Assembly (NCBI RefSeq): GCF_030580935.1
Contig: NZ_JAUQOM010000001.1
Location: forward strand, 620,001-684,000
Length of the DNA stretch: 64,000 nucleotides
Origin: Sphingobium cyanobacteriorum
Lineage (GTDB): Bacteria; Pseudomonadota; Alphaproteobacteria; Sphingomonadales; Sphingomonadaceae
Direction of reading: 5' to 3'
Part shown: piece by piece, positions 1 through 64,000 of the stretch
How positions within the stretch are numbered: position 1 is the first letter of the stretch
Layout of the letters: the number at the start of each line of letters is the position of its first letter
Notes under the pieces: generated by a model
The model's database searches: none
The model's input: the letters and a program-made list of their open reading frames with translations, nothing else
Told to the model about the DNA's origin: nothing
Translations under genes and position numbers: made by a program

Positions 1-784
1 CATGGCTCTGGTCCAGCAGCAGCGTTTCGATGAAGGTCGCCCCCGCCCGCTGCGCGCGTGGCCCCAGCCGCGCAAGGCGCGACCGGATCGTGTCGGCGGC
101 GATCAGCATCCCCTTGCCCGCCATCGCGGCGGCGAGCGCCAGCGTCTTGCCCCCCGCCCCGGCACACAGGTCCACCACGGTCATGCCCGGCTGCGCGGCG
201 CAGGCCTGCACGATCAACTGGCTGCCAGCGTCCTGCACCTCGACCAGCCCCTGTTTCCAGGCCGGGTTCTGCTCGATCGGAAAGCCTTCGGGCAGGCGGC
301 GCGCGGCCGACAGGCCGGGCACCGGATCGGCGTCGGGCAACAGCGCCGTCAGATCGGCGGGCACGCCTTTCAGCGCATTGACCCGCAGGTCGACCGGCGC
401 GCGACCCAGCAGCGCGTCCTGCTCGACCGGCGCGGCCAGCAGCGGGATCAGCCAGCCCGGCACCGCGCCCGGCGGCGCACCCGGTTCACCGGGCGCGATC
501 GGCACGGGCGCATGGGGGCCGCCATCGAACAGCGCCGCGATTTCGGGCAAGTCGCGCGCCAGCCCGACCATCGCCGCCCGGCCATCCTCCGGCCGTTCGG
601 CGGCGCGGCGGATGGCGCGATAGACATGGTCGCGCACCGCCCGCCGGTCCCGCGATCCGGCATAGCGGCGGTCCTTGAAATAGCGGGCGATCAGCGTATC
701 GGCGGCCGGGCCGCCGTCACGCGCCGAAGCGATGATGGCGTCGAGCAATTCGATCGCCGCCTGGATGCGAGCCTGTGGTGTCAT
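1..784 (-). CDS. RsmB-like 16S rRNA m5C methyltransferase (3' end beyond window)
   Basis: The first 261 residues of an RsmB/Sun-family rRNA (cytosine-C5) methyltransferase are present; the C-terminus lies beyond the left edge. The N-terminal part is the helical NusB-like RNA-binding region. It is followed by the start of the SAM-binding Rossmann domain, with DAGSQL and the motif I stretch DLCAGAGGKT. The catalytic cysteines are not inside the window, so activity cannot be judged. The ATG at 784 gives the natural start MTPQARIQAAIELLDAI. The gene follows guaB on the same strand after about 40 bp, so the two may be cotranscribed. The family is clear; the exact target base (C967 in E. coli RsmB) is inferred. 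Confidence 0.85.
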   Translation of the reverse strand, partial: MTPQARIQAAIELLDAIIASARDGGPAADTLIARYFKDRRYAGSRDRRAVRDHVYRAIRRAAERPEDGRAAMVGLARDLPEIAALFDGGPHAPVPIAPGEPGAPPGAVPGWLIPLLAAPVEQDALLGRAPVDLRVNALKGVPADLTALLPDADPVPGLSAARRLPEGFPIEQNPAWKQGLVEVQDAGSQLIVQACAAQPGMTVVDLCAGAGGKTLALAAAMAGKGMLIAADTIRSRLARLGPRAQRAGATFIETLLLDQSH

Positions 785-823
785 TACGGTTGCGCACCCT
801 GTTCCGGGCGCATTACGAACAGG

Positions 824-2353
<1,530 letters not shown>

Positions 2354-2464
2354 TCATGCGCGCGCGGCCAGACCCTTTGGGGGATTTTATTAAGGGGCGA
2401 CGGAAGCGTGAGGGAAAGATCGTGGGATGGTGGAAAAGCCTGGGGTTCCCATCCCACAACCACC

Positions 2465-2533
2465 CGTCATTGCGAGCGTAGCGAAGCAATCCATGGCGCA
2501 ACAATGGATTGCTTCGCTACGCTCGCAATGACG
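2465..2533. repeat. perfect long hairpin repeat (CATTGCGAGCG... family)
   Basis: Two perfectly complementary 30-nt arms (2465-2494 and 2504-2533) flank a 9-nt loop. Each arm begins CGTCATTGCGAGCG inward from its outer end. I recognise this palindrome as one widespread in alphaproteobacterial genomes; when read through it encodes a peptide beginning HCERSEAI. It probably is a non-autonomous REP/MITE-type repeat. It may also act as a transcriptional barrier upstream of guaB. Confidence 0.8.
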
Positions 2534-2601
2534 AAGAAGGGTGGGGAGTGGACTGATTGGTTTACAGGAGCAATTGTTGTAGAGCAGACATAAAATCCAC
2601 C

Positions 2602-2633
2602 GTCACCCCAGCGAAGGCTGGGGTCTCAGGCGG
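2602..2633 (+). repeat. left inverted palindromic repeat of GIY-YIG cassette
   Basis: A 32-nt element beginning GTCACCCCAGCGAAGG and ending TCTCAGGCGG. It has an internal 7-bp stem (CCCCAGC/GCTGGGG) and matches the reverse complement of 2944-2975 at 31 of 32 positions. It belongs to the same general type as the GTCATCCCCGCGAAGGCGGG repeats elsewhere in the window. Confidence 0.8.
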
Positions 2634-2652
2634 CGGCGCGTTACAGTAGGGC

Positions 2653-2943
2653 ATGGCGCGAGGCGGCTACACATATATCATGACAAATAAGGCAAGGGGC
2701 GTTCTCTATATCGGCGTCACAGCCGACATCGCGGCGCGTGCCGAACAACATCGAAACGGCACTGGCTCGGCCTTTTGCAGGAAATACGGGCTGACGCGCC
2801 TCGTTCTGGTGGAGCCACATGATGACATCATGCTCGCCATCGCCCGCGAGAAGGCCCTCAAAGCCTGGAAGCGCGAATGGAAAATCCGGCTTGTAGAAGA
2901 GAGTAATCCCGATTGGCGCGATATGACGGACCTTATCCTCTGA
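2653..2943 (+). CDS. small GIY-YIG domain nuclease
   Basis: A 96-residue single-domain GIY-YIG protein. The eponymous motifs are YTYIM near residue 6 and YIGVTADI near residue 19; a conserved HRNG segment follows near residue 33. Family members (UPF0213/YhbQ-like) have a DNA-strand-cleavage fold without an attached DNA-binding domain; the biological substrate is unknown. The start ATG at 2653 gives MARGGYTYIM, usual for the family. The gene sits alone between guaB and ftsH, bracketed by inverted repeats, which suggests nuclease and repeat travel or act together. The domain call is secure; a role in repeat spread is conjecture. Confidence 0.85.
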   Translation: MARGGYTYIMTNKARGVLYIGVTADIAARAEQHRNGTGSAFCRKYGLTRLVLVEPHDDIMLAIAREKALKAWKREWKIRLVEESNPDWRDMTDLIL

Positions 2944-2975
2944 CCGCCTGAGACCCCAGCGTTCGCTGGGGTGAC
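2944..2975 (-). repeat. right inverted palindromic repeat of GIY-YIG cassette
   Basis: The inverted partner of 2602-2633, differing at one position in the hairpin loop (GCGAAC versus GCGAAG in the same orientation). It begins immediately after the GIY-YIG stop codon. It may also serve as that gene's transcription terminator, although no T-tract follows. Confidence 0.8.
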
Positions 2976-3038
2976 GATAAGAAGAATGGCCGCTTCAGGA
3001 CAATGGCACATTTTGTTTTGAAAGCAAAAAATGGTCGT

Positions 3039-3308
3039 TCAGCGCCTGTCGAACGCGACCGTTTCGCTTGCTGCAAAAGCCGGGTTAGCGACGGCTTCAT
3101 ACCAATCGGCACGAAAGCCCGGCAGCGCGGACAGGTGCGCGATCAGGTTATCCCAACCTTTGGCTTCCTCATGGAATGACGAAACACGGCCAGCCACCTC
3201 GACATCGCAGCAGATCAGGTCAGTCGTGATCTCGTCCCGTTTGTAGAATACGACAGCATCGATATCTGCCAACGGCAGTTGTGCAATGACGTCTGGTGTT
3301 ATCATCAT
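3039..3308 (-). CDS. hypothetical protein, acidic, 89 aa
   Basis: Not recognised beyond a vague memory of similar small proteins in sphingomonads. The preferred start is the ATG pair at 3308/3305 (MMITPDVIAQLPLADIDAVVFY). An upstream start would add 53 residues of poor, unfolded-looking sequence. The product is soluble, with an alternating pattern (VVFYKRDEITTDLICCDVEV) suggesting beta strands, then a helix with conserved-looking aromatics and WDNLIAHLSALPGF. Local GC is visibly lower than in the flanking guaB and ftsH genes, so it may have arrived with the neighbouring GIY-YIG cassette. No function is proposed. Confidence 0.6.
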   Translation of the reverse strand: MMITPDVIAQLPLADIDAVVFYKRDEITTDLICCDVEVAGRVSSFHEEAKGWDNLIAHLSALPGFRADWYEAVANPAFAASETVAFDRR

Positions 3309-3463
3309 CACAGCGGTTTGCCCTGCTGAACGAACGTCCGCAATCAGGAACCTGCAAGGCACTCCTAAACGGCAATTTTTGATCGTTTCAAAACATTCAG
3401 CGACGCCCAACGAAAAAGGGCGCAGCCTCAGCCACGCCCCTTTCTCGCACCTCACCGAATCCC

Positions 3464-5410
3464 TCAAGCCCCGGCAGGCGACGCCTCGCCGAACGGGCCC
3501 TTGCGTTTGCGGATGCGCGGGATCGAGGAACCCGCCGCCGGGATGACCGATGGCTTGATCGTCGTCCCGTCGTCGCGGGTGATCTCGCCCTTTTCCAGCA
3601 GGGCCTTGATCTCGTCGCCGCTCAACGTCTCATATTCCAGCAGCGCGTTGGCGAGCAGGTGGAGCTGGTCCTCATGCCCTTTGAGCAATTCCTGCGCGCG
3701 GGCATAGCCCTGCTCCACCAGGCCACGGATTTCCGCGTCGATCAGCTTGGCCGTCTCGTCCGACATATGGACACGCTGGCTCTGCGAATAGCCCAGGAAC
3801 GTCTCGCCCTGCTGCTCTTCATATTGCAGCGGCCCCAGCTTGTCGGACATGCCCCATTGCGTGACCATGTCGCGGGCCAGCTTGGTGGCGTACTGGATAT
3901 CGCCCGACGCGCCGCTCGATACCTTGTCGTATCCGAAGATGATCTCCTCGGCCACGCGCCCGCCCATGGCGACGGCCATGTTCGCGTGCATCTTGTCGCG
4001 GTGATAGCTGTAGCTGTCGCGTTCCGGCAAGCGCATCACCATGCCCAGCGCGCGGCCGCGCGGGATGATCGTCGCCTTGTGGATCGGGTCCGACGCGGGT
4101 TCATGGACAGCGATGATCGCATGGCCAGCCTCATGATAGGCGGTCATCTTCTTTTCATCGTCGGTCATGACCATAGAGCGGCGTTCCGCGCCCATCATCA
4201 CCTTGTCCTTGGCCGCTTCGAACTCGTCCATCGCGACCAGCCGCTTGCCGCGCCGCGCCGCCATCAATGCAGCTTCGTTGACCAGGTTGGCCAGGTCCGC
4301 GCCGGAAAAGCCGGGCGTCCCGCGCGCAATGACGCGCGGTTCGACATCGGGGGCCAGCGGCACCTTCTTCATGTGGACGGCCAAAATCTTCTCGCGCCCT
4401 TCGATATCGGGGCGGGGCACCACGACCTGACGGTCGAAGCGGCCCGGCCGCAGCAGCGCGGGGTCCAGCACGTCGGGGCGGTTGGTCGCCGCGACGATGA
4501 TGATGCCCTCATTCGCCTCGAACCCGTCCATTTCGACCAGCAACTGGTTCAGCGTCTGCTCGCGCTCGTCATTGCCATTGCCCAGGCCCGCGCCGCGATG
4601 GCGGCCGACCGCGTCGATTTCGTCGATGAACACGATGCAGGGCGCATTCTTCTTGGCCTGTTCGAACATGTCGCGCACGCGGCTCGCGCCGACGCCCACG
4701 AACATCTCGACAAAGTCGGAGCCGGAAATGGTGAAGAAGGGCACGCCCGCTTCCCCCGCGATCGCGCGGGCGAGCAGCGTCTTGCCGGTGCCGGGCGAGC
4801 CGACCAGCAGCGCGCCCTTGGGAATCTTGCCGCCCAGCCGCGCGAATTTCGTCGGGTCTTTCAGAAATTCGACGATTTCCTGCAATTCCTCGCGCGCTTC
4901 GTCGATGCCGGCAACGTCATCGAACGTCACCTTGCCATGCTTTTCGGTCAGCAGCTTGGCCTTCGACTTGCCGAAACCCATCGCGCCGCCCGCGCCGCCG
5001 CCCTTCTGCATCTGGCGCAGCACGAAGAAGGCGATGCCCAGGATCAGCAGGAAGGGCAGCGACTGGTAGAGCATGATCTGCCAGAAGCTCGGCCCTTCTT
5101 CGGCCTGCCCCGAATATTTGACGTTATAATCGTCCAGCAGGCCAGTCAGCCCCGGATCGTTGACCGGGACGGTGGTGAATTTCTGTCCGCTCGCCAATGT
5201 GCCGCTGATCTTGTCGGGCGCAATCGCCACGTCCTTGACCTGGCCTTCCTGCACCTTGGAACGGAATTCGGAATAGGCGATGCCGCTGCCGGCGACAGCG
5301 TTGGGATTGTTGAACAGCGACACGAACAGCAGCAGGGCGACGATCACGCCCGCCCATATCATCGCACTTTTGATCCAGGGGTTGCCCTGCGGGTCTTTAT
5401 CGTCGTTCAT
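3464..5410 (-). CDS. ftsH: ATP-dependent zinc metalloprotease FtsH
   Basis: Membrane-anchored AAA+ protease that degrades misfolded membrane proteins and regulators; it works as a hexamer with its catalytic part in the cytosol. The 648-residue protein has membrane segments at about 13-33 and 112-131. The Walker A motif GSPGTGKT is at 204-211, Walker B is FIDEIDA near 261, and RPGRFDRQ is the second region of homology. The zinc site HEAGH is at 426-430. GTG (5416) and ATG (5413) starts lie just upstream. The ATG at 5410 ([10 protein letters not shown]) is best spaced from the GAAAGAGAG ribosome-binding sequence. It ends the tilS-side run of minus-strand genes, as in many alphaproteobacteria. 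Confidence 0.96.
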
Positions 5411-5484
5411 CATCACTCTCTTTCACCGCCCAAGATAGGGCGCGCCCGCAAAAGCGCAAGCGGACGTGGGACAGGGACGAACGA

Positions 5485-5676
5485 TCAGCCACCGGCCAGC
5501 AGCGTGGCCGCGACATAGAGCAGCGCCAGCGCGAGCCCCGCCGACAGGCCGCAGAGCAGATACCCCAGATAGAGCAGCAACGGCGGATGCGGCCGCGCCA
5601 GTTTCCGGTTCCGTTGCGCTGCCGAAAGAATGATGCTCGCCATCAGGCCGTAGGTCAGCGCCGCAAATTCCACCAT
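5485..5676 (-). CDS. small two-TM membrane protein, unknown
   Basis: A 63-residue frame between tilS and ftsH. It has two hydrophobic segments (about 4-19 and 34-61) separated by a basic, proline-containing linker (QRNRKLARPHPP), predicting a small inner-membrane hairpin protein. A GGGGA sequence lies about 11 nt upstream of the ATG. It is not recognised as any named family. Its location between two conserved genes on the same strand and its clean hydrophobic pattern favour a real gene, but at this size a chance frame in GC-rich DNA is possible. Confidence 0.5.
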   Translation of the reverse strand: MVEFAALTYGLMASIILSAAQRNRKLARPHPPLLLYLGYLLCGLSAGLALALLYVAATLLAGG

Positions 5677-5872
5677 CGTCCAGAATCCCCGCTCGAAAGG
5701 GCGTCAGGATAGAGCCGATGGCGCTTAAGAAAAGATCGCCGCACCGCACAAAATCGGCGGACCGTTGGGCTTGCGCGACGAGCGGGGGAACTTTTCCGTA
5801 CCGGCCGGCTCTCGCCAGAAGCCGATGACGCAGCCTTGCTTCGGCCCGCTGCGCGCGCAAGGATGCAGCGGG

Positions 5873-6841
5873 TCAATCCGGCGTCATCCCGCACGACTGG
5901 CGGCGCGGCGGCGCGGGATGCAGTGTCCACGCCTTGCCGCCCCTGATCAACCAGTCGCCCAGACTCGCCTGCCGCCCCTCACCCGCCTGCGCGATGGCGC
6001 GGTCCAGGCTGTCGCCGCGCGGCGCGGGCGCGCCCGCCAGCGCCAGCATGTGCAGCAGCAGGCGGCGCAGATATTCGCGCGGCAGGTCCGTGCGCTCCAG
6101 CCGCCAGCCCGCCCCGTCCGGCCGCACATGCGCCTGCGCCAACGCCGCAACGCTCCAGTCGAGCGCGGCATCCGCCTCCGCCAGCGCCGCCGCGCTGCGC
6201 GCCGCCGCCGCCACGTCGATCCATGGCGCATCCGCCAGCGCCGCGCGCAACGCCGCCCGGTCGAAACGCGGATCGGCATTGGAGGGATCATGGACATGGG
6301 GCAGCGCCTCGACCTGCGCCAGCCTTTGCAGCGCAGCCTTGCGCACGCCCAGCAGCGGCCGGATCACGACCCCTGATCGCCCCCGCACGCCCGTCAGCCC
6401 GGCCACGCCCGAACCCCGGTTGAGCCGCATCAGCAGCGTCTCCAACTGGTCATCGGCATGGTGCGCGGTCATGATCCAGTCGATCCCTGCCCGCACACGC
6501 CAGCCCTCTATCACCCGATAGCGCTGCGCCCGCGCCCACGCCTGGACATTGCCCTCGACCGCGCCATCGGGGGTCAAGGTCGCATGGTCGATGCCCTGAC
6601 CGGCGCACCAGCGCGCGACCATCGCCGCCTCGTCCGCCGACTCCCGGCGCAACTGGTGATCGACCGTCACCGCCGCCACCCGCCCCGGAAAGGCGCGCGC
6701 GGCCAGGAACAGCAGCGCCATGCTGTCCGGCCCGCCCGACACCGCCACGCCAAAGCGCGCGGCGGACACGTCCCCGACCAGCGCCTGCGTCGCCGTGACC
6801 AGCCGCGCCGTCAGCGCCGCACTGTCCTTGTCTAGCTGCAC
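5873..6841 (-). CDS. tilS: tRNA(Ile)-lysidine synthase
   Basis: Ligates lysine to C34 of the AUA-reading tRNA-Ile precursor with ATP, changing both its identity and its decoding. At 322 residues it is on the short side for the family, as in many alphaproteobacteria. The PP-loop motif SGGPDS lies near residue 35, followed by TVDHQLRRES and the HHADDQLET segment. The less conserved C-terminal region is short. The start overlaps the 3' end of ybgF by 10 bp, consistent with translational coupling in a ybgF-tilS-(small orf)-ftsH operon. Confidence 0.93.
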   Translation of the reverse strand: MQLDKDSAALTARLVTATQALVGDVSAARFGVAVSGGPDSMALLFLAARAFPGRVAAVTVDHQLRRESADEAAMVARWCAGQGIDHATLTPDGAVEGNVQAWARAQRYRVIEGWRVRAGIDWIMTAHHADDQLETLLMRLNRGSGVAGLTGVRGRSGVVIRPLLGVRKAALQRLAQVEALPHVHDPSNADPRFDRAALRAALADAPWIDVAAAARSAAALAEADAALDWSVAALAQAHVRPDGAGWRLERTDLPREYLRRLLLHMLALAGAPAPRGDSLDRAIAQAGEGRQASLGDWLIRGGKAWTLHPAPPRRQSCGMTPD

Positions 6842-7791
6842 TTCGCCTTGACGCGCCCCTTGTCCATCAGGCCGCGCAGCGTGGCGGACAGGTTGCCGCC
6901 ATAGACCTGTTCCAGTTCCTCATAGACCTTGCAGGCGTCGGCCGGCTTCTTGAGCTGGATCAGCGCCTCGCCCAGATAGGCCAGGCTGTCGGGCGCGCGT
7001 TCGCCGCGCGGGCGCTTCTGGTAATTTTCATAGAAGGCGACCGATGCGAGCGCCGGCTTGCCATCGTCCAGATAGGCGCGGCCCAGCAGATTCTGCGCCT
7101 TGCTGCCGACCGGGCTGGCGCCATATTTGTCGACCGTCGCCTTCAACTGCGCCTGCGCTTCAGGATAGAATTTCGCGTCCCACAGGCGGAAACCATAATT
7201 ATAGGCGTCGCTGGCAGCGTCCCCGGTGCTCGGCCGTTCGATCGCCGCGACAGCGGCCTTGCGTTCCTCGCTGGCCGGTGCCGGCGCGGCGGGCTTGGCC
7301 GCCACCGGCTTGGACGGGGCGGTCGACGGGGCCGGCTTTGCGGCAATCGGCGCGGGATCGGCCGCGACAGGCGTAGACACGCCCGGCTTGGCGGCGATGG
7401 GAGCGGGACTTTCCGGCTGGACCAGCCGGGCGTCGGTATCCGCCTTGTAGCGGTTGAACGCTTCCTCCAACTGGCGCAGCTTGAAGCCATTCTCCTCCAC
7501 TTGGCCCGTGATCGAGGCAAGCTGCGATTCCAGCGCGCCCACCCGCGCGGTCAGATCGGAAAGCGGCGTGCCCGACGGGCTGCCCGGCGTCACCGTCGGC
7601 GTCGCCGGGCGGGTGATCTCCGCCTCCAGCGGCGTGCCGGCCGGAAAAACCTTGCGCTGCACCGCGCGCATTTCCTTCTCCAGCCGGCCGACCCGCCCTT
7701 CAACCGATGTCTGGGCGGCGGCAGGCATTGCAAGGACAGGCAGGGCGACGGCCAGCAGTACGGCCGTCGTCGCGAAAAGGGCGTTACGCAT
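6832..7791 (-). CDS. cpoB: Tol-Pal system coordinator YbgF/CpoB
   Basis: A 319-residue periplasmic protein with a signal peptide (MRNALFATTAVLLAVALPVLA, ending MPAAAQ). A coiled-coil trimerisation region follows (VEGRVGRLEKEMRAVQRKVF and a second heptad stretch near residue 90). Then comes a long Pro/Ala-rich linker and C-terminal TPR repeats that begin DAYNYGFRLWDAKFYPEA. CpoB links outer-membrane constriction by Tol-Pal with peptidoglycan synthesis. It normally follows tolB-pal; here no tol or pal genes are in the window and a RodZ-like gene lies upstream instead. It overlaps tilS by 10 bp. Confidence 0.88.
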   Translation of the reverse strand: MRNALFATTAVLLAVALPVLAMPAAAQTSVEGRVGRLEKEMRAVQRKVFPAGTPLEAEITRPATPTVTPGSPSGTPLSDLTARVGALESQLASITGQVEENGFKLRQLEEAFNRYKADTDARLVQPESPAPIAAKPGVSTPVAADPAPIAAKPAPSTAPSKPVAAKPAAPAPASEERKAAVAAIERPSTGDAASDAYNYGFRLWDAKFYPEAQAQLKATVDKYGASPVGSKAQNLLGRAYLDDGKPALASVAFYENYQKRPRGERAPDSLAYLGEALIQLKKPADACKVYEELEQVYGGNLSATLRGLMDKGRVKAKCS

Positions 7792-7867
7792 GATGTTCCC
7801 CGACTAGCTTCGTCGCCTTAACCATAAGGCGTAATTTCCCGCGGTAAAGCGCGACGTGCGCGCAGGC

Positions 7868-8827
7868 TCAGCCAGGCGGCGGCTGGGTTGCCGCAGCGCC
7901 TGTCCCGGCCGGTGGCGGCGCGGCGGGTGCAGCGGCCGGAACCGGACTGTCCAGCGTGGGTGTAGGCGTGGGCGTGGGCCTGGGCGTAGCCCGTCGCGGC
8001 GCCGGACGCGGTGCCGATGCTGCGGGCGTGGCGCTCGCCGCCGGTGCGGTTCCCCGCGCCAGCAGCGCTTCGGCGCTCACCAGCACGTCGGCGATGGTGC
8101 GGTCGGGCGCGCCCAGCGGCGGGATCGCTTTCCCGCCGACCGTGACGGCCAGCGCCTGCGGCCGGCCGGTCAGGATCATCGGCCCCCTGGCGGTCGCGGG
8201 AAGGGTGAAGCTCTCGCCCTTCTTCATCAACCCGTCCTTCAACCGCTCCCCTGCCTCGTCATAGATGCGCAGCCACACGTCATCGACGGCGGTGAACACC
8301 ACCGGCTGGGCGGCGGGCGCAACCGGCGCGACCCCGGCGGGCCGCGCCGCGGCGGGCTTCGCCGCCTCCTGCGCGATCTGCTCGCCGGTCGGCGGGGTCA
8401 GCAATTGCGTGCGCCACACGGTATAGCCCGCGATCAGCAGGACGACGATGCCCGCCGCCACCCAGGCCAGCTTGCCCGGCGGCACCCGCGCGGGGTCGAC
8501 CGGCTCGAACATTTCGTAGCGATTGGCGCCCATATCACTGTTATGGACGGCGCTGCGTACGTCGGCAGCGATCGTCACCTCGTCCATATCGACGGCGCGG
8601 GCATAGGCGCGGGCAAAGCCGACGGCATAGGGAATGCCCGGCAAGGCGGCATAATCGTCACGCTCGATCGCTTCGAGCTGGCGCTGCGCGATCCGGGTGC
8701 GGGTCGCGACATCTTGGATCGACAGGCCCTGCGCTTCACGCGCCGCGCGCAGCTTCGCGCCGGGGGTATTGGGCTGCGCATCCGGCGCGAAGCCCGCGCC
8801 GGTTTCCGGGTGATTATCGTCTGCCAT
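7868..8827 (-). CDS. RodZ-like helix-turn-helix membrane protein
   Basis: A 319-residue bitopic protein. The N-terminal HTH_25 domain (about residues 27-95; AAREAQGLSIQDVATRTRI) is followed by a short linker and one membrane helix near 147-166 (VAAGIVVLLIAGYTVW). A periplasmic Pro/Ala-rich stretch leads to a DUF4115-type beta domain (VWLRIYDEAGERLKDG) and a low-complexity proline/threonine tail. RodZ anchors MreB to the membrane and supports rod shape. The domain order fits RodZ; no mreB lies in the window to confirm the role. It lies 74 bp downstream of ptsP and 76 bp upstream of ybgF. Confidence 0.8.
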   Translation of the reverse strand: MADDNHPETGAGFAPDAQPNTPGAKLRAAREAQGLSIQDVATRTRIAQRQLEAIERDDYAALPGIPYAVGFARAYARAVDMDEVTIAADVRSAVHNSDMGANRYEMFEPVDPARVPPGKLAWVAAGIVVLLIAGYTVWRTQLLTPPTGEQIAQEAAKPAAARPAGVAPVAPAAQPVVFTAVDDVWLRIYDEAGERLKDGLMKKGESFTLPATARGPMILTGRPQALAVTVGGKAIPPLGAPDRTIADVLVSAEALLARGTAPAASATPAASAPRPAPRRATPRPTPTPTPTLDSPVPAAAPAAPPPAGTGAAATQPPPG

Positions 8828-8901
8828 GCTGCTCCGCGACCTTTGGGGCTGGGTCTTGTCTCATCGCGGGACGGGCCTTGTCAACGCCGCGTCCCTGTTA
8901 T

Positions 8902-11184
8902 TCAGTTCAGTTCGATGTTCCGTTCGACCGCCCATTGGGTCAGCGCACCGCGAATATCGGTGCGCCCGTCGCGCAGCAGGTCGTGCATCACGGCGCCCAC
9001 TTCCGCCGCATCGATGGCCCGGATCATCGCCTTGACCGGCCCGACCGACGCGGGGGTGATCGACAGGCGACGGATGCCAAGGCCAATGAGTGCCATCGCT
9101 TCGAGCGTGCGCCCGCCCATCTCGCCGCATACGCCGACCGGCACCTGATGCGCCTGGCATGCCCGCACCACCCGGTCGAGGAAGCGCAGGATCGCGATGC
9201 TCAGCCAGTCGTACCGCTCCGCCAGCTTGGGATGGGCGCGGTCGGCGGCGAACAGGAACTGGGTCAGGTCGTTGGTGCCGATCGACAGGAAATCGACGCG
9301 CGGCAGCAATATGTCCAGCACCTCGGCCAGCGCCGGCACTTCCAGCATCGCGCCATAACGGACCGCGATCGGCAGCTTCTTCTTCTGCGCGTGCAGCCAT
9401 TCGCGCTGATGCTCGACCAGGGCGCGGGCCTCTTCATATTCCCATGGCTCCGACACCATGGGGAACATGATGTTGAGCACCTTGCCCGCGCTCGCCTCCA
9501 GCAGGGCGCGCGCCTGCACCTTCATCAGGCCGTCGCGGTCCAGCGCCAGCCGCAGCGCGCGCCAGCCCATCGCCGGATTATCCTCCAGCTCGTCATCGCC
9601 ATCGCGTTGCATATAGGGCAGCGCCTTGTCCCCGCCGATGTCGACGGTGCGGAAAATGACCGGCCGGTCGCCTGCCGCATCCAGCACATCCTTGTACAAT
9701 CGCTGCTGCTTTTCGCGCTGCGGCAGGGTGGCCGACACCAGGAACTGGAATTCGGTGCGGAACAGGCCGATGCCATCCGCTCCCACCAGGTCCAGCGCCT
9801 GCGCATCCTCGCGCAGGCCGGCATTGACCATCAGTTCGACCCGCTGCCCGTCGGTCGTGACCGATGGCAGGTCGCGCATCGCGACGAATTCCGCGCGGCG
9901 CTTCTGCGTCACATGCAGCTTGTTCTCGAACGCCTCGTCCATGTCGGCGCTGGGACGGATCAGCAGGTTGTTGCCGGCCACGTCCATCAGGATCAGGTCG
10001 CCTTCATTCACCTGATGCCGGATGTCGCGCACCCGGCCCAGCACCGGCACGCCCATGGCGCGCGCGACGATGGTGACATGGGCGGTCAGCGACCCTTCCT
10101 CCAGGATCACGCCCTTCAGGCGGCGGCGGTCATATTCCAGCAGTTCCGCCGGGCCCAGGTTGCGCGCGATCAGGATCGCGTCCTGCCGCAATCCCATGGT
10201 CGCCGCCGTACCCAATTGCCCGGACACGATGCGGAGCAGCCGGTTGGCCATGTCCTCCAGGTCGTGCATCCGGTCCTGCAACAGCGCATCGTCGATCTGG
10301 CGCATCCGCATCCGGGTGCGCTGCTGCACCCGCTCGATCGCCGCCTCTGCGGTCAGGCCGCTGTCGATCGCCTCGTTGATGCGCCTGATCCAGCCTTCGT
10401 CATAGGCGAACATCTTGTAGGTTTCGAGCACCTCCTGATGCTCGCCCTCCGTGCCGAACTCGGCCGCGCCGGTCATCCGGTCGATCTGTTCGCGCATCTT
10501 GGTGAAGGCGGAAATGACCCGCGCCCGCTCCGCTTCGGTATCTTCCGCCACCGTATGTTCGACATGGATGCGCGGCTGGTGGAACACGGCATGGCCGCGC
10601 GCCATGCCCATCACCAGTTGCAACCCGTGCAGCATGGTGGTGCTGGTGTCGGCCACCCGCGCGTCGGCGGGGCCGTCATCGGCCAGTTCGGCATGGGCGA
10701 TCAGTTCGGACAGCACCATGGCGACCGTCTGCAACGCTTCGATCTCGACCTCTTCATATTTGCGCGGCTCGACATGCTGCACGCACAGGACGCCGATCGA
10801 CCGTTCGCGCCGCACGATCGGCACGCCGGCGAAACTGTGGAACAGTTCCTCGCCGGTTTCCGGGCGATAGCTATAGTCAGGATGCGCCGCCGCCTCGTCC
10901 AGGTTCAGCGTCTCGACATTGGTGGCGATCAGGCCGACCAGCCCTTCCCCCATCGCCATGCGGGTGACATGCACCGCCTCCTGCTTCAGGCCGCGCGTCG
11001 CGAACAGCTCCAGCACGCCCTCGCGCACCAGATAGATGGAACAGACCTCGCTCGACAGCGATTCGCCGATAATCTCCACCACCTTGTTCAGCTTGGCCTG
11101 CGCGCTGGTGCGCGCCGCCATGACTTCCTGAAGGCGGACGAGGATCTGGCGGGCGGCGGCGGCGGGTGTGCTGGGCATGATCAT
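8902..11184 (-). CDS. ptsP: phosphoenolpyruvate-protein phosphotransferase PtsP (EI-Ntr)
   Basis: The first enzyme of the nitrogen-related PTS, transferring phosphate from PEP to NPr. In alphaproteobacteria it links nitrogen status and (p)ppGpp to metabolism. The 760-residue protein has an N-terminal GAF sensor domain (about 20-160), an EI helical domain, the swivelling phosphohistidine domain (EEGSLTAHVTIVARAMGVP, His near 360) and a PEP-binding TIM barrel with VGVCGEMGG. The start is ATG at 11184 or the nearby ATG at 11178; neither has a strong ribosome-binding site. In many relatives ptsP sits directly by lysC; here about 8 kb separates them. Confidence 0.94.
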   Translation of the reverse strand: MIMPSTPAAAARQILVRLQEVMAARTSAQAKLNKVVEIIGESLSSEVCSIYLVREGVLELFATRGLKQEAVHVTRMAMGEGLVGLIATNVETLNLDEAAAHPDYSYRPETGEELFHSFAGVPIVRRERSIGVLCVQHVEPRKYEEVEIEALQTVAMVLSELIAHAELADDGPADARVADTSTTMLHGLQLVMGMARGHAVFHQPRIHVEHTVAEDTEAERARVISAFTKMREQIDRMTGAAEFGTEGEHQEVLETYKMFAYDEGWIRRINEAIDSGLTAEAAIERVQQRTRMRMRQIDDALLQDRMHDLEDMANRLLRIVSGQLGTAATMGLRQDAILIARNLGPAELLEYDRRRLKGVILEEGSLTAHVTIVARAMGVPVLGRVRDIRHQVNEGDLILMDVAGNNLLIRPSADMDEAFENKLHVTQKRRAEFVAMRDLPSVTTDGQRVELMVNAGLREDAQALDLVGADGIGLFRTEFQFLVSATLPQREKQQRLYKDVLDAAGDRPVIFRTVDIGGDKALPYMQRDGDDELEDNPAMGWRALRLALDRDGLMKVQARALLEASAGKVLNIMFPMVSEPWEYEEARALVEHQREWLHAQKKKLPIAVRYGAMLEVPALAEVLDILLPRVDFLSIGTNDLTQFLFAADRAHPKLAERYDWLSIAILRFLDRVVRACQAHQVPVGVCGEMGGRTLEAMALIGLGIRRLSITPASVGPVKAMIRAIDAAEVGAVMHDLLRDGRTDIRGALTQWAVERNIELN

Positions 11185-11338
11185 GCGCTAACAGATTGAA
11201 GCCCCGTTTTCCAAGGCGTTTCATGCAGCACCGCCGGTCGATTGGCGCGCGGAACGCATTTGCATGGCGGAAAGATTCTGTACAATCGTTCAGCAGATCG
11301 AATGGGCCATGGACAGGCCCGCAGGGAGACGAGGGATC

Positions 11339-12496
11339 ATGGCGACGCAAACCGAACCCACATTCGAACAGGATCTGGCCGCACGCGGCTATTCACGTCG
11401 CCAGATGGCGAAGGCCGCCGCCTTGCTGGGCGCAGCCACAGCCACCCTGCGCGTCACCGGCGCCGTCGCGCAGCAGGCGGCCAAGGCCGTGGCGGGTGCG
11501 GTGCGCATCGGCGCCAATGAATGCTGGACCGGCCCCTTCCCGGTCGCCGCCCAGGCCGCTTTCAGGCTGGTGCAGGAAGGCAATCGATACGAACCGGACA
11601 ATGAGCATCAGAAACTGTTCGACGCCGTCGCCGCGGTGGAGGGCATTCCCGCCGACCGCATCGTCGCCTGGCCCGGATCGTCGGACCCGCTCAGCCGCGT
11701 CGCCGTCGCCTATGCCTCGCCCACGCGCGGCATCGTCACCGCCGACCCGACCTATGAAGCGATCTGGCGCACCGGCGCATGGATCGGCGCGAAGGTGACG
11801 AAGGTGCCGCTGACCAAGGATTATGCCCATGACGTGAAGGCGATGCTGGCGGCGGACCCCAATGCGGGCGTCTATTATATCTGCTCGCCCAACAACCCGA
11901 CCGGCACCGTCACCCCGATCGCCGACATCGAATGGCTGGCCAATAACAAGCCCAGGGATTCGATCCTGGTCGTCGATGAAGCCTATATCCACTGGGTCGA
12001 CGGTCCCAACGCGGCGAAGATGGCCGCCACCCGCGACGACGTGCTGATCCTGCGCACCTTCTCGAAACTGTTCGGCATGGCGGGGATGCGCCTTGGCCTC
12101 ACATTCGCCAGCCCCGGCCTGATGGACAAGATGATGCGCTATGATGGCGGGCAGGTGACGGCGATGCTGCCGATGACCGCCGTGGCCTGCGGCACCGCGT
12201 CGGTCGGCGAAGCCGGGCTGATCAAGGCGCGTCGCGCCGAAATGAACGCCGCCCGAGAAAAATCGGTCAGCCATTTGAAGGCCAAGGGGATCAAGGTCAT
12301 TCCCGGCAGCCAGGCGAACATGTTCATGGTCGACTGGGGCAGGCCCGCGAAGGACATGCAGGCCGCCCTGCTCGCCGCCAATGTGCAGATCGGCCGTAGC
12401 TGGCCGATCTGGCCCAATGTGTCGCGCGTATCGGTCGGCTCGATTGCGGAAATGGAGGCCTTCAACGCCGCCATCGACAAGGTGTGGAAGGCATAA
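11339..12496 (+). CDS. Tat-exported PLP-dependent aminotransferase, HisC-like (copy 1)
   Basis: A 385-residue fold-type I aminotransferase related to histidinol-phosphate aminotransferases. It starts with a twin-arginine signal (SRRQMAKAAALLGAATATL, RR at 20-21). PLP-site residues are intact: SPNNPTG at 183-189, VVDEAY with Asp213, and FSKLFGMAGMRLG with Lys243 as the Schiff-base lysine. The ATG at 11339 follows GGGAGACGAGGG; an upstream start would bury the Tat signal. Export via Tat fits a cofactor loaded in the cytosol. No histidine-pathway genes are nearby, so the substrate is unknown. A close paralogue follows 169 bp downstream, and a hairpin separates the two. Confidence 0.85.
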   Translation: MATQTEPTFEQDLAARGYSRRQMAKAAALLGAATATLRVTGAVAQQAAKAVAGAVRIGANECWTGPFPVAAQAAFRLVQEGNRYEPDNEHQKLFDAVAAVEGIPADRIVAWPGSSDPLSRVAVAYASPTRGIVTADPTYEAIWRTGAWIGAKVTKVPLTKDYAHDVKAMLAADPNAGVYYICSPNNPTGTVTPIADIEWLANNKPRDSILVVDEAYIHWVDGPNAAKMAATRDDVLILRTFSKLFGMAGMRLGLTFASPGLMDKMMRYDGGQVTAMLPMTAVACGTASVGEAGLIKARRAEMNAAREKSVSHLKAKGIKVIPGSQANMFMVDWGRPAKDMQAALLAANVQIGRSWPIWPNVSRVSVGSIAEMEAFNAAIDKVWKA

Positions 12497-12502
12497 GGCA
12501 CA

Positions 12503-12530
12503 GCATGGTCCCGCCCAGGCGGGACCATGC
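12503..12530 (+). terminator. hairpin between the tandem aminotransferases
   Basis: Perfect 12-bp stem (12503-12514 and 12519-12530; GCATGGTCCCGC) with a CCAG loop, just after the stop of copy 1. There is no T-tract, so it may be a leaky terminator or an mRNA-stabilising structure. Confidence 0.55.
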
Positions 12531-12665
12531 AATCCCAGCACCGCGATGCCATCATCCCGGAATGCATAAAAATTAGCGAAATCCCCGGCGGCGCATTGTG
12601 GAAATGCGCCGCCTTTTCGTTTCCCCCTGCATAACGCAAGCCCATGCAGACGAGGGACGGACGAC

Positions 12666-13832
12666 ATGACCATGATGCTGAACAAGGATGCCAGGGACGA
12701 CCTGCTTGAACGCGGCTATTCGCGCCGCCAACTGGCCGAAATCACCGCAATCGTCGGCGCGGGGGTCGCGGCCAGCGCGCTGCTCCCCGCCGCCGCCCTG
12801 GCCCAGCAGCAGGCCGGCCGGGGCATCAAGGGCGCGGTCCGCATCGGCGCCAATGAATGCTGGACCGGCCCCTTCCCTTCGGGCGTGCAGGCCGCTGCCG
12901 AAGCGGCATCCTTCGGCAACTGGTATGATCCCGACAATTATCGCGGCGACCTGATCAAGACCGTCGCCGCGGTCGAGGGCATTCCCGAAGCGCAGGTCAT
13001 GCCCTGGCCCGGTTCCGGCGGCCCGCTGGTCAGCATCGTCGCGGCCTATTGCTCGCCCACCAAGGGGCTTGTAACCGCCGACCCGACCTTCGAATCCGCC
13101 TGGCGCACCGCCGATTACATGAAGGCCCCCATTGCCAAGGCGCCCCAGGCGATCGGCAAGGGCCATGACGTGAAAGCGATGCTGGCCGCCAACCCGAACG
13201 CGGGCCTCTATTATATCTGCACGCCCAACAACCCGACCGGCACCATCACCCCGCTGGCCGACATCCAATGGCTGCTCGACAACAAGCCCGCCGACTCCAT
13301 GCTGCTGGTGGACGAAGCCTATATCCATTTCTCGGAAAGCCCCAGCGCCGCTTCGCTGATCGGCACCCGCAAGGACATCATCGTCATGCGGACCTTCTCG
13401 AAGCTGTTCGGCATGGCGGGCGTGCGCCTTGGCCTCACCTTTGCCGACCCGGAAGTGCAAAAGCGTATCGCGCTGTTCGGCCCCTCGGCCGGTGGCCTCG
13501 CCATCACCGCCATGCATTGCGGCAATGCGGTCTACAAGGAAGCCGCGCTCATCAAGGCGCGCCGCAACGAAATGATCGCCAATCGCGACGAAACCATCGC
13601 ATGGCTGACCAGGAAGGGGATCGAAGTCCAGCCCGGCAGCCAGGCGAACATGTTCATGGTCGACTGGAAGAAGCCGGCCAAGGATATGCAGGCCGCCCTG
13701 CTCGCCACCCCGGAAAAGGTACAGATCGGCCGCAACTGGGCGATCTGGCCCACCGTGTCGCGCGTGACCGTGGGGTCCGCCGCCGACATGGCCAAATTCT
13801 GCGCCGCCGTGGACAAATGCTACAAGGCGTAA
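12666..13832 (+). CDS. Tat-exported PLP-dependent aminotransferase, HisC-like (copy 2)
   Basis: A 388-residue paralogue of the preceding gene, similar along its whole length. It shares GAVRIGANECWTGPFP, the NNPTG loop, VDEAYIHF, FSKLFGMAGVRLG and PGSQANMFMVDW. The N-terminus carries a Tat signal (YSRRQLAEITAIVGAG, RR at 20-21) with a likely cleavage after ALA near residue 46. A GAGGGACGG ribosome-binding sequence precedes the ATG. PLP-binding residues are all present, so both copies should be active. Tandem retention suggests either dosage or diverged substrates. A strong terminator ends the pair. The fold and export signal are well supported; the substrate is not known. Confidence 0.85.
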   Translation: MTMMLNKDARDDLLERGYSRRQLAEITAIVGAGVAASALLPAAALAQQQAGRGIKGAVRIGANECWTGPFPSGVQAAAEAASFGNWYDPDNYRGDLIKTVAAVEGIPEAQVMPWPGSGGPLVSIVAAYCSPTKGLVTADPTFESAWRTADYMKAPIAKAPQAIGKGHDVKAMLAANPNAGLYYICTPNNPTGTITPLADIQWLLDNKPADSMLLVDEAYIHFSESPSAASLIGTRKDIIVMRTFSKLFGMAGVRLGLTFADPEVQKRIALFGPSAGGLAITAMHCGNAVYKEAALIKARRNEMIANRDETIAWLTRKGIEVQPGSQANMFMVDWKKPAKDMQAALLATPEKVQIGRNWAIWPTVSRVTVGSAADMAKFCAAVDKCYKA

Positions 13833-13851
13833 GCGGCCCTCTCACCGCATG

Positions 13852-13886
13852 AAAAAGGGCGTCCGGGCGACCGGGCGCCTTTTTTT
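13852..13886 (+). terminator. rho-independent terminator after aminotransferase pair
   Basis: Stem GGCGTCCGG/CCGGGCGCC (13858-13866 and 13871-13879, one G-T pair), flanked by an A-run on the left and seven Ts on the right. It is 20 bp past the stop of copy 2 and is a textbook intrinsic terminator. Confidence 0.85.
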
Positions 13887-13933
13887 CCTTTCTGCCCCCC
13901 CACCCTTTTCACATGGCGGCACACCCGCAAAGG

Positions 13934-14401
13934 TCAGGCGCGCGCCGCGCATGTCTCGCACAGCGCCTTGAACTGGGCCATCATCTGGTCCCAGCCCGGA
14001 TGGAAGCCCATCTCCTCATGCCGCGCCCGTGTCTCCGCGTCCCAATGGCGCGCAGTGGCGGTGAAGCGGGTGCCCGCGCCCTCCTCCTCGAAACGCCAGA
14101 TCGCGGTCATGAACGGCGTCTGCGGCACCCAGCCTGCGGCATAGGCGTCGGTCGTCACGACCAGTGCGTGCGGCACCACCTCCAGGAACACGCCCTCCAT
14201 CGGCCCCGTTTCCTCGCCATCGGGGCCGAACATCTGCACCGCGCTGCGCCCGCCCGGACGCAGATCCTGCTCGATCACCTCGGCGCGCCAGGGGCGGGGG
14301 CAGAACCATGCATCCTTCATGTCGGTCCATACCGTCCAGCAGATCGCGCGCGATGCGGCGATATGGCAGGTGACGGACAGTTCATGCTCCGTGCCGCTCA
14401 T
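13934..14401 (-). CDS. SRPBCC (AHSA1-type) domain protein
   Basis: A 155-residue START/Bet v1-fold protein of the AHSA1/polyketide-cyclase group. It has the usual N-terminal strand (ELSVTCHIAASRAICWTVWTD), the FCPRPWRAEVIEQDLRPGG segment and a C-terminal helix ending MMAQFKALCE. These proteins bind hydrophobic ligands in a central cavity; the ligand is unknown here. The gene is last in a minus-strand run with two VOC genes and a DUF1428 gene, and its start overlaps the previous stop by ATGA, so it is translationally coupled. Such combinations are common beside stress-type regulators. Confidence 0.82.
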   Translation of the reverse strand: MSGTEHELSVTCHIAASRAICWTVWTDMKDAWFCPRPWRAEVIEQDLRPGGRSAVQMFGPDGEETGPMEGVFLEVVPHALVVTTDAYAAGWVPQTPFMTAIWRFEEEGAGTRFTATARHWDAETRARHEEMGFHPGWDQMMAQFKALCETCAARA

Positions 14402-14889
14402 GCGCTTTTCCCCTCGAACGCTGCCTGCATCGCAACGCTGTCCAGTTTCTGCATCGTCATCATCACCGCCATCATGCGGGCAATCGCCGCTTTGTCGTCG
14501 CTATGATAATTGTCCATGATCCCGCGCGTGACCAACTGCCAGGACAGACCATATTTGTCCGTTACCCAGCCGCACGGCCCCGCCGTCCCGCCATCCCCGG
14601 TCAGCGCATCGAAATAACGGTCCAGTTCCGCCTGATCCGCGCATGTCACCGACAGCGATATCGCTTCGTCGAACGTGAATTGCGGGCCGCCGTTCAGCGC
14701 CTGATAGCTCTGTCCGAACAATGTGAACTCGACCAGCAGCACGCTGCCCCCCGCCATCGGCGAAGGTGAAGGATTGTCTTGGGGATAATGGGTCACATGG
14801 TCGACCGACCCGCCAAAGACCGACGCATAATAATGCGCCGCCTCTTCCGCCTGGCCGTTGAACCAGAGGCAGGGTGCAATCTGGCCCAT
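14398..14889 (-). CDS. VOC family protein, PhnB-like
   Basis: A 163-residue vicinal-oxygen-chelate-fold protein of the PhnB / 3-demethylubiquinone-methyltransferase-like group. Characteristic motifs are CLWFNGQAEEAAHYYASVFGG, LLVEFTLFGQSYQALNGGP and GWVTDKYGLSWQLV. The ATG at 14889 overlaps the upstream VOC stop (TGATG), so the much longer open frame extending upstream is not the real start. The biochemical activity of PhnB-like proteins is unsettled. It forms an overlapping unit with both neighbours, which argues for stoichiometric coexpression. Confidence 0.85.
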   Translation of the reverse strand: MGQIAPCLWFNGQAEEAAHYYASVFGGSVDHVTHYPQDNPSPSPMAGGSVLLVEFTLFGQSYQALNGGPQFTFDEAISLSVTCADQAELDRYFDALTGDGGTAGPCGWVTDKYGLSWQLVTRGIMDNYHSDDKAAIARMMAVMMTMQKLDSVAMQAAFEGKSA

Positions 14890-15686
14890 CACCCCGCGTC
14901 CCTGGTGCCGACCAGCGCGAACATCGCGCCCTGCGGATCGGTCGCCTGGATGATCCACGTGCCGCCCGGCACTTCCATCGGGCCTTGCAAGACCGTGCCG
15001 CCGCCCGCCGTCACCCGCTCCACCGCCGCATCGATGTCGCCCACGATGAAGTAGAAGAGCCAGACCGGCACCGGCATTTCCTTGGGCGCCGGCATGATGC
15101 CGCCGGTCATGTCCGGGAAAGCCGCGCCGCCAGTCTGCGACACGAGCTGATAGCTGCCCATCTCGCCCATATCCATGGCCTCGCCCCTGGTCCAACCCAG
15201 CGCGCCGGTGTAGAAGGCCAGATCCTTGTCGAAGTCGCCGGCATAAAGCTCATGCCAGCCGACATGGCCCGGCGGCATCCCGGCCGGCACGTCCATCCCG
15301 TCGGGACTGGCGCCTTTGAGCAGCATGAAGATCGCCCCGCCCGGATCGGCCATCACGGCAAAGCGGCCAACGCCCGGAATATCTTCGGGCGCGCGCATCA
15401 CCTTCGCCCCCGCCGCGCTCAGCCGTGCGGCGTCGGCATCGACATCCGCCGAACCGACATAGCCGCCCCACCAGGGGGTCATGCCGCAATCCTTCGCGTC
15501 CGCCGGGATCGCCATGACCCCGCCCAGCGGCCCCGCGCTGCCCGACACGACATGATAGGGTTCGCCCAGATCGCCGCCAAAGGGCGCATGGGTCCAGCCC
15601 ACCACATCGCCATAAAAGGCCAGCGCCGCCTGCGGATCGCTGGTCATCAATTCGTACCAGAAGAATTTGCCGGTCAGATCGGTCAT
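14889..15686 (-). CDS. VOC family protein, tandem glyoxalase-type domains
   Basis: A 265-residue protein with two vicinal-oxygen-chelate (glyoxalase/bleomycin-resistance-type) modules, roughly residues 1-125 and 133-263. Each begins with a GKFFWYELMTSD or GHVGWHELYAGD pattern and ends with GG.I.....DP.G. The ATG at 15686 (MTDLTGKFFW) is preceded by GGGAGGACTATC, a strong ribosome-binding site. An upstream start adds an arginine-rich leader and is not favoured. The substrate is unknown. The gene lies between the DUF1428 gene and the PhnB-like gene in the same minus-strand run. Confidence 0.85.
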   Translation of the reverse strand: MTDLTGKFFWYELMTSDPQAALAFYGDVVGWTHAPFGGDLGEPYHVVSGSAGPLGGVMAIPADAKDCGMTPWWGGYVGSADVDADAARLSAAGAKVMRAPEDIPGVGRFAVMADPGGAIFMLLKGASPDGMDVPAGMPPGHVGWHELYAGDFDKDLAFYTGALGWTRGEAMDMGEMGSYQLVSQTGGAAFPDMTGGIMPAPKEMPVPVWLFYFIVGDIDAAVERVTAGGGTVLQGPMEVPGGTWIIQATDPQGAMFALVGTRDAG

Positions 15687-15764
15687 GATAGTCCTCCCGA
15701 AAGAATGAGAACAGGCGCCGCGCCACTGCCTTCGCAGACAGCGCATCCATGTCGCACCGTCCGC

Positions 15765-16127
15765 TTACGCCGGTGCGTCCAACAGCACCTCGAACCCGCC
15801 ATAAATCATCCGCGCGCCGGCAAAGGGCATGTCCTCCCCCTCCTTGGGCTGCATCCGTTCATCTTTCATGACCTTGTCGACGCCCGCGTCGCGCGTCGCC
15901 TTGTCGGGCCATTCGATCCAGGAAAAGACGACCTCCTCGCCCTCTTCGGCGATCACGGCGGTGCGGAAATCATTGACCTTGCCGGGCTTGATGTCATTGC
16001 CCCAGCATTCGACCACGCGGGTCGCGCCATGTTCGATGAAGATCGGCGCGGCGAAGGCGGCGATCTCCCGATAGCGTTCCTTGTTGCCCTTGGGCACCGG
16101 GATCACGAAACCGTCCATATAGGCCAT
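15765..16127 (-). CDS. DUF1428 family protein (YbaA-like)
   Basis: A 120-residue protein with the DUF1428 signature: MAYMDGFVIPVPKGNKERYR at the N-terminus, then FIEHGATRVVECWGNDI and KVMKDERMQP. Family members have a ferredoxin-like alpha-beta barrel fold and no established reaction. The ribosome-binding sequence GGAGAGGGACG precedes the ATG. It is the first gene of the minus-strand run and is divergent from the HxlR regulator, with 96 bp between start codons that include a 34-bp dyad. That makes it the likeliest target of the regulator. Confidence 0.88.
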   Translation of the reverse strand: MAYMDGFVIPVPKGNKERYREIAAFAAPIFIEHGATRVVECWGNDIKPGKVNDFRTAVIAEEGEEVVFSWIEWPDKATRDAGVDKVMKDERMQPKEGEDMPFAGARMIYGGFEVLLDAPA

Positions 16128-16186
16128 CGTCCCTCTCCTTTTCCTGCAAAAGGCGACTCATCGCTTGCACTTCCTGCGCCCCGATC

Positions 16187-16220
16187 TTATCTATTGCAAC
16201 TACTAAGTTAGAAAAGATAA
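16187..16220. promoter_or_regulatory. 34-bp imperfect dyad, candidate HxlR operator
   Basis: An imperfect palindrome centred between 16203 and 16204. Outer arms TTATCT/AGATAA (16187-16192, 16215-16220) and inner arms AACT/AGTT (16198-16201, 16206-16209) share the same centre; 12 of 17 positions pair. It ends 3 bp before the TTG start of the regulator and lies in the divergent promoter region, as expected for an autoregulating winged-helix dimer. Core promoter elements were not identified with confidence. Confidence 0.5.
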
Positions 16221-16223
16221 CCA

Positions 16224-16895
16224 TTGAGCCAGAAACGCGCCTATCAGGACGGATGCGCCGTCGCCCATGCGCTCGACATCATCGGCGATCGCTGGGCGAT
16301 GCCGATCATGCGCGAATTGATGCTCGGTCCCAGGCGCTTCACCGACCTGCGCGCCGGGCTGCCCGGAATCAGCGCCAATATGCTCACGCAAAGGCTGGCG
16401 GATCTGGAGGCGGCCAGCATCCTCATCCGTCGCCGCCTGCCCCCGCCCGCCGCCAGCCAGATTTACGAATTGACCGACTGGGGCCGCGAATCGGAGATTC
16501 TGTTCCAGATACTGGGCCGCTGGGCCTGCCGGTCGCCGACGATGGAACCGGGCAAGCCGATGAGCCAGGCGTCGGTGATCCTGTCGATGCGCACCATGAT
16601 CGATCGCAGCCGGATCGGCGACCTCAACGCCACGATCGGCCTGCGCTTTGGCGAGGAGACGTTTCGCGCCACGTTTCAGGATGGCGATGTCCATATCGAC
16701 CGGGGCGACCTGACGGGCGCGGACGTGGTGATCAGTGGCGACCAGAACGCACTGGTCGCGGTCCTCTACGGCGGCGCGCGCTATGACGACATGGCGGACG
16801 CGCTCAGCATAGAGGGCGACCGGGCGCTGGCCGACCGCTTCGCCAGCCTCTTTCCCCTGCCGCCCAAGGCGCCTTCGACCTATGGCGCGGATTGA
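16224..16895 (+). CDS. HxlR-family transcriptional regulator with C-terminal SCP2-like domain
   Basis: A 223-residue protein. Residues 1-100 are an HxlR winged-helix domain: a Cys at residue 10 in DGCAVAHALDIIGDRW, LGPRRFTDLRAGLPGISANML as the recognition region, then a beta wing. The C-terminal half (about 115-215) resembles an SCP2/sterol-carrier-type fold. A lone N-terminal cysteine is the redox or electrophile sensor in several HxlR proteins, so Cys10 is a candidate sensor. Translation seems to begin at TTG 16224, with no better start and only a weak ribosome-binding site. It is divergent from the DUF1428/VOC/SRPBCC run it probably controls. Confidence 0.82.
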   Translation: MSQKRAYQDGCAVAHALDIIGDRWAMPIMRELMLGPRRFTDLRAGLPGISANMLTQRLADLEAASILIRRRLPPPAASQIYELTDWGRESEILFQILGRWACRSPTMEPGKPMSQASVILSMRTMIDRSRIGDLNATIGLRFGEETFRATFQDGDVHIDRGDLTGADVVISGDQNALVAVLYGGARYDDMADALSIEGDRALADRFASLFPLPPKAPSTYGAD

Positions 16896-16943
16896 CCGAT
16901 CCGGGTTGCCGCGCACGCCGCCCTGCGACGTGCGCGGCGCATG

Positions 16944-17870
16944 TCATTCCCCCGTGGCCGGCAGCGGCTGTACGACCAGCTTGGGCACGCTATTGTCCGG
17001 CACGGTCCGCGCCACGGAGGGCGGTGTCACAGAGGGTGAAGTCACAGGCGGCGTGGCGGCGTTCGGCGCGGCTGGCGTGACCGGCGGCCTGGCGCTGCCT
17101 GTCGACGGGGGCGTCGCCGTCCGGGTCACGGTCGATGCCGTCACGCTGGGCGTCCAGCCCCTGGGCGGCGCATCGCCCGGCGGCACCGGCGGCGGCGGCA
17201 GGGGCGTGGGCGACACCACCACCGTCACGCTCGCACCAAAGCGGGACTGCCATTCGGCCAGCCGCCGCAGATAGTCGGCATAGGCGGCATAGAAATCCTG
17301 GAACGGCTTTTCCAGTTCCGCCAGCCAGACGGGCGCCTGGTCCAGCAACTGGCCGGACGGCGTGGCCAGCACCTTTGCCCCCACGCCCACCGCCACCGGG
17401 CAGAAATGCTTGATCACCGGCGGCAGGGCGAAGAAATTATAGACCACCGTGTTCAGCCGCTCGCGCGCGCCCAGCCCGGCATTGCCATAGGCGACGCTGT
17501 AATTGCGGTCGACCGCCGCATTGGCCGCCGTCAGCATCGGTTTATGCACTGCCAATATCTGATTATATTGCAGCCGCGCGGTGCTGCCATATTTGTCGCA
17601 ATTGAGCGCCGCGACGTTCAGCGCCATGCGCACATGCCACAACGCCGTGTTGGACGTGACGCCGCGATTGGCGGTCAGATATTTGCCATCGGCATCCTTT
17701 TCGGGGATGCCCATCCCTTCGGCCGCCTGATCGGGCGGCACCGGGCGCACCGTGGGCACGACGGGCGGTGGCGGGGTGGGCGGCGGTGGCGGCGGCGGGG
17801 TCGAACAGGCCGCCAGCACCGCCAGCGACACCAATGAGATCCGGCCAGGTAAACGGCGCGTTGCGAGCAT
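16944..17870 (-). CDS. proline-rich lipoprotein, unknown family (paralogue of 49936-50628)
   Basis: A 308-residue predicted lipoprotein. It has a basic n-region, a hydrophobic core and lipobox LAAC (Cys near 22), then an almost pure proline tract and a helical domain (about 55-215), and finally a Pro/Thr/Val-rich disordered tail. The central domain shares a distinct pattern with the secreted protein at 49936-50628: (W)(H/N).R.ALNVAAL.C followed by YN.....H. The ATG at 17870 has a GGAGAATTTG ribosome-binding sequence; the open frame upstream is not lipoprotein-like. The function is unknown; a cell-envelope role is likely. Confidence 0.75.
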   Translation of the reverse strand: MLATRRLPGRISLVSLAVLAACSTPPPPPPPTPPPPVVPTVRPVPPDQAAEGMGIPEKDADGKYLTANRGVTSNTALWHVRMALNVAALNCDKYGSTARLQYNQILAVHKPMLTAANAAVDRNYSVAYGNAGLGARERLNTVVYNFFALPPVIKHFCPVAVGVGAKVLATPSGQLLDQAPVWLAELEKPFQDFYAAYADYLRRLAEWQSRFGASVTVVVSPTPLPPPPVPPGDAPPRGWTPSVTASTVTRTATPPSTGSARPPVTPAAPNAATPPVTSPSVTPPSVARTVPDNSVPKLVVQPLPATGE

Positions 17871-17956
17871 CAAATTCTCCGATGGGACTGTGCGCCGGTC
17901 ATGCCGGTCATTCTGTCCGGAGGAAATATGCCTTATACTCCGTTCACCGCAAGCCC

Positions 17957-18970
17957 TCAGGCGGCTCGCCGCTCCAGCGCGCCCGCGGCCTCGTCCAGCA
18001 ACTGCGCGATGATGTCGGCGACCGGCTCTTCCTTCGTCACCATGCCGACCGACTGCCCCGCCATCAGCGACCCGCCATCGACATCGCCGTCGATCACCGC
18101 CTTGCGCAGCGCCCCGGCCCAATAATGTTCGATCTGCAACTGCGCCTCGCCCATGTCCACCGCGCCGCTGTCCAGCAGGTTGGCGACTTCGCGCTGCTTG
18201 GCGGTGAAGGCTTCGGTGCCCGCATTTTTGAGCGCGCGGACGGGGATGACCGGCAGGCGCGGGTCGATCTGCACGCTGGCGATCGCATCGCGCGCCGACG
18301 CGCGGAAAAACGCCTTCTTGAACGCGGGATGGGCGATGCTCTCGGTGGCGCAGGCAAAGCGGGTGCCAAGCTGCACGCCTGCCGCGCCCATTTCCAGATA
18401 GGCGGCGATCGCCTCGCCCCGGCCGATCCCGCCCGCGACGAACACCGGCACCTGTTGCGCCATTTCCGGCAATATTTCCTGCGCCAGCACGCTGGTCGCG
18501 ACCGGACCGATATGGCCACCCGCCTCCATCCCCTCGACCACCAGCGCGTCGACGCCCGACCGCACCAGCTTCTTGGCCAGCGCCAGCGCAGGCGCGAAGC
18601 AGATCAGCTTCGCCCCGTTCGCCTTGATCGCCTCGATGCTGCCCTTGGGCGGCAGGCCGCCGGCCAGCACGACATGGCTGACATCATGGCGCGCGCACAC
18701 CGCGATCAGGTCGAACAGTTGCGGATGCATGGTGATCAGGTTCACGCCGAACGGCTTGTCCGTCAGCGCCTTCGTCGCCGCAATCTCGGCATCGAGCAAG
18801 GCGGGCGTCATCGCCCCGCACGCGATCACGCCAAAACCGCCCGCGTTGGAGATCGCCGACACCAGATGCCGCTCGCTCACCCAGCTCATCGCCCCGCACA
18901 GGATCGCACTCTCGCACCCCAGAAAGTCGGTGCCACGGGCCATGAGGGAAGCGAGTTTGGCGGTGGTCAT
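17957..18970 (-). CDS. nitronate monooxygenase family flavoprotein
   Basis: A 337-residue TIM-barrel FMN enzyme of the nitronate monooxygenase / FabK-like (2-nitropropane dioxygenase) family. Typical features are GAMSWVSERHLVSAISNAGGFGVI near the start, VVEGMEAGGHIGP for FMN and substrate binding, VFVAGGIGRGEAIAAYLEMGAAGVQLGTRF for phosphate binding, and KNAGTEAF. The C-terminal portion is longer than in classic NMOs and resembles the class that includes enoyl-ACP reductase II relatives, so the physiological substrate is uncertain. The start is ATG 18970. A terminator hairpin separates it from lysC upstream. Confidence 0.8.
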   Translation of the reverse strand: MTTAKLASLMARGTDFLGCESAILCGAMSWVSERHLVSAISNAGGFGVIACGAMTPALLDAEIAATKALTDKPFGVNLITMHPQLFDLIAVCARHDVSHVVLAGGLPPKGSIEAIKANGAKLICFAPALALAKKLVRSGVDALVVEGMEAGGHIGPVATSVLAQEILPEMAQQVPVFVAGGIGRGEAIAAYLEMGAAGVQLGTRFACATESIAHPAFKKAFFRASARDAIASVQIDPRLPVIPVRALKNAGTEAFTAKQREVANLLDSGAVDMGEAQLQIEHYWAGALRKAVIDGDVDGGSLMAGQSVGMVTKEEPVADIIAQLLDEAAGALERRAA

Positions 18971-18989
18971 ATGTCTAGCCTTCAAGATA

Positions 18990-19017
18990 CAAAAAGCCCC
19001 TCCCCGCGAGGGAGGGG
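18990..19017 (-). terminator. terminator hairpin downstream of lysC
   Basis: Arms CCCCTCCC (18997-19004) and GGGAGGGG (19010-19017) form an 8-bp stem. Read on the minus strand it is followed by CTTTTTG. It lies about 75 bp past the lysC stop. The stem sequence is also a common repeat type in GC-rich alphaproteobacteria. Confidence 0.65.
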
Positions 19018-19091
19018 TTGGGGTGGGGACATGCCGAAACAGCGCCCTCACCCTTTCTCTTCTCATCCCCTGACCGGGGACAGGCGAAAAA

Positions 19092-20357
19092 TCAAGCCGC
19101 CGGCGCGTCCAGCCCATAGGCCGTGTGCAGCACGCGGACCGCCAGTTCCGTCTCGTCCTCGTCGATCAGCACGCTGACCTTGATCTCGCTGGTGGAGATC
19201 GCCTCGATATTGATGCCGCGCTCGGCCAGCGTCTTGAACATGGTGGCGGCGACGCCGGCATGGCTGCGCATCCCCACGCCAACGACGCTGATCTTGGCGA
19301 CTTCGGCGTCGGTGATGATGCGGCGGAAGCCGATCTTGTCCTTGAGCGATTCCAGCAGGTCGACGCTGCGGGCCAGGTCCGCGCGCGGCACGGTGAAGGT
19401 GACGTCGGTCTCCTCCTTCTCCTTGCTGTCATTCTGGATGATCATGTCGACATTGATCGCCGCATCGGCCAGCGGGCCGAAGATGCTGGCGACAGCGCCG
19501 GGCTTGTCGGGCACGCGGGTGACGATGATCTTCGCCTCATTCTTGTCATGGGCGATGCCGGTGATGAGCTGACGTTCCATCTTGTCTTCCTTGAGCTTGG
19601 CTTCCAGTTCCTCTTCGCTGACGATCAGCGTGCCGGGGAGGTCGTCCTGGGTGGGATCATCGAAGGAGGAGAGCACCTGCACGACCACCCCTTCCTTCAT
19701 GGCGAGGCCGACCGACCGGGTCTGGAGCACCTTGGCGCCGACAGAGGCCAGTTCCAGCATCTCCTCATAGGTGACGAGGTCGAGCTTGCGGGCGCGGGCG
19801 ACGATGCGCGGGTCGGTGGTATAGACGCCATCGACATCGGTATAGATGTCGCAGCGATCGGCCTTGATCGCCGCGGCCACCGCGACCGCCGACGTGTCGG
19901 ACCCGCCCCGGCCCAGCGTCGACACCCGGCCATCGGCCATCATGCCCTGGAAACCGGGGATCACCGCCACCTTGCCGCTGCGCATCGACGCCAGCAGGTC
20001 GATCGTGTCGATATCGCTCACCCGCGCCTTGGCATGGGCCTCCACCGTGCGGATCGGCAATTGCCAGCCAAGCCAGCTTCGCGCCTCCACGCCCATGGCT
20101 TTCAATGTCATCGCCAACAGGCCGCTGGTGATCTGCTCGCCCGCCGCGACCACGACATCATATTCGGCCGGGTCGTACAGGGGTGATGCTTCCTTGCAGA
20201 ATCCGACCAGCCGGTCCGTCTCGCCCGCCATGGCCGACACGACGACGGCGACTTCATGGCCCTGGTCCACAACATGTTTGACACGCGCGGCCACGTTGCG
20301 AATTCGCTCCATCCCCGCCATGGAGGTGCCGCCGAATTTCATCACGATGCGCGCCAT
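19092..20357 (-). CDS. lysC: aspartate kinase
   Basis: Phosphorylates aspartate, the first step towards lysine, threonine, methionine and diaminopimelate. The 421-residue protein has the N-terminal kinase domain (VMKFGGTSMAGMERI; GRGGSDTSAVA; DVDGVYTTDPR). Two C-terminal ACT domains (about 270-345 and 355-418) mediate end-product inhibition. Length and domain order match the single-gene alphaproteobacterial LysC. It is divergent from ubiG with about 180 bp between starts, a conserved pairing as I remember it. No leader peptide or riboswitch was recognised in that gap. Confidence 0.95.
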   Translation of the reverse strand: MARIVMKFGGTSMAGMERIRNVAARVKHVVDQGHEVAVVVSAMAGETDRLVGFCKEASPLYDPAEYDVVVAAGEQITSGLLAMTLKAMGVEARSWLGWQLPIRTVEAHAKARVSDIDTIDLLASMRSGKVAVIPGFQGMMADGRVSTLGRGGSDTSAVAVAAAIKADRCDIYTDVDGVYTTDPRIVARARKLDLVTYEEMLELASVGAKVLQTRSVGLAMKEGVVVQVLSSFDDPTQDDLPGTLIVSEEELEAKLKEDKMERQLITGIAHDKNEAKIIVTRVPDKPGAVASIFGPLADAAINVDMIIQNDSKEKEETDVTFTVPRADLARSVDLLESLKDKIGFRRIITDAEVAKISVVGVGMRSHAGVAATMFKTLAERGINIEAISTSEIKVSVLIDEDETELAVRVLHTAYGLDAPAA

Positions 20358-20537
20358 TTGCTTGTCGAACCTGCCTTGATTGTGAAAGAAAATATCCCAA
20401 AGGGGGCGAAAACGGCGCTTCTCTTAGCAGCAGCGACGGATATGGCAAGCAATCCTGCCTGTCCTGCATCGGTGTCCTGCCCTGCCGACCCGGATCATCG
20501 CCTTTGCCTCCGGTCCCCGGCCTGTTAAGACGGCATC

Positions 20538-21278
20538 ATGACCACGCAAAACGCCACCGCCACGATCGACCCCAGGGAAGCCGCCCATTTCGGCGAGATG
20601 GCCGCCGACTGGTGGAACCCCGCCGGGTCCAGCGCGATGCTGCACAAGCTCAATCCGGTGCGCCTGCGCTATATCCGCGCAGCGATCGACCGCCATTGGC
20701 CGGGCAACGCGCACGGCTTCCGCCCGCTGGCGGGCAGGCGCGCGCTGGATGTGGGTTGCGGCGCGGGGCTGCTGGCCGAACCGCTCGCGCGCCTCGGCGC
20801 GGCCGTGACCGGCCTGGACGCCGCGCCGGAAAATATTGCCGTCGCCGCCGCCCATGCCGTCGGCCAGCAGCTCAGCATCGACTATCGCGCCACTCCGGTG
20901 GAGGATCTGGCCGACAGTGGCTTCGATCTCGTCACCTCGATGGAAGTGATCGAGCATGTCGCCGATCCCGCCGCCTTCGTGCGCGCGCTGGCGGGCAAAC
21001 TCGCGCCCGATGGCCTGATGATCCTGTCCACCCCCAACCGCACCCCCCTCTCCCGCCTCGCCATGATCACCATCGGCGAAAGCGTCGGCGGCATCCCCAA
21101 AGGGACGCATGACTGGCGCAAATTCCTGACGCCCGACGAACTGACCGTACTGTTGGACCAGGCCGGGCTGGAGGTGACGGACAGCAGCGGCCTGTCCTTC
21201 GACCCACGCAGCGGCTTCACCCTGTCGGCAAACAGCGCGATCAACTATCTGCTGACCGCGCGGCACAAAGCCCGCTAA
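20538..21278 (+). CDS. ubiG: ubiquinone biosynthesis O-methyltransferase
   Basis: SAM-dependent methyltransferase that carries out both O-methylations of ubiquinone synthesis. At 246 residues it has the usual length. Recognisable parts are HFGEMAADWWNPAGSSAMLHKLNPVRLRYI, SAM motif I LDVGCGAGLLAEPLARLGA, GLDAAPENIAVA, SMEVIEHVADP, and the GTHDWRKFLTPDEL segment. The start at ATG 20538 is directly supported by family alignment. It is divergent from lysC and convergent with the DUF1206 gene, 3 bp away. Confidence 0.95.
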   Translation: MTTQNATATIDPREAAHFGEMAADWWNPAGSSAMLHKLNPVRLRYIRAAIDRHWPGNAHGFRPLAGRRALDVGCGAGLLAEPLARLGAAVTGLDAAPENIAVAAAHAVGQQLSIDYRATPVEDLADSGFDLVTSMEVIEHVADPAAFVRALAGKLAPDGLMILSTPNRTPLSRLAMITIGESVGGIPKGTHDWRKFLTPDELTVLLDQAGLEVTDSSGLSFDPRSGFTLSANSAINYLLTARHKAR

Positions 21279-21281
21279 TCC

Positions 21282-22091
21282 TTACAGGAAACCGGGTTTG
21301 CGCACCCTGATCCGGCGATAACGCGCCTCGATCAGGCTGAATATGCCAAATAGCGCCAGCCCGAATGCCACGACGGCCAGGATCGCCGCGCCCTCCGGTT
21401 GAGCGCGCAACTGTTTCAGCGCCTCGCCCAGCCCGCCGGCGCGATCGGCGTCATGATTGGCCGCCGCCGATATCAGGAACCAGCCGATGATGGCGAAGAT
21501 CAGCGCCCGCGCGGCATATCCGCACCGCCCGATCCACCGCACATGATGGGGCGCGGGCACCTGCGCGTCCATCTCGTCAAACTGTGCCTTATAGGCTTTG
21601 ATCGCCTGCGCTGCGGCGACGGCGAAAAAGCACAGCCCCACCAGCATCAGCAGCAGCGTGCCGCCCGGCTGCGCCAGCAGCCATGCCGACCAGCTTTCCG
21701 CGCTCTGGTCGCCGGGGCTGGCCCCCTGCGCCGACGTCTGCCGGAGCGCGAGCCGCCCGGCCGCAACTGCCAGCGTGACATGCACGATGCCGCTCACCGC
21801 ATGGCCGGCCCGCTTGAAGCGGCCCTTGAGGTCATGGCTGAGATTTTCCGGGTCCGTGATCGCTTCGGTCAGGCGCCACACCGCATAGCCGGCAAAACCC
21901 AGCGCACAGATGCCCAGCAGGACATGGCCCAGCGGCGCATCCACCAGCGTCCCCAGCACGCCCTGATTGTCCATCGGCCGTCCGCCATGGATGGCGACAT
22001 CCAGCGCGAACCAGCCGATGAGGATATAGACCAGCCCCCGCGCGGCAAATCCGATCCGGGCGAAAAGGGTCATTCTGTCATTATAGGTCAT
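21282..22091 (-). CDS. DUF1206 integral membrane protein
   Basis: A 269-residue protein with three internally similar modules, each a pair of membrane helices introduced by an ARIGFAARGLVYILIGWFAL-type pattern (also KRAGHAVSGIVHVTLA and GRCGYAARALIFAIIGWFL). This is the DUF1206 architecture with about six membrane segments. The ATG at 22091 is supported by AGGAG seven nucleotides upstream. The function of the family is unknown. It ends 3 bp from the ubiG stop in convergent orientation. Confidence 0.85.
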   Translation of the reverse strand: MTYNDRMTLFARIGFAARGLVYILIGWFALDVAIHGGRPMDNQGVLGTLVDAPLGHVLLGICALGFAGYAVWRLTEAITDPENLSHDLKGRFKRAGHAVSGIVHVTLAVAAGRLALRQTSAQGASPGDQSAESWSAWLLAQPGGTLLLMLVGLCFFAVAAAQAIKAYKAQFDEMDAQVPAPHHVRWIGRCGYAARALIFAIIGWFLISAAANHDADRAGGLGEALKQLRAQPEGAAILAVVAFGLALFGIFSLIEARYRRIRVRKPGFL

Positions 22092-22174
22092 GCTGCGCTC
22101 CTGTCGCAGCGCCAATGCGCCAGATCGCCCGCCGTTCCCTCGGCAGGAACAGGCCAGTTGAACGGACCGCCCGC

Positions 22175-22993
22175 TTATGCCTGCCCGACCGCCTCCGCCC
22201 GCGCCACCAGCGCGCGCGCTTGCTCCACATGCATCGTTTCGATCATCCGTCCCTCGAAGCGTTCCGCCCCGCCGGTCGCCGCCGCGATCAGCCGCCGCGC
22301 GTCGGCCAGCGCCTGCGCGTCCGGCCCGAACACCGCATTAGCCACTGGCACCTGCGCGGGATGGATCAGCGTCTTGCCGTCAAAGCCGATCGCATGACCC
22401 GCCGCACATTCCGCCGCCAGCCCCGCCTCGTCGTCCAGCCGGTTATACACGCCATCGAACACCGCGATCCCGGCCGCCCGCGCCGCCAGGACGCTCGCCT
22501 GCATCGCGAACGCCAGCCCCTCGCGCCCCGCGCCCGCCGGTATGCCCAGATCCCGGCGCAGGTCGTTATTGCCCATGAACAGGCCGGCGCAGCCCTCCGC
22601 CGCCGCGATCTCCGCCGCCGCCAGCACACCGCGCGCGCTTTCGATCATCGCGATCACCGGCTTTTGCGCCACGCTGAACACATCGCGCACCTGCCGCGCA
22701 CGCTCCACCTTGGGCAGCACGACATAGTCGGCGGCCGACGCCTTCATCGCCACCATCTCCGCCCCGTGCCAGGCCGTGCCCTCGACATTGATCCGCACCG
22801 CCGCCAGCCGCGCCCCGAACCCTTCGCCCAGCGCCTCCACCGCCGCCGCCCGCGCGGCCGCCTTGGCGTCGTCGGGCACCGCATCCTCCAGGTCCAGTAT
22901 CACCATGTCGCACGGCAGCGCGCGCGCCTTGGCAATGGCGCGCGGGTTGGACGCGGGCAGGAACAGCAGCGAACGGGCGTGGCGCAGCAACAT
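22175..22993 (-). CDS. HpcH/HpaI aldolase / CitE-like CoA-ester lyase
   Basis: A 272-residue TIM-barrel lyase of the CitE/L-malyl-CoA lyase type. RSLLFLPASNPRAIAKA, VILDLEDAVPDDAK (metal-binding Glu and Asp), a VRIN segment and IGFDGKTLIHPAQV are all typical. These enzymes cleave or form C-C bonds in CoA thioesters such as malyl-CoA or citramalyl-CoA; the exact substrate is not evident. The ATG at 22993 follows AAGGAGAG. An upstream start would overlap the divergent SPFH gene. No citrate lyase subunits are nearby, so a role in C5 or dicarboxylic-acid catabolism is more likely than citrate fermentation. Confidence 0.83.
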   Translation of the reverse strand: MLLRHARSLLFLPASNPRAIAKARALPCDMVILDLEDAVPDDAKAAARAAAVEALGEGFGARLAAVRINVEGTAWHGAEMVAMKASAADYVVLPKVERARQVRDVFSVAQKPVIAMIESARGVLAAAEIAAAEGCAGLFMGNNDLRRDLGIPAGAGREGLAFAMQASVLAARAAGIAVFDGVYNRLDDEAGLAAECAAGHAIGFDGKTLIHPAQVPVANAVFGPDAQALADARRLIAAATGGAERFEGRMIETMHVEQARALVARAEAVGQA

Positions 22994-23066
22994 GGAAACT
23001 CTCCTTGGTTTGACTTTCCCCGTTAACGAATAAGGCGCATAGTCCAAGCCTGTTTCGCCGGAGATC

Positions 23067-24044
23067 ATGATGCTGACGACCTTTGCACTGACGCTGACCG
23101 GGCTCGTCCTCTTCTACCTCGCCGTCAGTGTGAAGGTGGTGCGGCAGGGCTATCAATATACGATCGAGCGGTTCGGCCGCTTCACCGAAGTCGCCAGGCC
23201 CGGCCTCAACTTCTACCCCGCCTTCTTCTACGCCGTCGGGCGCAAGATCAACATGATGGAGCAGGTGGTCGATATTCCCGGACAGGAAATCATCACCAAG
23301 GACAATGCCATGGTGTCGGTCGACGGCGTGGTATTCTTCCAGGTGCTCGACGCGGCCAAGGCGGCCTATGAGGTCTCCGAACTCTATGTCGCCATCATGC
23401 AGCTTGCCACCACCAACCTGCGCACCGTCATGGGTTCGATGGACCTGGACGAAACCCTGTCGAAACGCGACGAGATCAACGCCCGGCTGCTGTCGGTGGT
23501 CGATCATGCCACCAACGCCTGGGGCATCAAGATCACCCGCGTCGAGCTAAAGGACATCCGCCCGCCCGCCGACATCGTCAACGCCATGGGCCGCCAGATG
23601 AAGGCGGAGCGCGAAAAGCGCGCCAACATCCTGGATGCCGAAGGCGCGCGCGCCGCCGAAATCCTGCGCGCGGAGGGTGAGAAGCAGGGCCAGATATTGC
23701 AGGCCGAAGGCCGCCGCGAAGCCGCCTTCCGCGACGCCGAGGCGCGCGAGCGCGAGGCGGAGGCGGAAGCCAAGGCGACCCGGATGGTGTCCGATGCGAT
23801 CAGCGCCGGCAACCCGCAGGCGCTCAACTATTTCATCGCGCAAAAATATACCGAAGCCGTCAGCCAGTTCGCGACCAGCCCCAATGCCAAGACCATCCTC
23901 TTCCCGGTGGAGGCCACCCAGTTGATCGGCACGCTGGGCGGCATCGGCGCCCTGGCGAAGGAAGCGCTGGGCGACAGCGCCCCCACGCCCCCCGCCCCGC
24001 CACCCGCCCCCCGGCGCGGTCCCTTCGGCCAGAGCCAGGGGTGA
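23067..24044 (+). CDS. SPFH/stomatin-like membrane protease-associated protein (QmcA-like)
   Basis: A 325-residue band-7 protein. It has one N-terminal membrane helix (about 5-22), then the SPFH domain (VVRQGYQYTIERFGRFTEVARPGLNF; VVDIPGQEIITKDNAMVSVDGVVF). A long charged coiled coil follows (KAEREKRANILDAEGARAAEIL), then a proline-rich tail. Such proteins form large microdomain cages, often with FtsH or NfeD partners. GGAG precedes the ATG by 3 nt. The NfeD gene 154 bp downstream on the same strand completes the classic stomatin-NfeD pair. A palindromic repeat lies between them. Confidence 0.9.
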   Translation: MMLTTFALTLTGLVLFYLAVSVKVVRQGYQYTIERFGRFTEVARPGLNFYPAFFYAVGRKINMMEQVVDIPGQEIITKDNAMVSVDGVVFFQVLDAAKAAYEVSELYVAIMQLATTNLRTVMGSMDLDETLSKRDEINARLLSVVDHATNAWGIKITRVELKDIRPPADIVNAMGRQMKAEREKRANILDAEGARAAEILRAEGEKQGQILQAEGRREAAFRDAEAREREAEAEAKATRMVSDAISAGNPQALNYFIAQKYTEAVSQFATSPNAKTILFPVEATQLIGTLGGIGALAKEALGDSAPTPPAPPPAPRRGPFGQSQG

Positions 24045-24065
24045 TGGCGCTGGCCATGAAAAGCC

Positions 24066-24090
24066 GTCATCCCCGCGAAGGCGGGCCCCC
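24066..24090 (+). repeat. palindromic repeat (GTCATCCCCGCGAAGG type)
   Basis: A copy of the GTCATCCCCGCGAAGGCGGG repeat with a short internal stem (CCCGC/GCGGG), 22 bp after the SPFH stop. It is the same family as the 61556-61605 element and a cousin of the repeats flanking the GIY-YIG gene. A second, inverted arm is not evident here. Confidence 0.65.
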
Positions 24091-24198
24091 GTCTCCCGAC
24101 CTCTCCACCCAACGCCACGCTTGCGCAACGGATTGGCTGACACCGAACGTCGCGCCTCACCCGCATGGACATGACGGAAGCAAAGAGGCCCCCACCCC

Positions 24199-24651
24199 AT
24201 GACCCTCTCCCTCCTCCAGGACCATTGGGGCTGGCTGGTTTTCGCCGCGCTGCTGGGCATAGCGGAGGTGATGATCCCCGGCGTGTTCCTGATCTGGATC
24301 GCCATCGCCGCCGCCATCACCGGCCTCGTCGCGCTCGCCCTGCCGATCGCCCTCCCGCTCCAGTTCCTGTTGTTCGCGGGCTTGAGCATCGCGGCGGTCT
24401 ATGCCGGTCGCCGCTGGTATGTGGACAATCCGGTCGCCTCCACCGACCCCCTGCTCAATGATCGCACCGCCCGCCTGATCGGCCAGACCGTGACGGTCGT
24501 GGAGCCGATTGTCGGGGGGGAGGGCCGGGTCAAGGTCGGCGACGGCGTATGGAGCGCCACTGGCCCGGATGCAGCGGTCGGCGCGCGGGTGCGGGTCGTG
24601 GCCGCGGACGGCGCGGTGCTCCAGGTAGAGGGGCTGCGGGCAGAAGGTTAG
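24199..24651 (+). CDS. NfeD-like membrane protein
   Basis: A 150-residue short-form NfeD protein. Hydrophobic helices span about 10-75, with the stretch LLGIAEVMIPGVFLIWIAIAA typical of the family. A C-terminal OB-fold domain follows (GQTVTVVEPIVGGEGRVKVGDGVWSA). It partners the upstream stomatin-like protein in membrane microdomain organisation; the molecular role is not settled. The start is ATG 24199. The pairing and domain layout make the call secure. Confidence 0.9.
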   Translation: MTLSLLQDHWGWLVFAALLGIAEVMIPGVFLIWIAIAAAITGLVALALPIALPLQFLLFAGLSIAAVYAGRRWYVDNPVASTDPLLNDRTARLIGQTVTVVEPIVGGEGRVKVGDGVWSATGPDAAVGARVRVVAADGAVLQVEGLRAEG

Positions 24652-24807
24652 GGCAACCACGCCCGTCCCCTCCCCCGCGCATCGGCGCAATGCCGCGCCA
24701 CGACAGCAGGATCGGTTGTCGGGCATGCCCGATCATCCTTGGTATATGATGGCTGCCGATACGCTCCACCAGCAATAAAGCCGGGTCTTTCCTAACGCAA
24801 AGCAAGA

Positions 24808-24822
24808 CCGGCCCAAGGCCGG
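24808..24822 (-). terminator. possible terminator after msrA
   Basis: CCGGCC/GGCCGG stem (24808-24813, 24817-24822) with a CAA loop. Read on the minus strand it is followed by the loosely T-rich TCTTGCTTTG. It lies about 35 bp past the msrA stop. Weak evidence. Confidence 0.3.
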
Positions 24823-24858
24823 CTGGCAAATCCGGTCGGTCCCGCCTTCATGTCGCGT

Positions 24859-25533
24859 TCAGCGCGCGGGGCGCGCCTGGTACAGCGTCGGGAAGCGCGC
24901 GCGGAAGGCGACCAGCTTGGGCATGTCCCAGCGCAGGATATAGGGATGACGCGGATTTTTCGTCAGGAAATCCTGATGATAGGCATCCGCATCCTGAAAT
25001 CCGGTGAAGCGCTCCACCCTGGTCACGACCGGATCGCGCCACAACCCGCTCTTGCCCAGTTGCGCCAGATAGGCGCGCGCCGCCTTGTCCTGTTCCCCGT
25101 TCAGCGGGAACAGCGCGCTGCGATATTGGGTGCCATGGTCCGGCCCCTGATAGTTGAGCGTGGTGGGATCGGCGATGACCGAGAAGAAAATGCGCAGCAA
25201 CGTACCGTAGCTGACGACCCTGGGATCATAGGTCACACGCACCGCTTCGGCATAGCCGGTGTCGCCCCTGCTCACGGCGTCATAATCGACCTTCATGCCG
25301 CGCGGGCCGCCGGCAAAGCCGGAACTGACCAGATGCACGCCCTTCACATGGGACAATACGCCATCGACGCCCCAATAGCAGCCACCGGCGAATATGGCGG
25401 TTTCCAGCTTGCGCACGGGCTTGGCGTCGATGGCCGGAACCGGCGCGAGCACGGTGCGCTCGGCGCGCAGCGGGGTGGCGACGGCAAGCGCCGCCAGAAC
25501 AGTCAGGATCAGGCGATCAGAGCGCCGCATCAT
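24859..25533 (-). CDS. msrA: exported peptide-methionine (S)-S-oxide reductase
   Basis: Reduces methionine-S-sulfoxide in proteins. The 224-residue form has an N-terminal signal peptide (RLILTVLAALAVATPLRA), so it should act in the periplasm. The catalytic motif is GCYWG at 51-55 (Cys52), with Tyr where GCFWG is usual. Other family segments are SGFAGG, YAEAVRVTYDPRVVSYGTLL, DHGTQYRSALF and YHQDFL. Its start lies inside the 3' end of a 50-codon membrane-protein gene, suggesting translational coupling. The family is certain; periplasmic location is inferred from the signal sequence. Confidence 0.9.
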   Translation of the reverse strand: MMRRSDRLILTVLAALAVATPLRAERTVLAPVPAIDAKPVRKLETAIFAGGCYWGVDGVLSHVKGVHLVSSGFAGGPRGMKVDYDAVSRGDTGYAEAVRVTYDPRVVSYGTLLRIFFSVIADPTTLNYQGPDHGTQYRSALFPLNGEQDKAARAYLAQLGKSGLWRDPVVTRVERFTGFQDADAYHQDFLTKNPRHPYILRWDMPKLVAFRARFPTLYQARPAR

Positions 25534-25669
25534 GGGTCGCCGTCGCTGCGATCGCGGGCGAAGCCAGCACGGGCGTTTCGTTCGGCTGCATCAGGAACAT
25601 GCCGACAGCACCGATCGCAAACCCGCCCAGGAAGCGCAGGAACAGGTCGGATTTGAGGAACGCCATCAT
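25517..25669 (-). CDS. small single-TM protein overlapping msrA
   Basis: A 50-residue frame beginning MMAFLKSDLFLRFLGGFAIG, with one hydrophobic helix (about 10-25) and a short Thr/Ala-rich tail. It overlaps the msrA start by 17 bp and is preceded by AAAGG at good spacing; a longer upstream start is unlikely. It is not recognised as a named family. The overlap with an exported methionine sulfoxide reductase suggests cotranslation and perhaps a membrane partner, but this is inferred from layout alone. Confidence 0.5.
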   Translation of the reverse strand: MMAFLKSDLFLRFLGGFAIGAVGMFLMQPNETPVLASPAIAATATHDAAL

Positions 25670-25944
25670 GGCCAACGCCTTTCTACCATAGTCTGCCGGT
25701 CGTGCCGGCTGTCCAGCTATGTTCATGCGCCTTGCCCCTGGCTGAACGGCCGCCCCGGCGTGAGCGGGTTTCGACCAATGCGGGGTTTAGGACGACGAAC
25801 GCCGCCGGATATTTAAGTTTCTCTTCGCAACGGGCATATAGACCGCGCCGCGCCGATGACAAGACGGCGCGGCGCGAAAAAGACCGTTTCCAATTTTTGC
25901 AATGCCCTGCGAATATGCAGACGCATCCACGCGGATGGCCATCC

Positions 25945-25967
25945 ATCCTCCCCTGCAAGGAGAGGAT
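25945..25967. repeat. hairpin repeat downstream of aatA
   Basis: Ten-nt arms ATCCTCCCCT and AGGAGAGGAT (one mismatch) with a GCA loop, 12 bp past the aspartate aminotransferase stop. The CCTCTCCTTGCAGGGGAGG type is a frequent intergenic hairpin in sphingomonads. Without a T-tract it may be a 3' stabiliser rather than a terminator. Confidence 0.5.
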
Positions 25968-25978
25968 TTCCAGCGTCC

Positions 25979-27181
25979 TTATTTCAGGGCCGCACAGGCT
26001 TCCTGAATCCGCGTGCAGGCTTTCTTGAGCACCTCGTCCGAGGTCGCGTAGCTGATGCGGAAAGCGGGCGACAGGCCAAAGGCGGCGCCATGCACAGCCG
26101 CGACCTTGGCTTCATCCAGGAAATAGCCGATCAGCGCTTCGTCGCTGTCGATGACCTTGCCCTTGGGCGTCGTCTTGCCGATCACGCCGCTGGCGTCGGG
26201 ATAGACGTAGAAGGCGCCTTCGGGCGTCGGGCAATCGAGGCCCGGCGCGTCGTTCAGCATCGCGACCACCATGTCGCGGCGCTTCTTGAACACGGCGTTG
26301 CGGTCCTCCAGGAAATCCTGCGGGCCGGTGAGCGCGGCGACAGCCGCCGCCTGGCTGATCGAGCAGGGATTGCTGGTCGATTGCGATTGCAGTTTGCCCA
26401 TCGCCTTGATGATCCATTCAGGACCACCGGCAAAGCCGATGCGCCAGCCGGTCATGGAAAAGGCCTTGGAACAGCCGTTGACCGTCAGGGTGCGGTCATA
26501 CAGGTCCGGGCACACCTGCGCGATGGTGGCGAAGGGGGTCGGGGCGTACCAGACATGCTCATACATGTCGTCGGTCATCACCAGCACATGCGGGTGGCGC
26601 AACAGCACGTCGGCCAGCGCCTTCAGCTCTTCGGCCGAATAGGCCGCGCCGCTGGGGTTGGACGGCGAATTGAGCATCACCCATTTGGTGCGCGGCGTGA
26701 TCGCCGCGTCCAGTTGCGCGGGCGTGATCTTGTACCCCTGGCTCGCCGGCCCGTCGATGAACACCGGGGTGCCGCCGGCGAAATTCACGATGTCGGGATA
26801 GCTGACCCAGTAGGGCGCGGGGATGATCACTTCATCGCCCACGTCCACCGTCGCCACCAGCGCGTTGAACAGCGTATGCTTGCCGCCCGAATTGACGCTG
26901 ATCTGGCTGCGCTGGTAGATCAGGCCATTGTCGCGCTTGAACTTGAAGGCGACCGCTTCCTTGACATCGGCGGTGCCGTCCACATCGGTGTAGCGGGTCA
27001 GGTTGTTGCGGATCGCGGCGATGCCCGCTTCCTTGACGAAATCGGGCGTGTCGAAATCCGGCTCGCCCGCCGACAGGCCGATCACGTCCACGCCTTGCGC
27101 CTTGAGCGCGTTCACACGGGCGCTCATGGCCAGCGTGGCGGACGGCTGGATGCGCCCCAGGGCGGCGGAAGTCTGGCTCAT
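25979..27181 (-). CDS. aspartate aminotransferase (class I, Ib-type)
   Basis: A 400-residue PLP enzyme interconverting aspartate/2-oxoglutarate and oxaloacetate/glutamate; some homologues also use prephenate. Motifs are GLSAGEPDFDTPDFV, NSGGKHTLFNALVATVDVGDEV, NSPSNPTG-like NSPSNPSG, VMTDDMYEHVWY and the lysine segment NGCSKAFSMTGWRIGFAGG. The start ATG 27181 (MSQTSAALGR) is preceded by GGAGAAAGAG; upstream sequence in frame is unlike the family. It is monocistronic, with a hairpin after the stop. Confidence 0.92.
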   Translation of the reverse strand: MSQTSAALGRIQPSATLAMSARVNALKAQGVDVIGLSAGEPDFDTPDFVKEAGIAAIRNNLTRYTDVDGTADVKEAVAFKFKRDNGLIYQRSQISVNSGGKHTLFNALVATVDVGDEVIIPAPYWVSYPDIVNFAGGTPVFIDGPASQGYKITPAQLDAAITPRTKWVMLNSPSNPSGAAYSAEELKALADVLLRHPHVLVMTDDMYEHVWYAPTPFATIAQVCPDLYDRTLTVNGCSKAFSMTGWRIGFAGGPEWIIKAMGKLQSQSTSNPCSISQAAAVAALTGPQDFLEDRNAVFKKRRDMVVAMLNDAPGLDCPTPEGAFYVYPDASGVIGKTTPKGKVIDSDEALIGYFLDEAKVAAVHGAAFGLSPAFRISYATSDEVLKKACTRIQEACAALK

Positions 27182-27368
27182 GGCAACACTCTTTCTCCAA
27201 AGCGATTGCACAGCGGGCGGTGACGCCCGCTGGCTCGGAAATCGCGACAGCACACAACATAATCCCCAACGTCCGCAACAATGGCGAACGCGGCGTCCCT
27301 TAATGCGCAACCGGCGCATGGGCAACCGGCCAGATGGCGCTTATTGGCTTTACGGCAGAATAGGGTTG

Positions 27369-27992
27369 TTATCGCGCCAGCGTGGCCGCAACCATGCCGC
27401 GCGACGCATTGCCGATGAAGAATCCGCCCTCCAGGTCATAGGGGCGCAGGTCGCCTTCCACCGCTTCGCCCATGTCGATCAGGCTTTGCCGCAATATGCC
27501 GGGCAGGATGCCGCGCGACAGCGGCGGCGTCACCAGCTTGTCGCCCCGCTCCACGAACAGGGAGGAAAAACAGCCTTCGGTCAGATAGCCCTGTGCGTCC
27601 AGCATCAATACTTCATAAGTGCCGCCACGCCGCAACGCATCGCGATAGAGGCTGCGATCGGTGGTCTTGTGCAACAGGCGCGGGTCATCCGCGGGCGCCT
27701 GGCGCGGCACGACCGCGACCTTCATGATCGGGTCGGGCCAGCTCCGGTGATCGCGCACCTCGATCGCCACCGATCCGCGCCGCGACACCAGCAACCGCAC
27801 CCGGCTCCTTTCGCGCAGGCGAAAGGTCGCGGCCTGCAATTCGTTGCGAACCTCATGCCGGTCGAACATGAAACCCAGCGCGTCGGCGCTGGCCTTCATC
27901 CGCGCCAGATGCAGTTCCAGCGACCGGACACCGTCGAGCGGGTCGAACGCCATGGTTTCCAGCAGGTCGTACCGTCCGTCAGCCAATGCCAT
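27369..27992 (-). CDS. pabC: aminodeoxychorismate lyase-like aminotransferase class IV
   Basis: A 207-residue fold-type IV PLP protein. It has LLETMAFDPLDGVRSLELHLARM near the start, RLLVSRRGSVAIEV, LLHKTTDRSLYRDALRR with the lysine region, and YLTEGCFSSLFVERGDKLVTPPLSRGILPGILR. Directly after pabB this points to 4-amino-4-deoxychorismate lyase in p-aminobenzoate and folate synthesis. An AAGG five nucleotides before the ATG at 27992 decides the start. The gene starts 8 bp past the pabB stop codon. It is shorter than E. coli PabC (269 aa), as is common when it follows pabB. Confidence 0.82.
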   Translation of the reverse strand: MALADGRYDLLETMAFDPLDGVRSLELHLARMKASADALGFMFDRHEVRNELQAATFRLRERSRVRLLVSRRGSVAIEVRDHRSWPDPIMKVAVVPRQAPADDPRLLHKTTDRSLYRDALRRGGTYEVLMLDAQGYLTEGCFSSLFVERGDKLVTPPLSRGILPGILRQSLIDMGEAVEGDLRPYDLEGGFFIGNASRGMVAATLAR

Positions 27993-28000
27993 CGAAACCT

Positions 28001-29191
28001 TCACACTCCCGCAGCCGGCACAATATCCATGGACAGGAAGCGGCCCTTGGCCAGGCATTCGGCCCATTCGGACTCGCCCCCGGAATCCGCGACGATGCCC
28101 GAACCCAGGCCCAGCCGCCCTGTTCCGGCCCCTTCTTCGACGCAAATGGTGCGGATGGCAACATTGAAGGCCGCGTCGCCTTCCGGGTCGATCCAGCCCA
28201 TCGCGCCGGTATAGACGCCGCGCGGATGCGGTTCGACCGCATCGACAATCTCCATCGCCCGCACCTTGGGCGCGCCGGTGATGGAGCCGCAGGGAAACAG
28301 CACGCGCAGCACATCGACCGGCGACAGGCCGGGCAGGATGCGGGCGCGGACGGTGGACACCAGTTGATGCACGGTCGGATAGGTTTCGACCTTGAACAAG
28401 TCGGGCACGATGACGCTGCCCGCGCAGGACACGCGCGACAGGTCGTTGCGCAGCAGGTCGACGATCATCAGATTCTCGGCCCGCTGCTTGGCGTCGCTCT
28501 CCAGCCATCGGGCCAGCGCCGCATCCTCGGCCGGGTCCGCCGCGCGGGTCGCCGTCCCCTTCATCGGCCGGGCCGTCAACTGCCCGCGCACCTGGGTAAA
28601 GAACAGTTCGGGCGAAAAGGACAGGATCGTCTGTGCCCCCGTGCGCATGACCCCGCCATAGCCCGCCGCCGCGCGCGGCCGGATCGCAGCATAGAGCGCC
28701 ATCGGATCGCCCGCGACATCGATCGTGCAGGGAAAGGTCAGGTTGACCTGATAAATGTCGCCCGCGCGAATATAGTCCTGCACCCGGTCGAAGGCGGCCT
28801 GATAGGCCCCCTGGTCGACCAATGGCCGCACCGGCCCCACCCGCGCGCCGGCCGGATCGGGCAACAGCGCCGGCACATCCTCCGGCGCGATCAGCCGCAT
28901 CCCTTCATACAGGCCGAACCAGAGCAGGGGCGCGCCATCGCTTTCCCGCCGCCGCGCGATCGGCGCCAGCCGCTCCTCCAGCGCCAGCCCCGCCTCATAG
29001 GCCATATAGCCCGCGACATGCAGCCCCTCCTCGCGCGCTTCGGCCAGCCGGTCGAGCGCGGGCTGCACTTGCGCCATCGTCTGCGCCGCCACGATTGCCA
29101 CCGGATCGCGATAGAGCCGCGCCGGCGCCGCGCCGCGCACCCGCGCATCGTCGAACAGGCAGAATATCTCGTCGGGACCGGGCAGGCGCAT
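28001..29191 (-). CDS. pabB: aminodeoxychorismate synthase component I
   Basis: Converts chorismate plus ammonia to 4-amino-4-deoxychorismate for folate synthesis. The 396-residue protein carries the chorismate-utilising signature: AGDIYQVNLTFPCTI, ARPMKGTATRAADPAEDAAL, ENLMIVDLLRNDLSRV and GSITGAPKVRAMEIVD, then GVYTGAMGWID and LGLGSGIVADS. A TTG 15 bp upstream of the chosen ATG 29191 is possible but less well placed. The KGT form of the PIKGT-type motif is consistent with PabB rather than TrpE. It is followed at once by pabC; the glutaminase partner is not in the window. Confidence 0.9.
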   Translation of the reverse strand: MRLPGPDEIFCLFDDARVRGAAPARLYRDPVAIVAAQTMAQVQPALDRLAEAREEGLHVAGYMAYEAGLALEERLAPIARRRESDGAPLLWFGLYEGMRLIAPEDVPALLPDPAGARVGPVRPLVDQGAYQAAFDRVQDYIRAGDIYQVNLTFPCTIDVAGDPMALYAAIRPRAAAGYGGVMRTGAQTILSFSPELFFTQVRGQLTARPMKGTATRAADPAEDAALARWLESDAKQRAENLMIVDLLRNDLSRVSCAGSVIVPDLFKVETYPTVHQLVSTVRARILPGLSPVDVLRVLFPCGSITGAPKVRAMEIVDAVEPHPRGVYTGAMGWIDPEGDAAFNVAIRTICVEEGAGTGRLGLGSGIVADSGGESEWAECLAKGRFLSMDIVPAAGV

Positions 29192-29283
29192 GGCGCTTCT
29201 TAACAATCTTTACGATCGGCGAAAGGGCGTTGCTGCGCAATGCCCTGTTGCATGGGCGCGCGCACGCCCGTATCGCGGTCGCC

Positions 29284-29661
29284 ATGCCCCAGTCCGCACC
29301 TCCTTCCACCCGTCCGGTCGGCCCGGCGATCGGCCATGGGCTGCGCGGACGCTGCCCGGCCTGCGGCGAAGGCGCGATGTTCGCGCGCTTCCTCAAAACC
29401 GTGCCCGCCTGCACGACCTGCGGCCTGCGGCTGGACGATCATCAGGCGGATGACTTTCCCGCCTATATCGTGATCCTGGCTTTGGGCCATATCCTCGTCC
29501 CCCTGATGATCGAGGTGAACAGCGCCCTGTCCATACCGCTCGGCTGGCAGGCGCTGATCTGGCCGACCCTGGCCATCGGGCTGGCGGTCGCGATGATCCA
29601 GCCGGTCAAGGGCGCGGTGATCGCGGTGCAATGGAGCCGGCGCATGGCCGGTTTCCGCTAA
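29284..29661 (+). CDS. DUF983 family membrane protein
   Basis: A 125-residue protein with the DUF983 layout: an N-terminal zinc-ribbon-like CPACGEGAMFARFLKTVPAC and CTTCGLRL with two CxxC pairs, then DHQADDFPAYIVILALGHIL and two membrane helices (about 58-80 and 85-108). The function of the family is unknown; the CxxC pairs probably bind zinc at the cytosolic face. The ATG at 29284 is the natural start; a long open frame upstream overlaps pabB antisense and is not coding. It is convergent with the thioesterase gene across a hairpin. Confidence 0.83.
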   Translation: MPQSAPPSTRPVGPAIGHGLRGRCPACGEGAMFARFLKTVPACTTCGLRLDDHQADDFPAYIVILALGHILVPLMIEVNSALSIPLGWQALIWPTLAIGLAVAMIQPVKGAVIAVQWSRRMAGFR

Positions 29662-29669
29662 AACAACCC

Positions 29670-29689
29670 GTTCCCGCGCAGGCGGGAAC
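29670..29689. terminator. bidirectional hairpin between convergent genes
   Basis: GTTCCCGC (29670-29677) and GCGGGAAC (29682-29689) pair perfectly around a GCAG loop, between the DUF983 and thioesterase stops. It has no strong T-tract. It is of the same general CCCGC/GCGGG repeat type seen elsewhere in the window. Confidence 0.5.
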
Positions 29690-29720
29690 ACGGCGCTTAA
29701 AACAGCGCGAACTTCGGAAA

Positions 29721-30158
29721 TCAGACTGGCTGGCGCAGGAAGTTCCGTTCCATCGCCTCACGCAGCGTCTCGTCGATCGCGCGGCGGCCTTCGGCGCCAT
29801 GGGTGACGACGGTGGTGTCGCACGTCGCGACGCACACGCCCTTCTGGAACCCGGCCGAACTGATGGTCCAACTGGTGCGGCCGATATGGCCGATCGCGCA
29901 ATGCACCTCGAACGGATAGGGGAAATGCGATTCCTCGACGAAGTTCAGGTTCACATTCGCGACCAGCCAGCGCACCCCCTGTTCCTGCGGATGGCGGCCC
30001 ATATGATGATGAAACCGGATTCGTGCCGTTTCAAAAATGCCGGAAATCGCGACATTGTTGATATGGCCCATGGTGTCGAGATCCTGGAACCGCGTATCGA
30101 TGCTGGTCACGAAGCAATAGGCTTCGGGATTGAGCCGCCAGGCTTCGGGTTTGGCCAT
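29721..30158 (-). CDS. acyl-CoA thioesterase, 4-hydroxybenzoyl-CoA thioesterase type
   Basis: A 145-residue hot-dog-fold protein. TSIDTRFQDLDTMGHINNVAISGIFETARIRF contains the DxDxxGHxNN catalytic signature with the nucleophilic Asp; a second half follows with VNLNFVEESHFPYPFEV. Such enzymes hydrolyse acyl-CoA thioesters, with broad or unknown substrate range. The start is ATG 30158. It stands alone, convergent with the DUF983 gene and divergent from the b561-YceI gene 199 bp away. Confidence 0.88.
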   Translation of the reverse strand: MAKPEAWRLNPEAYCFVTSIDTRFQDLDTMGHINNVAISGIFETARIRFHHHMGRHPQEQGVRWLVANVNLNFVEESHFPYPFEVHCAIGHIGRTSWTISSAGFQKGVCVATCDTTVVTHGAEGRRAIDETLREAMERNFLRQPV

Positions 30159-30357
30159 GTCCGGTAATTCCCTGATTATAAGCGATCAACCTCTTAACCC
30201 GGATGGCGGGTGATGCAATCGCGCCTATAAAAATGGCGCAACTGCGGCCTTTTGGACACAGGTGGGCAAGGCCCGGCAACAAAGTGTTTCGCGCCAGCCC
30301 GATGGACTTGACCATGCACTGCCCATAGTTTCGCCATGCCACGATCAGGGGTTCCGC

Positions 30358-31614
30358 ATGCAACGCTACAACCGTGCCGCCATCGTCCTGCACTGGGCGA
30401 TCGCCGCCCTGCTCGCCTTCCAGATCAGCGTCGGCTGGGCGCTGGAGGATCTGGGCGCGCGCGGCTTTGCCCTCTACCAGTTGCACAAGTCGGTCGGCAT
30501 GACCGTGCTGGCGCTGACGCTGGCACGCATCGCCGTGCGCTATTGGAAACCGCGCCCGGCGAAACTGGAGGGCGGCTGGCAGGGCGCGCTGGCGTCGGGC
30601 GTCCATGTCGGCCTCTACGCCTTCATGCTGGGGGCGCCGCTGACCGGCTGGGCGCTGGTGTCGACCGCGAAGGTCAAGGTGCCGACGCTGATCTTCGGCA
30701 CCATCCCCCTGCCGCATCTGCCCCTGCCCGCAGCCGCGCACGGCCTTGCCGAAAACGGCCATGGCCTGCTCGCCTGGCTGGGCATCGCATTGGTCGCGCT
30801 GCATGTCGCGGGCGCGCTGCGCCATCATCTGCTGATGCGCGACGGCCTGATCTGGCGGATGGTGCCGGGGCGTTCGACCGCGCTGCTGATCGCGCTGCCC
30901 GCGCTGATCCTGGTCGGCTTCGTCGCCGGCCGCGCGATCCTGCCGGGGCCGCAAGCCGCGCCTGCCCCCCTCGCGCCGGAGCCGGCCAACGCCGCCAACG
31001 CCGCCGAACCCGCCGACATCGCCGCCGCCGTCACGATCGCCGAAGCGGCCAACGCGGCCGCCCCCGCCGCCAATGCAGCAGAGGCCGCCGCGCAAGAACC
31101 CCTCGCCCCGCCGCCCGCCTGGACCATCCAGCCGGGCGGCCGCATCGGCTTCTCCGTCGGCAATGATGGCGAAACGATCAGTGGCAGCTTTGCCAGATGG
31201 ACCGCGCGGATCGTCATGGACCCCGACCATCCCGACAGCGCCGACATCGCCGTCACCATCGACATGGCATCGGCCAGCGTGGGCGATGCGTACAAGGACG
31301 GGATGCTGCCGGGCGACGAGTTTTTCGGCGTGGCCGCGCACCCGACCGCGACCTTCATCGCCAGGGGCGCGCAAGCCACCGGCCCCAGCACCTATCGCGC
31401 GCGCGGCACGCTGACGCTCAAGGGCGTGTCGAAGCCCCAGACGATCCGCTTCACGCTTTCCGGGAAGGATGGGGCCGGCACGGACGCCACCCGCCAGGTG
31501 TCGGGCAGCGCCACCATCGCCCGCGCATCCTTCGGCGTCGGCAATGGCGACAGCAGCGGCGGATTGGGGCCGCAAGTGGCGCTGACCTTCGCCTTCACGG
31601 CGAAGCGGCAGTAA
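30358..31614 (+). CDS. cytochrome b561 - YceI fusion protein
   Basis: A 418-residue two-part protein. Residues 1-200 are a four-to-five-helix cytochrome b561 domain with histidine ligands: YNRAAIVLHWAIAALLAFQ, LYQLHKSVG and VALHVAGALRHHLLMRDG. A low-complexity Ala/Pro/Glu linker (about 200-255) leads to a YceI lipocalin-like domain from IQPGGRIGFSVGNDGETISG to the C-terminus. YceI proteins bind isoprenoids or quinone-like lipids in the periplasm. The fusion suggests electron transfer between membrane quinone and a bound isoprenoid. The ATG at 30358 begins the b561 domain; earlier starts only add unrelated sequence. Confidence 0.87.
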   Translation: MQRYNRAAIVLHWAIAALLAFQISVGWALEDLGARGFALYQLHKSVGMTVLALTLARIAVRYWKPRPAKLEGGWQGALASGVHVGLYAFMLGAPLTGWALVSTAKVKVPTLIFGTIPLPHLPLPAAAHGLAENGHGLLAWLGIALVALHVAGALRHHLLMRDGLIWRMVPGRSTALLIALPALILVGFVAGRAILPGPQAAPAPLAPEPANAANAAEPADIAAAVTIAEAANAAAPAANAAEAAAQEPLAPPPAWTIQPGGRIGFSVGNDGETISGSFARWTARIVMDPDHPDSADIAVTIDMASASVGDAYKDGMLPGDEFFGVAAHPTATFIARGAQATGPSTYRARGTLTLKGVSKPQTIRFTLSGKDGAGTDATRQVSGSATIARASFGVGNGDSSGGLGPQVALTFAFTAKRQ

Positions 31615-31688
31615 AAAAGGCCGCCATGCGCCTGCGCAAGCAGAAGCATTATGCTAGACGGTCTTTTTGGCGATGATCGGAACCACAG

Positions 31689-32036
31689 ATGCGCGCCCTC
31701 CTCCTCGCCCTTCCCCTGCTGGCCGCCACCCCCACCCCGGTCGCGGCCCAGACCTATATGTTCGAAACCGGCACCACCCTGCTCGCCAAATGCCGCAACA
31801 GGGCGCCGGAATACAGCCTCGCCTGCACCGCCTATATCGTCGGGGTGGTCGATGGCATCCGCAAGGACATGTTCATCGGCCGCGCCCGCCCCGTCTGCTG
31901 GCCCGACCGCATGAGCGCGGACGAGGCGCGCGGGACGGTGATCGCCTATCTCGAACGCTGGCCCGACCAGCGGCGCGGCCCCGCCTCCGTGCTGGTCAGC
32001 GTGGCGCTCAACGAACGCTGGCCCTGCCAGAAATAG
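31689..32036 (+). CDS. secreted Rap1a/Tai-type domain protein
   Basis: A 115-residue protein with a signal peptide ([20 protein letters not shown]). The mature domain resembles the Rap1a/Tai immunity fold: [28 protein letters not shown] with two cysteines, [20 protein letters not shown], and a C-terminal NERWPC. Classical Rap1a/Tai proteins neutralise type VI amidase toxins; many homologues are orphans of unknown role. No T6SS or toxin gene is nearby. The ATG at 31689 is well placed 74 bp after the b561-YceI stop. The domain call is moderately confident. Confidence 0.7.
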
Positions 32037-32164
32037 AGCCGCTCGATCAGGCTGATCGGGACAAATCATTGCGCGCAGCGATGGTCCAACTGGTACAATC
32101 TTGCCTTGCACCCCATGACAGCGTAGGTGCGCCCCCTATTTTATCAATGCGAAGGAGACGAGAC

Positions 32165-33535
32165 GTGGCGGCGAAGTGGACGCCGGATAGCTGGCGGAGC
32201 CAGAAGGGCATCCAGATGCCCTTTTACCGGGATGCAGGCGCACTGGCGTCGGTAGAGGCCCAGCTTGGCCAGTTTCCGCCCCTCGTCTTTGCGGGCGAGG
32301 CACGCCATCTGAAGGCCGACCTGGCCAAGGTCGTGGCGGGCGAGGCGTTCCTGCTCCAGGGTGGCGACTGCGCCGAAAGTTTCGCCGAGTTCCACCCGAA
32401 CAACATCCGCGACACCTTCCGCGTGCTGCTCCAGATGGCGGTCGTACTGACCTTCGCGTCGAAACTGCCGGTGGTGAAGGTCGGCCGCATGGCGGGCCAG
32501 TTCGCCAAGCCGCGCTCGGCCGATACCGAAACCGTCGATGGCGTCGAATTGCCCAGCTATCGCGGCGACAATGTCAACGACATCGCCTTTACTGCGGAAG
32601 GGCGCGAGCCGGACCCGCAGCGCATGGTGCAGGCCTATAACCAGTCGGCCGCGACGCTCAACCTGCTGCGCGCCTTCTCGACCGGCGGCTATGCCAGCCT
32701 CGATCGCGTCCATGGCTGGATGCTCGATTTCATGGGGCGCAGCCCCTGGGCCGCGAAGTTCGAACAGATGGCCGACCAGATCGGCCAGGCGCTCGACTTC
32801 ATGCGCGCCTGCGGCCTGTCGGCGGAAACCGTGCCCCAGCTTGGCGGCACCAGCTTCTACACCAGCCATGAAGCGTTGCTGCTGCCGTTCGAACAGGCGC
32901 TGACGCGGCAGGACAGCCTGACCGGCGACTGGTATGACACGTCCGCCCACATGCTGTGGATCGGCGACCGCACCCGTTTCGAAGGGTCGGCCCATGTCGA
33001 ATATCTGCGCGGCATTGGCAACCCGATCGGCCTCAAATGCGGTCCCAGCCTGGAGCCGGACGCGCTGCTGCGCCTGCTCGACACGCTGAACCCCGCGCGC
33101 GAAGCCGGCCGCATCACGCTCATCACCCGCTATGGCCATGACAAGATCGAGGCCGGCCTGCCCAAACTCGTCCGTGCCGTCCTGCGCGAAGGCCATCCGG
33201 TCATCTGGTCCTGCGACCCGATGCACGGCAATGTCGTCAAGGCGGCGAACGGCTACAAGACGCGCCCGTTCGACCGCATCCTGGCCGAAGTGCGCGGCTT
33301 CTTCGCGGTCCACCGCGCCGAAGGCAGCTTCGGCGGCGGCATCCATGCCGAAATGACCGGCCAGAACGTCACCGAATGCACTGGCGGCGCCATCGCCATC
33401 ACCGACGAAGGGCTGGCGGATCGCTACCACACCCATTGCGACCCGCGCCTGAACGCCGCGCAGAGCCTGGAACTGGCCTTCCTGCTGGCCGAAATGCTCA
33501 ACGAAGAACTGAAAGAACGCCGCGCCGCTGCGTGA
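32165..33535 (+). CDS. 3-deoxy-7-phosphoheptulonate synthase, class II
   Basis: The entry step of the shikimate pathway: condensation of PEP and erythrose-4-phosphate to DAHP. The 456-residue protein is a plant-like class II (AroA-II) enzyme with [54 protein letters not shown] and the metal-site segment WSCDPMHGN. The start is GTG 32165, seven nucleotides past AAGGAG; the open frame upstream overlaps the Rap1a-like gene in another frame and is not used. A clean terminator follows. Confidence 0.94.
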
Positions 33536-33554
33536 GGTTTTAAGGAAAACAGAT

Positions 33555-33590
33555 CGGGGCCGGATCGCAAGATCTGGCCCCGTTTCTTTG
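33555..33590 (+). terminator. terminator of DAHP synthase gene
   Basis: A 12-bp stem (CGGGGCCGGATC at 33555-33566, GATCTGGCCCCG at 33571-33582, one G-T pair) with a GCAA tetraloop, followed by TTTCTTTG. It starts 20 bp past the stop. Confidence 0.88.
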
Positions 33591-33656
33591 TCTGACCCGC
33601 ACATCAGTCGATGACTGACTTGGGTGGTTTGCGGACTGTCGGGTTAGGGGAGCCAC

Positions 33657-34076
33657 CTAATCATATTTTCGGTAAGGACGGCCCCGTCCTCGTTCACGCG
33701 CGGTTTGATGAGGCAGTCGAGTTTCAAACCGTTTGAGTTCCCTTAAGTGGTAAGGATCGAAGGGAGCCGCACGTCGCAACCAATATCGGTAGGATGCAAG
33801 GTCACCTCGATTGAAAGCATCCATTGCTAGATGCTGAGCGGCATACTCATAGCCGCCCTTGTGCGCTCGATAGTAAAGGCCCGCCCGACTGAACGGATCG
33901 GAAATTCGTCCTTCTGCCGAGAAGGTATCAGCCAAAGCGACCATTGCAGCAAAGTCTTGGCCTAAGGCAAGATGCCATAAAATTGGCTCATATAGACCAC
34001 ACCCATGCTCATCTTTGATGGACCAATACCGCTTCCAAAGAGCATCACGCTTTGCTGGATTATTTCGAGGTCTCAT
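33657..34076 (-). CDS. hypothetical protein with Sel1-like repeats, low-GC
   Basis: A 139-residue soluble protein. The pattern GLYEPILWHLALGQDFAAMVALAD, LYYRAHKGGYEYAAQHLAMDAFNRGDLASYRYWLRRAA is suggestive of Sel1/TPR-like helical repeats. The tail is strongly basic (HQTARERGRGRPYRKYD). GC content is about 50%, well below the roughly 65% of neighbours, and codon choice (AAT, AAG, CTT, GAT) differs from the flanks, so it looks acquired. It sits alone between the DAHP synthase terminator and terC. No function is known. Confidence 0.6.
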   Translation of the reverse strand: MRPRNNPAKRDALWKRYWSIKDEHGCGLYEPILWHLALGQDFAAMVALADTFSAEGRISDPFSRAGLYYRAHKGGYEYAAQHLAMDAFNRGDLASYRYWLRRAAPFDPYHLRELKRFETRLPHQTARERGRGRPYRKYD

Positions 34077-34410
34077 TCATCCAAACTACATAGCGTTTCT
34101 GGTTTCGCAATGTCCGCTATCAGCGCACAGGATCACTGCGTGCAATGTCCGCAAATGGTCGCTTCAAGACCGTCCGCTTCCTTGCCCCGCAGTTTAATCC
34201 AACACCCTTCCAATGTAGGATTTTATCTGATCTATCCTGATCGATGGATCATCCTGCCCGCCCTTCCCTGCTTCGCGAACATGGACGCGCCGCTAACGCG
34301 CCTGTCATGCCGTCATGGTGTAGGAAGTGACGCTTTGGGGACGCTTTGCAGGCGCGTCGCGAGCGCATTGGGCCGATATTCCCCGACAACGGTGTGAACT
34401 TCGACCGCCC
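34077..34410. other. low-GC intergenic region, no gene recognised
   Basis: 334 bp between the Sel1-like orphan and terC. Its left two-thirds shares the lower GC of the orphan gene. A short direct motif AATGTCCGC recurs at about 34109 and 34143. Frames crossing this stretch lack family resemblance and overlap the orphan, so none is called. GC returns to the local norm near 34330. Confidence 0.5.
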
Positions 34411-35199
34411 TTACGCCGCCGCATTCTTGCGCGCCTGCGCCCGCCGGGCAAAGATGTTCAGGCACTCGACCAGCGTGGAGAAGGCCATCGCCGCATAGAT
34501 GTAACCCTTGGGCACATGCACGCCAAAGCCGTCGGCGATCAGCACCGCGCCGATCATCAGCAGGAAGCCGAGCGCCAGCATCACCACGGTCGGGTTGCGC
34601 GCGATGAAGTTGGCGAGCGGATCGGCCGCGATCAGCATCACCGTCACCGCCACGATCACGGCGATATACATGACCGCCAGATTATCGGTCATGCCCACCG
34701 CCGTCAGGATCGAATCGAGCGAGAAGATCATGTCCAGCAGGATGATCTGCGCGATCGCCGCGCCGAATGTCATGGTCGCCACGCTCTTCTTGTCCAGCAC
34801 ATCGTCGCCGCCCGCCGGATCGACGCTGTGATGGATTTCCTTGGTTGCCTTCCAGATCAGGAACAGCCCGCCCGCGATCAGGATCAGGTCGCGCCAGGAA
34901 AAATCGGTTTCGAATGTGGGCGCGCCATGCTGGTCCAGCGGACCGCTGATGCCCAGATCGAACACCGGCGCGGTCAGCCCGACGATCCAGGCGATCATCG
35001 ACAGCAGCACCAGCCGCATCGCCAGCGCCAGCCCGATGCCGATTTTGCGCGCCCTGGGCCGCTGCGCTTCGGGCAATTTATTGGTCAGGATGGAAATGAA
35101 CACCAGATTGTCGATGCCCAGCACCACCTCCATCACCACAAGCGCGATCAGCGCGGCCAGGGCGGTGGGGTCGGTGAAGGCGGTAATCAGGCTGTCCAT
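34411..35199 (-). CDS. TerC family integral membrane protein
   Basis: A 262-residue TerC protein with about seven membrane helices. Family hallmarks include [35 protein letters not shown] near the N-terminus, with the acidic residues E and D in helix 1, and [25 protein letters not shown]. TerC proteins are linked to metal efflux (manganese) and tellurite resistance. The ATG at 35199 ([10 protein letters not shown]) follows an AAGGGACC ribosome-binding sequence; the longer frame adds an improbable leader. It is divergent from fbp. Confidence 0.9.
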
Positions 35200-35403
35200 G
35201 ATGGTCCCTTGCTCAGGCAGAATATCGGCACGGCACCGAAACGGAAGCGGCGGCTCCGGGTTCCGCCCACCCCCGCCCCGGACATGCTTTGTCACATGAC
35301 AGCGCTAACAGGGCCATGGGCGGCTTTCCCGCGCTGGACTAGGCGGATTGTCTCCCCTAGCGAGAAGACGATCCATCCTTCCGTGCCATCCGAAAGGCGG
35401 CCC

Positions 35404-36408
35404 ATGACCCGAACGACCCTGACCCGTTTCCTGATCGAACAACAGCGCCAGGCCAATGCGCTGCCCGCCGAACTGCGCCTTCTGATCGAAACCGTCGCCC
35501 GCGCGTGCAAGACGATCAGCCATGCCGTCGGCAAGGGCGCGCTGGGCGAAGTGCTGGGCAGCCTGACCAGCGAAAATGTGCAGGGTGAAGTGCAGAAGAA
35601 GCTGGACGTCATCGCCAACGAACTGCTGCTCGACGCCAATGAATGGGGCGGGCACCTGGCCGCGATGGCGTCGGAGGAGATGGAAACGCTCTATCCCATC
35701 CCCAACCGCTATCCCAAGGGCGAATATCTGATGCTGTTCGACCCGATCGACGGCTCCAGCAATATCGATGTCGACCTGTCGGTCGGCACCATCTTCTCGG
35801 TGCTCAAGGCCCCCGACGCCTGCGCCGGTCGCGACGTGACGGAGGAGGATTTCCTTCAGGACGGCCGCAGCCAGGTCGCCGCCGGCTATGCCATCTACGG
35901 CCCGCAGACGATCCTGGTGCTCAGCGTGGGCACCGGCGTCCACGAATTCACCCTGGACCGCGAAGTCGGCAGTTGGGTTCTGACCGACGCGAACATGCAG
36001 ATGCCCCAGGGCAAGTGCGAATTCGCGATCAACATGTCGAACCGCCGCCAATGGTCGCCCGCGATCCTGCGCTATGTCGAGGAACGGGTGCTGGGCGAAG
36101 CCGGTCCCTGCGGCAAGGATTACAACATGCGCTGGACCGCTTCCATGGTGGCGGACGTGCATCGCATTCTGAAGCGCGGCGGCATCTTCATGTATCCCTA
36201 TGACCACCGCACCCCCGGCAAGGCCAAGCTGCGCCTGATGTATGAAGCCAATCCGATGAGCTATCTGATCGAACAGGCCGGCGGCGCGTCGAGCGACGGT
36301 TTCATGCCGATCATGGACGTGCAGGCGACCGGGCTGCACCAGCGGGTCGGCGTGATCCTGGGCGACAAGGCGGAGGTCGAAACGATCGTCGCCTATGGCC
36401 GGGCATAA
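35404..36408 (+). CDS. fbp: class I fructose-1,6-bisphosphatase
   Basis: Hydrolyses fructose-1,6-bisphosphate in gluconeogenesis. The 334-residue protein has the metal and substrate sites: [37 protein letters not shown], then [21 protein letters not shown] and [36 protein letters not shown] precedes the ATG at 35404; upstream in-frame sequence is antisense to terC and is not coding. It appears monocistronic, with a hairpin about 190 bp downstream. Confidence 0.95.
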
Positions 36409-36843
36409 GGACGAGAACGGGGCGGCCATGCCGTCCCGGCTGCGCGGCCACAGGGGGGAAGAAGATGGGGGAGAGCGCCGACAAAAGCGCTCCATCCCCC
36501 AGCCATACCGCACATGCCGGTCTTACCGGCGGCTCCTCTCCAGAAACTTTTTATTGGCGCGGCATCAGCAGCAATTGCCTAGCCCAGGCGCGTGACAAAA
36601 AAAAGGCCGATCATGAGACCGGCCTGAAAGTTTTTAGGAGAGGATGCCTGAAAGGCACAGTCTTTCTGTCCGACCGGCTGGATTTTCGCAAATGCGAAGG
36701 GCGCGAAGGCAGTTGCACAATGCGCAATCAGGGACAGTTACCCATCGCGGCCGTGATGGCCCGGCACCCCGCCACCCTCTTTTTCCGATTCGCACAGCCC
36801 GGCTTAAAGCAAATATCAGGGCTTGGCCTTTAAGCCCGGCGCC
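36409..36843. other. 435-bp intergenic region with terminator, no gene
   Basis: Between fbp and the acyltransferase gene. It contains one clear hairpin near 36604 and GC-rich DNA without family-like reading frames. Several frames cross it on both strands but none has protein-like composition. The promoter of the acyltransferase gene must lie in its right part; no consensus was recognised. Confidence 0.6.
36597..36635. terminator. hairpin with A- and T-tracts downstream of fbp
   Basis: A nine-position stem AGGCCGATC/GACCGGCCT (36604-36612, 36617-36625, one mismatch) with an ATGA loop. An eight-base A-run lies on the left and AAAGTTTTT on the right, so it could stop transcription in either direction. 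The nearest upstream gene on the plus strand is fbp. Confidence 0.65.
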
Positions 36844-38751
36844 ATGCACGGACCAGCGCCAGCGTCGACACCGGGGGACGGGACCGCCAACCCCCACCCC
36901 GCAGCCGGGCGTTATCGCCGCGACATAGACGGGCTGCGGGCGCTCGCCATCCTGCCGGTGCTGTTGTTCCACGCCCATGTCCCCGGCTTTTCGGGCGGCT
37001 ATGTCGGGGTCGACATCTTCTTTGTCATCTCCGGCTTTCTGATCACCGGCATCATCGCCCGCGAAATCGATGACGGCCGTTTCTCGCTGATGCGCTTCTA
37101 CGAACGCCGCTTCCGCCGGATCATGCCCGCGCTGGCGCTGATGATCCTGGCGGTGCTGGCGGCGGCGGCCTGGCTCTATCTGCCCGGCGACCTGGAAGGG
37201 GTGCCGCGATCGGCGCTGGCCGCCACCCTGTTCGCTTCCAACCTCTGGTTCTTCACCGACACCGGCTATTTTTCCGGCGGCGCGGACGTGAAACCGCTGC
37301 TGCACACATGGTCGCTGGCGGTGGAGGAACAATATTATATCGGCTTCCCGATCCTGCTGATGCTGCTGGCGCGCTTCGCCCCGCGCTGGCGGATCGTGGT
37401 CGTGGCGCTGATCGCGGCGGGATCGCTGGCGCTGGCGATCCTCATGCAGCGCGACACCAGCGGCTTCACCTTCTACCTGCTGCCGACCCGCGCCTGGGAA
37501 TTGTTCGCCGGCGCGCTGCTGGCGCTGGGCGCGGTGCCGTCGATCCGGCCGCGCTGGGCGCGCGAGCTGGTGGCGTGGAGCGGCTGTTTAGCTGTCACAC
37601 TCGCTGTCACCTTTTATGATCGCACCACCGTCTTTCCCGGCATCACCGCCCTGCCCCCGGTGCTGGGCGCGGCCATGCTGATCCATGCCGCGCCAGGGAC
37701 CAGCATGGCGCGGATCTTGGCATTGCCGCCGCTGGTCGGCGTCGGCCTCATTTCTTACTCGCTCTATCTGTGGCATTGGCCACTGATCGTTTTCACCGAA
37801 TATGCGACCGACATGCCGCTGGCGGGCGGGACGCGGATCGTCGTGGTTGCTGCGGCGCTGATCGCCGCAACCCTGTCCTGGCGGCTTGTCGAGTGCCCCT
37901 TCCGCGATTCGCGGCGGGTGCCGGCACGCCATATCTTCCGCTTCACCGGCGCGGCGATGGCGCTCCTGTGCATCCTGTCGCTGGCGCTGCTGGCCATGGG
38001 CGGCTGGCCGTCCCGCTTCGACCCGCCGGCGCTGGCGCAGATGGCGGGCCAGCATGATTTCGCACCCAGCCGCAAGCAATGCCACGACACATTCCTGCGC
38101 AACGCCCGGCCCTGCACCCTTGGCGCCGCAACCCGGCCCGATGCGATGCTGTGGGGCGACAGTCACGGCGTCGAACTGGCCTATGCGCTCTCGCTGGATG
38201 CCAAGGCACGGGGCGGCGCGCTGATCGAACGCACCACGTCGAGCTGCCCGCCGGTACTGGGCTATGACGCCACGGATCCGCGCTGCGCCGCCGCCAATCG
38301 CGCCGCCTTCGATGCGATTCGCGCCGATCCCGCGATCCGCCGCGTCTATATGGCCGCTTTCTGGGCCAACGGAAATTTCGATTCCCCCGCTTTCGTCGCC
38401 CGGCTCGACCGCACGATCGCCGCATTACGGGCGCTGGGCCGCGACGTGGTGCTGATCGGCCCGGTCCCGCCCCAGCCCTTCGACGTGCCGCGGCGCCTCG
38501 CCCATCTGGCACAGGCGGGCCGCACCGATGCGGCCCAAGGCGTCACCCGCCGCTTCGTGGATGGGCGCACCGTCCATCTGCGCGCGCTGTTCGCCCGCTG
38601 GCAGGCGCATGGGGTGCGGCTGATCGATCCCGTCGCCGCACTGTGCGACACGCAAAGCTGCGCGATCCAGCACGATGGCAGGCCGCTCTATTTCGATTCC
38701 CATCATTTGGGCGTGACCGGCGCGAAGCTGGTCGTGGCGCGGGGCGGCTGA
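36844..38751 (+). CDS. OafA-type acyltransferase with C-terminal SGNH domain
   Basis: A 635-residue membrane O-acyltransferase. The N-terminal acyltransferase-3 domain (about 25-370; YRRDIDGLRALAILPVLLFHA and GGYVGVDIFFVISGFLITGII) spans roughly ten helices. The periplasmic SGNH hydrolase-like domain starts near 410 and has the block I Ser in LWGDSHGVELAYAL and the catalytic pair in the C-terminal YFDSHHLG. Such proteins acetylate polysaccharides or lipid-linked sugars. The start is ATG 36844, though a TTG 21 bp upstream is possible. No polysaccharide cluster is adjacent, so the acceptor is unknown. Confidence 0.9.
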   Translation: MHGPAPASTPGDGTANPHPAAGRYRRDIDGLRALAILPVLLFHAHVPGFSGGYVGVDIFFVISGFLITGIIAREIDDGRFSLMRFYERRFRRIMPALALMILAVLAAAAWLYLPGDLEGVPRSALAATLFASNLWFFTDTGYFSGGADVKPLLHTWSLAVEEQYYIGFPILLMLLARFAPRWRIVVVALIAAGSLALAILMQRDTSGFTFYLLPTRAWELFAGALLALGAVPSIRPRWARELVAWSGCLAVTLAVTFYDRTTVFPGITALPPVLGAAMLIHAAPGTSMARILALPPLVGVGLISYSLYLWHWPLIVFTEYATDMPLAGGTRIVVVAAALIAATLSWRLVECPFRDSRRVPARHIFRFTGAAMALLCILSLALLAMGGWPSRFDPPALAQMAGQHDFAPSRKQCHDTFLRNARPCTLGAATRPDAMLWGDSHGVELAYALSLDAKARGGALIERTTSSCPPVLGYDATDPRCAAANRAAFDAIRADPAIRRVYMAAFWANGNFDSPAFVARLDRTIAALRALGRDVVLIGPVPPQPFDVPRRLAHLAQAGRTDAAQGVTRRFVDGRTVHLRALFARWQAHGVRLIDPVAALCDTQSCAIQHDGRPLYFDSHHLGVTGAKLVVARGG

Positions 38752-38754
38752 CCC

Positions 38755-39648
38755 TTATTCCGCCGCCAGCGCATAGCCGGCCCGCGGCAATTCCGCCGCC
38801 AGCGCTTCTGCGATATGCGCGACCAGCGCCTGCATCCGCGCCACTCCCGGCCCCGGTCGTTCCAGCGCGACATCGAGATAGAGGCTGCGGTCGATCTCGA
38901 CCTGGATGGCGTGCATCCCCTGCTCCGGCCGGCCATGCCGCTCGATCATATGATCACCGGCATAGGGATGATTTTGCGCGACGCAAAGGCCCCGCGCCTC
39001 GATCATGTCGGCGGCCAGCGTCATCAGCCGGGTCGATGCGCTGCGACCGAAGCGATCGCCCAGCACCAGTCCCGGCGCGACGCGACCGGCGGCTGGTGGC
39101 GGGAGCGGCGGCATGGAATGGAGGTCGATCAGGATCGCATGGCCATGCGCCTCCCGCGCTGCCGTCATCAATCGCGCAATCACGGCATGATAGGGCCGGT
39201 GCACGCCTTCGATCCGACGGCACGCCTCGGCCCAGGTCATCGGCTGCCGCCATAATTCATGCGCTTCGGGCAGGCGGCGCGGAAACAGGCCCAGCCCCCC
39301 GCGCAGCTTGGTGCTGCTCTGCAAGGGGGCCTCGCGCGGCAAGCCGGCGATCATGGCCGGATCGATTTCCCGCTCATGCCGGTTCAGGTCGATCATAGCC
39401 CGCGGCGTCCGCGCGACGACGACAGTAAACCCCCGTGCGATCAGTCCATGCGTCAGAAGATCGACCCACCGATCCTCCAGCCGTCGCAGCACCGCCGGCC
39501 GCACACGCGCGGCGGCCAACAGATCGTCGGGATAAGCCCGCCCGGCATGGGGGACGGACAGGATGACCGGCCGGTCCGGCACGGCCGGGCCGTAAAGATC
39601 AAAAGCGGGATCGATCAGGGTCGGGGAACACGGCGCGGGATGATCCAA
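38755..39648 (-). CDS. N-formylglutamate amidohydrolase family protein
   Basis: A 297-residue FGase-family zinc hydrolase. Motifs are VILSVPHAGRAYPDDLL, EDRWVDLL, RAMIDLNRHEREIDP, AILIDLHSMP and VAQNHPYAGDHMIERHG. The family releases glutamate from N-formylglutamate, but copies next to cpdR, as here, lie outside any hut operon and may have another role. The likely start is TTG 39648, since AAAGGAG lies six nucleotides before it; a GTG at 39663 overlaps that ribosome-binding site. It is divergent from cpdR and convergent with the acyltransferase gene. Confidence 0.88.
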   Translation of the reverse strand: MDHPAPCSPTLIDPAFDLYGPAVPDRPVILSVPHAGRAYPDDLLAAARVRPAVLRRLEDRWVDLLTHGLIARGFTVVVARTPRAMIDLNRHEREIDPAMIAGLPREAPLQSSTKLRGGLGLFPRRLPEAHELWRQPMTWAEACRRIEGVHRPYHAVIARLMTAAREAHGHAILIDLHSMPPLPPPAAGRVAPGLVLGDRFGRSASTRLMTLAADMIEARGLCVAQNHPYAGDHMIERHGRPEQGMHAIQVEIDRSLYLDVALERPGPGVARMQALVAHIAEALAAELPRAGYALAAE

Positions 39649-39790
39649 TGCGGCTCCTTTCACCGGCGCGCCAAAAATCGTTGCCTGGCTGGATAATCTT
39701 TACACCTTGTCGCATATAAGCGGGCTTCGCGCCACCCCGTTGGCGGCGCGCACAACCGGCGAATCGGCCGGACGGGACTGTGTGGGGGCA

Positions 39791-40168
39791 ATGGTTCGCA
39801 TTTTACTGGCCGAAGATGACGAGAGCATGCGGGTCTATCTGGCCCGTGCGCTCGAACGATCAGGATATGAGGTCGTGGCGGTGGCCACCGGCGTCGAGGC
39901 GTTGCCGCATATCAACAGCGATCGGTTCGACCTGCTGCTGACCGATATCGTCATGCCCGAAATGGACGGTATCGAACTGGCCCAGCACACGGCGCAGGTC
40001 GCCCCCGACACGCGAATCATGTTCATCACCGGCTTTGCCGCCGTGACGCTGAAAGCGGGCAAGGCGGTGCCCCAGGCCAAGGTGCTGTCCAAGCCTTTCC
40101 ATCTGCGCGACCTGGTGCTGGAAGTGGAACGGATGTTCGGCAGCCAGACGGTATCCGGGCTAAGCTGA
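39791..40168 (+). CDS. cpdR: CpdR-like single-domain response regulator
   Basis: A 125-residue receiver domain with no output domain. Acidic pocket AEDDE (Asp9, Asp10), phospho-acceptor Asp52 in LLLTDIVMPEMDG, Thr80 in MFITGFA and Lys101 in LSKPF are all present. In Caulobacter, unphosphorylated CpdR directs ClpXP to the pole and primes degradation of CtrA-pathway and other substrates; the CckA-ChpT relay phosphorylates it. Location beside the N-formylglutamate amidohydrolase gene supports this identity. The ATG at 39791 has GTGGGGGCA just upstream. Confidence 0.88.
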   Translation: MVRILLAEDDESMRVYLARALERSGYEVVAVATGVEALPHINSDRFDLLLTDIVMPEMDGIELAQHTAQVAPDTRIMFITGFAAVTLKAGKAVPQAKVLSKPFHLRDLVLEVERMFGSQTVSGLS

Positions 40169-40343
40169 CCCCCCCAGCGATCGGGTGCGATCCTCTTCCC
40201 TGCCCGCATGGAGCCGAGCGGGGGCCGAACGGGTGTCGCACCTGTCCCGGCGTTGAACCGTCCATGGTCCACAAGAATATCGGCCAGTTTCAATTTCGTC
40301 CTTGCGCGAGTCACATAGCCCCGTTATTGGCCCCCTCCACGGC

Positions 40344-40418
40344 GGGCGTGTAGCTCAGTGGTAGAGCACTGTGTTGACATCGCAGGGGTCGCAAGTTCAA
40401 TCCTTGCCACGCCCACCA
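40344..40418 (+). tRNA. tRNA-Val (anticodon GAC)
   Basis: A complete cloverleaf with encoded CCA (40416-40418). The acceptor stem GGGCGTG (40344-40350) pairs with CACGCCC (40408-40414), with A as discriminator. The D-arm contains AGCTCAGTGGTAGAGC, the anticodon arm CTGTG-TTGACAT-CGCAG reads GAC, and the T-arm contains GTTCAATC. A terminator follows five nucleotides later. Confidence 0.96.
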
Positions 40419-40422
40419 TGAC

Positions 40423-40463
40423 AAAGCCCGCCGCTTCAGATGAAGCGGCGGGCTTTCTCTTTT
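40423..40463 (+). terminator. strong terminator after tRNA-Val
   Basis: Arms of 16 nt pair perfectly (40423-40438 and 40441-40456; core GCCCGCCGCTTC) and are followed by CTCTTTT. It ends the tRNA transcript. Confidence 0.88.
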
Positions 40464-40484
40464 ACCCGATTGTCGAACGCTGGA

Positions 40485-40643
40485 TCATCGCGCTGCGGCG
40501 TGACCGATGCGCAGCCTGCGGCACGCTTGGCGCTTGCCCGCCAGCGCCCGCTCCACCCTGGCCCAGGCTTCGATATCGGCAGGCGTAATGGCCGCGTCAT
40601 CGATGGTCGCGACGATAGGGGGACGACGGACGGGAACGGGCAT
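40485..40643 (-). CDS. possible small basic protein, 52 aa
   Basis: A short frame starting MPVPVRRPPIVATIDDAAI and ending in a basic helix (KRQACRRLRIGHAAAR). The middle TPADIEAWARVERAL looks like a folded helix. It lies between the tRNA terminator and the nucleosidase gene, on the opposite strand. It has no recognised family and only a weak ribosome-binding site. The longer frame upstream runs antisense to the nucleosidase gene and is rejected. It may be a chance frame. Confidence 0.35.
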   Translation of the reverse strand: MPVPVRRPPIVATIDDAAITPADIEAWARVERALAGKRQACRRLRIGHAAAR

Positions 40644-40745
40644 GGTCAGCTCACAAAATGATCCTGTGCTCTCGACTATACCCCTCGCGCATGTCACCGC
40701 CATGTCCCGGACATTACAGAGCGGCAATGCGGAAATGGGTACGCT

Positions 40746-41375
40746 ATGAAGGCAGCATGCGACATCATCGGCGGGCGACGCCTGCTGTTCGTGATGGCGG
40801 TGGAGGCGGAATATGGACCGCATCTGCGCGCCCGCTTCACGCCGCTGATGACAGGCGTTGGGCCGGTCGAAGCCGCGCTGGCCACCGGCATGGCGTTGCA
40901 GGCCCTGGCCCGGCAGGATGGCTTGCCCGATCTGGTCGTCTGCCTGGGATCGGCCGGATCGCGCACTTGCCCGCTGGGCGACATATTCCAGATCGCCAGC
41001 GTCTCCTGGCGCGACATGGATGCCTCCCGCCTGGGCTTCACCAAAGGCGTGACGCCGTTCATCGACCATCCGGTCGATGTGCCGCTGGCGACGCCGCTGG
41101 ACCTGCCGCTCGCCCGGCTGTCGACCGGCGCGAATATCGTGGGCGGGAACGATTATGCCGCGATCGATGCGGACATGGTGGATATGGAAACCTTCGCCGT
41201 GGCGCGGGCCTGCGCCCGGTTCGACGTGCCGCTGATGGGCTTGCGCGGGGTGTCGGACGGACCGGGCGAACTCGACCATATCGACAGTTGGACCGCGCTG
41301 CTGGGCCTGCTGGACGAACGGCTGGCACTGGCGGTCGACGGGCTGGAAGCGGCACTGCGCGCCCAGCCGGGCTGA
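40746..41375 (+). CDS. 5'-methylthioadenosine/S-adenosylhomocysteine nucleosidase-like
   Basis: A 209-residue nucleoside phosphorylase-fold protein. MAVEAEYGPHL supplies the N-terminal Glu, LMTGVGPVEAALATG and VVCLGSAGSRTCPLGDIF follow the MTAN pattern, VDMETFAVARAC carries the ribose-binding Met-Glu, and GVSDGPG the catalytic Asp. It should cleave MTA or SAH to adenine plus the thioribosyl moiety. The chosen ATG is 40746. It is convergent with apt, which would recycle the adenine released. Confidence 0.82.
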   Translation: MKAACDIIGGRRLLFVMAVEAEYGPHLRARFTPLMTGVGPVEAALATGMALQALARQDGLPDLVVCLGSAGSRTCPLGDIFQIASVSWRDMDASRLGFTKGVTPFIDHPVDVPLATPLDLPLARLSTGANIVGGNDYAAIDADMVDMETFAVARACARFDVPLMGLRGVSDGPGELDHIDSWTALLGLLDERLALAVDGLEAALRAQPG

Positions 41376-41380
41376 ACGGG

Positions 41381-41408
41381 CGTGACAGCGCCATAGCCGC
41401 CTGTCACG
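41381..41408. terminator. hairpin between convergent nucleosidase and apt genes
   Basis: Perfect 8-bp arms CGTGACAG (41381-41388) and CTGTCACG (41401-41408) around a 12-nt loop, placed in the 45-bp gap between two convergent stops. It has no T-tract. It is a likely shared 3' structure. Confidence 0.45.
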
Positions 41409-41420
41409 TCTGGCGCGGCC

Positions 41421-41954
41421 TCAATGGCCGTCAAAGGCCATGATCGCCCGCGCCGCGACGCCCTCCGCCGCCAGCGCGGCCATGCCGCCCAGGTCCGGCA
41501 GGTCGATCGCGAACAGCGCCATCAGCAGGACCGCCCCCTGTTCGCGCAGCAATTGTGCGGCTGCGATCGCCGTGCCCCCGGTCGCGATCAGATCGTCGAT
41601 CAGGATGACCCGGCTGCCCTGCGGCACCTGGCCTTCATGAATCTCCAGCCGGTCGGTGCCATATTCCAGCACATAGTCGATGCCCACGGTCTTGCCGGGC
41701 AGCTTGCCCTTCTTGCGCACCGGCACAAATCCCTTGCCCAGCATCTGCGCCAATATCGCCCCCAGGATGAAGCCGCGCGCTTCGATCCCGACGATCAGGT
41801 CCGGGTCGAGCGGCCGGGCAATGTCGGCCAGCCGCGCAGTCAGGTCGCGCAACCCGTCACCATCGGCCAGCAGCGTCGTGATGTCGCGGAACTGGATGCC
41901 GGGCTTTGGAAAGTCGGGGATGGTGCGGATGCGGTCGGTCAGGTCGCTGCTCAT
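41421..41954 (-). CDS. apt: adenine phosphoribosyltransferase
   Basis: Makes AMP from adenine and PRPP. The 177-residue protein has the usual length, with IPDFPKPGIQFRDITTLLAD, GIEARGFILG, the flexible loop VPVRKKGKLPG, and PRPP-binding VILIDDLIATGGTA. GGAGGCGAC precedes the ATG at 41954. It is downstream of petABC on the same strand, but a terminator intervenes. Convergence with an MTA/SAH nucleosidase gene makes an adenine-salvage pair. Confidence 0.95.
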   Translation of the reverse strand: MSSDLTDRIRTIPDFPKPGIQFRDITTLLADGDGLRDLTARLADIARPLDPDLIVGIEARGFILGAILAQMLGKGFVPVRKKGKLPGKTVGIDYVLEYGTDRLEIHEGQVPQGSRVILIDDLIATGGTAIAAAQLLREQGAVLLMALFAIDLPDLGGMAALAAEGVAARAIMAFDGH

Positions 41955-41965
41955 GTCGCCTCCAT

Positions 41966-42004
41966 AGAAAAAGGGCGCGGCCTCCTCAAGAAACCGCGCC
42001 CTTT
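41966..42004 (-). terminator. terminator of petABC operon
   Basis: Arms AAAGGGCGCGG (41970-41980) and CCGCGCCCTTT (41994-42004) pair over 11 bp. On the minus strand the stem is followed by a T-rich run (TTTTTCTAT). It lies between the cytochrome c1 stop and the apt ribosome-binding site. Confidence 0.82.
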
Positions 42005-42025
42005 CGTCTCGTCCGTTGCAGCGGA

Positions 42026-42874
42026 TCAGGCCGCCTTTTTCTTGTCCGCCCAGATATTCTGATAGGACATATAGGCCAGCCCCGTCGCGATCAGCAGGAA
42101 GAGCAAGGTCGCCAGCCCCGCCTTGCGGCGATTTTCCAGCTTGGGTTCGGCGGTCCAGGTCAGGAAAGCCGCAACGTCCTGGGCCATCTGGTCGACCGTC
42201 GGCTTCGTACCGTCGCCATAGGTCACTTGTCCATCGGCCGTCAGCGGCGGCGCCATGGCAAGGTTCAGGTTGGCGAAATAGGGGTTGTAGTGCAGCCCCT
42301 CAGGCGTCTTGGCGTCGGGGAACTGCTTGAGCAGCGCGGCCGGCTGATTCTGATACCCCGTGATCAGCGAATAGACATAGGCCGTGCCATGGTGGCGCGC
42401 CTTGGTCATCAGCGACAGATCCGGCGGGATCGCATTGTTGTTCGCCGCCGCCGCCGCGACATTGTTCGCGAAGGGCTTGGGGAAATAATCCGCCGGCACC
42501 GGCTCGCGGGTCGATGCCTCACCCGTGGCAGGATCGACCGAAGGGGTCTTGATGGCCCACTGCTTGGCGATCGCCTTCACTTCGGCCTCGTTATAGCCGA
42601 GTGCTTCAAGGTCGCGGAACGCCACGAACTTCAGGCTGTGGCAGGCCGAGCAGACTTCCTTGAACACCTGGAAGCCGCGCTGGAGCTGCTGCTTGTCATA
42701 TTTGCCGAAGGGGCCGTCGAAGGAGAAGGCCACATGCTTGGGCGGCAGGTGGAATGCCTGCTCCACCGTCTTGGCCGGTGGCTCGGTGACGTAGGAATAG
42801 GCGCCCACGAGGAAGGAAACGAACAGCCAGCCAGCGAAGAAGAGGCCGACGAGAAATGCGCCGATGCGAACCAT
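42026..42874 (-). CDS. petC: cytochrome c1 of the bc1 complex
   Basis: The c-type cytochrome subunit of complex III, passing electrons from the Rieske protein to cytochrome c. The 282-residue protein has an N-terminal signal/anchor (GAFLVGLFFAGWLFVSFLVG), heme site VCSACHSLKF (CxxCH), the axial Met region NLNLAMAPPL, and a C-terminal membrane anchor (AGLATLLFLLIATGLAYMSY). It is third in petA-petB-petC, 14 bp after petB, and is followed by a terminator. A fused b-c1 precursor, as in some Rhizobiales, is not present. Confidence 0.95.
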   Translation of the reverse strand: MVRIGAFLVGLFFAGWLFVSFLVGAYSYVTEPPAKTVEQAFHLPPKHVAFSFDGPFGKYDKQQLQRGFQVFKEVCSACHSLKFVAFRDLEALGYNEAEVKAIAKQWAIKTPSVDPATGEASTREPVPADYFPKPFANNVAAAAANNNAIPPDLSLMTKARHHGTAYVYSLITGYQNQPAALLKQFPDAKTPEGLHYNPYFANLNLAMAPPLTADGQVTYGDGTKPTVDQMAQDVAAFLTWTAEPKLENRRKAGLATLLFLLIATGLAYMSYQNIWADKKKAA

Positions 42875-42888
42875 ATCTGTCTACCCCC

Positions 42889-44181
42889 TTATTCGGCCGG
42901 GACCGCGGCGATTTCGCCGTCAGCCTTGCCATATTTGGCCAGCACCGATTCCGTGATCGAACCCGGCAGCGGCAACGGCTTTTCAAAGCGCGAGATCAGC
43001 GGCAGGACGATCAGGAAGTGGGCGAAATAATAGGCCGCCGCGATCTGCGAAATCATCACATAAGGCTCTTCCGCCGGCGCGCCGCCGCAATAGCCCAGGA
43101 TCGCCACATCGATCAGCAGGATGATGAAGAACTTCTTGAACACCGGGCGATAATGGCCCGACCGCACCGGCGACGTATCCAGCCAGGGCAGGAAGAAGAG
43201 CAGCAGGATCGATGCGAACATCGCCAGCACGCCCAGCAGCTTGGCCGGCACGAAGAAGAAATCGACGGTGAAGGCGCGCAGGATCGCGTAGAAGGGCCAG
43301 AAATACCATTCGGGCACGATATGCGCAGGCGTCGAAAGCGGGTTCGCCTCGATATAATTGTCCGGGTGGCCCAGGAAGTTGGGCGCGAAGAACAGCATGG
43401 TCGCAAAGCAGATCAGGAACACGCCCAGCCCGAAGCCGTCCTTGGCCGTATAATAGGGATGGAACGGCACCGTGTCCTGCGGACCCTGTACTTCCACGCC
43501 AGTCGGGTTGGACGAGCCTGGGATATGCAGCGCCCAGATGTGCAGGATGATGACGCCCGCAATCACGAAGGGCAGCAGGAAGTGCAGCGAGAAGAAGCGG
43601 TTGAGCGAGGCGTTGCCAGGCGCGAAGCCGCCCAGCAGCCAGGTCTGGATCGGTTCGCCCACCACCGGGATCGCGCCGAACAGGCCGGTGATCACCTTCG
43701 CGCCCCAATAGCTCATCTGCCCCCAGGGCAGCACATAGCCCATGAAGGCGGTCGCCATCATGAGGAGGAAGATGACCAGGCCCAGCAGCCACACCATTTC
43801 ACGCGGCGCCTTGTAGGAACCGAAGAAGAGGCCGCGGAAGATGTGGAGATAGACCACGATGAAGAAGAAGCTGGCGCCATTGGCATGCGCGTAACGCATC
43901 AACCAGCCGGCATTCACGTCCCGCATGGTCTGCTCGACGGTGCTGAAGGCAACCAGGTCATTGGCGCCATAATGCATCGCCATGATCACGCCGGTGACGA
44001 TCTGGATCACCAGCGCCACACCGGCAAGCACGCCGAAATTCCAGAAATAATTGAGATTGCGCGGCACCGGATAGCCCGCACCGATCGCATTATAGACGAG
44101 ACGCGGCAACGGCAGCTTCTCGTCGACCCACTGCATCAGCGGATGCTTGGGGGCATAATGTTCAGCCCATGGAAAGCTCAT
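42889..44181 (-). CDS. petB: cytochrome b of the bc1 complex
   Basis: A 430-residue integral membrane subunit with eight helices carrying hemes bL and bH and the Qo and Qi sites. Features are [39 protein letters not shown] (heme-ligating His), [27 protein letters not shown], and the Qo-site PEWYFWPFY. Length and order match alphaproteobacterial PetB. It is the central gene of the petABC operon, with 11 bp to petA and 14 bp to petC. Confidence 0.97.
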
Positions 44182-44192
44182 GATGGTCCCCC

Positions 44193-44759
44193 TCAGCCCA
44201 CGAGAATGGCGGTGTCGGAAGTGAAGCTGAACTTCGGAACTTCCAGGTTCTTGGGTGCAGGCCCCTTACGAATGCGGGCCGCGGTGTCATAGGACGAGCC
44301 ATGGCAGGGGCAGAAATAACCGCCATATTCGCCACGATTCTCGCCTTCGCCCGCGCCCAGCGGAACGCAGCCCAGATGGGTGCACACACCCATCGTCACC
44401 AGCCACTGTTTTTTGCCACCGACAGTGCGTTCCTCCAGCGTCTGCGGATCGCGCAGCGTGGATGCGTCCACCTTGTCGGCTTCGGCGATTTCCTTGTCGG
44501 TCAGATGCCGCACGAACAGCGGCTGCGCGCGGAACGTGGTCTTTATCGCCTGTCCCGGCTGAATCGCCGACAGGTCGACTTCCGTCGACGCCAGCGCCAA
44601 CACATCGGCACTGGGGTTCATCTGGTCGATCAGCGGCACGACGACGGCGACAGCACCGACCCCCGCGAAGCCCACGGCCGCGATATTGATAAAATCGCGG
44701 CGGCGCACCCCTTCTCCGCCGGATAGACCTGGGCCATCAGAATGCTCTACGCTCGCCAT
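44193..44759 (-). CDS. petA: ubiquinol-cytochrome c reductase Rieske iron-sulfur subunit
   Basis: A 188-residue Rieske protein. The Tat signal ([18 protein letters not shown]) also serves as the membrane anchor. The hinge is followed by the 2Fe-2S fold with cluster boxes CTHLGC and CPCHGSSYD. The additional [13 protein letters not shown] loop between the boxes is typical of bacterial forms. It is first in the petABC operon and is divergent from trmL across about 207 bp, where the operon promoter must lie; no consensus was assigned. Confidence 0.96.
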
Positions 44760-44966
44760 GCACCTCTACCCTTGCAAGACTTCCCTGCCACACCGAAATG
44801 CCGTTTCCGGCGCTGATTATCGAGGGATTTGGGTCGTCAGCCTGGGCTGACCCCGCCTACCCCCCGGCGTGGTTCGAGGGCGTGATAACCGCACTGCGCG
44901 CGCTTTGCCAGTCGCAATATTGCATAGTCTGTTGCAAATGCTCCCAATCGACTATGGCGCTGCACC

Positions 44967-45425
44967 ATGCGTATCGCCCTGTATCAACCGGAAATTGCGG
45001 GCAATGTCGGCGCGATCCTGCGCCTGGCCGCCTGTTTCCAGGTGCCCGTCGACATCATCATGCCCACCGGATTCGCCTTTTCCGACGCCCGGCTGAAACG
45101 CGCGGCGATGGATTACGGGCAATCCGCCGATGTCACCCGCCACGCCAGTTTCGCCCTTTTCGATGCGGTTCGACGGGCGGAAGGCCGCCGGCTGCTGTTG
45201 ATGAGCGCCCATGCCTCGCAACGGTTGCCCGACGTACAGTTCCGGGAAAACGACATAATATTGATGGGGTCCGAAAGCGCCGGCGTGCCCGACGCCGTGC
45301 GCGACATGGCGGACATTCGCGTCCGCATCCCGATGGCGCCGGGCTTTCGGTCCCTGAACATCGCCGTTTCCACAGGGATCGCCGTTGCCGAAGCCCTGCG
45401 CCAGACCGGGACATTCCCCGGATAG
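44967..45425 (+). CDS. trmL: tRNA (cytidine(34)-2'-O)-methyltransferase
   Basis: A 152-residue SPOUT methyltransferase that 2'-O-methylates position 34 of tRNA-Leu isoacceptors. It starts MRIALYQPEIAGNVGAILRLAACF, with the catalytic Arg in the N-terminal motif. The C-terminal trefoil knot contains ILMGSESAGVP, VRIPMAPGFRSLNIAVSTGIAVAEALRQ. Length equals the minimal TrmL. It is divergent from petABC, a neighbourhood I recall as common in alphaproteobacteria, and convergent with an FkbM methyltransferase gene. Confidence 0.93.
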   Translation: MRIALYQPEIAGNVGAILRLAACFQVPVDIIMPTGFAFSDARLKRAAMDYGQSADVTRHASFALFDAVRRAEGRRLLLMSAHASQRLPDVQFRENDIILMGSESAGVPDAVRDMADIRVRIPMAPGFRSLNIAVSTGIAVAEALRQTGTFPG

Positions 45426-45431
45426 AGGCGC

Positions 45432-46334
45432 TCAGCGCTGCAAGACGAACAACCACTCGCGATAGGGCGAATCGGCCAGCACCGCCTGCGCGCTGACCGG
45501 CGTGACGCCGCTGGACGGATCGAGATGCGACAGGGTGAAACCCGGCGCCGTCATCGCGGCAAGAAAGGCGGCGGGATCGCGATAGCGGCAGGCGCACCAT
45601 TCCATCACGACCGTGCGCAGACTGTCGCCGGCCAGCATCATGGCCATGCCGGCCCATATGCCTTCTTCCGCCCCTTCTGCATCGATCTTTGCAAATTGCA
45701 CGCGCTGTGCATCGGGATGGTCGTCGAACCGACGGCTAAACAGGGAAATGCCGACCTCATGATCGTCCCGATGCCCGGTGGTGACGAAGGCGCCGCCAGG
45801 TTGTTCGCGATTATAATAGAGCGTGACGGCTTCGCCGCTGATTCCCGTCAGCGGCGATTGCACGATGTCGACCTGCGGCAACAGGCCGTTGACCAGCAGG
45901 CTGCGCCGCATCAGATCGGCCATTTCGGGATTGGGTTCATAGGCCAGTACCTTACCGGCCGGCCCTACAATATCCGCCATGAGGATCGAGAAATAGCCCA
46001 GATTGGCGCCGACATCGGCAACGACCATTCCGGGCTTTACCAGCCGTATCATTTCTTCGGTCAGCCACATTTCCCAGAAACCGTCGAACATCAGATGAAC
46101 CGAAATCGCCAGATCAGAGGGATCCACGAACATCTTGTATCGCCCCAGCACCCGCGTGATCGCGGTGCGCGAATCGAGGACCACGGTGCGCCCCATCGAA
46201 CGGATGTGAGTCTGGTTGATCTCACGCGACCGGCGGATCAGGTCGTTCAGCCCCAGGATACGCGACTGCTGCGTCGAATCGGACGACAGCATCCAACGCT
46301 GCCAGCGACGTTTTATTCCCTGCAATCGTTTCAA
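45432..46334 (-). CDS. FkbM family methyltransferase
   Basis: A 300-residue SAM-dependent methyltransferase. Motif I is VADVGANLGYFSILMADIVGPAGKV, followed by YEPNPEMADLMRRSLLVNG and the FAKIDAEGAEEGIWAGM segment diagnostic of FkbM proteins. A roughly 95-residue N-terminal extension is predicted helical and basic at the start. Translation probably begins at TTG 46334, with AAGGAA seven nucleotides upstream; an internal ATG at residue 15 is the alternative. Family members O-methylate sugars or small molecules; the acceptor here is unknown. Confidence 0.83.
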   Translation of the reverse strand: MKRLQGIKRRWQRWMLSSDSTQQSRILGLNDLIRRSREINQTHIRSMGRTVVLDSRTAITRVLGRYKMFVDPSDLAISVHLMFDGFWEMWLTEEMIRLVKPGMVVADVGANLGYFSILMADIVGPAGKVLAYEPNPEMADLMRRSLLVNGLLPQVDIVQSPLTGISGEAVTLYYNREQPGGAFVTTGHRDDHEVGISLFSRRFDDHPDAQRVQFAKIDAEGAEEGIWAGMAMMLAGDSLRTVVMEWCACRYRDPAAFLAAMTAPGFTLSHLDPSSGVTPVSAQAVLADSPYREWLFVLQR

Positions 46335-46493
46335 ACGCTGTTTCCTTCACCGAAAGCCATGCCTGATCCGCATGACGGCGGCTAGCAAAGGCACTGAGCA
46401 TGAAACAGATGTGATTTCCAGCCTTGATAATGCCCCTGCGTCGGGGCATCCGCGCCAGTTGCAGCATGAACGCTCGGCAGAATGGAACTTCGG

Positions 46494-47351
46494 ATGAAAC
46501 TGGACATTCGCCAACAGGCGGCACGCACATGGTTCGAATCGCTGCGGGATCGCATCTGCGCTGAATTCGAAGCGATCGAGCGGGAAGCCGGCAGCGACGC
46601 GCGCTTCGCCTTCACCGCCTGGGACCGGGAGGCCGAAGGCCAGGCGCCTGGTGAGGGTGGCGGCGGCGTGCGCGGGGTGATGAAGGGGAAGATCTTCGAA
46701 AAGGTCGGCGTCAACGTCTCCACCGTGGGGGGGGAATTCGCCCCCGGCTTCGCCCAGACCATCCATGGCGCGGCCGACGATCCCGCCTTTTTCGCCACCG
46801 GCATCAGCCTGGTCGCGCATATGACCAACCCGCATGTCCCGGCGGTGCATATGAACACCCGCTATCTGGTCACGACCAAGAGCTGGTTCGGCGGCGGCGC
46901 GGACCTTAATCCGCCGCTGCCGCGCGAAGAGGATACGAATCACTTTCACGCCATATTCAAGGCCGCCTGCGACGCCCATGACCTGGACCATTATCCCCGT
47001 TTCAAGGCGTGGGCCGACGACTATTTCTTCATCCCCCATCGCGGCGTCCACCGCGGCGTCGGCGGGATTTTCTACGATCATCTCGAATGCGCCGATGATG
47101 CGGGGTTCGACGCCAACTTCGCCTTCACCCGCGCGGTCGGCGACGCTTTCCTCGCCGCCTTCCCGCCGATCGTGCGACGGCGCATGGGGGAAGCCTGGAC
47201 CGATGCCGACTATGCCACGATGCTGGAATGGCGCGGCCGCTACGCCGAATTCAACCTGGTCCATGATCGCGGCACGCTGTTCGGGCTCAAGACCGGCGGC
47301 AATATCGATGCCATCCTGATGAGCCTGCCGCCGATGGCAAGCTGGAACTGA
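46494..47351 (+). CDS. hemF: oxygen-dependent coproporphyrinogen III oxidase
   Basis: Converts coproporphyrinogen III to protoporphyrinogen IX with O2 in heme synthesis. The 285-residue protein has ARTWFESLRDRICAEFEAIE, GGGGVRGVMKGKIFEKVGVNVS, PHVPAVHMNTRYLVT, WFGGGADLNPPLP, YFFIPHRGVHRGVGGIFYDHLE and the terminal YAEFNLVHDRGTLFGLKTGGNIDAILMSLPP; each is characteristic. An ATG four codons upstream (46482) is possible but lacks a ribosome-binding site. Its stop overlaps the start of a GNAT gene (TGATG). Confidence 0.96.
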   Translation: MKLDIRQQAARTWFESLRDRICAEFEAIEREAGSDARFAFTAWDREAEGQAPGEGGGGVRGVMKGKIFEKVGVNVSTVGGEFAPGFAQTIHGAADDPAFFATGISLVAHMTNPHVPAVHMNTRYLVTTKSWFGGGADLNPPLPREEDTNHFHAIFKAACDAHDLDHYPRFKAWADDYFFIPHRGVHRGVGGIFYDHLECADDAGFDANFAFTRAVGDAFLAAFPPIVRRRMGEAWTDADYATMLEWRGRYAEFNLVHDRGTLFGLKTGGNIDAILMSLPPMASWN

Positions 47352-47935
47352 TGCCCTTCCTGCCCGTCGAGCCAGGCATGGTGGCGGCGGTCGTCACCCA
47401 TCTGGAGATGCGCGACAGACCCAGGCCCGCGCCGCTCCCGATCGCGCCGCTGCGGCTGGTGCGATGGAAAGCGCCGGACCTCGACGCCTATCGCACCCTG
47501 TTCCGGCGTGTCGGAGAGCCGTGGCTCTGGTTCTCCCGCCTGGTCATGCACGATGCGGCCCTGGCGGCGATCCTCCATGACCGGGCGGTGGAGGTCTATG
47601 CCGTCATCGATCCGCGCGGCGCCGAAGTCGGCCTGCTGGAACTGGATTTCCGATTCATGCCCGATTGCGAACTCAGCTTCTTCGGCCTCATCCCGCAATT
47701 GACCGGCAAGGGCTTTGGCCGCTGGCTGATGGCACAGGCGAAATCACTCGCCTGGCGCAAGGGGGTGGCCCGTTTCCGGGTTCACACTTGCACGCTCGAC
47801 AGCCCGGCTGCGCTCGGCTTCTATTTGAAATCGGGCTTCGTGCCGGTCGGCCGGGAAATAGAGACGTTCGCCGATCCGCGCCTGGCGGGCGTGCTGCCGC
47901 GCGACGCCGCGCCGCATGTGCCGCTGCTGGGTTAA
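47351..47935 (+). CDS. GNAT family N-acetyltransferase
   Basis: A 194-residue GNAT protein. The N-terminal portion is variable (LRLVRWKAPDLDAYRTLFRRVG), followed by a strand pair (EVGLLELDFR, CELSFFGLIPQ). The acetyl-CoA-binding loop is GLIPQLTGKGFGRWLMAQA, and the C-terminal TCTLDSPAALGFYLKSGFVPVG matches the GNAT motif B pattern. The acceptor is unknown. It is coupled to hemF by a one-nucleotide start/stop overlap, so heme status and this acetyltransferase may be coexpressed. Confidence 0.85.
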   Translation: MPFLPVEPGMVAAVVTHLEMRDRPRPAPLPIAPLRLVRWKAPDLDAYRTLFRRVGEPWLWFSRLVMHDAALAAILHDRAVEVYAVIDPRGAEVGLLELDFRFMPDCELSFFGLIPQLTGKGFGRWLMAQAKSLAWRKGVARFRVHTCTLDSPAALGFYLKSGFVPVGREIETFADPRLAGVLPRDAAPHVPLLG

Positions 47936-48726
47936 GCCGCAGCCTCTTCAAGCTGGCGATAGATGCGCGCGGTCAGCACCAGCAGATAGACGTTGAGCAC
48001 GCCCGAAGTCAGCGCGACCGCCAGATCGCTGATCGAACGGCCGCTTTCCTTGCCCAGCGCCAGCGTCGCGACCACGCCGACCGCCGACTGCACCGCCAGT
48101 TGGACGATGAAGATCAGGATCATCGATATCATCAGGAACGCCGCCATGCGACCGACCTGCCCCTTCGTCAGCGCCAGCGCCGCGCGCACCGACATGATCA
48201 CGCCCGAACGCCGGTCGATCACCACCGCGCTCAGCGGCACCAGCCGCGCACCGATATAGAGCAGCACGCCGGTCATCAGCAGGACCGACAGTTGCACCCC
48301 GCCCGCCTTGCCGATCACCGCCGCCAGCAGCCCGCCGACCATCGCCACCGCGAACAGCGCCACCATCAGCGCAAGGCCCACGATCATCGACGCACCGATC
48401 AGCATCGGCAGCCGCGACAGCGCCAGCCGGATCGCTTCGGCCACGCTGATGCCCGGCCGCAGTGCCAGCGCATAGACCGACAGCGACCCCACCACCATGA
48501 CGATCGCGCCCAGCAGGATGCCGACGCTGGCCCCGGCCGGCAACGGCGGCAGCGATGCCATCGTCTGCCCCGGCTGCATCTGCATGTAATTGGCAGGCAC
48601 CATCTGCTGCACGATCGCCAGCGGCACCGACAGGAACAGCAGGGCGACCGGGAACAGCAGATGCCCCTCCCGCTTGATGAAGGCCAGGCTGTCCTGCCAC
48701 GCCTTGCCGATCGACATTGTCGCCAT
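47932..48726 (-). CDS. polytopic membrane protein, unknown
   Basis: A 264-residue integral membrane protein with about six hydrophobic stretches: FPVALLFLSVPLAIVQQMV, VGILLGAIVMVVGSLSVYALAL, MLIGASMIVGLALMVALFAVAM, VLLMTGVLLYIGARLVPLSAVV, MAAFLMISMILIFIVQLAV and a C-terminal one. The layout resembles glycerophosphoryl-diester-phosphodiesterase-type membrane domains found in many sphingomonads, but no catalytic motif is present. The start is ATG 48726 (or 48717); an earlier ATG at 48783 would crowd the divergent lipB promoter. The function is unknown. Confidence 0.75.
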   Translation of the reverse strand: MATMSIGKAWQDSLAFIKREGHLLFPVALLFLSVPLAIVQQMVPANYMQMQPGQTMASLPPLPAGASVGILLGAIVMVVGSLSVYALALRPGISVAEAIRLALSRLPMLIGASMIVGLALMVALFAVAMVGGLLAAVIGKAGGVQLSVLLMTGVLLYIGARLVPLSAVVIDRRSGVIMSVRAALALTKGQVGRMAAFLMISMILIFIVQLAVQSAVGVVATLALGKESGRSISDLAVALTSGVLNVYLLVLTARIYRQLEEAAA

Positions 48727-48802
48727 ATGTTGAACCTGATCTCTGTCCGCAAAAGAGGAGGCGAGCCTTGATCGCTCGCTCACTTCAAGTCAAGGAAGCG
48801 CC

Positions 48803-49498
48803 ATGACGCAGCCCCTGCCCTTTCCATCGTCGGTCGAATGGCGCGTCGCCGATGCGCCGGTGGACTATCCGACCGCACTGGCCGACATGGAGGCGCGCGC
48901 CGCCACCATCCATGACGGGCAGGCGACCGAACGGGTCTGGCTGCTTGAGCATCCCCCGCTCTACACCGCCGGCACCAGCGCCGACCCGGCCGAACTGATC
49001 GACCCGCGCTTTCCCGTCCATGACGCCGGGCGCGGCGGCCGCTACACCTATCATGGGCCGGGGCAGCGGATCGGCTATCTCAACATCGATCTGCGCGAAC
49101 GGGGCAAGGATGTCCGCAACTTCGTCCATCATCTCGAAGGCTGGATGATCGCCGCGCTCGCCGATCTGGACATCGCGGCGCGCCGGGCCGAAGGCCGGAT
49201 CGGCATCTGGACCGATGACCGGGACGGTCGGGAGGCGAAGATCGGCGCGCTCGGCATCCGGGTGCGGCGCTGGGTCACGCTCCACGGCTTTTCGATCAAT
49301 GTCGATCCCGACCTGTCCCATTTCGGGGGCATCGTGCCGTGCGGCATCAGCGACTATCCCGTCACCAGCATCGCAGCGCTGGGCAGAGACGCTTCCATGG
49401 CTGCGCTCGACGCCGCGCTAAAAGCGCATTTCCCGGCTTTTCTCAGCCGCTTGGCGCGTTGCGGCGCGGGGGTTGAGCAATGCGGAACGGATCGCTAG
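48803..49498 (+). CDS. lipB: lipoyl(octanoyl) transferase
   Basis: Transfers octanoyl from ACP to lipoyl domains, the first step of lipoate synthesis. The 231-residue protein has [50 protein letters not shown], a GIWTD and [22 protein letters not shown] region carrying the active-site Lys and Cys region, and [17 protein letters not shown]. Length and order match LipB. It is divergent from the membrane-protein gene and is followed by a small lipoprotein gene. Confidence 0.93.
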
Positions 49499-49556
49499 GG
49501 TCGCGGTTTCTTTTGCCGGCCGGGGCTGCCGGGCTGACCGTTTCAAGGAGACCCGG

Positions 49557-49850
49557 ATGCGCCGCATCTTCACCACCGCGCTGTTCATCGCCTGCCTCCC
49601 CCTCGTCGCCTGTGGCAAGAAGGATGAAGGCGCCACCAAGGTGCAGATGAAGGATATGGAAGTGGTGGACGGCACCGCGACCGATGCCATGACCGATCTG
49701 GACGGCGTGCAGAGCGAAGGCACCGCCGTCGCGCTGCCGGCGGGCAATGCCGCCAGCGCCAACAGCAGCGCGCCCGCCAGTGCCGCCGCTGACAAGCCGG
49801 CCGCCGAAAAGGCCGAAGGCGCGGACGCCGAAGTCCTGTCGGACCAGTAA
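49557..49850 (+). CDS. small lipoprotein, unknown
   Basis: A 97-residue predicted lipoprotein. MRRIFTTALFIACLPLVACGKK gives a signal peptide with lipobox LVAC (Cys19). The mature part is a low-complexity Ala/Asp/Glu-rich chain without obvious fold (VQMKDMEVVDGTATDAMTDL). The ATG at 49557 is set by CAAGGAGACCCGG; the longer frame overlaps lipB. It has no recognised family. It probably sits on the inner or outer membrane facing the periplasm, since an Asp sorting residue is absent at +2. Confidence 0.75.
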   Translation: MRRIFTTALFIACLPLVACGKKDEGATKVQMKDMEVVDGTATDAMTDLDGVQSEGTAVALPAGNAASANSSAPASAAADKPAAEKAEGADAEVLSDQ

Positions 49851-49935
49851 GGCTGGCGCAATCGTTCAGGGCTGATACACTGGCCAGACAGAAGAAAAAG
49901 GGGGCATATCCAACCCCTTGCGAGAGGCTGAAAGA

Positions 49936-50628
49936 ATGATGTTCCGTTACCCGTTGCGCCGCGTGCTGGCCGGCATCGCGCTGGCCGCCGCGCCGCTGTT
50001 CGCCCAGCCTGTCGCCGCGCAATTTTTCTGGTCGCCGCCCGACCTCGGCGCCCCGCCGCTGACCGACGATGCCGCCACGACCATGCTCGGCCTGCCCGGC
50101 GCGACCCCTGCGGAAATCAGGGCCGGCCTTGCCTGGAATCTGCGCGCCGCGCTCAACGTGGCGGCGCTGCAATGCGATTTCGAACGCACATTGCTGACCA
50201 CCAGCAATTATAATGCGATGATCGCCCATCATGATGCGGAACTGGACACGGCGCAGGCGACCCTGCTCGCCTATTTCCAGCGCACCGTGGGCAAGGGCAA
50301 ACCGGGCCAGTCCGCGTCGGACATGTATAATACCCGCATCTATTCCAGCTATTCGACGGTGCAGGCGCAGAAGGGCTTCTGCCAGGCGGCGGCACAGGTC
50401 GGGCGTGACGCCATCTTCGCCGATCGCGGCACGCTGCATGAGGTGGGACGCAAGGGGCTGGGGTCGATCAAGAAGGCAACGATCGTCGCTGGCGAGCAAT
50501 TTTACGGCACGCCGGGCTATGACTATGCCCTTGCCCTGCCCTCCTTCGACCCGAAATGCTGGAAGAAGGGCGTGCTCCAGCCGGTCTGTCATCAGGCCTG
50601 GAACGACAAGACCGGGGTGAAGCCCTAA
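49936..50628 (+). CDS. secreted protein, same unknown family as 16944-17870
   Basis: A 230-residue exported protein with a signal peptide (RYPLRRVLAGIALAAAPLFAQPVAAQ). The mature chain contains AWNLRAALNVAALQCDFERTLL and SNYNAMIAHHDAEL, closely matching HVRMALNVAALNCDKYG and QYNQILAVHKPML in the lipoprotein at 16944-17870. The remainder has scattered cysteines (QKGFCQAAAQVG, CWKKGV, VCHQAW) that could pair in the periplasm. GAGAGGCTGAAAGA precedes ATG 49936. Two paralogues in one window suggest a lineage-specific envelope family; no function is known. Confidence 0.8.
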   Translation: MMFRYPLRRVLAGIALAAAPLFAQPVAAQFFWSPPDLGAPPLTDDAATTMLGLPGATPAEIRAGLAWNLRAALNVAALQCDFERTLLTTSNYNAMIAHHDAELDTAQATLLAYFQRTVGKGKPGQSASDMYNTRIYSSYSTVQAQKGFCQAAAQVGRDAIFADRGTLHEVGRKGLGSIKKATIVAGEQFYGTPGYDYALALPSFDPKCWKKGVLQPVCHQAWNDKTGVKP

Positions 50629-51272
50629 CGCAAACCCAGATATTTATGCGCCTGCACGGTCAGCCGCCATTGCGGCCGATCCATGACCAGCGCAATCGCG
50701 GCGCGGGCATTGTCGACGGCATGGGCGTCGTCGAGCGGCTGGATCAGGTGATGGGCAAAGGCCCAGCCCGCCATCCCGTCGACCTCCGCCAGGCTGTGCC
50801 CGACGCCGGGCTGCGGCCAGACCAGCTTGAGTTCATGCCCCGACCGCTGCACCACGTCGCTCCCCGCCTTGGGACTGATGCAGACCCAGTCGATCCCCGG
50901 ATGCACGGGCAGCGTGCCGTTGCTTTCGATCGCAATGGTAAAGCCGCCCGCATGGAGCGCATCGACCAGCGCATCGTCGACCTGCAACATCGGCTCGCCG
51001 CCGGTCAGGACGATATAGCGCCCTTCGGCACCATCGCCCCAGAAATCCAGCGCCGCCGCCGCCAGCGCATCGGCATCGGCGAACTTGCCGCCGCCAAGGC
51101 CATCGATGCCGACGAAATCCGTATCGCAAAACCGGCAGATCGCGCTCGCCCGGTCCTGCTCCCGGCCGCTCCACAAATTGCATCCGGCAAAGCGCAGGAA
51201 CACCGCGCGCCGTCCCGCCTGCACGCCTTCGCCCTGAAGCGTCAGGAACATTTCCTTGACCGCATATGCCAT
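50625..51272 (-). CDS. queE: 7-carboxy-7-deazaguanine synthase
   Basis: Radical SAM enzyme that converts 6-carboxytetrahydropterin to 7-carboxy-7-deazaguanine for queuosine. The 215-residue protein starts MAYAVKEMFLTLQGEGVQAGR. The cluster cysteines follow a CX14CX2C spacing (from CNLWSG to CRFCD) rather than the classical CX3CX2C; this is a known QueE variant. YIVLTGGEPMLQ and IESNGTLPV follow. The ATG at 51272 has GGGGCGGGCG upstream. It lies 11 bp after queC on the same strand. Confidence 0.92.
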   Translation of the reverse strand: MAYAVKEMFLTLQGEGVQAGRRAVFLRFAGCNLWSGREQDRASAICRFCDTDFVGIDGLGGGKFADADALAAAALDFWGDGAEGRYIVLTGGEPMLQVDDALVDALHAGGFTIAIESNGTLPVHPGIDWVCISPKAGSDVVQRSGHELKLVWPQPGVGHSLAEVDGMAGWAFAHHLIQPLDDAHAVDNARAAIALVMDRPQWRLTVQAHKYLGLR

Positions 51273-51283
51273 CGCCCGCCCCT

Positions 51284-51976
51284 TCAGGGCCGCGTCGCAT
51301 AGACGGTGGGATCGAGCAGGCCCGCTTCCTCGAACCCCTTGGACCGCAGGCGGCAACTGTCGCACAGGCCGCAATGCTTGCCGTCGGGCGTCGGGTCGTA
51401 GCAGGACCAGCTTATGCCGGTGTCGAGGCCGAGCCGATGGGCTTCGCGCACGATGTCGGCCTTGCTCATATATTGCAACGGCGTGTTGATGCGGATCGGA
51501 TGGCCTTCCACCCCTGCCTTGGTCGCCAGCGTCGCCATGGCCTGAAAGGCGTCGATGAACTCCGGCCGGCAGTCGGGATAACCCGAATAGTCGAGCGCGT
51601 TGACGCCGATGAAAATGTCGCTTGCCCCCGCCACTTCGGCCAGGCCCAACGTCAACGACAGGAAGATGGTGTTGCGCGCGGGCACATAGGTAACGGGAAT
51701 GTCCGCCCCCACACCGCCCTTGGGCACTGCGATGTCGGCGGTCAGCGCCGATCCGCCAAATGCGGTCAGGTCCAGCGGCAACACGATATGGCGGATCGCG
51801 CCAAGGGATTCGGCCACGCGGGTCGCCGCGCCCAGTTCCACGCGATGCCGCTGATTATAGTCGATCGACAGGGCCAGCACATGATAGCCGGCCTCGCGCG
51901 CCAGCCCGCCCGCAACCATCGAATCAAGACCGCCGGACAGCAGCACGACGGCGAATTTTCCCTTGTTGGCAATCAT
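51284..51976 (-). CDS. queC: 7-cyano-7-deazaguanine synthase
   Basis: Makes preQ0 from 7-carboxy-7-deazaguanine with ATP and ammonia. The 230-residue protein has PP-loop [56 protein letters not shown] and the zinc-binding C-terminal cysteines [23 protein letters not shown]. It forms a two-gene unit with queE; queD and queF are not in the window. The product feeds queuosine modification of tRNA position 34. Confidence 0.95.
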
Positions 51977-52023
51977 GGCTCCGCGCTACCGCCCGCAACG
52001 CCCGAACGCAAGCCGGAGCGCGA

Positions 52024-52476
52024 TCAGCCGCACGCGCCGATGCGCCGCCCTTCCGCCGCGAAGGCAAAGGGTGCGCCATCGGCCACGCCCTGCGACCGGA
52101 TCTGCACCAGCCGCGCGGTTTCGACGCGCAGGTCGGTGCGGCCATTGCCCGCCGCCGCGCAATCATAAGTGACAGACACCGCATGCGGGCTGTCGCTGAT
52201 GGTGAAGCTGCGGCAAAGCGCCTGCCGCTGGCCCTGATTGTGGCGCAACTGGAGCAACTGGCGCAGGTCGGTGACGCACAGCCTGCGCGTTTCCGCGCCC
52301 TCGCCGCGCCCGCGCAGTTCCCATTGCCCCGGTTCCAGCATGCGCAGCGCCACCGGCGCAGATGTACCTGCCGACCCGGTGGCGGTGGCGGCTCCAGCCC
52401 CGACCCCGACTCCGGCCCATGCCGCCATCACCCATGCCGATGCGGCGCCCAGTGCGCGCCATCCCCCTGTCGTCAT
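52024..52476 (-). CDS. secreted DUF3617-like protein
   Basis: About 150 residues. It has an N-terminal signal (TTGGWRALGAASAWVMAAWAGV, then an Ala/Gly-rich spacer) and a small beta domain beginning MLEPGQWELRGRGEGAETRRLCV, typical of DUF3617 proteins. Cysteines occur in LCVTDL, ALCRSF, TYDCAA and a terminal IGACG. The start could equally be ATG 52494 or 52533; the ATG at 52476 gives the shortest sensible signal peptide and follows GAGCGGGATC. The function is unknown; a periplasmic location is predicted. Confidence 0.65.
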   Translation of the reverse strand: MTTGGWRALGAASAWVMAAWAGVGVGAGAATATGSAGTSAPVALRMLEPGQWELRGRGEGAETRRLCVTDLRQLLQLRHNQGQRQALCRSFTISDSPHAVSVTYDCAAAGNGRTDLRVETARLVQIRSQGVADGAPFAFAAEGRRIGACG

Positions 52477-52617
52477 GATCCCGCTCGTTCCCATGCGCCG
52501 CCAGTTGATCCGGGCGCGACTGTCCCGCGCCATGGCTGCCGTCCAATTGCGGCATTTTGATAGCGCAAATGACTCGTTTCGCCGTAATTACAAATATCGT
52601 TATCGAAACGATTTCCG

Positions 52618-53526
52618 TCAATCGGCGGCGAAACTGTCCAGCCTGAGCGGGAAAATGCGTGAGCAAAAGGCGCAATCGACGCCGATCACGCCCGCCTCAT
52701 CGGCCATTTCCACCCGTTCCTCGACCGAAAAGCGGCCGATCACGTCGCGAATATGGGCCAGGTCACAGCGGCATCCCTTGGCCAGTCCGCCGCCCTCGGT
52801 CACGCGCACTTCCTCTTCCTCATGGAACAGGCGCCAGAGAATGTCGGTCAGCGGCAGCGCCGTGTCGGTCAGTTCGGCGGGCTGCAATGTTTCCGCCAGC
52901 GCCTGCACATGTTCCCATTCGGGATGATCGTGGCGCACATGCAACCGCTCGCGCCCCACTTCGCCTTCGGGCAGATGCTGGAGCAGCATGCCCGCCGCAA
53001 TGCAGCCGCCGCCCATGTCATGACGGGTGGCGATGCGGATGACGCTGGGGATCTGTTCGGACTGGAAGAAATAATGTTCCGCGGCGTCGGCCAGCGACTG
53101 CCCTTCCAGCGGCACGATGCCCTGATAGCGCTCGCCCGTCACCGCCTGGTCGAATGTGATGGCCAGATAGCCCTTGCCGAACAGGCCGAACAGCGTCGGG
53201 CCGGGGCCAAGTTCGGCCAGCCGGTCGGCATCGAACTTGGCATAGCCGCGCAGGTCGCCATCCTTGTAGTCGGCGACCAGCAGGCTGACGACGCCATGTT
53301 CGGTCTGCGCCTGCAAGGTCAGTTGCCCGTCCGCCTGCTTGAGCGTGCTGCCCAGCAGCGCCGCCAGCACCAGCGCCGACGCCAGCAACCGTTCGATGGC
53401 AGGGGGATAGGCATGGGCGGCCAGCACCTGGTCGAGCACCGGCCCCAGCCGCACGATGCGCCCGCGCACATGGCGCGATGCGATGGTGAAGCCAAGGGCC
53501 TGGTCGAGATCGGCTTGGGTGGTCAC
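52618..53526 (-). CDS. hslO: redox-regulated chaperone Hsp33
   Basis: A 302-residue Hsp33. The N-terminal core has AYPPAIERLLASALVLAALLGSTLK and GQLTLQAQTEHGVVSLLVADY. The C-terminal zinc switch has all four cysteines in CRCDLAHI and DCAFCSRIF. Under oxidative stress the cysteines form disulfides, zinc is released and holdase activity appears. ATG 53526 starts MTTQADLDQALGF. It lies downstream of argF on the same strand (70 bp), and the argD-argF-hslO order is one I recall from other alphaproteobacteria. Confidence 0.95.
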   Translation of the reverse strand: MTTQADLDQALGFTIASRHVRGRIVRLGPVLDQVLAAHAYPPAIERLLASALVLAALLGSTLKQADGQLTLQAQTEHGVVSLLVADYKDGDLRGYAKFDADRLAELGPGPTLFGLFGKGYLAITFDQAVTGERYQGIVPLEGQSLADAAEHYFFQSEQIPSVIRIATRHDMGGGCIAAGMLLQHLPEGEVGRERLHVRHDHPEWEHVQALAETLQPAELTDTALPLTDILWRLFHEEEEVRVTEGGGLAKGCRCDLAHIRDVIGRFSVEERVEMADEAGVIGVDCAFCSRIFPLRLDSFAAD

Positions 53527-53622
53527 GTCACAGCTCCGGTCATCCGCCGCGCTGCGCGTCGGAACAAGAAAGGCATCCAGCGATGCGGGCAGGCCGCCTA
53601 GATAGGAAGCCTGCCCGAAAAC

Positions 53623-54552
53623 TCAACCGAGCCGCCCCAATGCCCAGAGCAGCACCGATTTCTGGGCATGGATGCGGTTTTCCGCTTCATCCCAGATCAG
53701 CGACTGCGGCCCGTCGATCACGTCGGCTACCACTTCCTCGCCGCGATGCGCGGGCAGGCAATGGAGGAATTTGGCGCCCGGCTTCGCCTTCGCCATCAGG
53801 TCGGCCGTCACCTGATAGGGCATCATCGCCGCCAGCTTCTCTTCGGCATGGGCCTGGCCCATCGAAATCCAAGTGTCGGTGACGACCACATCCGCGCCCG
53901 CGACTGCCGCGGTCGCGTCGCGGGTCAGGCTGATGGTCGATCCTGCCGCGCGCGCCGCATCGGCAAAGGCCGGGTCGGGATCATAGCCTTGCGGTATGCC
54001 CATGCGGACATCGAACCTGAGCAGGCCCGCCGCCTCCACGATGGAGTGCAGAACATTATTGCCATCGCCCAGCCACGCCCATTGGCTGCCGGGCAACGCC
54101 AGCCCATGTTCCACCACGGTCAGCAGGTCGGCGACGATCTGGCAGGGATGCGACAGGTCGGTCAGGCCATTGATGACCGGGACGCTGGCATAATGCGCCA
54201 TTTCCTCGATCTTGGCATGATCGTCGGTGCGGATCATGATCGCATCGGCCATGCGGCTCAGGACGCGCGCGGTGTCCGCGATCGTCTCGCCCCGGCCAAG
54301 CTGGCTGGTCGCACCGTCCAGGATCAGCGACGTGCCGCCCAACTGGCGGATCGCCATGTCGAAACTGACACGGGTACGGGTGCTGTTCTTTTCGAAGATC
54401 ATCGCCAGCGTGTGGCCGGCCAGCGGCGCGTCGGCATCCGCCGCGCCCTTGGGCTTGCCTGCCCGTGCCGCCTTGCGATCGATGGCGTCGGCGATCATCG
54501 CGGCAATCGCGTCGCCGCCCGCATCGGAAAGATTCAGGAAATGCTTGGTCAT
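53623..54552 (-). CDS. argF: ornithine carbamoyltransferase
   Basis: Forms citrulline from ornithine and carbamoyl phosphate in arginine synthesis. The 309-residue protein has the carbamoyl-phosphate site [55 protein letters not shown] and the catalytic [16 protein letters not shown] 54552 follows GGGGGGTAATGAT; upstream GTG 54567 overlaps this ribosome-binding site. A palindromic repeat lies between argD and argF, so the two may be one transcript interrupted by a hairpin. Confidence 0.96.
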
Positions 54553-54569
54553 ATCATTACCCCCCACAG

Positions 54570-54646
54570 CCGTTCGGGCTGATCCTGTCGAAGCCCCCTC
54601 TTTCCCTTGAAGAAGAACGACCCTTCGACAGGCTCAGCACGAACGG
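54570..54646. repeat. long inverted repeat between argD and argF
   Basis: Arms of 24 nt at 54570-54593 and 54623-54646 are complementary with few mismatches; the right arm is the canonical CTTCGACAGGCTCAGC sequence. The loop is 29 nt. This CCGTTCGTGCTGAGCCTGTCGAAG-type palindrome is widespread in sphingomonads and other GC-rich bacteria. Located within the arginine operon, it could modulate readthrough into argF. Confidence 0.75.
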
Positions 54647-54657
54647 GGTAGTATTGA

Positions 54658-55854
54658 TCAGGCCGCCTTTGCCTCCGCGAAGCTCCGCGCGCCGGCGGAA
54701 ATCTTCTCGATGGCTTCGGCGATATGGCTTTCCTCGATGACGAGGGGCGGCAGGATTCGCAGCACATTCTGCCCGGCCGATACCGTCAGCAGGCCATGAT
54801 GATCACGCAGATGGCCAACAAAGCCACGCGCGTCATAACCGTCCTTCAGCTTGACCCCCAGCATCAGGCCCAGCCCACGCACATCCTCGAACATGTCGTC
54901 ATGATTGGGGATAAGCTGTTCCAGCGCCGCGCGCAGGCGGGTGCCCATCGCGGTCACATGGTCCAGGAAACCGTCGGCCAGCACTTCCTCGATCACCGTC
55001 AGGCCCACCGCCATGGCCAGCGGATTGCCGCCATAGGTGGTGCCATGGGTGCCGAACACCATGCCCTTGGCCGCCTCTTCCGTGGCGAGGCAGGCACCCA
55101 GCGGGAAGCCCGCGCCGATCCCCTTGGCCACCGCCATGATGTCGGGCGTCACGCCATATTGTTCATGGGCAAAGAAGGTGCCGGTGCGGGCATAGCCGCA
55201 CTGCACTTCATCCAGGATCAGCAACAGGCCATGCTCGTCGCACGCCTGGCGCAGGCCCTTGAGGAACGCCTGCGTCGCCGGCGTCACGCCGCCTTCGCCC
55301 TGCACCGGCTCCAGCAGGAAACCGGCGGTGTTGTCGTCGATCTGCGCCAGCGCGGCGTCCAGATCGTTGAACGGCACCACGGTAAAACCGGGCAGCAGCG
55401 GTTCGAACCCGTCGCGCATCTTGGGCTGGCTGGTGGCGGAGATCGTGCCCAGCGTCCGCCCGTGAAAGGCGTTGTCGAAGCTGATGATCTTGTGCCGGTG
55501 CGCCGCACCATTGGCATAATGATAGCGGCGCGCGGTCTTGATAGCACATTCCACCGCTTCGGCGCCCGAATTGGTGAAGAACACCGTGTCGGCGAACGTG
55601 TTGTCGACCAGCTTCTGCGCGAATTGCTCACCCAGCGGCATCCCGTACAGGTTCGACACATGCATCAGCGTCGCGGCCTGGTCGGCGATGGTCTTGACCA
55701 GCTTGGGATGACCATGGCCCAGCAGGTTGACCGCGATGCCGCTGGCGAAGTCGAGATAGCGCTCGCCGCGCTCGCCGATCAGGTAACAGCCCTCGCCTCG
55801 CACCGGACGCACATCGCACCGGGGGTAAACGGGCATGAGCGGCGTAATCGACAT
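54658..55854 (-). CDS. argD: acetylornithine/succinyldiaminopimelate aminotransferase
   Basis: A class III PLP aminotransferase of arginine synthesis, often also serving lysine synthesis. The 398-residue protein has YLDFASGIAVNLLGHGHPKLV, FFTNSGAEAVECAIKTARRYHY, FDNAFHGRTLGTISAT, LLILDEVQCGYARTG and the Schiff-base segment DIMAVAKGIGAGFPLGAC. AAAGGGAAGG precedes ATG 55854; the frame upstream is not family-like. It leads into argF after about 105 bp containing a palindromic repeat. Confidence 0.94.
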   Translation of the reverse strand: MSITPLMPVYPRCDVRPVRGEGCYLIGERGERYLDFASGIAVNLLGHGHPKLVKTIADQAATLMHVSNLYGMPLGEQFAQKLVDNTFADTVFFTNSGAEAVECAIKTARRYHYANGAAHRHKIISFDNAFHGRTLGTISATSQPKMRDGFEPLLPGFTVVPFNDLDAALAQIDDNTAGFLLEPVQGEGGVTPATQAFLKGLRQACDEHGLLLILDEVQCGYARTGTFFAHEQYGVTPDIMAVAKGIGAGFPLGACLATEEAAKGMVFGTHGTTYGGNPLAMAVGLTVIEEVLADGFLDHVTAMGTRLRAALEQLIPNHDDMFEDVRGLGLMLGVKLKDGYDARGFVGHLRDHHGLLTVSAGQNVLRILPPLVIEESHIAEAIEKISAGARSFAEAKAA

Positions 55855-55913
55855 GGGCCTTCCCTTTCTGGACTGATGTAACATCGTCAGGTGCGCGGAC
55901 TTGCGCGAAACGC

Positions 55914-55946
55914 AAAAAGGCGGTCCCCGCCGGGCCGCCCTTTGCG
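55914..55946 (-). terminator. terminator downstream of fliS
   Basis: GGCGG (55919-55923) pairs with CCGCC (55935-55939), extended on both sides with one bulge. Read on the minus strand the hairpin is followed by TTTTT. It lies between the fliS stop and the argD start, separating the flagellar and arginine transcription units. Confidence 0.6.
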
Positions 55947-56012
55947 AGCACCGCCTATACAGACGGGCTTTTGGTCGCGCAACCCCGCCCGACGGACCGG
56001 GCGCAATCGCGC

Positions 56013-56411
56013 TTATTGTCCGATCTGGTTCCAGGCGTCGGCGATTTCCGCGATCATGGCGCGGGCCTGATCGACCGGCGCGGCGGACCGTTCCTTGGCC
56101 CCTACCAGCAGCAGCCGACGCGCTTCGCGGTAGATTTGCGCCAGGCCGACCGCGACATCGCCGCCCTTGTCATAATCCAGGCTCGATTCCAGCGCGAACA
56201 GGATCGACATGGCGCGGGCCTGCTTGTCGGACACCTTCATCCGGTCGCCCTGCCGTTCGGCCAGCGCCGCCGCCTCGAACGCCAGCAGCAGCTCGTCGAA
56301 CAGGATCTTGACCAGCCCGTGCGGGGTGGCGCTTTCGGTACGGCTGCCGGAATGAACCGCTGCATAGCGCCGCGCCGCCGAACCACCTGCATAACCCTGA
56401 TTGTAAAACAT
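56013..56411 (-). CDS. fliS: flagellar export chaperone FliS
   Basis: A 132-residue four-helix chaperone that binds the C-terminus of flagellin and prevents early polymerisation. Family features are the N-terminal YAGGSAARRYAAV, PHGLVKILFDELLLAFEAAALA and the ALESSLDYDKGGDVAVGLAQIYREARRLLL stretch. Start ATG 56411. It follows fliD by 18 bp and is the last gene of the flagellar run before a terminator. No fliT was seen downstream. Confidence 0.88.
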   Translation of the reverse strand: MFYNQGYAGGSAARRYAAVHSGSRTESATPHGLVKILFDELLLAFEAAALAERQGDRMKVSDKQARAMSILFALESSLDYDKGGDVAVGLAQIYREARRLLLVGAKERSAAPVDQARAMIAEIADAWNQIGQ

Positions 56412-56429
56412 CGTGTTGCCCGTTCCCGA

Positions 56430-57842
56430 TTAATTGTCGCTGTTGTTCCAGACCTTGATCTGCTGCTCCAGATAGCTTTGCGTCGCCTTGAGCGCGCTGA
56501 GGCGTGTTTCCATCGCCGCATATACCGACGTCAGATGCTGCTCATAATTGGTCATCTGATCGTCCAGCTTCTCAAGCTGCCTGGTAAATTCTTCCGCCTG
56601 CGCATCGTACAGCTTCTGCGCGGTCTTGATCGGACCGTCATCCTTCTCGATGCTGTCGCGCACGCTGTCCATCAGCTTGGACAGGCCGGGGCTGGTGGTG
56701 GTCGATGTCTTGGGGTTCACCATGTTGGTGATGCCTTCGGGATCCGCCTCCATCGCGGACGCCAGCCGGTCGGTGTCCAGGCTCAACGTGCCATCGCGAT
56801 TGGTCGTGACGCCGATGTCGGCCAGCGTCCTGTAAGCGCCGGTCGAACCCAGTTCGGTCGATGTCAGCGTCGCCAGTTGCCGTTTCATGTCGCGCACGCC
56901 CGACACGCCGTTCAGCACGCCCGCACTGGACGAATCGCTGCCCGTCGCCGTTGCGGTGTTCAGCGCCTTCATCAGCGTGTTGTAGGCGTCGACAAATTCC
57001 TTCAGCAGGTCGGACAGGCCGGCCGTCGGCTGTGTCATGGACAGGTTGACGGTGGTGCCCGGCGACGCCTTGTTCAGGTCGATCCGCAGATAGGGGATCG
57101 CATCGTCGATCGAGTTGCCGGCATATTCATAAGCGACGCCATCCAGCGTGATCTGCGCATTCCGGGGATCGGACGTGCTAGTCATCGTGCCTGCGCTCGC
57201 CGTGCTCCAGGACAGGCCCGCAAGCGCGCTGCCGCCGTTGTCGGCCGTGGCGCTCAGGCTGAAATCATTGTCTGCGCCGGTTTCGCCCTTGAACACCAGC
57301 CGGGTGCCCTGCGCATCGGTCACGACCCGCGCGGTCACGCCGCTGCCCGACGCATTGACCGCCGCAGCCAGGCCCGCATAGCTGTTGTTGGTCGAATCGA
57401 TCGTGACCGTTTTCGTCCCCGACGCGGTGGTGATCGTCAGGCTGCCGGTGCCGACCGCCGTGCTGCCGGTCGCGCCGGCCGTGGTGGTGGATGACAGGAC
57501 ACGGGCGGTGGCAAGCTGCTCCACCGTCAATTGCGCGGGCAGGCCGGCGGGGGTGCCGCCACTCAGCAGGCTGACCGACGCGATGCTGGCGTCGGCGCTG
57601 TTGGGGGTGCCGGTATAGTCGCTGCCCGACAGCACGCTGCTCAATGCATCGGCAAAGGTGTTGAGCGAACTGATCGCTGAAGCGAGGGCGGAAATGCGCG
57701 ATGTGTTCAGGCTCTGGCGATCGGTGATCGCCATCTGCTTCGGCTCGCGCGTCGCACTGACCAGGCTGGCGACGAGCGCCGAGGTGTCGATCCCCGATCC
57801 CGCGCCGAGCGCTGTCAAGATGCTGCTGCCTACCTTCGTCAT
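56430..57842 (-). CDS. fliD: flagellar filament cap protein FliD
   Basis: A 470-residue hook-associated protein 2 that caps the filament and folds incoming flagellin. FliD_N begins near residue 9 (ALGAGSGIDTSALVASLVSA); the middle is Thr/Ser/Gly-rich. FliD_C contains GTLSLDTDRLASAMEADPEGITNM and ends in a coiled coil (LEKLDDQMTNYEQHLTSVYAAM). AAAGGA precedes ATG 57842. A sigma-28-like promoter lies 22-48 bp upstream, fitting a late flagellar gene. It is coupled to fliS 18 bp downstream. Confidence 0.93.
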   Translation of the reverse strand: MTKVGSSILTALGAGSGIDTSALVASLVSATREPKQMAITDRQSLNTSRISALASAISSLNTFADALSSVLSGSDYTGTPNSADASIASVSLLSGGTPAGLPAQLTVEQLATARVLSSTTTAGATGSTAVGTGSLTITTASGTKTVTIDSTNNSYAGLAAAVNASGSGVTARVVTDAQGTRLVFKGETGADNDFSLSATADNGGSALAGLSWSTASAGTMTSTSDPRNAQITLDGVAYEYAGNSIDDAIPYLRIDLNKASPGTTVNLSMTQPTAGLSDLLKEFVDAYNTLMKALNTATATGSDSSSAGVLNGVSGVRDMKRQLATLTSTELGSTGAYRTLADIGVTTNRDGTLSLDTDRLASAMEADPEGITNMVNPKTSTTTSPGLSKLMDSVRDSIEKDDGPIKTAQKLYDAQAEEFTRQLEKLDDQMTNYEQHLTSVYAAMETRLSALKATQSYLEQQIKVWNNSDN

Positions 57843-57863
57843 GCGCCGTCCTTTCGAGGGGGT

Positions 57864-57890
57864 AGAACGGCGGTAGCGACAAGATGTTTA
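57864..57890 (-). promoter_or_regulatory. sigma-28-like promoter of fliD-fliS
   Basis: On the minus strand TAAA (57887-57890) and GCCGTTCT (57864-57871) are separated by exactly 15 nt, matching the FliA consensus TAAA-N15-GCCGATAA at the two most conserved blocks. The -10 element ends 21 nt before the fliD ATG. The neighbouring gene has an even better match, which supports both. Confidence 0.55.
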
Positions 57891-57934
57891 GGAATGATTT
57901 TCATTTCGGGACATCGCCCGAAACGCCATGGAAA

Positions 57935-58390
57935 TCAGTTGGCTGACGCCGCGATCTGTTCCACCGTCGCACGGGTCAGGTGCGCCTGTGCGGCATGCCC
58001 CCATGACGCTTTCTCGACGATCCGCCGGGCGACCGCCTCGGCATGTTCGACCGCCTCCTTGCTGGCTGGCGGCAATGGCACCAGCACGATCGGCCTGGGG
58101 ATCATCGCCTGCACGGCGCTGGCCGCGTCAGCGACGCTCGTGGCGCCGGCATCCAGCTTGGCCAGGATTTCCGCGATGCGCGTGTGGACCTCGACATATT
58201 CGGCGACGCTGGCCAGGTCCTGGTCGACCGCCGCGACATCGCGCGGCGGCGCCGCCGCGCGCGAATCACGATCAGGCGCGTCGCTCGCGCGACTCGCCGA
58301 CACCGGCTGCACCGCCTGCGCGGCCACAGGCGCGCGAACGACCGTCCGGTCGATCGGCGACAATTCCGCGCGGGATATATAGTCGTCCAT
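57935..58390 (-). CDS. unrecognised protein, probable late flagellar gene
   Basis: A 151-residue protein of unknown family between flhB and fliD. Residues 1-55 are disordered (Ala/Pro/Arg-rich; LSPIDRTVVRAPVAAQAV). Residues 58-150 are predicted helical (DQDLASVAEYVEVHTRIAEI, KEAVEHAEAVARRIVEKASW), with a hydrophobic IPRPIVLVPLP strand between. There is no signal peptide, membrane segment or cysteine in the helical part. GAAAGG precedes ATG 58390, and a strong sigma-28-like promoter lies upstream. Chaperone, export substrate or regulator roles (FlgM-, FliT- or FlaG-like position) are all possible; none is shown by sequence. Confidence 0.7.
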   Translation of the reverse strand: MDDYISRAELSPIDRTVVRAPVAAQAVQPVSASRASDAPDRDSRAAAPPRDVAAVDQDLASVAEYVEVHTRIAEILAKLDAGATSVADAASAVQAMIPRPIVLVPLPPASKEAVEHAEAVARRIVEKASWGHAAQAHLTRATVEQIAASAN

Positions 58391-58422
58391 GACGCACACC
58401 TTTCATGCGTCCCCGAAAACCC

Positions 58423-58449
58423 ATTACGGCCGCGCGCGGCCAAAGTTTA
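58423..58449 (-). promoter_or_regulatory. sigma-28-like promoter of the unknown flagellar gene
   Basis: On the minus strand TAAACTTT begins at 58449 and GCCGTAAT occupies 58423-58430, with 15 nt between TAAA and GCCG. This is close to the FliA consensus TAAAGTTT-N11-GCCGATAA. It ends 32 nt before the ATG at 58390. The match is better than that before fliD. Confidence 0.65.
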
Positions 58450-58473
58450 ATCCATGTCGCGATTTTTTTTGGG

Positions 58474-58503
58474 ATGCCCTTCATCAAGATGCCCTTCATC
58501 AAG
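58474..58503. repeat. 15-bp tandem direct repeat
   Basis: ATGCCCTTCATCAAG occurs twice back to back in the short gap between flhB and the unknown flagellar gene. It probably arose by slippage; no function is evident. Confidence 0.7.
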
Positions 58504-58521
58504 GCGCATCCGTCTCCGCCG

Positions 58522-59658
58522 TCAGAGCGGCTTGCCATCCGCATCGAAGCGCAGATCGTCGGGCACCGTGACGAAGGGCCGGTCGATCTCGCTCGCCATC
58601 CGGTTTTCGACCCGATAGACAAAGGCCAGCACGGTCGCGACCGCCATGAACAGCCCTTCATTGACCACCTGCCCGGCGCGCGAGGTGAAGTAGATGGCGC
58701 GCGCCAGTTCGGGATATTGCAGCACGGTGACGCCATTGCTGTCCGCCAGTTCGCGTATCGCCGCGGCGATCGCGTCGCATCCGCGCGCCACCACCACCGG
58801 CGCGCCGTCCTGCCCCGGCCGGTAACGCAGCGCGACCGCGAAATGGGTCGGGTTGGTCAGGATCACGGTCGCCTCCGCCACCGCCTTGCGGGTGGAGCCG
58901 CTCAGCACCTCGAACTGCCGGCGGCGGATATGCCCCTTGAGTTCGGGCGATCCTTCGCTTTCCTTGTTCTCGTCCTTGATATCCTGCTTGCTCATGCCCA
59001 GCCGCTTGGCGCGCTGGAACATCTGCGCCGGCACGTCGATGCCCGCGATCAGGAACAGCCCGCCCGCCATGGCAAGGCAGGTGAAGATGAAGATATGGCC
59101 CAGGTCCGCCATCGCCGGCGCGATCCCCGCCTTGCCCAGGCCGACAATCTCGGTCAGCCGATCCCAGATCAGCCACACGCCGATGCTGCCCAGCAACCCG
59201 ACCTTGGCGATCGACTTGATCAGTTCGATCAGCCCCTGCATCCCGAAGATGCGCTTGATGCCCGACAGCGGATTGAGCTTTTCCGGCTTGGGCGCGAAGG
59301 CGCCGGGACGGAAGCCGAGCGAGCCGAGCAGCGCGGGCGCGGCGATCGCCGCGAGGAAGGTCGCCAGCATGACGCCCGCCACCGGCAGGGCGATCCCCTT
59401 GAGCAACGCCCAACCCCGATCCACCGGCGCGAAGTCAGCAATGTCGTCGCGCCGGAAGCGCAGCCCTTCGATCAGCATGGTCGACAGCGCATCGATCAGC
59501 GCGGGACCGATGACGGCGATGCATCCGATGCCCGCCATCACCACCAATGCCGTGCCCAGTTCGCGCGACTGGAGGATGTCGCCCTTCTTGGCGGCATCCT
59601 GCAATTTCTTCTGGGTCGGCTTTTCGGTCTTTTCGCCGCCCTCATTCCCGCCGGCCAT
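58522..59658 (-). CDS. flhB: flagellar type III export switch protein FlhB
   Basis: Controls the switch from rod/hook to filament export. The 378-residue protein starts MAGGNEGGEKTEKPTQKKLQDAAKKGD, has four membrane helices, then a cytosolic domain with the autocleavage site NPTH at 269-272, exactly as in Salmonella. The C-terminal region is intact, ending DGKPL. The ATG at 59658 is one base from the fliR stop. A few residues upstream (MRRAAD) are in frame but have no support. Confidence 0.95.
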   Translation of the reverse strand: MAGGNEGGEKTEKPTQKKLQDAAKKGDILQSRELGTALVVMAGIGCIAVIGPALIDALSTMLIEGLRFRRDDIADFAPVDRGWALLKGIALPVAGVMLATFLAAIAAPALLGSLGFRPGAFAPKPEKLNPLSGIKRIFGMQGLIELIKSIAKVGLLGSIGVWLIWDRLTEIVGLGKAGIAPAMADLGHIFIFTCLAMAGGLFLIAGIDVPAQMFQRAKRLGMSKQDIKDENKESEGSPELKGHIRRRQFEVLSGSTRKAVAEATVILTNPTHFAVALRYRPGQDGAPVVVARGCDAIAAAIRELADSNGVTVLQYPELARAIYFTSRAGQVVNEGLFMAVATVLAFVYRVENRMASEIDRPFVTVPDDLRFDADGKPL

Positions 59659-59659
59659 G

Positions 59660-60442
59660 TCAGCGGCCCTCCGCAATGAAGCGCGATTGTTCCAGCCCCG
59701 CCTTGAGCGAGGCCGTGATGCCTTCGGCCATGACCGGCACGGCGACCGCCAGCAGCACCAGCCCCGCCATCATCGCGACCGGCATCCCCACCGCGAACAG
59801 GTTGAGCGCGGGGGCCGCGCGCGACAGCATCCCCATCACGATCTGGACCAGCACCAGCGCAAAGGCGACCGGCAGCGCCACGGTGACGCCCGCGCCCAGC
59901 AGCGACCCGCCAAATGCGATCAGGTGCCAGATCGCATCGTTGGACAGCAGCGCCCCGCCCGGCGGGATCGCGACATAGCTTTGCACGACAAAGCTGATCA
60001 GCAGCAGATGGCCGTCCATGCCCAGCAGCAGGAAGGTGGCGAGGATCGACAGGAAAGTGCCGACCACCTGGGTCGACTGGCCCGATGCCGGATCGACCAT
60101 GGCGGCGAAATTGAGGCCCATGGCGTTGCCGATCGTCTCCCCCGCGACGAAGGCGGCGGCATAGCCGATCTGGACCGCGAACCCCATGGCCAGGCCCGCG
60201 AGCACTTCGCCCATCACCAGCATCACGCCTTCGAAACTGGCGATGCCATCCTGGGGCAACTGGATCGTCACGCTGTTGAGCGCCGCGACGCCCAGCGCCA
60301 GCGACAGGATCAGGCGCAACTGCAACGGCACGCCGGGCGCGCCGAACACGGGCGCGGCGATGAAGGCCGCGCCGGGCCGGATCATGGCGATCAGCCAGAT
60401 CCACAACTGCGTTTCGACGCCGGTGAAACCGGGCGCGATCAT
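59660..60442 (-). CDS. fliR: flagellar biosynthetic protein FliR
   Basis: A 260-residue export-gate membrane protein with about six helices. Family signs are WIWLIAMIRPGAAFIAAPVFGAPGVPLQLRLILSLALG and FAVQIGYAAAFVAGETIGNAMGLNFAAMVDPASGQSTQVV, plus a C-terminal NLFAVGMPVAMMAGLVLLAV. It forms the FliPQR pore complex with fliP and fliQ, both immediately upstream. The start is ATG 60442, 40 bp after fliQ. Confidence 0.95.
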   Translation of the reverse strand: MIAPGFTGVETQLWIWLIAMIRPGAAFIAAPVFGAPGVPLQLRLILSLALGVAALNSVTIQLPQDGIASFEGVMLVMGEVLAGLAMGFAVQIGYAAAFVAGETIGNAMGLNFAAMVDPASGQSTQVVGTFLSILATFLLLGMDGHLLLISFVVQSYVAIPPGGALLSNDAIWHLIAFGGSLLGAGVTVALPVAFALVLVQIVMGMLSRAAPALNLFAVGMPVAMMAGLVLLAVAVPVMAEGITASLKAGLEQSRFIAEGR

Positions 60443-60482
60443 GACGCCGCCCCTGTCCCGTCACGGCGCAGCAACGGCCCCG

Positions 60483-60755
60483 TCATTGCAGCAGGTCCGG
60501 GATACGCTCGAAGATTTCGCGGGTGAAATCGGCGATCAGCACCATGATCGATCCGCCGAACAGCACCAGCATCCCGCCCACCACCAGAATCTTGGGAATG
60601 AAGCTCAACGTCTGTTCGTTAATCGATGTCGCCGCCTGCACCATGCCGATGATCAGGCCCGCGATCAGCGCCGGGATCAGGATGGGCGCGGCCGCCAGCG
60701 CCGTGATCCACAGCGCCTGCTGGGCCAGTCCCATGAAGAAATCGGCGTTTTCCAT
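60483..60755 (-). CDS. fliQ: flagellar biosynthetic protein FliQ
   Basis: A 90-residue two-helix export-gate subunit: MENADFFMGLAQQALWITALAAAPILIPALIAGLIIGMVQAATSI, then NEQTLSFIPKILVVGGMLVLFGGSIM. Length and motifs are canonical. It lies between fliP (46 bp upstream) and fliR and assembles in four copies around the FliP ring. Confidence 0.96.
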   Translation of the reverse strand: MENADFFMGLAQQALWITALAAAPILIPALIAGLIIGMVQAATSINEQTLSFIPKILVVGGMLVLFGGSIMVLIADFTREIFERIPDLLQ

Positions 60756-60801
60756 GCGCTCTACCGCATCAGGCCCAGGGCGAACGGACGCAGGGGCCGC
60801 A

Positions 60802-61635
60802 TCATGTCGCGAACGATCCCGCCAGCGACCCCATGGTCAGCGCCCAGCCATCCACCAGCACGAACAGCAGCAGCTTGAACGGCATCGATATGATCGTGGG
60901 CGACAGCATCATCATGCCCAGCGCCATCAGCGTGGACGCGACCACCAGGTCGATGATCAGGAAAGGCAGGAAGATCATGAAGCCGATCTGGAACGCGGTC
61001 TTGAGTTCGCTGGTCACGAACGCCGGCAACAGGATCGAGAAGGGAATATCGTCAGGCGTGCGGAAGGCCGGCGCCTTGGCCAGGCTCTGGAACAGCTTCA
61101 GGTCGCTTTCGCGGGTCTGCCTGGTCATGAATCCGTGCAGCACCTTGCCCGACCGGCCGACCGCCTCCTCGATGCTGATCTGCCCTTTGCCATAGGGGTC
61201 GAACGCCTGGGCATTGATCGCGTCGATCGCCGGGCGCATCACGAACAGCGACAGGAACAGGGCAAGGCCAACCAGCACCTGGTTGGGCGGCGTCTGTTGC
61301 AGGCCCAGCGCCTGGCGCAGCAGCGACAGGACGATGATGATGCGGGTGAAGCTGGTCATCATGAGCACGAGCGACGGCAACACCGTCAGCAGGCTCATCA
61401 GGATCAGGATTTGCAGGGACAGCGACATGGAGCGGCCGTCACCCGAAATCTGGCCCATCGCCCGGCTCAGCGCGCCGCCATTGTCGACCGGCGCGGCGGG
61501 CGCGGCCTGGGCAAAGGCGGGGATGGTGAAGATCAACGTCAGCACAACAACCAGCGTCATCCCCGCGAAGGCGGAGATCCATCTCCCTGCCTTCGCGGGG
61601 ATGACGATGTTTCGGGAATCAGCGCAGGCGGACAT
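60802..61635 (-). CDS. fliP: flagellar biosynthetic protein FliP with repeat-derived N-terminus
   Basis: Core export-gate protein. The canonical part starts [29 protein letters not shown], with [29 protein letters not shown]-like [14 protein letters not shown] and the C-terminal [11 protein letters not shown]. The preferred ATG 61635 overlaps fliO by 17 bp and has AAGG five nucleotides upstream. It gives 277 residues in which [10 protein letters not shown]...AFAGMT is translated from a palindromic repeat, followed by a signal peptide. The alternative ATG 61560, inside the repeat, gives 252 residues, nearer the usual length. In both cases the repeat-derived part should be removed with the signal peptide. 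Confidence 0.93.
61556..61605. repeat. palindromic repeat overlapping the fliP start
   Basis: Inverted arms of the GTCATCCCCGCGAAGGC type (61556-61572 and 61589-61605, perfect over 17 nt), with further pairing inside around a short centre. It is the same family as 24066. It contains the ATG at 61560 and lies within the 5' part of the fliP frame. Confidence 0.85.
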
Positions 61636-61882
61636 GGTCGCCTTCCGCGATCTTCTCGATCCGGCCGCGCGTCACCGCCACCAATATCTTCCTGCCCTCG
61701 AACTCGACCACGGCCAGCTTGCCGAATGCGCCCATCGGCAACGCTTCGAGCAGCTTGAGCGAGCGTTCCCCCTGCCCCGCCATCATGCCGGGCTGATATT
61801 TGCGCCACAGCCACAGCGCGCCAAAGGCCATGCCACCCACCAGCGGCAGCAGGATCAGCAGTTTGACGAAATACCAGAACAT
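61619..61882 (-). CDS. fliO: flagellar assembly protein FliO
   Basis: An 87-residue bitopic protein. It has an N-terminal membrane helix ([23 protein letters not shown]), then a cytosolic domain with [40 protein letters not shown], the FliO pattern. FliO helps assemble the FliP ring. The start is ATG 61882, and its 3' end overlaps fliP. Position between fliN and fliP is the standard order. Confidence 0.9.
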
Positions 61883-61969
61883 GAAATGGCCTGCCCGCAG
61901 CTATGGTTAACAGCGCCTGCGATCCGCAGTTTCGCGACCGAAGGCAAGCGCAAAATCAAACCGGGCGCG

Positions 61970-62305
61970 TCATCCGCGCCGTTCGATCCCGGCCAGGCGG
62001 TTTTCGGTCGCGGCAATGTCGATGATGCGAATGCCATAACGGCCGTTCACCGTCACCACCTCGCCCTTGGCGATCAGCGCGCCATTGACCATGATGTCCA
62101 GCAGGTCGTCCGCCTGCCGGTCCAGTTCGACGATGCTGCCTTCGGCCAGGTCCATCACTTCGGCCAGGCGCAGCGACGTGGACCCGACCTCCACCGACAT
62201 GCGGACCGGAATGTCGGCCAGCAGCTTGAACTGGCGATTATTGGTCATCCGGCTGACCGGATCATCGGCCCGTTCCATCCGGGGGGCTTCGCTCATGTCG
62301 CTCAT
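61970..62305 (-). CDS. fliN: flagellar motor switch protein FliN
   Basis: A 111-residue C-ring protein with the SpoA/FliN domain: LLADIPVRMSVEVGSTSLRLAEVMDLAEGSIVELDRQADDLLDIMVNGALIAKGEVVTVNGRYGIRI. It begins with a short disordered acidic tail. ATG 62305 overlaps the fliM stop by ATGA, ensuring coupled translation of the two switch proteins. An 87-bp gap without features precedes fliO. Confidence 0.94.
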   Translation of the reverse strand: MSDMSEAPRMERADDPVSRMTNNRQFKLLADIPVRMSVEVGSTSLRLAEVMDLAEGSIVELDRQADDLLDIMVNGALIAKGEVVTVNGRYGIRIIDIAATENRLAGIERRG

Positions 62306-63186
62306 TGATCGGGTTCCTGTGCAAGCTTTTCAATCTGGAAGGCGGCGCGGCCGTCCTGTTCACCGATCGTGCCATGGGCGACGATGCGGTTTCCGACGAT
62401 CAACGGCAGCGATCGGCCGATGGTCACGGGAATGACGTCGCCGACCTTGAGTTGCATCAGGTCGGCCAGGGAAAGGTTGGGGCGCGCCAGCACGGTGCGC
62501 GCGGGCATGCGGATGTCGCGCATCCGGCGGGCGATGCGCGCCTGCCAGACAGGATCGCGATGCTCCTCGTCAGTGGGGATATTGGCGCCGGTCAGCGCCT
62601 CGACCGCGCGCAGCGCAGACAGCGGGAACAGCAGGTCGATGGGCCATTCCTGCTCGCGGGTCAGCGACACGGTGAAACGTTGCAGCACCATCTGGTCGCC
62701 AGGCTGGGCGGCGGCGGCATAGCCGACCGCGCTCTCGCGCAGGATCAGCGCCTGCTCCAGCGGCAATATATCGGTCCAGGTTTCGATCAGGCGCGCCGTG
62801 ATGGTGTCGGCCAGGCGGGCGATCAGCCGGTCCTCGGTCGGTGTGAATTCGGACCGCGCGGGCAAGGGGCGGTTGCCGATGCCGCCATAAAAACAATCGA
62901 CCAGGGTAGATATCATCGCCGCGTCCATGCGCAGCAGCATCTGCCCCTTCAAGGGCAGCAGGCGATAGATGGACAGGCTGCAAAAGGCCGGAACGTCGGC
63001 CGACCATGTGCCAAAGTCCAGCACGCACGTCTCCTGCGCGGTGACAAGCGGACGCACGCCGGCGATCGGCTCGATCAGGGCGCGAATACGCCGGCCCAGC
63101 TTTTCGCCCAGCCGGTCCAGGCCCGACAACATGATCGGCGCCTGTGTTTCCCCGCGCCCGAAGGCGTAGGTCTGTACCTCGGTCAT
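62302..63186 (-). CDS. fliM: flagellar motor switch protein FliM, short N-terminus
   Basis: A 294-residue FliM. The middle domain carries the GGxG segment (CFYGGIGNRPLPARSEFTPTEDRLIARL), and the C-terminal SpoA domain includes LSLADLMQLKVGDVIPV and NRIVAHGTIGEQDGRAAFQI. It begins at MTEVQTYAFGRGETQ, without the LSQ-EIDALL segment that binds phospho-CheY in most FliM proteins; no in-frame upstream start restores it. It is about 40 residues shorter than E. coli FliM. It overlaps fliN by 4 bp. Confidence 0.9.
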   Translation of the reverse strand: MTEVQTYAFGRGETQAPIMLSGLDRLGEKLGRRIRALIEPIAGVRPLVTAQETCVLDFGTWSADVPAFCSLSIYRLLPLKGQMLLRMDAAMISTLVDCFYGGIGNRPLPARSEFTPTEDRLIARLADTITARLIETWTDILPLEQALILRESAVGYAAAAQPGDQMVLQRFTVSLTREQEWPIDLLFPLSALRAVEALTGANIPTDEEHRDPVWQARIARRMRDIRMPARTVLARPNLSLADLMQLKVGDVIPVTIGRSLPLIVGNRIVAHGTIGEQDGRAAFQIEKLAQEPDQ

Positions 63187-63297
63187 CTTGGCCCCCTGCC
63201 CGTATCGGATCAGGGGACGTCCCGATCCCTTTCAGGCAGGACCATAAATAACGAAAATGGTAAAATTCCGGTTAAATCAGGTGCAGCCGGGGCCGCG

Positions 63298-63954
63298 TCA
63301 CTGGATCACGAAATTCGTGAAATAGACATTGTCGACGCCGCCATAGCCGGTTTTCTGCTTCAATATGTCGTTGACGATGTCACGGATCTTTTTCTGCAAA
63401 ATCTGCTTGCCCTTGGGCGTGTCGAGCATTTCCTGCGGCTGCTGCGCCAGCATCATCAGCACCTGGCTGCGGACCGGCATCTCATGCTGCTTGATCGCGG
63501 CGATGACGCGATAGTCATAATAGGTCGACACGGCGATGGTGATCTGGGCGAAGGCGTCGGTGTCCGACATGTTCGACGTGAAGGGCGCCTGAAGCTGGAA
63601 ATAGGTCGCCTGATAGGCAGCCGGATTGGCCGGCGCCGGCAGGTCGATGCCATGGCCCGGCGCATGGCCGGCCGACGCGACATGATCGCCGCCGGCGGCA
63701 TGGCCACCACCTGCGCCACCGGCTTCGCCGGCCCAGCCATGGGCGGTGGCGACCGCCTGCGCGTCCTCACCGGCCAGCACCAGAACGGGCTTGTTGGGGT
63801 CCTCCTTAGGCCCTTCGGCCTTGGCGTTGAAGAAGCCGGCGGCATAGAGCCCGCCTGCCGCCCCCGCCCCGCCCAGCACGACGCCGACGACCAGCAGCAG
63901 GATCATCTTCATGCCCCCGCCTTTCTTCTTCTTGGCCTTCGGCTCGTCGCTCAT
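63298..63954 (-). CDS. fliL: flagellar basal body-associated protein FliL
   Basis: A 218-residue FliL. It has a basic cytosolic tail (KAKKKKGGG), one membrane helix (MILLLVVGVVLGGAGAAGGLYA), then an unusually Gly/Ala/His-rich spacer of about 45 residues. The periplasmic FliL domain follows (YFQLQAPFTSNMSDTDAFAQITIAVSTYYD), ending in KTGYGGVDNVYFTNFVIQ. FliL surrounds the stator and stabilises torque. It is first in the visible operon; upstream regulatory DNA is cut by the window edge. Confidence 0.93.
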   Translation of the reverse strand: MSDEPKAKKKKGGGMKMILLLVVGVVLGGAGAAGGLYAAGFFNAKAEGPKEDPNKPVLVLAGEDAQAVATAHGWAGEAGGAGGGHAAGGDHVASAGHAPGHGIDLPAPANPAAYQATYFQLQAPFTSNMSDTDAFAQITIAVSTYYDYRVIAAIKQHEMPVRSQVLMMLAQQPQEMLDTPKGKQILQKKIRDIVNDILKQKTGYGGVDNVYFTNFVIQ

Positions 63955-64000
63955 AATTTTTGTCCCCTAGGCAAAGCGGCGGTCACGCATAGCGCGCGCG

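Follow-up and report, generated by a model that had tools for sequence, protein, structure and literature searches.

A small GIY-YIG nuclease gene between inverted CGTC-tagged palindromes in Sphingobium cyanobacteriorum: a candidate enzyme for a known class of bacterial repeats

The window analysed here is a 64-kb stretch of Sphingobium cyanobacteriorum DNA (positions 620001-684000 of contig C1), near the beginning of which a short nuclease gene lies between two inverted palindromes. The features discussed below are as follows:

2653..2943, plus strand: GIY-YIG nuclease gene, 96 aa, single domain, PF01541 match
2601..2633, plus strand: upstream CGTC REP, with its head CGTC (2601-2604) pointing away from the gene, stem ACCCCAGC at 2605-2612, loop at 2613-2616, second stem at 2617-2624 and a tail to 2633
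2944..2976, minus strand: downstream CGTC REP, an inverted copy, with its head GACG (2973-2976) pointing away from the gene
2539..3037, plus strand: repeated unit of this lineage, 94% identical to G000:C12:42335-42833 (contig C12 of the same genome)
24065..24088, plus strand: solitary CGTC REP of a different stem type (ATCCCCGC), outer stem degenerate
29670..29689, no strand assigned: GTTCCCGC-type palindrome, a type that also flanks a GIY-YIG paralogue at C12:406242
61555..61606, no strand assigned: head-out CGTC REP dimer of the ATCCCCGC type, one arm imperfect

The open reading frame at 2653-2943 matches PF01541 (GIY-YIG) with 47.7 bits against a cut-off of 22.6, and this is its sole Pfam match. 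The two arms beside it (2601-2633 and 2944-2976) are inverted copies of 33 nt each, 97% complementary and separated by 310 nt, and each constitutes a complete hairpin composed of CGTC, stem ACCCCAGC, a 4-nt loop, stem GCTGGGGT and a tail facing the gene. The right arm directly follows the stop codon, and a 19-nt spacer lies between the left arm and the start codon. A first-pass annotation of this DNA had described a minimal GIY-YIG gene bracketed, with little spare DNA, by inverted palindromes of 32 nt, and had pointed to related repeats at 24066 and 61556. These descriptions were borne out, the second of the related repeats being the REP dimer at 61555-61606. When all inverted pairs in the window (at least 20 nt, less than 400 nt apart) were ranked, the arms came first of 27, and the only longer arms (38 and 35 nt) were merely 71% and 74% complementary. 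Moreover, the pattern GTCNNNCCNGC-N4-GCNGG occurs at four sites (both arms, 24066 and 61586) against 0.24 expected in the window, and none of 100 shuffles reached four. Chance as the origin of the inverted repeat was rejected on the basis of this rank and this excess. A second inverted pair, CGTCATTGCGAGCGTAGCGAAGCAATCCAT (2465-2533; 30 nt, 100%, 9-nt spacer), adjoins the unit; it starts with CGTC, has a CCA-like end, forms an imperfect palindrome, and recurs in the same genome and in the genus. On the other side, a stretch at 3039-3467 (minus strand, ORF of 142 aa) starts near the right end of the unit and is repeated elsewhere in two genomes (G167 and G168), perhaps as another dispersed element next to the unit.

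The window repeats belong to a known class, the CGTC-tagged REPs defined by Di Nocera, De Gregorio and Rocco in 2013 (PMC3733652). According to that paper, these REPs have a CGTC head, a stem of 8-9 bp, a loop of 4-5 nt and mostly CCA tails; TGTC or CCTC may replace the head, the tail at the opposite end is unpaired, and AT pairs occupy the first two stem positions. They occur chiefly in Alphaproteobacteria, with the Neisseria dRS3 and the Rickettsia RPE-4/RPE-6 repeats included, and are intergenic, often paired and frequently near gene ends. Its authors find no dedicated enzyme for them and leave open whether they are relics or are moved by unknown transposases. The window arms, with CGTC at one end, an 8-bp stem and a 4-nt loop, agree with this class in head, stem length and loop; their tail is TCTCAGG and their stem starts with AC, and CCA tails and AT starts are common among relatives. 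The earlier suggestion of a new kind of repeat system does not hold for the repeats themselves, which were already known. What differs from the REPs of PMC3733652 is the GIY-YIG gene between cognate copies. In the open-access PMC literature, no link between GIY-YIG and REPs appeared among the matches listed, and no paper there combined GIY-YIG with 'repetitive extragenic palindromic' or with dRS3. The main text of RepRanger 2025 (PMC12306157), as far as it was accessible, contains no word starting with nuclease, transposase or RAYT.

The gene and its arms form part of a longer repeated unit (2539-3037), which overshoots each REP by about 61 bp. The first-pass annotation had captured the gene with its repeats and missed the genome-wide recurrence of the whole unit. 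One further complete copy (94%) is present on contig C12 of the same genome, and C45 and C5 contain copies with an internal deletion in which both palindromes are retained. Among 61 genus genomes compared, multiple copies were found in G149, G119, G131, G152 and G139; when aligned by eye, copies in G149, G119 and G139 have common ends 60-75 bp outside the REPs, and some of them carry stops or frameshifts. Several copies in G152 (L137-L139) are located at contig ends, so near-identical copies probably break this assembly and the copy numbers are underestimates. Another G152 stretch (L289, about 2115-2500) appears by eye to have unit-like ends and another interior without the GIY-YIG gene. Within the own genome, ACCCCAGC palindromes (up to 2 mismatches) occur at 26 places, compared with 2 for the reversed control pattern; 18 of the 26 are exact, and 8 of these 18 lie within the four unit copies. 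Two more small GIY-YIG paralogues are present, with palindromes GCTCCTGC/GCTCCGGC and GTTCCCGC beside them. The GTTCCCGC type (up to 2 mismatches) was detected at 50 places versus 19 for its control pattern, four of its palindromes being within about 205 bp of the paralogue that it flanks. One paralogue (L009, G000:C12:292284), apparently located between two 2-oxoacid dehydrogenase complex genes on our own reading, has an open frame with no ordinary in-frame start codon visible by eye near its beginning, and may be a decayed copy or a user of an unusual start codon.

Across 90 aligned family sequences (L016 and L029, which have internal stops, are left out), G21, R29, H33, E66, W76, N85 and W88 are invariant, and Y8 and Y19 are conserved at 98%. 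In a set of 30 sequences that includes the named genomes, Y19, G21, R29, H33 and E66 are invariant and N85 is present in at least 90%. The conserved residues fit what we take to be the catalytic set of the GIY-YIG fold. Six pairs were tried for dN/dS, three of which were of unequal length and gave no value; the three close pairs yielded about 0.13, 0.18 and 0.07, and purifying selection is evident in the pairs measured. The AlphaFold2 model of the window protein (mean pLDDT 93.9) has a GIY-YIG fold, whose closest solved counterpart is the UPF0213 protein 1zg2 (E 8.7e-4), alone in passing E 0.001, followed by Slx1 (best E 0.029); the closest solved sequences are also UPF0213 proteins (1zg2 and 1ywl). 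No PADLOC defence model matched the two proteins tried and no NCBIfam named family matched three proteins, and the candidate assignments to a defence gene and to a named family were rejected on these grounds.

To examine the occurrence of the palindromes beside relatives of the gene, hairpins were defined by a perfect stem of at least 8 and a loop of 3-7, and loci cut by a contig end (such as L250, with the gene at the very edge) were scored as misses on that side. The protein is present in 82 of 119 genomes of the taxonomic family, and 92 family loci from 69 genomes were used (30 automatic, 59 hand-picked among the matches listed and 3 from the own genome; L047 was left out), together with 61 loci of other families in the phylum, after removal of nine repeats of family genomes, and 37 loci from a contig search of named genomes, which include Planctomycetota, Chloroflexota, Actinomycetota and Bacteroidota. 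A hairpin was found within 120 bp of the gene at 82 of the 92 family loci (both sides at 59), at 38/61 phylum loci (both sides 20) and at 22/37 named loci (both sides 9). Within 100 bp, 58/92 nuclease genes have hairpins on both sides and 80/92 on any side, compared with 0/79 and 9/79 for control ORFs (at least 100 aa) of the same loci, and the far side of neighbouring genes has a hairpin in only 5 of 102 cases. Similar comparisons at 120 bp gave 46/70 (any) and 26/70 (both) against 12/66 and 2/66 controls in the phylum set with the nine family repeats included, and the named set, with its controls at 10/58 (any) and 0/58 (both), behaved in the same way. Hairpin density at the 92 loci amounts to 7.8/kb upstream and 8.9/kb downstream within 100 bp of the gene, and to 0.2-0.4/kb more than 200 bp downstream or 300 bp upstream. 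Relative to intergenic DNA more than 300 bp away, the density within 120 bp is 7.6-fold higher in the family (7.5 vs 0.99/kb), 8.8-fold in other families of the phylum (5.2 vs 0.59/kb) and 3.8-fold in the named genomes (4.8 vs 1.25/kb). The comparison of homologues with other genes that the first-pass annotation had proposed therefore came out in favour of its gene-repeat link, also outside the family of the host; homologues are not generally devoid of the repeats, nor are the repeats equally common beside the control genes.

GTC/GAC-tagged hairpins lie beside the gene at 71/92 family, 32/61 phylum and 19/37 named loci; among the listed loci, stems starting with GCTCC or GTTCC have no evident CGTC tag. 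Of 99 loci with two-sided hairpins (some loci being repeated), 86 have loops of 4 or 5 nt in the left and the right hairpin alike. In the family, heads mostly point away from the gene, both upstream (57 outward, 11 inward, 13 untagged) and downstream (57, 15 and 14), as they do in the 70-locus phylum set (28/7/9 upstream and 25/16/11 downstream). This head-out rule was not seen in the named set (6/11/3 upstream and 9/8/5 downstream), where the gene is often flanked by REP dimers at either end (L229, L225 and L239 are examples). No perfect hairpin was present within 120 bp at 23/61 phylum and 15/37 named loci (about 40%). Both the mixed head orientation and the loci without a hairpin weigh against a nuclease dedicated to its own REPs, the reading preferred below.

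The type of palindrome also corresponds to the nuclease. Where hairpins flank the gene at either end within 130 bp (93 distinct loci), the two stems of a locus agree at 0.863 of positions, a value reached by none of 5000 permutations, compared with 0.562 between loci; they are identical at 49 of the 93, with 3.4% expected between loci. On a nuclease tree in which many forks stay open, the proteins being short, the loop class (4 or 5 nt; 75 proteins) requires 4 changes against 20.0 after shuffling (minimum 15, n=300), and the stem core (66 proteins) 14 against 40.0 (minimum 33). Palindrome type thus tracks the nuclease tree, and paralogues in a single genome may differ in type, as do L015 (ATGCCAGC) and L046 (ACCCCGGG) of G071. 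Moreover, ACCCCGG REPs away from the sampled genes occur in 14 of 15 genomes with an ACCCCGG-type gene and in 21 of 104 others, and at least three such copies occur in 10/15 and 6/104, respectively; only sampled genes were typed, so the others may include untyped ACCCCGG genes. Ordinary terminators were rejected as an identity of the hairpins in view of the upstream hairpins and the cognate stem match.

Relatives of the gene with the same architecture occur in several phyla, so the link is not restricted to sphingomonads. A protein search of PLSDB gave 33 records, ten of which were examined. The gene has REPs of matching or near-matching type at either end in Novosphingobium aromaticivorans DSM 12444 (plasmid pNL2; GCCCCGTG) and in Sinorhizobium meliloti (ATCCTCGGG). 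It likewise lies between ATCCCCGC REP dimers in Azospirillum lipoferum, between ATTCCCGC REPs of the dRS3 type in Neisseria gonorrhoeae, between REPs ATTCCCGC and ATCCCCGC in Aeromonas caviae, and between ACCCCGGG REPs on two Sphingobium plasmids. CGTC REPs were also found near the gene in examples from Planctomycetota (L218, L233 and L239), Chloroflexota (L230) and Actinomycetota (L228), and no REP was seen at the gene itself in Rhizobium tumorigenes. In Planktothrix and Spirosoma, no perfect hairpin was detected, and longer GTCAT-type imperfect inverted repeats lie beside the gene (by eye); imperfect palindromes of the GTCATTCTGAG type accompany it in one cyanobacterium and on one Bacteroidota plasmid. 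On plasmid p1 of Planktothrix agardhii (L304), a relative of the gene bracketed by GTCATTCTGAG...GAAGAATCTC imperfect palindromes is located between an MmeI-type restriction enzyme and DISARM drmA. At the DNA level, no plasmid copy of the window unit was found in PLSDB, and no E. coli carriers were found with the Aeromonas unit as the query.

These observations point to a reading that we consider probable, namely that the unit is a small mobile module and its nuclease the dedicated enzyme of its own REP type. Most likely, it represents a non-homologous counterpart of the REP/RAYT system, whose GIY-YIG nuclease targets the cognate CGTC REP. Because relatives in several groups also have flanking palindromes, usually of one type on the left and right, the nuclease stands out as a strong candidate for the so far missing enzyme behind the spread of CGTC REPs. 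We infer that it cleaves or moves the REP, and the REPs could be the inverted ends of the element. The nuclease would recognise its REP as a hairpin or cruciform, like the related Slx1 on branched DNA, and would nick it at or near the CGTC head; host repair or replication may then copy the REP, and sometimes the whole unit, to another location. As hydrolases, GIY-YIG enzymes are not known to form a covalent intermediate with DNA; joining would then fall to the host, unlike in HUH transposases.

The comparison of relatives with and without the unit, which the first-pass annotation had advised, revealed filled and unfilled sites in three lineages. At the conserved site of the C12 copy, the own genome and G149 carry the unit, and 12-60 bp separate the aligned flanks in four relatives; other relatives have different DNA there, two of them with other REP pairs (L292 and L285; by eye), and spacers at the unfilled genus sites have diverged. 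In Azospirillum, the unit lies between sufB and sufC of the suf operon of A. lipoferum 4B, and three relatives (94.7-96.1% identity) have the suf site without it. Between fnrL and a regulator gene of Sphingobium, 7 of 11 replicons carry the unit and 4 do not (the alignment covered these 4 and 3 of the 7 filled ones). Among the latter four, TomTYG64 has one perfect double-headed palindrome of the same type at the site, TomTYG74 a degenerate one, TomTYG65 a different hairpin and TomTYG72 neither. In G575, the left flank with the unit is on one member of the contig pair C23/C1 and the unit with the right flank on the other, which is perhaps a rearrangement through recombination between two units. 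No target duplication was recognised by eye in the aligned genus copies and the filled and unfilled sites.

Such sites bear on a homing-type selfish gene, in which the nuclease would cut pre-existing REPs and the gene would be copied in, the REPs being its target and not its product. The same-type double-headed palindromes in two of the four gene-less Sphingobium replicons look as if the gene had been inserted within them, and GIY-YIG is known as the fold of homing enzymes. IS elements are also reported to use REPs as targets (PMC1525189). On the other hand, the short spacers of the three Azospirillum relatives and the four genus-mates contain no CGTC palindrome pair (by eye), which suggests that the REPs arrive together with the unit. 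Deletion between the two stems could equally have produced the double-headed allele, and in the 119 genomes such palindromes are rare (7 sites versus 175 single-headed with a CCNGC tail). This origin is therefore considered unlikely. Because of the same rarity, collapse of the unit to a double-headed palindrome was unsupported as the main source of REPs.

Co-occurrence in the phylum further supports the preferred reading of a nuclease dedicated to its REPs, with some limits. Among 398 phylum genomes, 104 have the gene (E<=1e-15), and one REP pattern reaches at least five copies in 44 of these 104 and in 26 of the 294 without it; the stratified odds ratio is 6.7, with broad strata that correct incompletely for phylogeny. 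The class stratum alone is weak (12/49 vs 6/67, odds ratio 3.3, p 0.036; p 0.2 for at least 10 copies), and 60 of the 104 carriers have fewer than five copies of that one pattern. The 26 REP-rich genomes without the gene show that REPs remain in genomes with no enzyme of this family; on rechecking with PF01541, 11 carry another small GIY-YIG gene, 14 have longer frames only (mostly UvrC-sized) and 1 has none. At the 12 loci of these other small GIY-YIG genes, a CGTC-type hairpin was nearby in only 2, so the link looks specific to this subfamily. A passive alternative is that the REPs are terminators or insulators, or simply gather in intergenic DNA around mobile genes, and that the nuclease serves repair or defence. 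Such REP-rich genomes without the gene speak for it; hairpins are able to end transcripts, and REPs are intergenic and often near gene ends (PMC3733652). This passive association is nonetheless quite improbable, given that neighbouring genes mostly have no hairpins, that hairpin density at the gene exceeds that elsewhere in intergenic DNA about 4-9-fold, that other small GIY-YIG genes mostly have no REPs, that the stems are cognate and co-vary with the protein, and that the two proteins tried had no PADLOC defence match.

The boundaries of the conserved DNA were also compared among 62 loci whose left and right REPs are tagged and head-out, which provided 58 pairs from different genomes with an alignment of at least 15 bp past the gene on both sides. 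In 52 of the 58, homology stops at each end no more than 10 bp from the outer CGTC edge (median overhang 0), and three pairs run more than 30 bp further (L019-L025, L076-L077 and L227-L241). Recent copies in the same genome reach further, 61-62 bp past the REPs for the window pair. Movement bounded by the palindromes does not account for this overshoot of about 60 bp, which points to flanking DNA being taken along during repair or to a role for other ends. An alternative in which an unrelated transposase recognises ends outside the palindromes and moves the unit in trans, as a non-autonomous element with the nuclease as cargo, would suit the common outer ends of the G149 and G119 copies, which have no evident terminal inverted repeat (by eye), and the G152 stretch with similar ends and a different interior, but is very improbable, since the block conserved between genomes stops at the CGTC heads, no solitary outer flank was seen among the 55 own-genome places listed (40 of 75 candidates scored), the unit contains no transposase gene and the palindrome type follows the nuclease.

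The unit resembles REP/RAYT systems (REPtrons and REPINs) in that a lone enzyme gene lies between inverted cognate palindromes, that numerous copies, both solitary and paired, are scattered over the genome, and that one genome has several enzyme-repeat pairs. The likeness noticed in the first-pass annotation fits with the cognate palindromes, dispersed single copies, repeated units, and filled and unfilled sites, and so does the difference in nuclease fold that it had stressed (PF01541 only and a GIY-YIG model). The tag is CGTC here and GTAG in REP/RAYT, and a GIY-YIG nuclease takes the place of the HUH tyrosine transposase (TnpA-REP, IS200/IS605 group); because the enzymes are unlike, the chemistry and origin differ. 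The nearest solved sequences are single-domain UPF0213 proteins, and the nearest folds are those of UPF0213 and, more weakly, of Slx1, which acts on branched DNA. We know of no repeat association for UPF0213 or Slx1, and the other small GIY-YIG genes differ from this subfamily in the general lack of REPs described above. GIY-YIG homing endonucleases share the catalytic domain, and a selfish spread via breaks is conceivable for both; unlike them, the window protein has no second DNA-binding domain in its 96 aa, and its gene lies between two complete palindromes.

On a wider scale, an independently evolved class of GIY-YIG/CGTC elements might be the source of CGTC REPs, including dRS3, in most carrying phyla, and perhaps of the GTCATTCTGAG-type palindromes too, a generalisation that we hold tentatively, at slightly below even chances. 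CGTC REPs are one of two large REP superfamilies, and the question of their enzyme is raised in PMC3733652; with a small, single-gene and biochemically tractable candidate, this question becomes directly testable. If the proposed role is true, unrelated nucleases gave rise to palindromic repeat systems on at least two occasions, and the spread of bacterial DNA would here be driven by a GIY-YIG hydrolase via host repair and not through strand transfer of its own.
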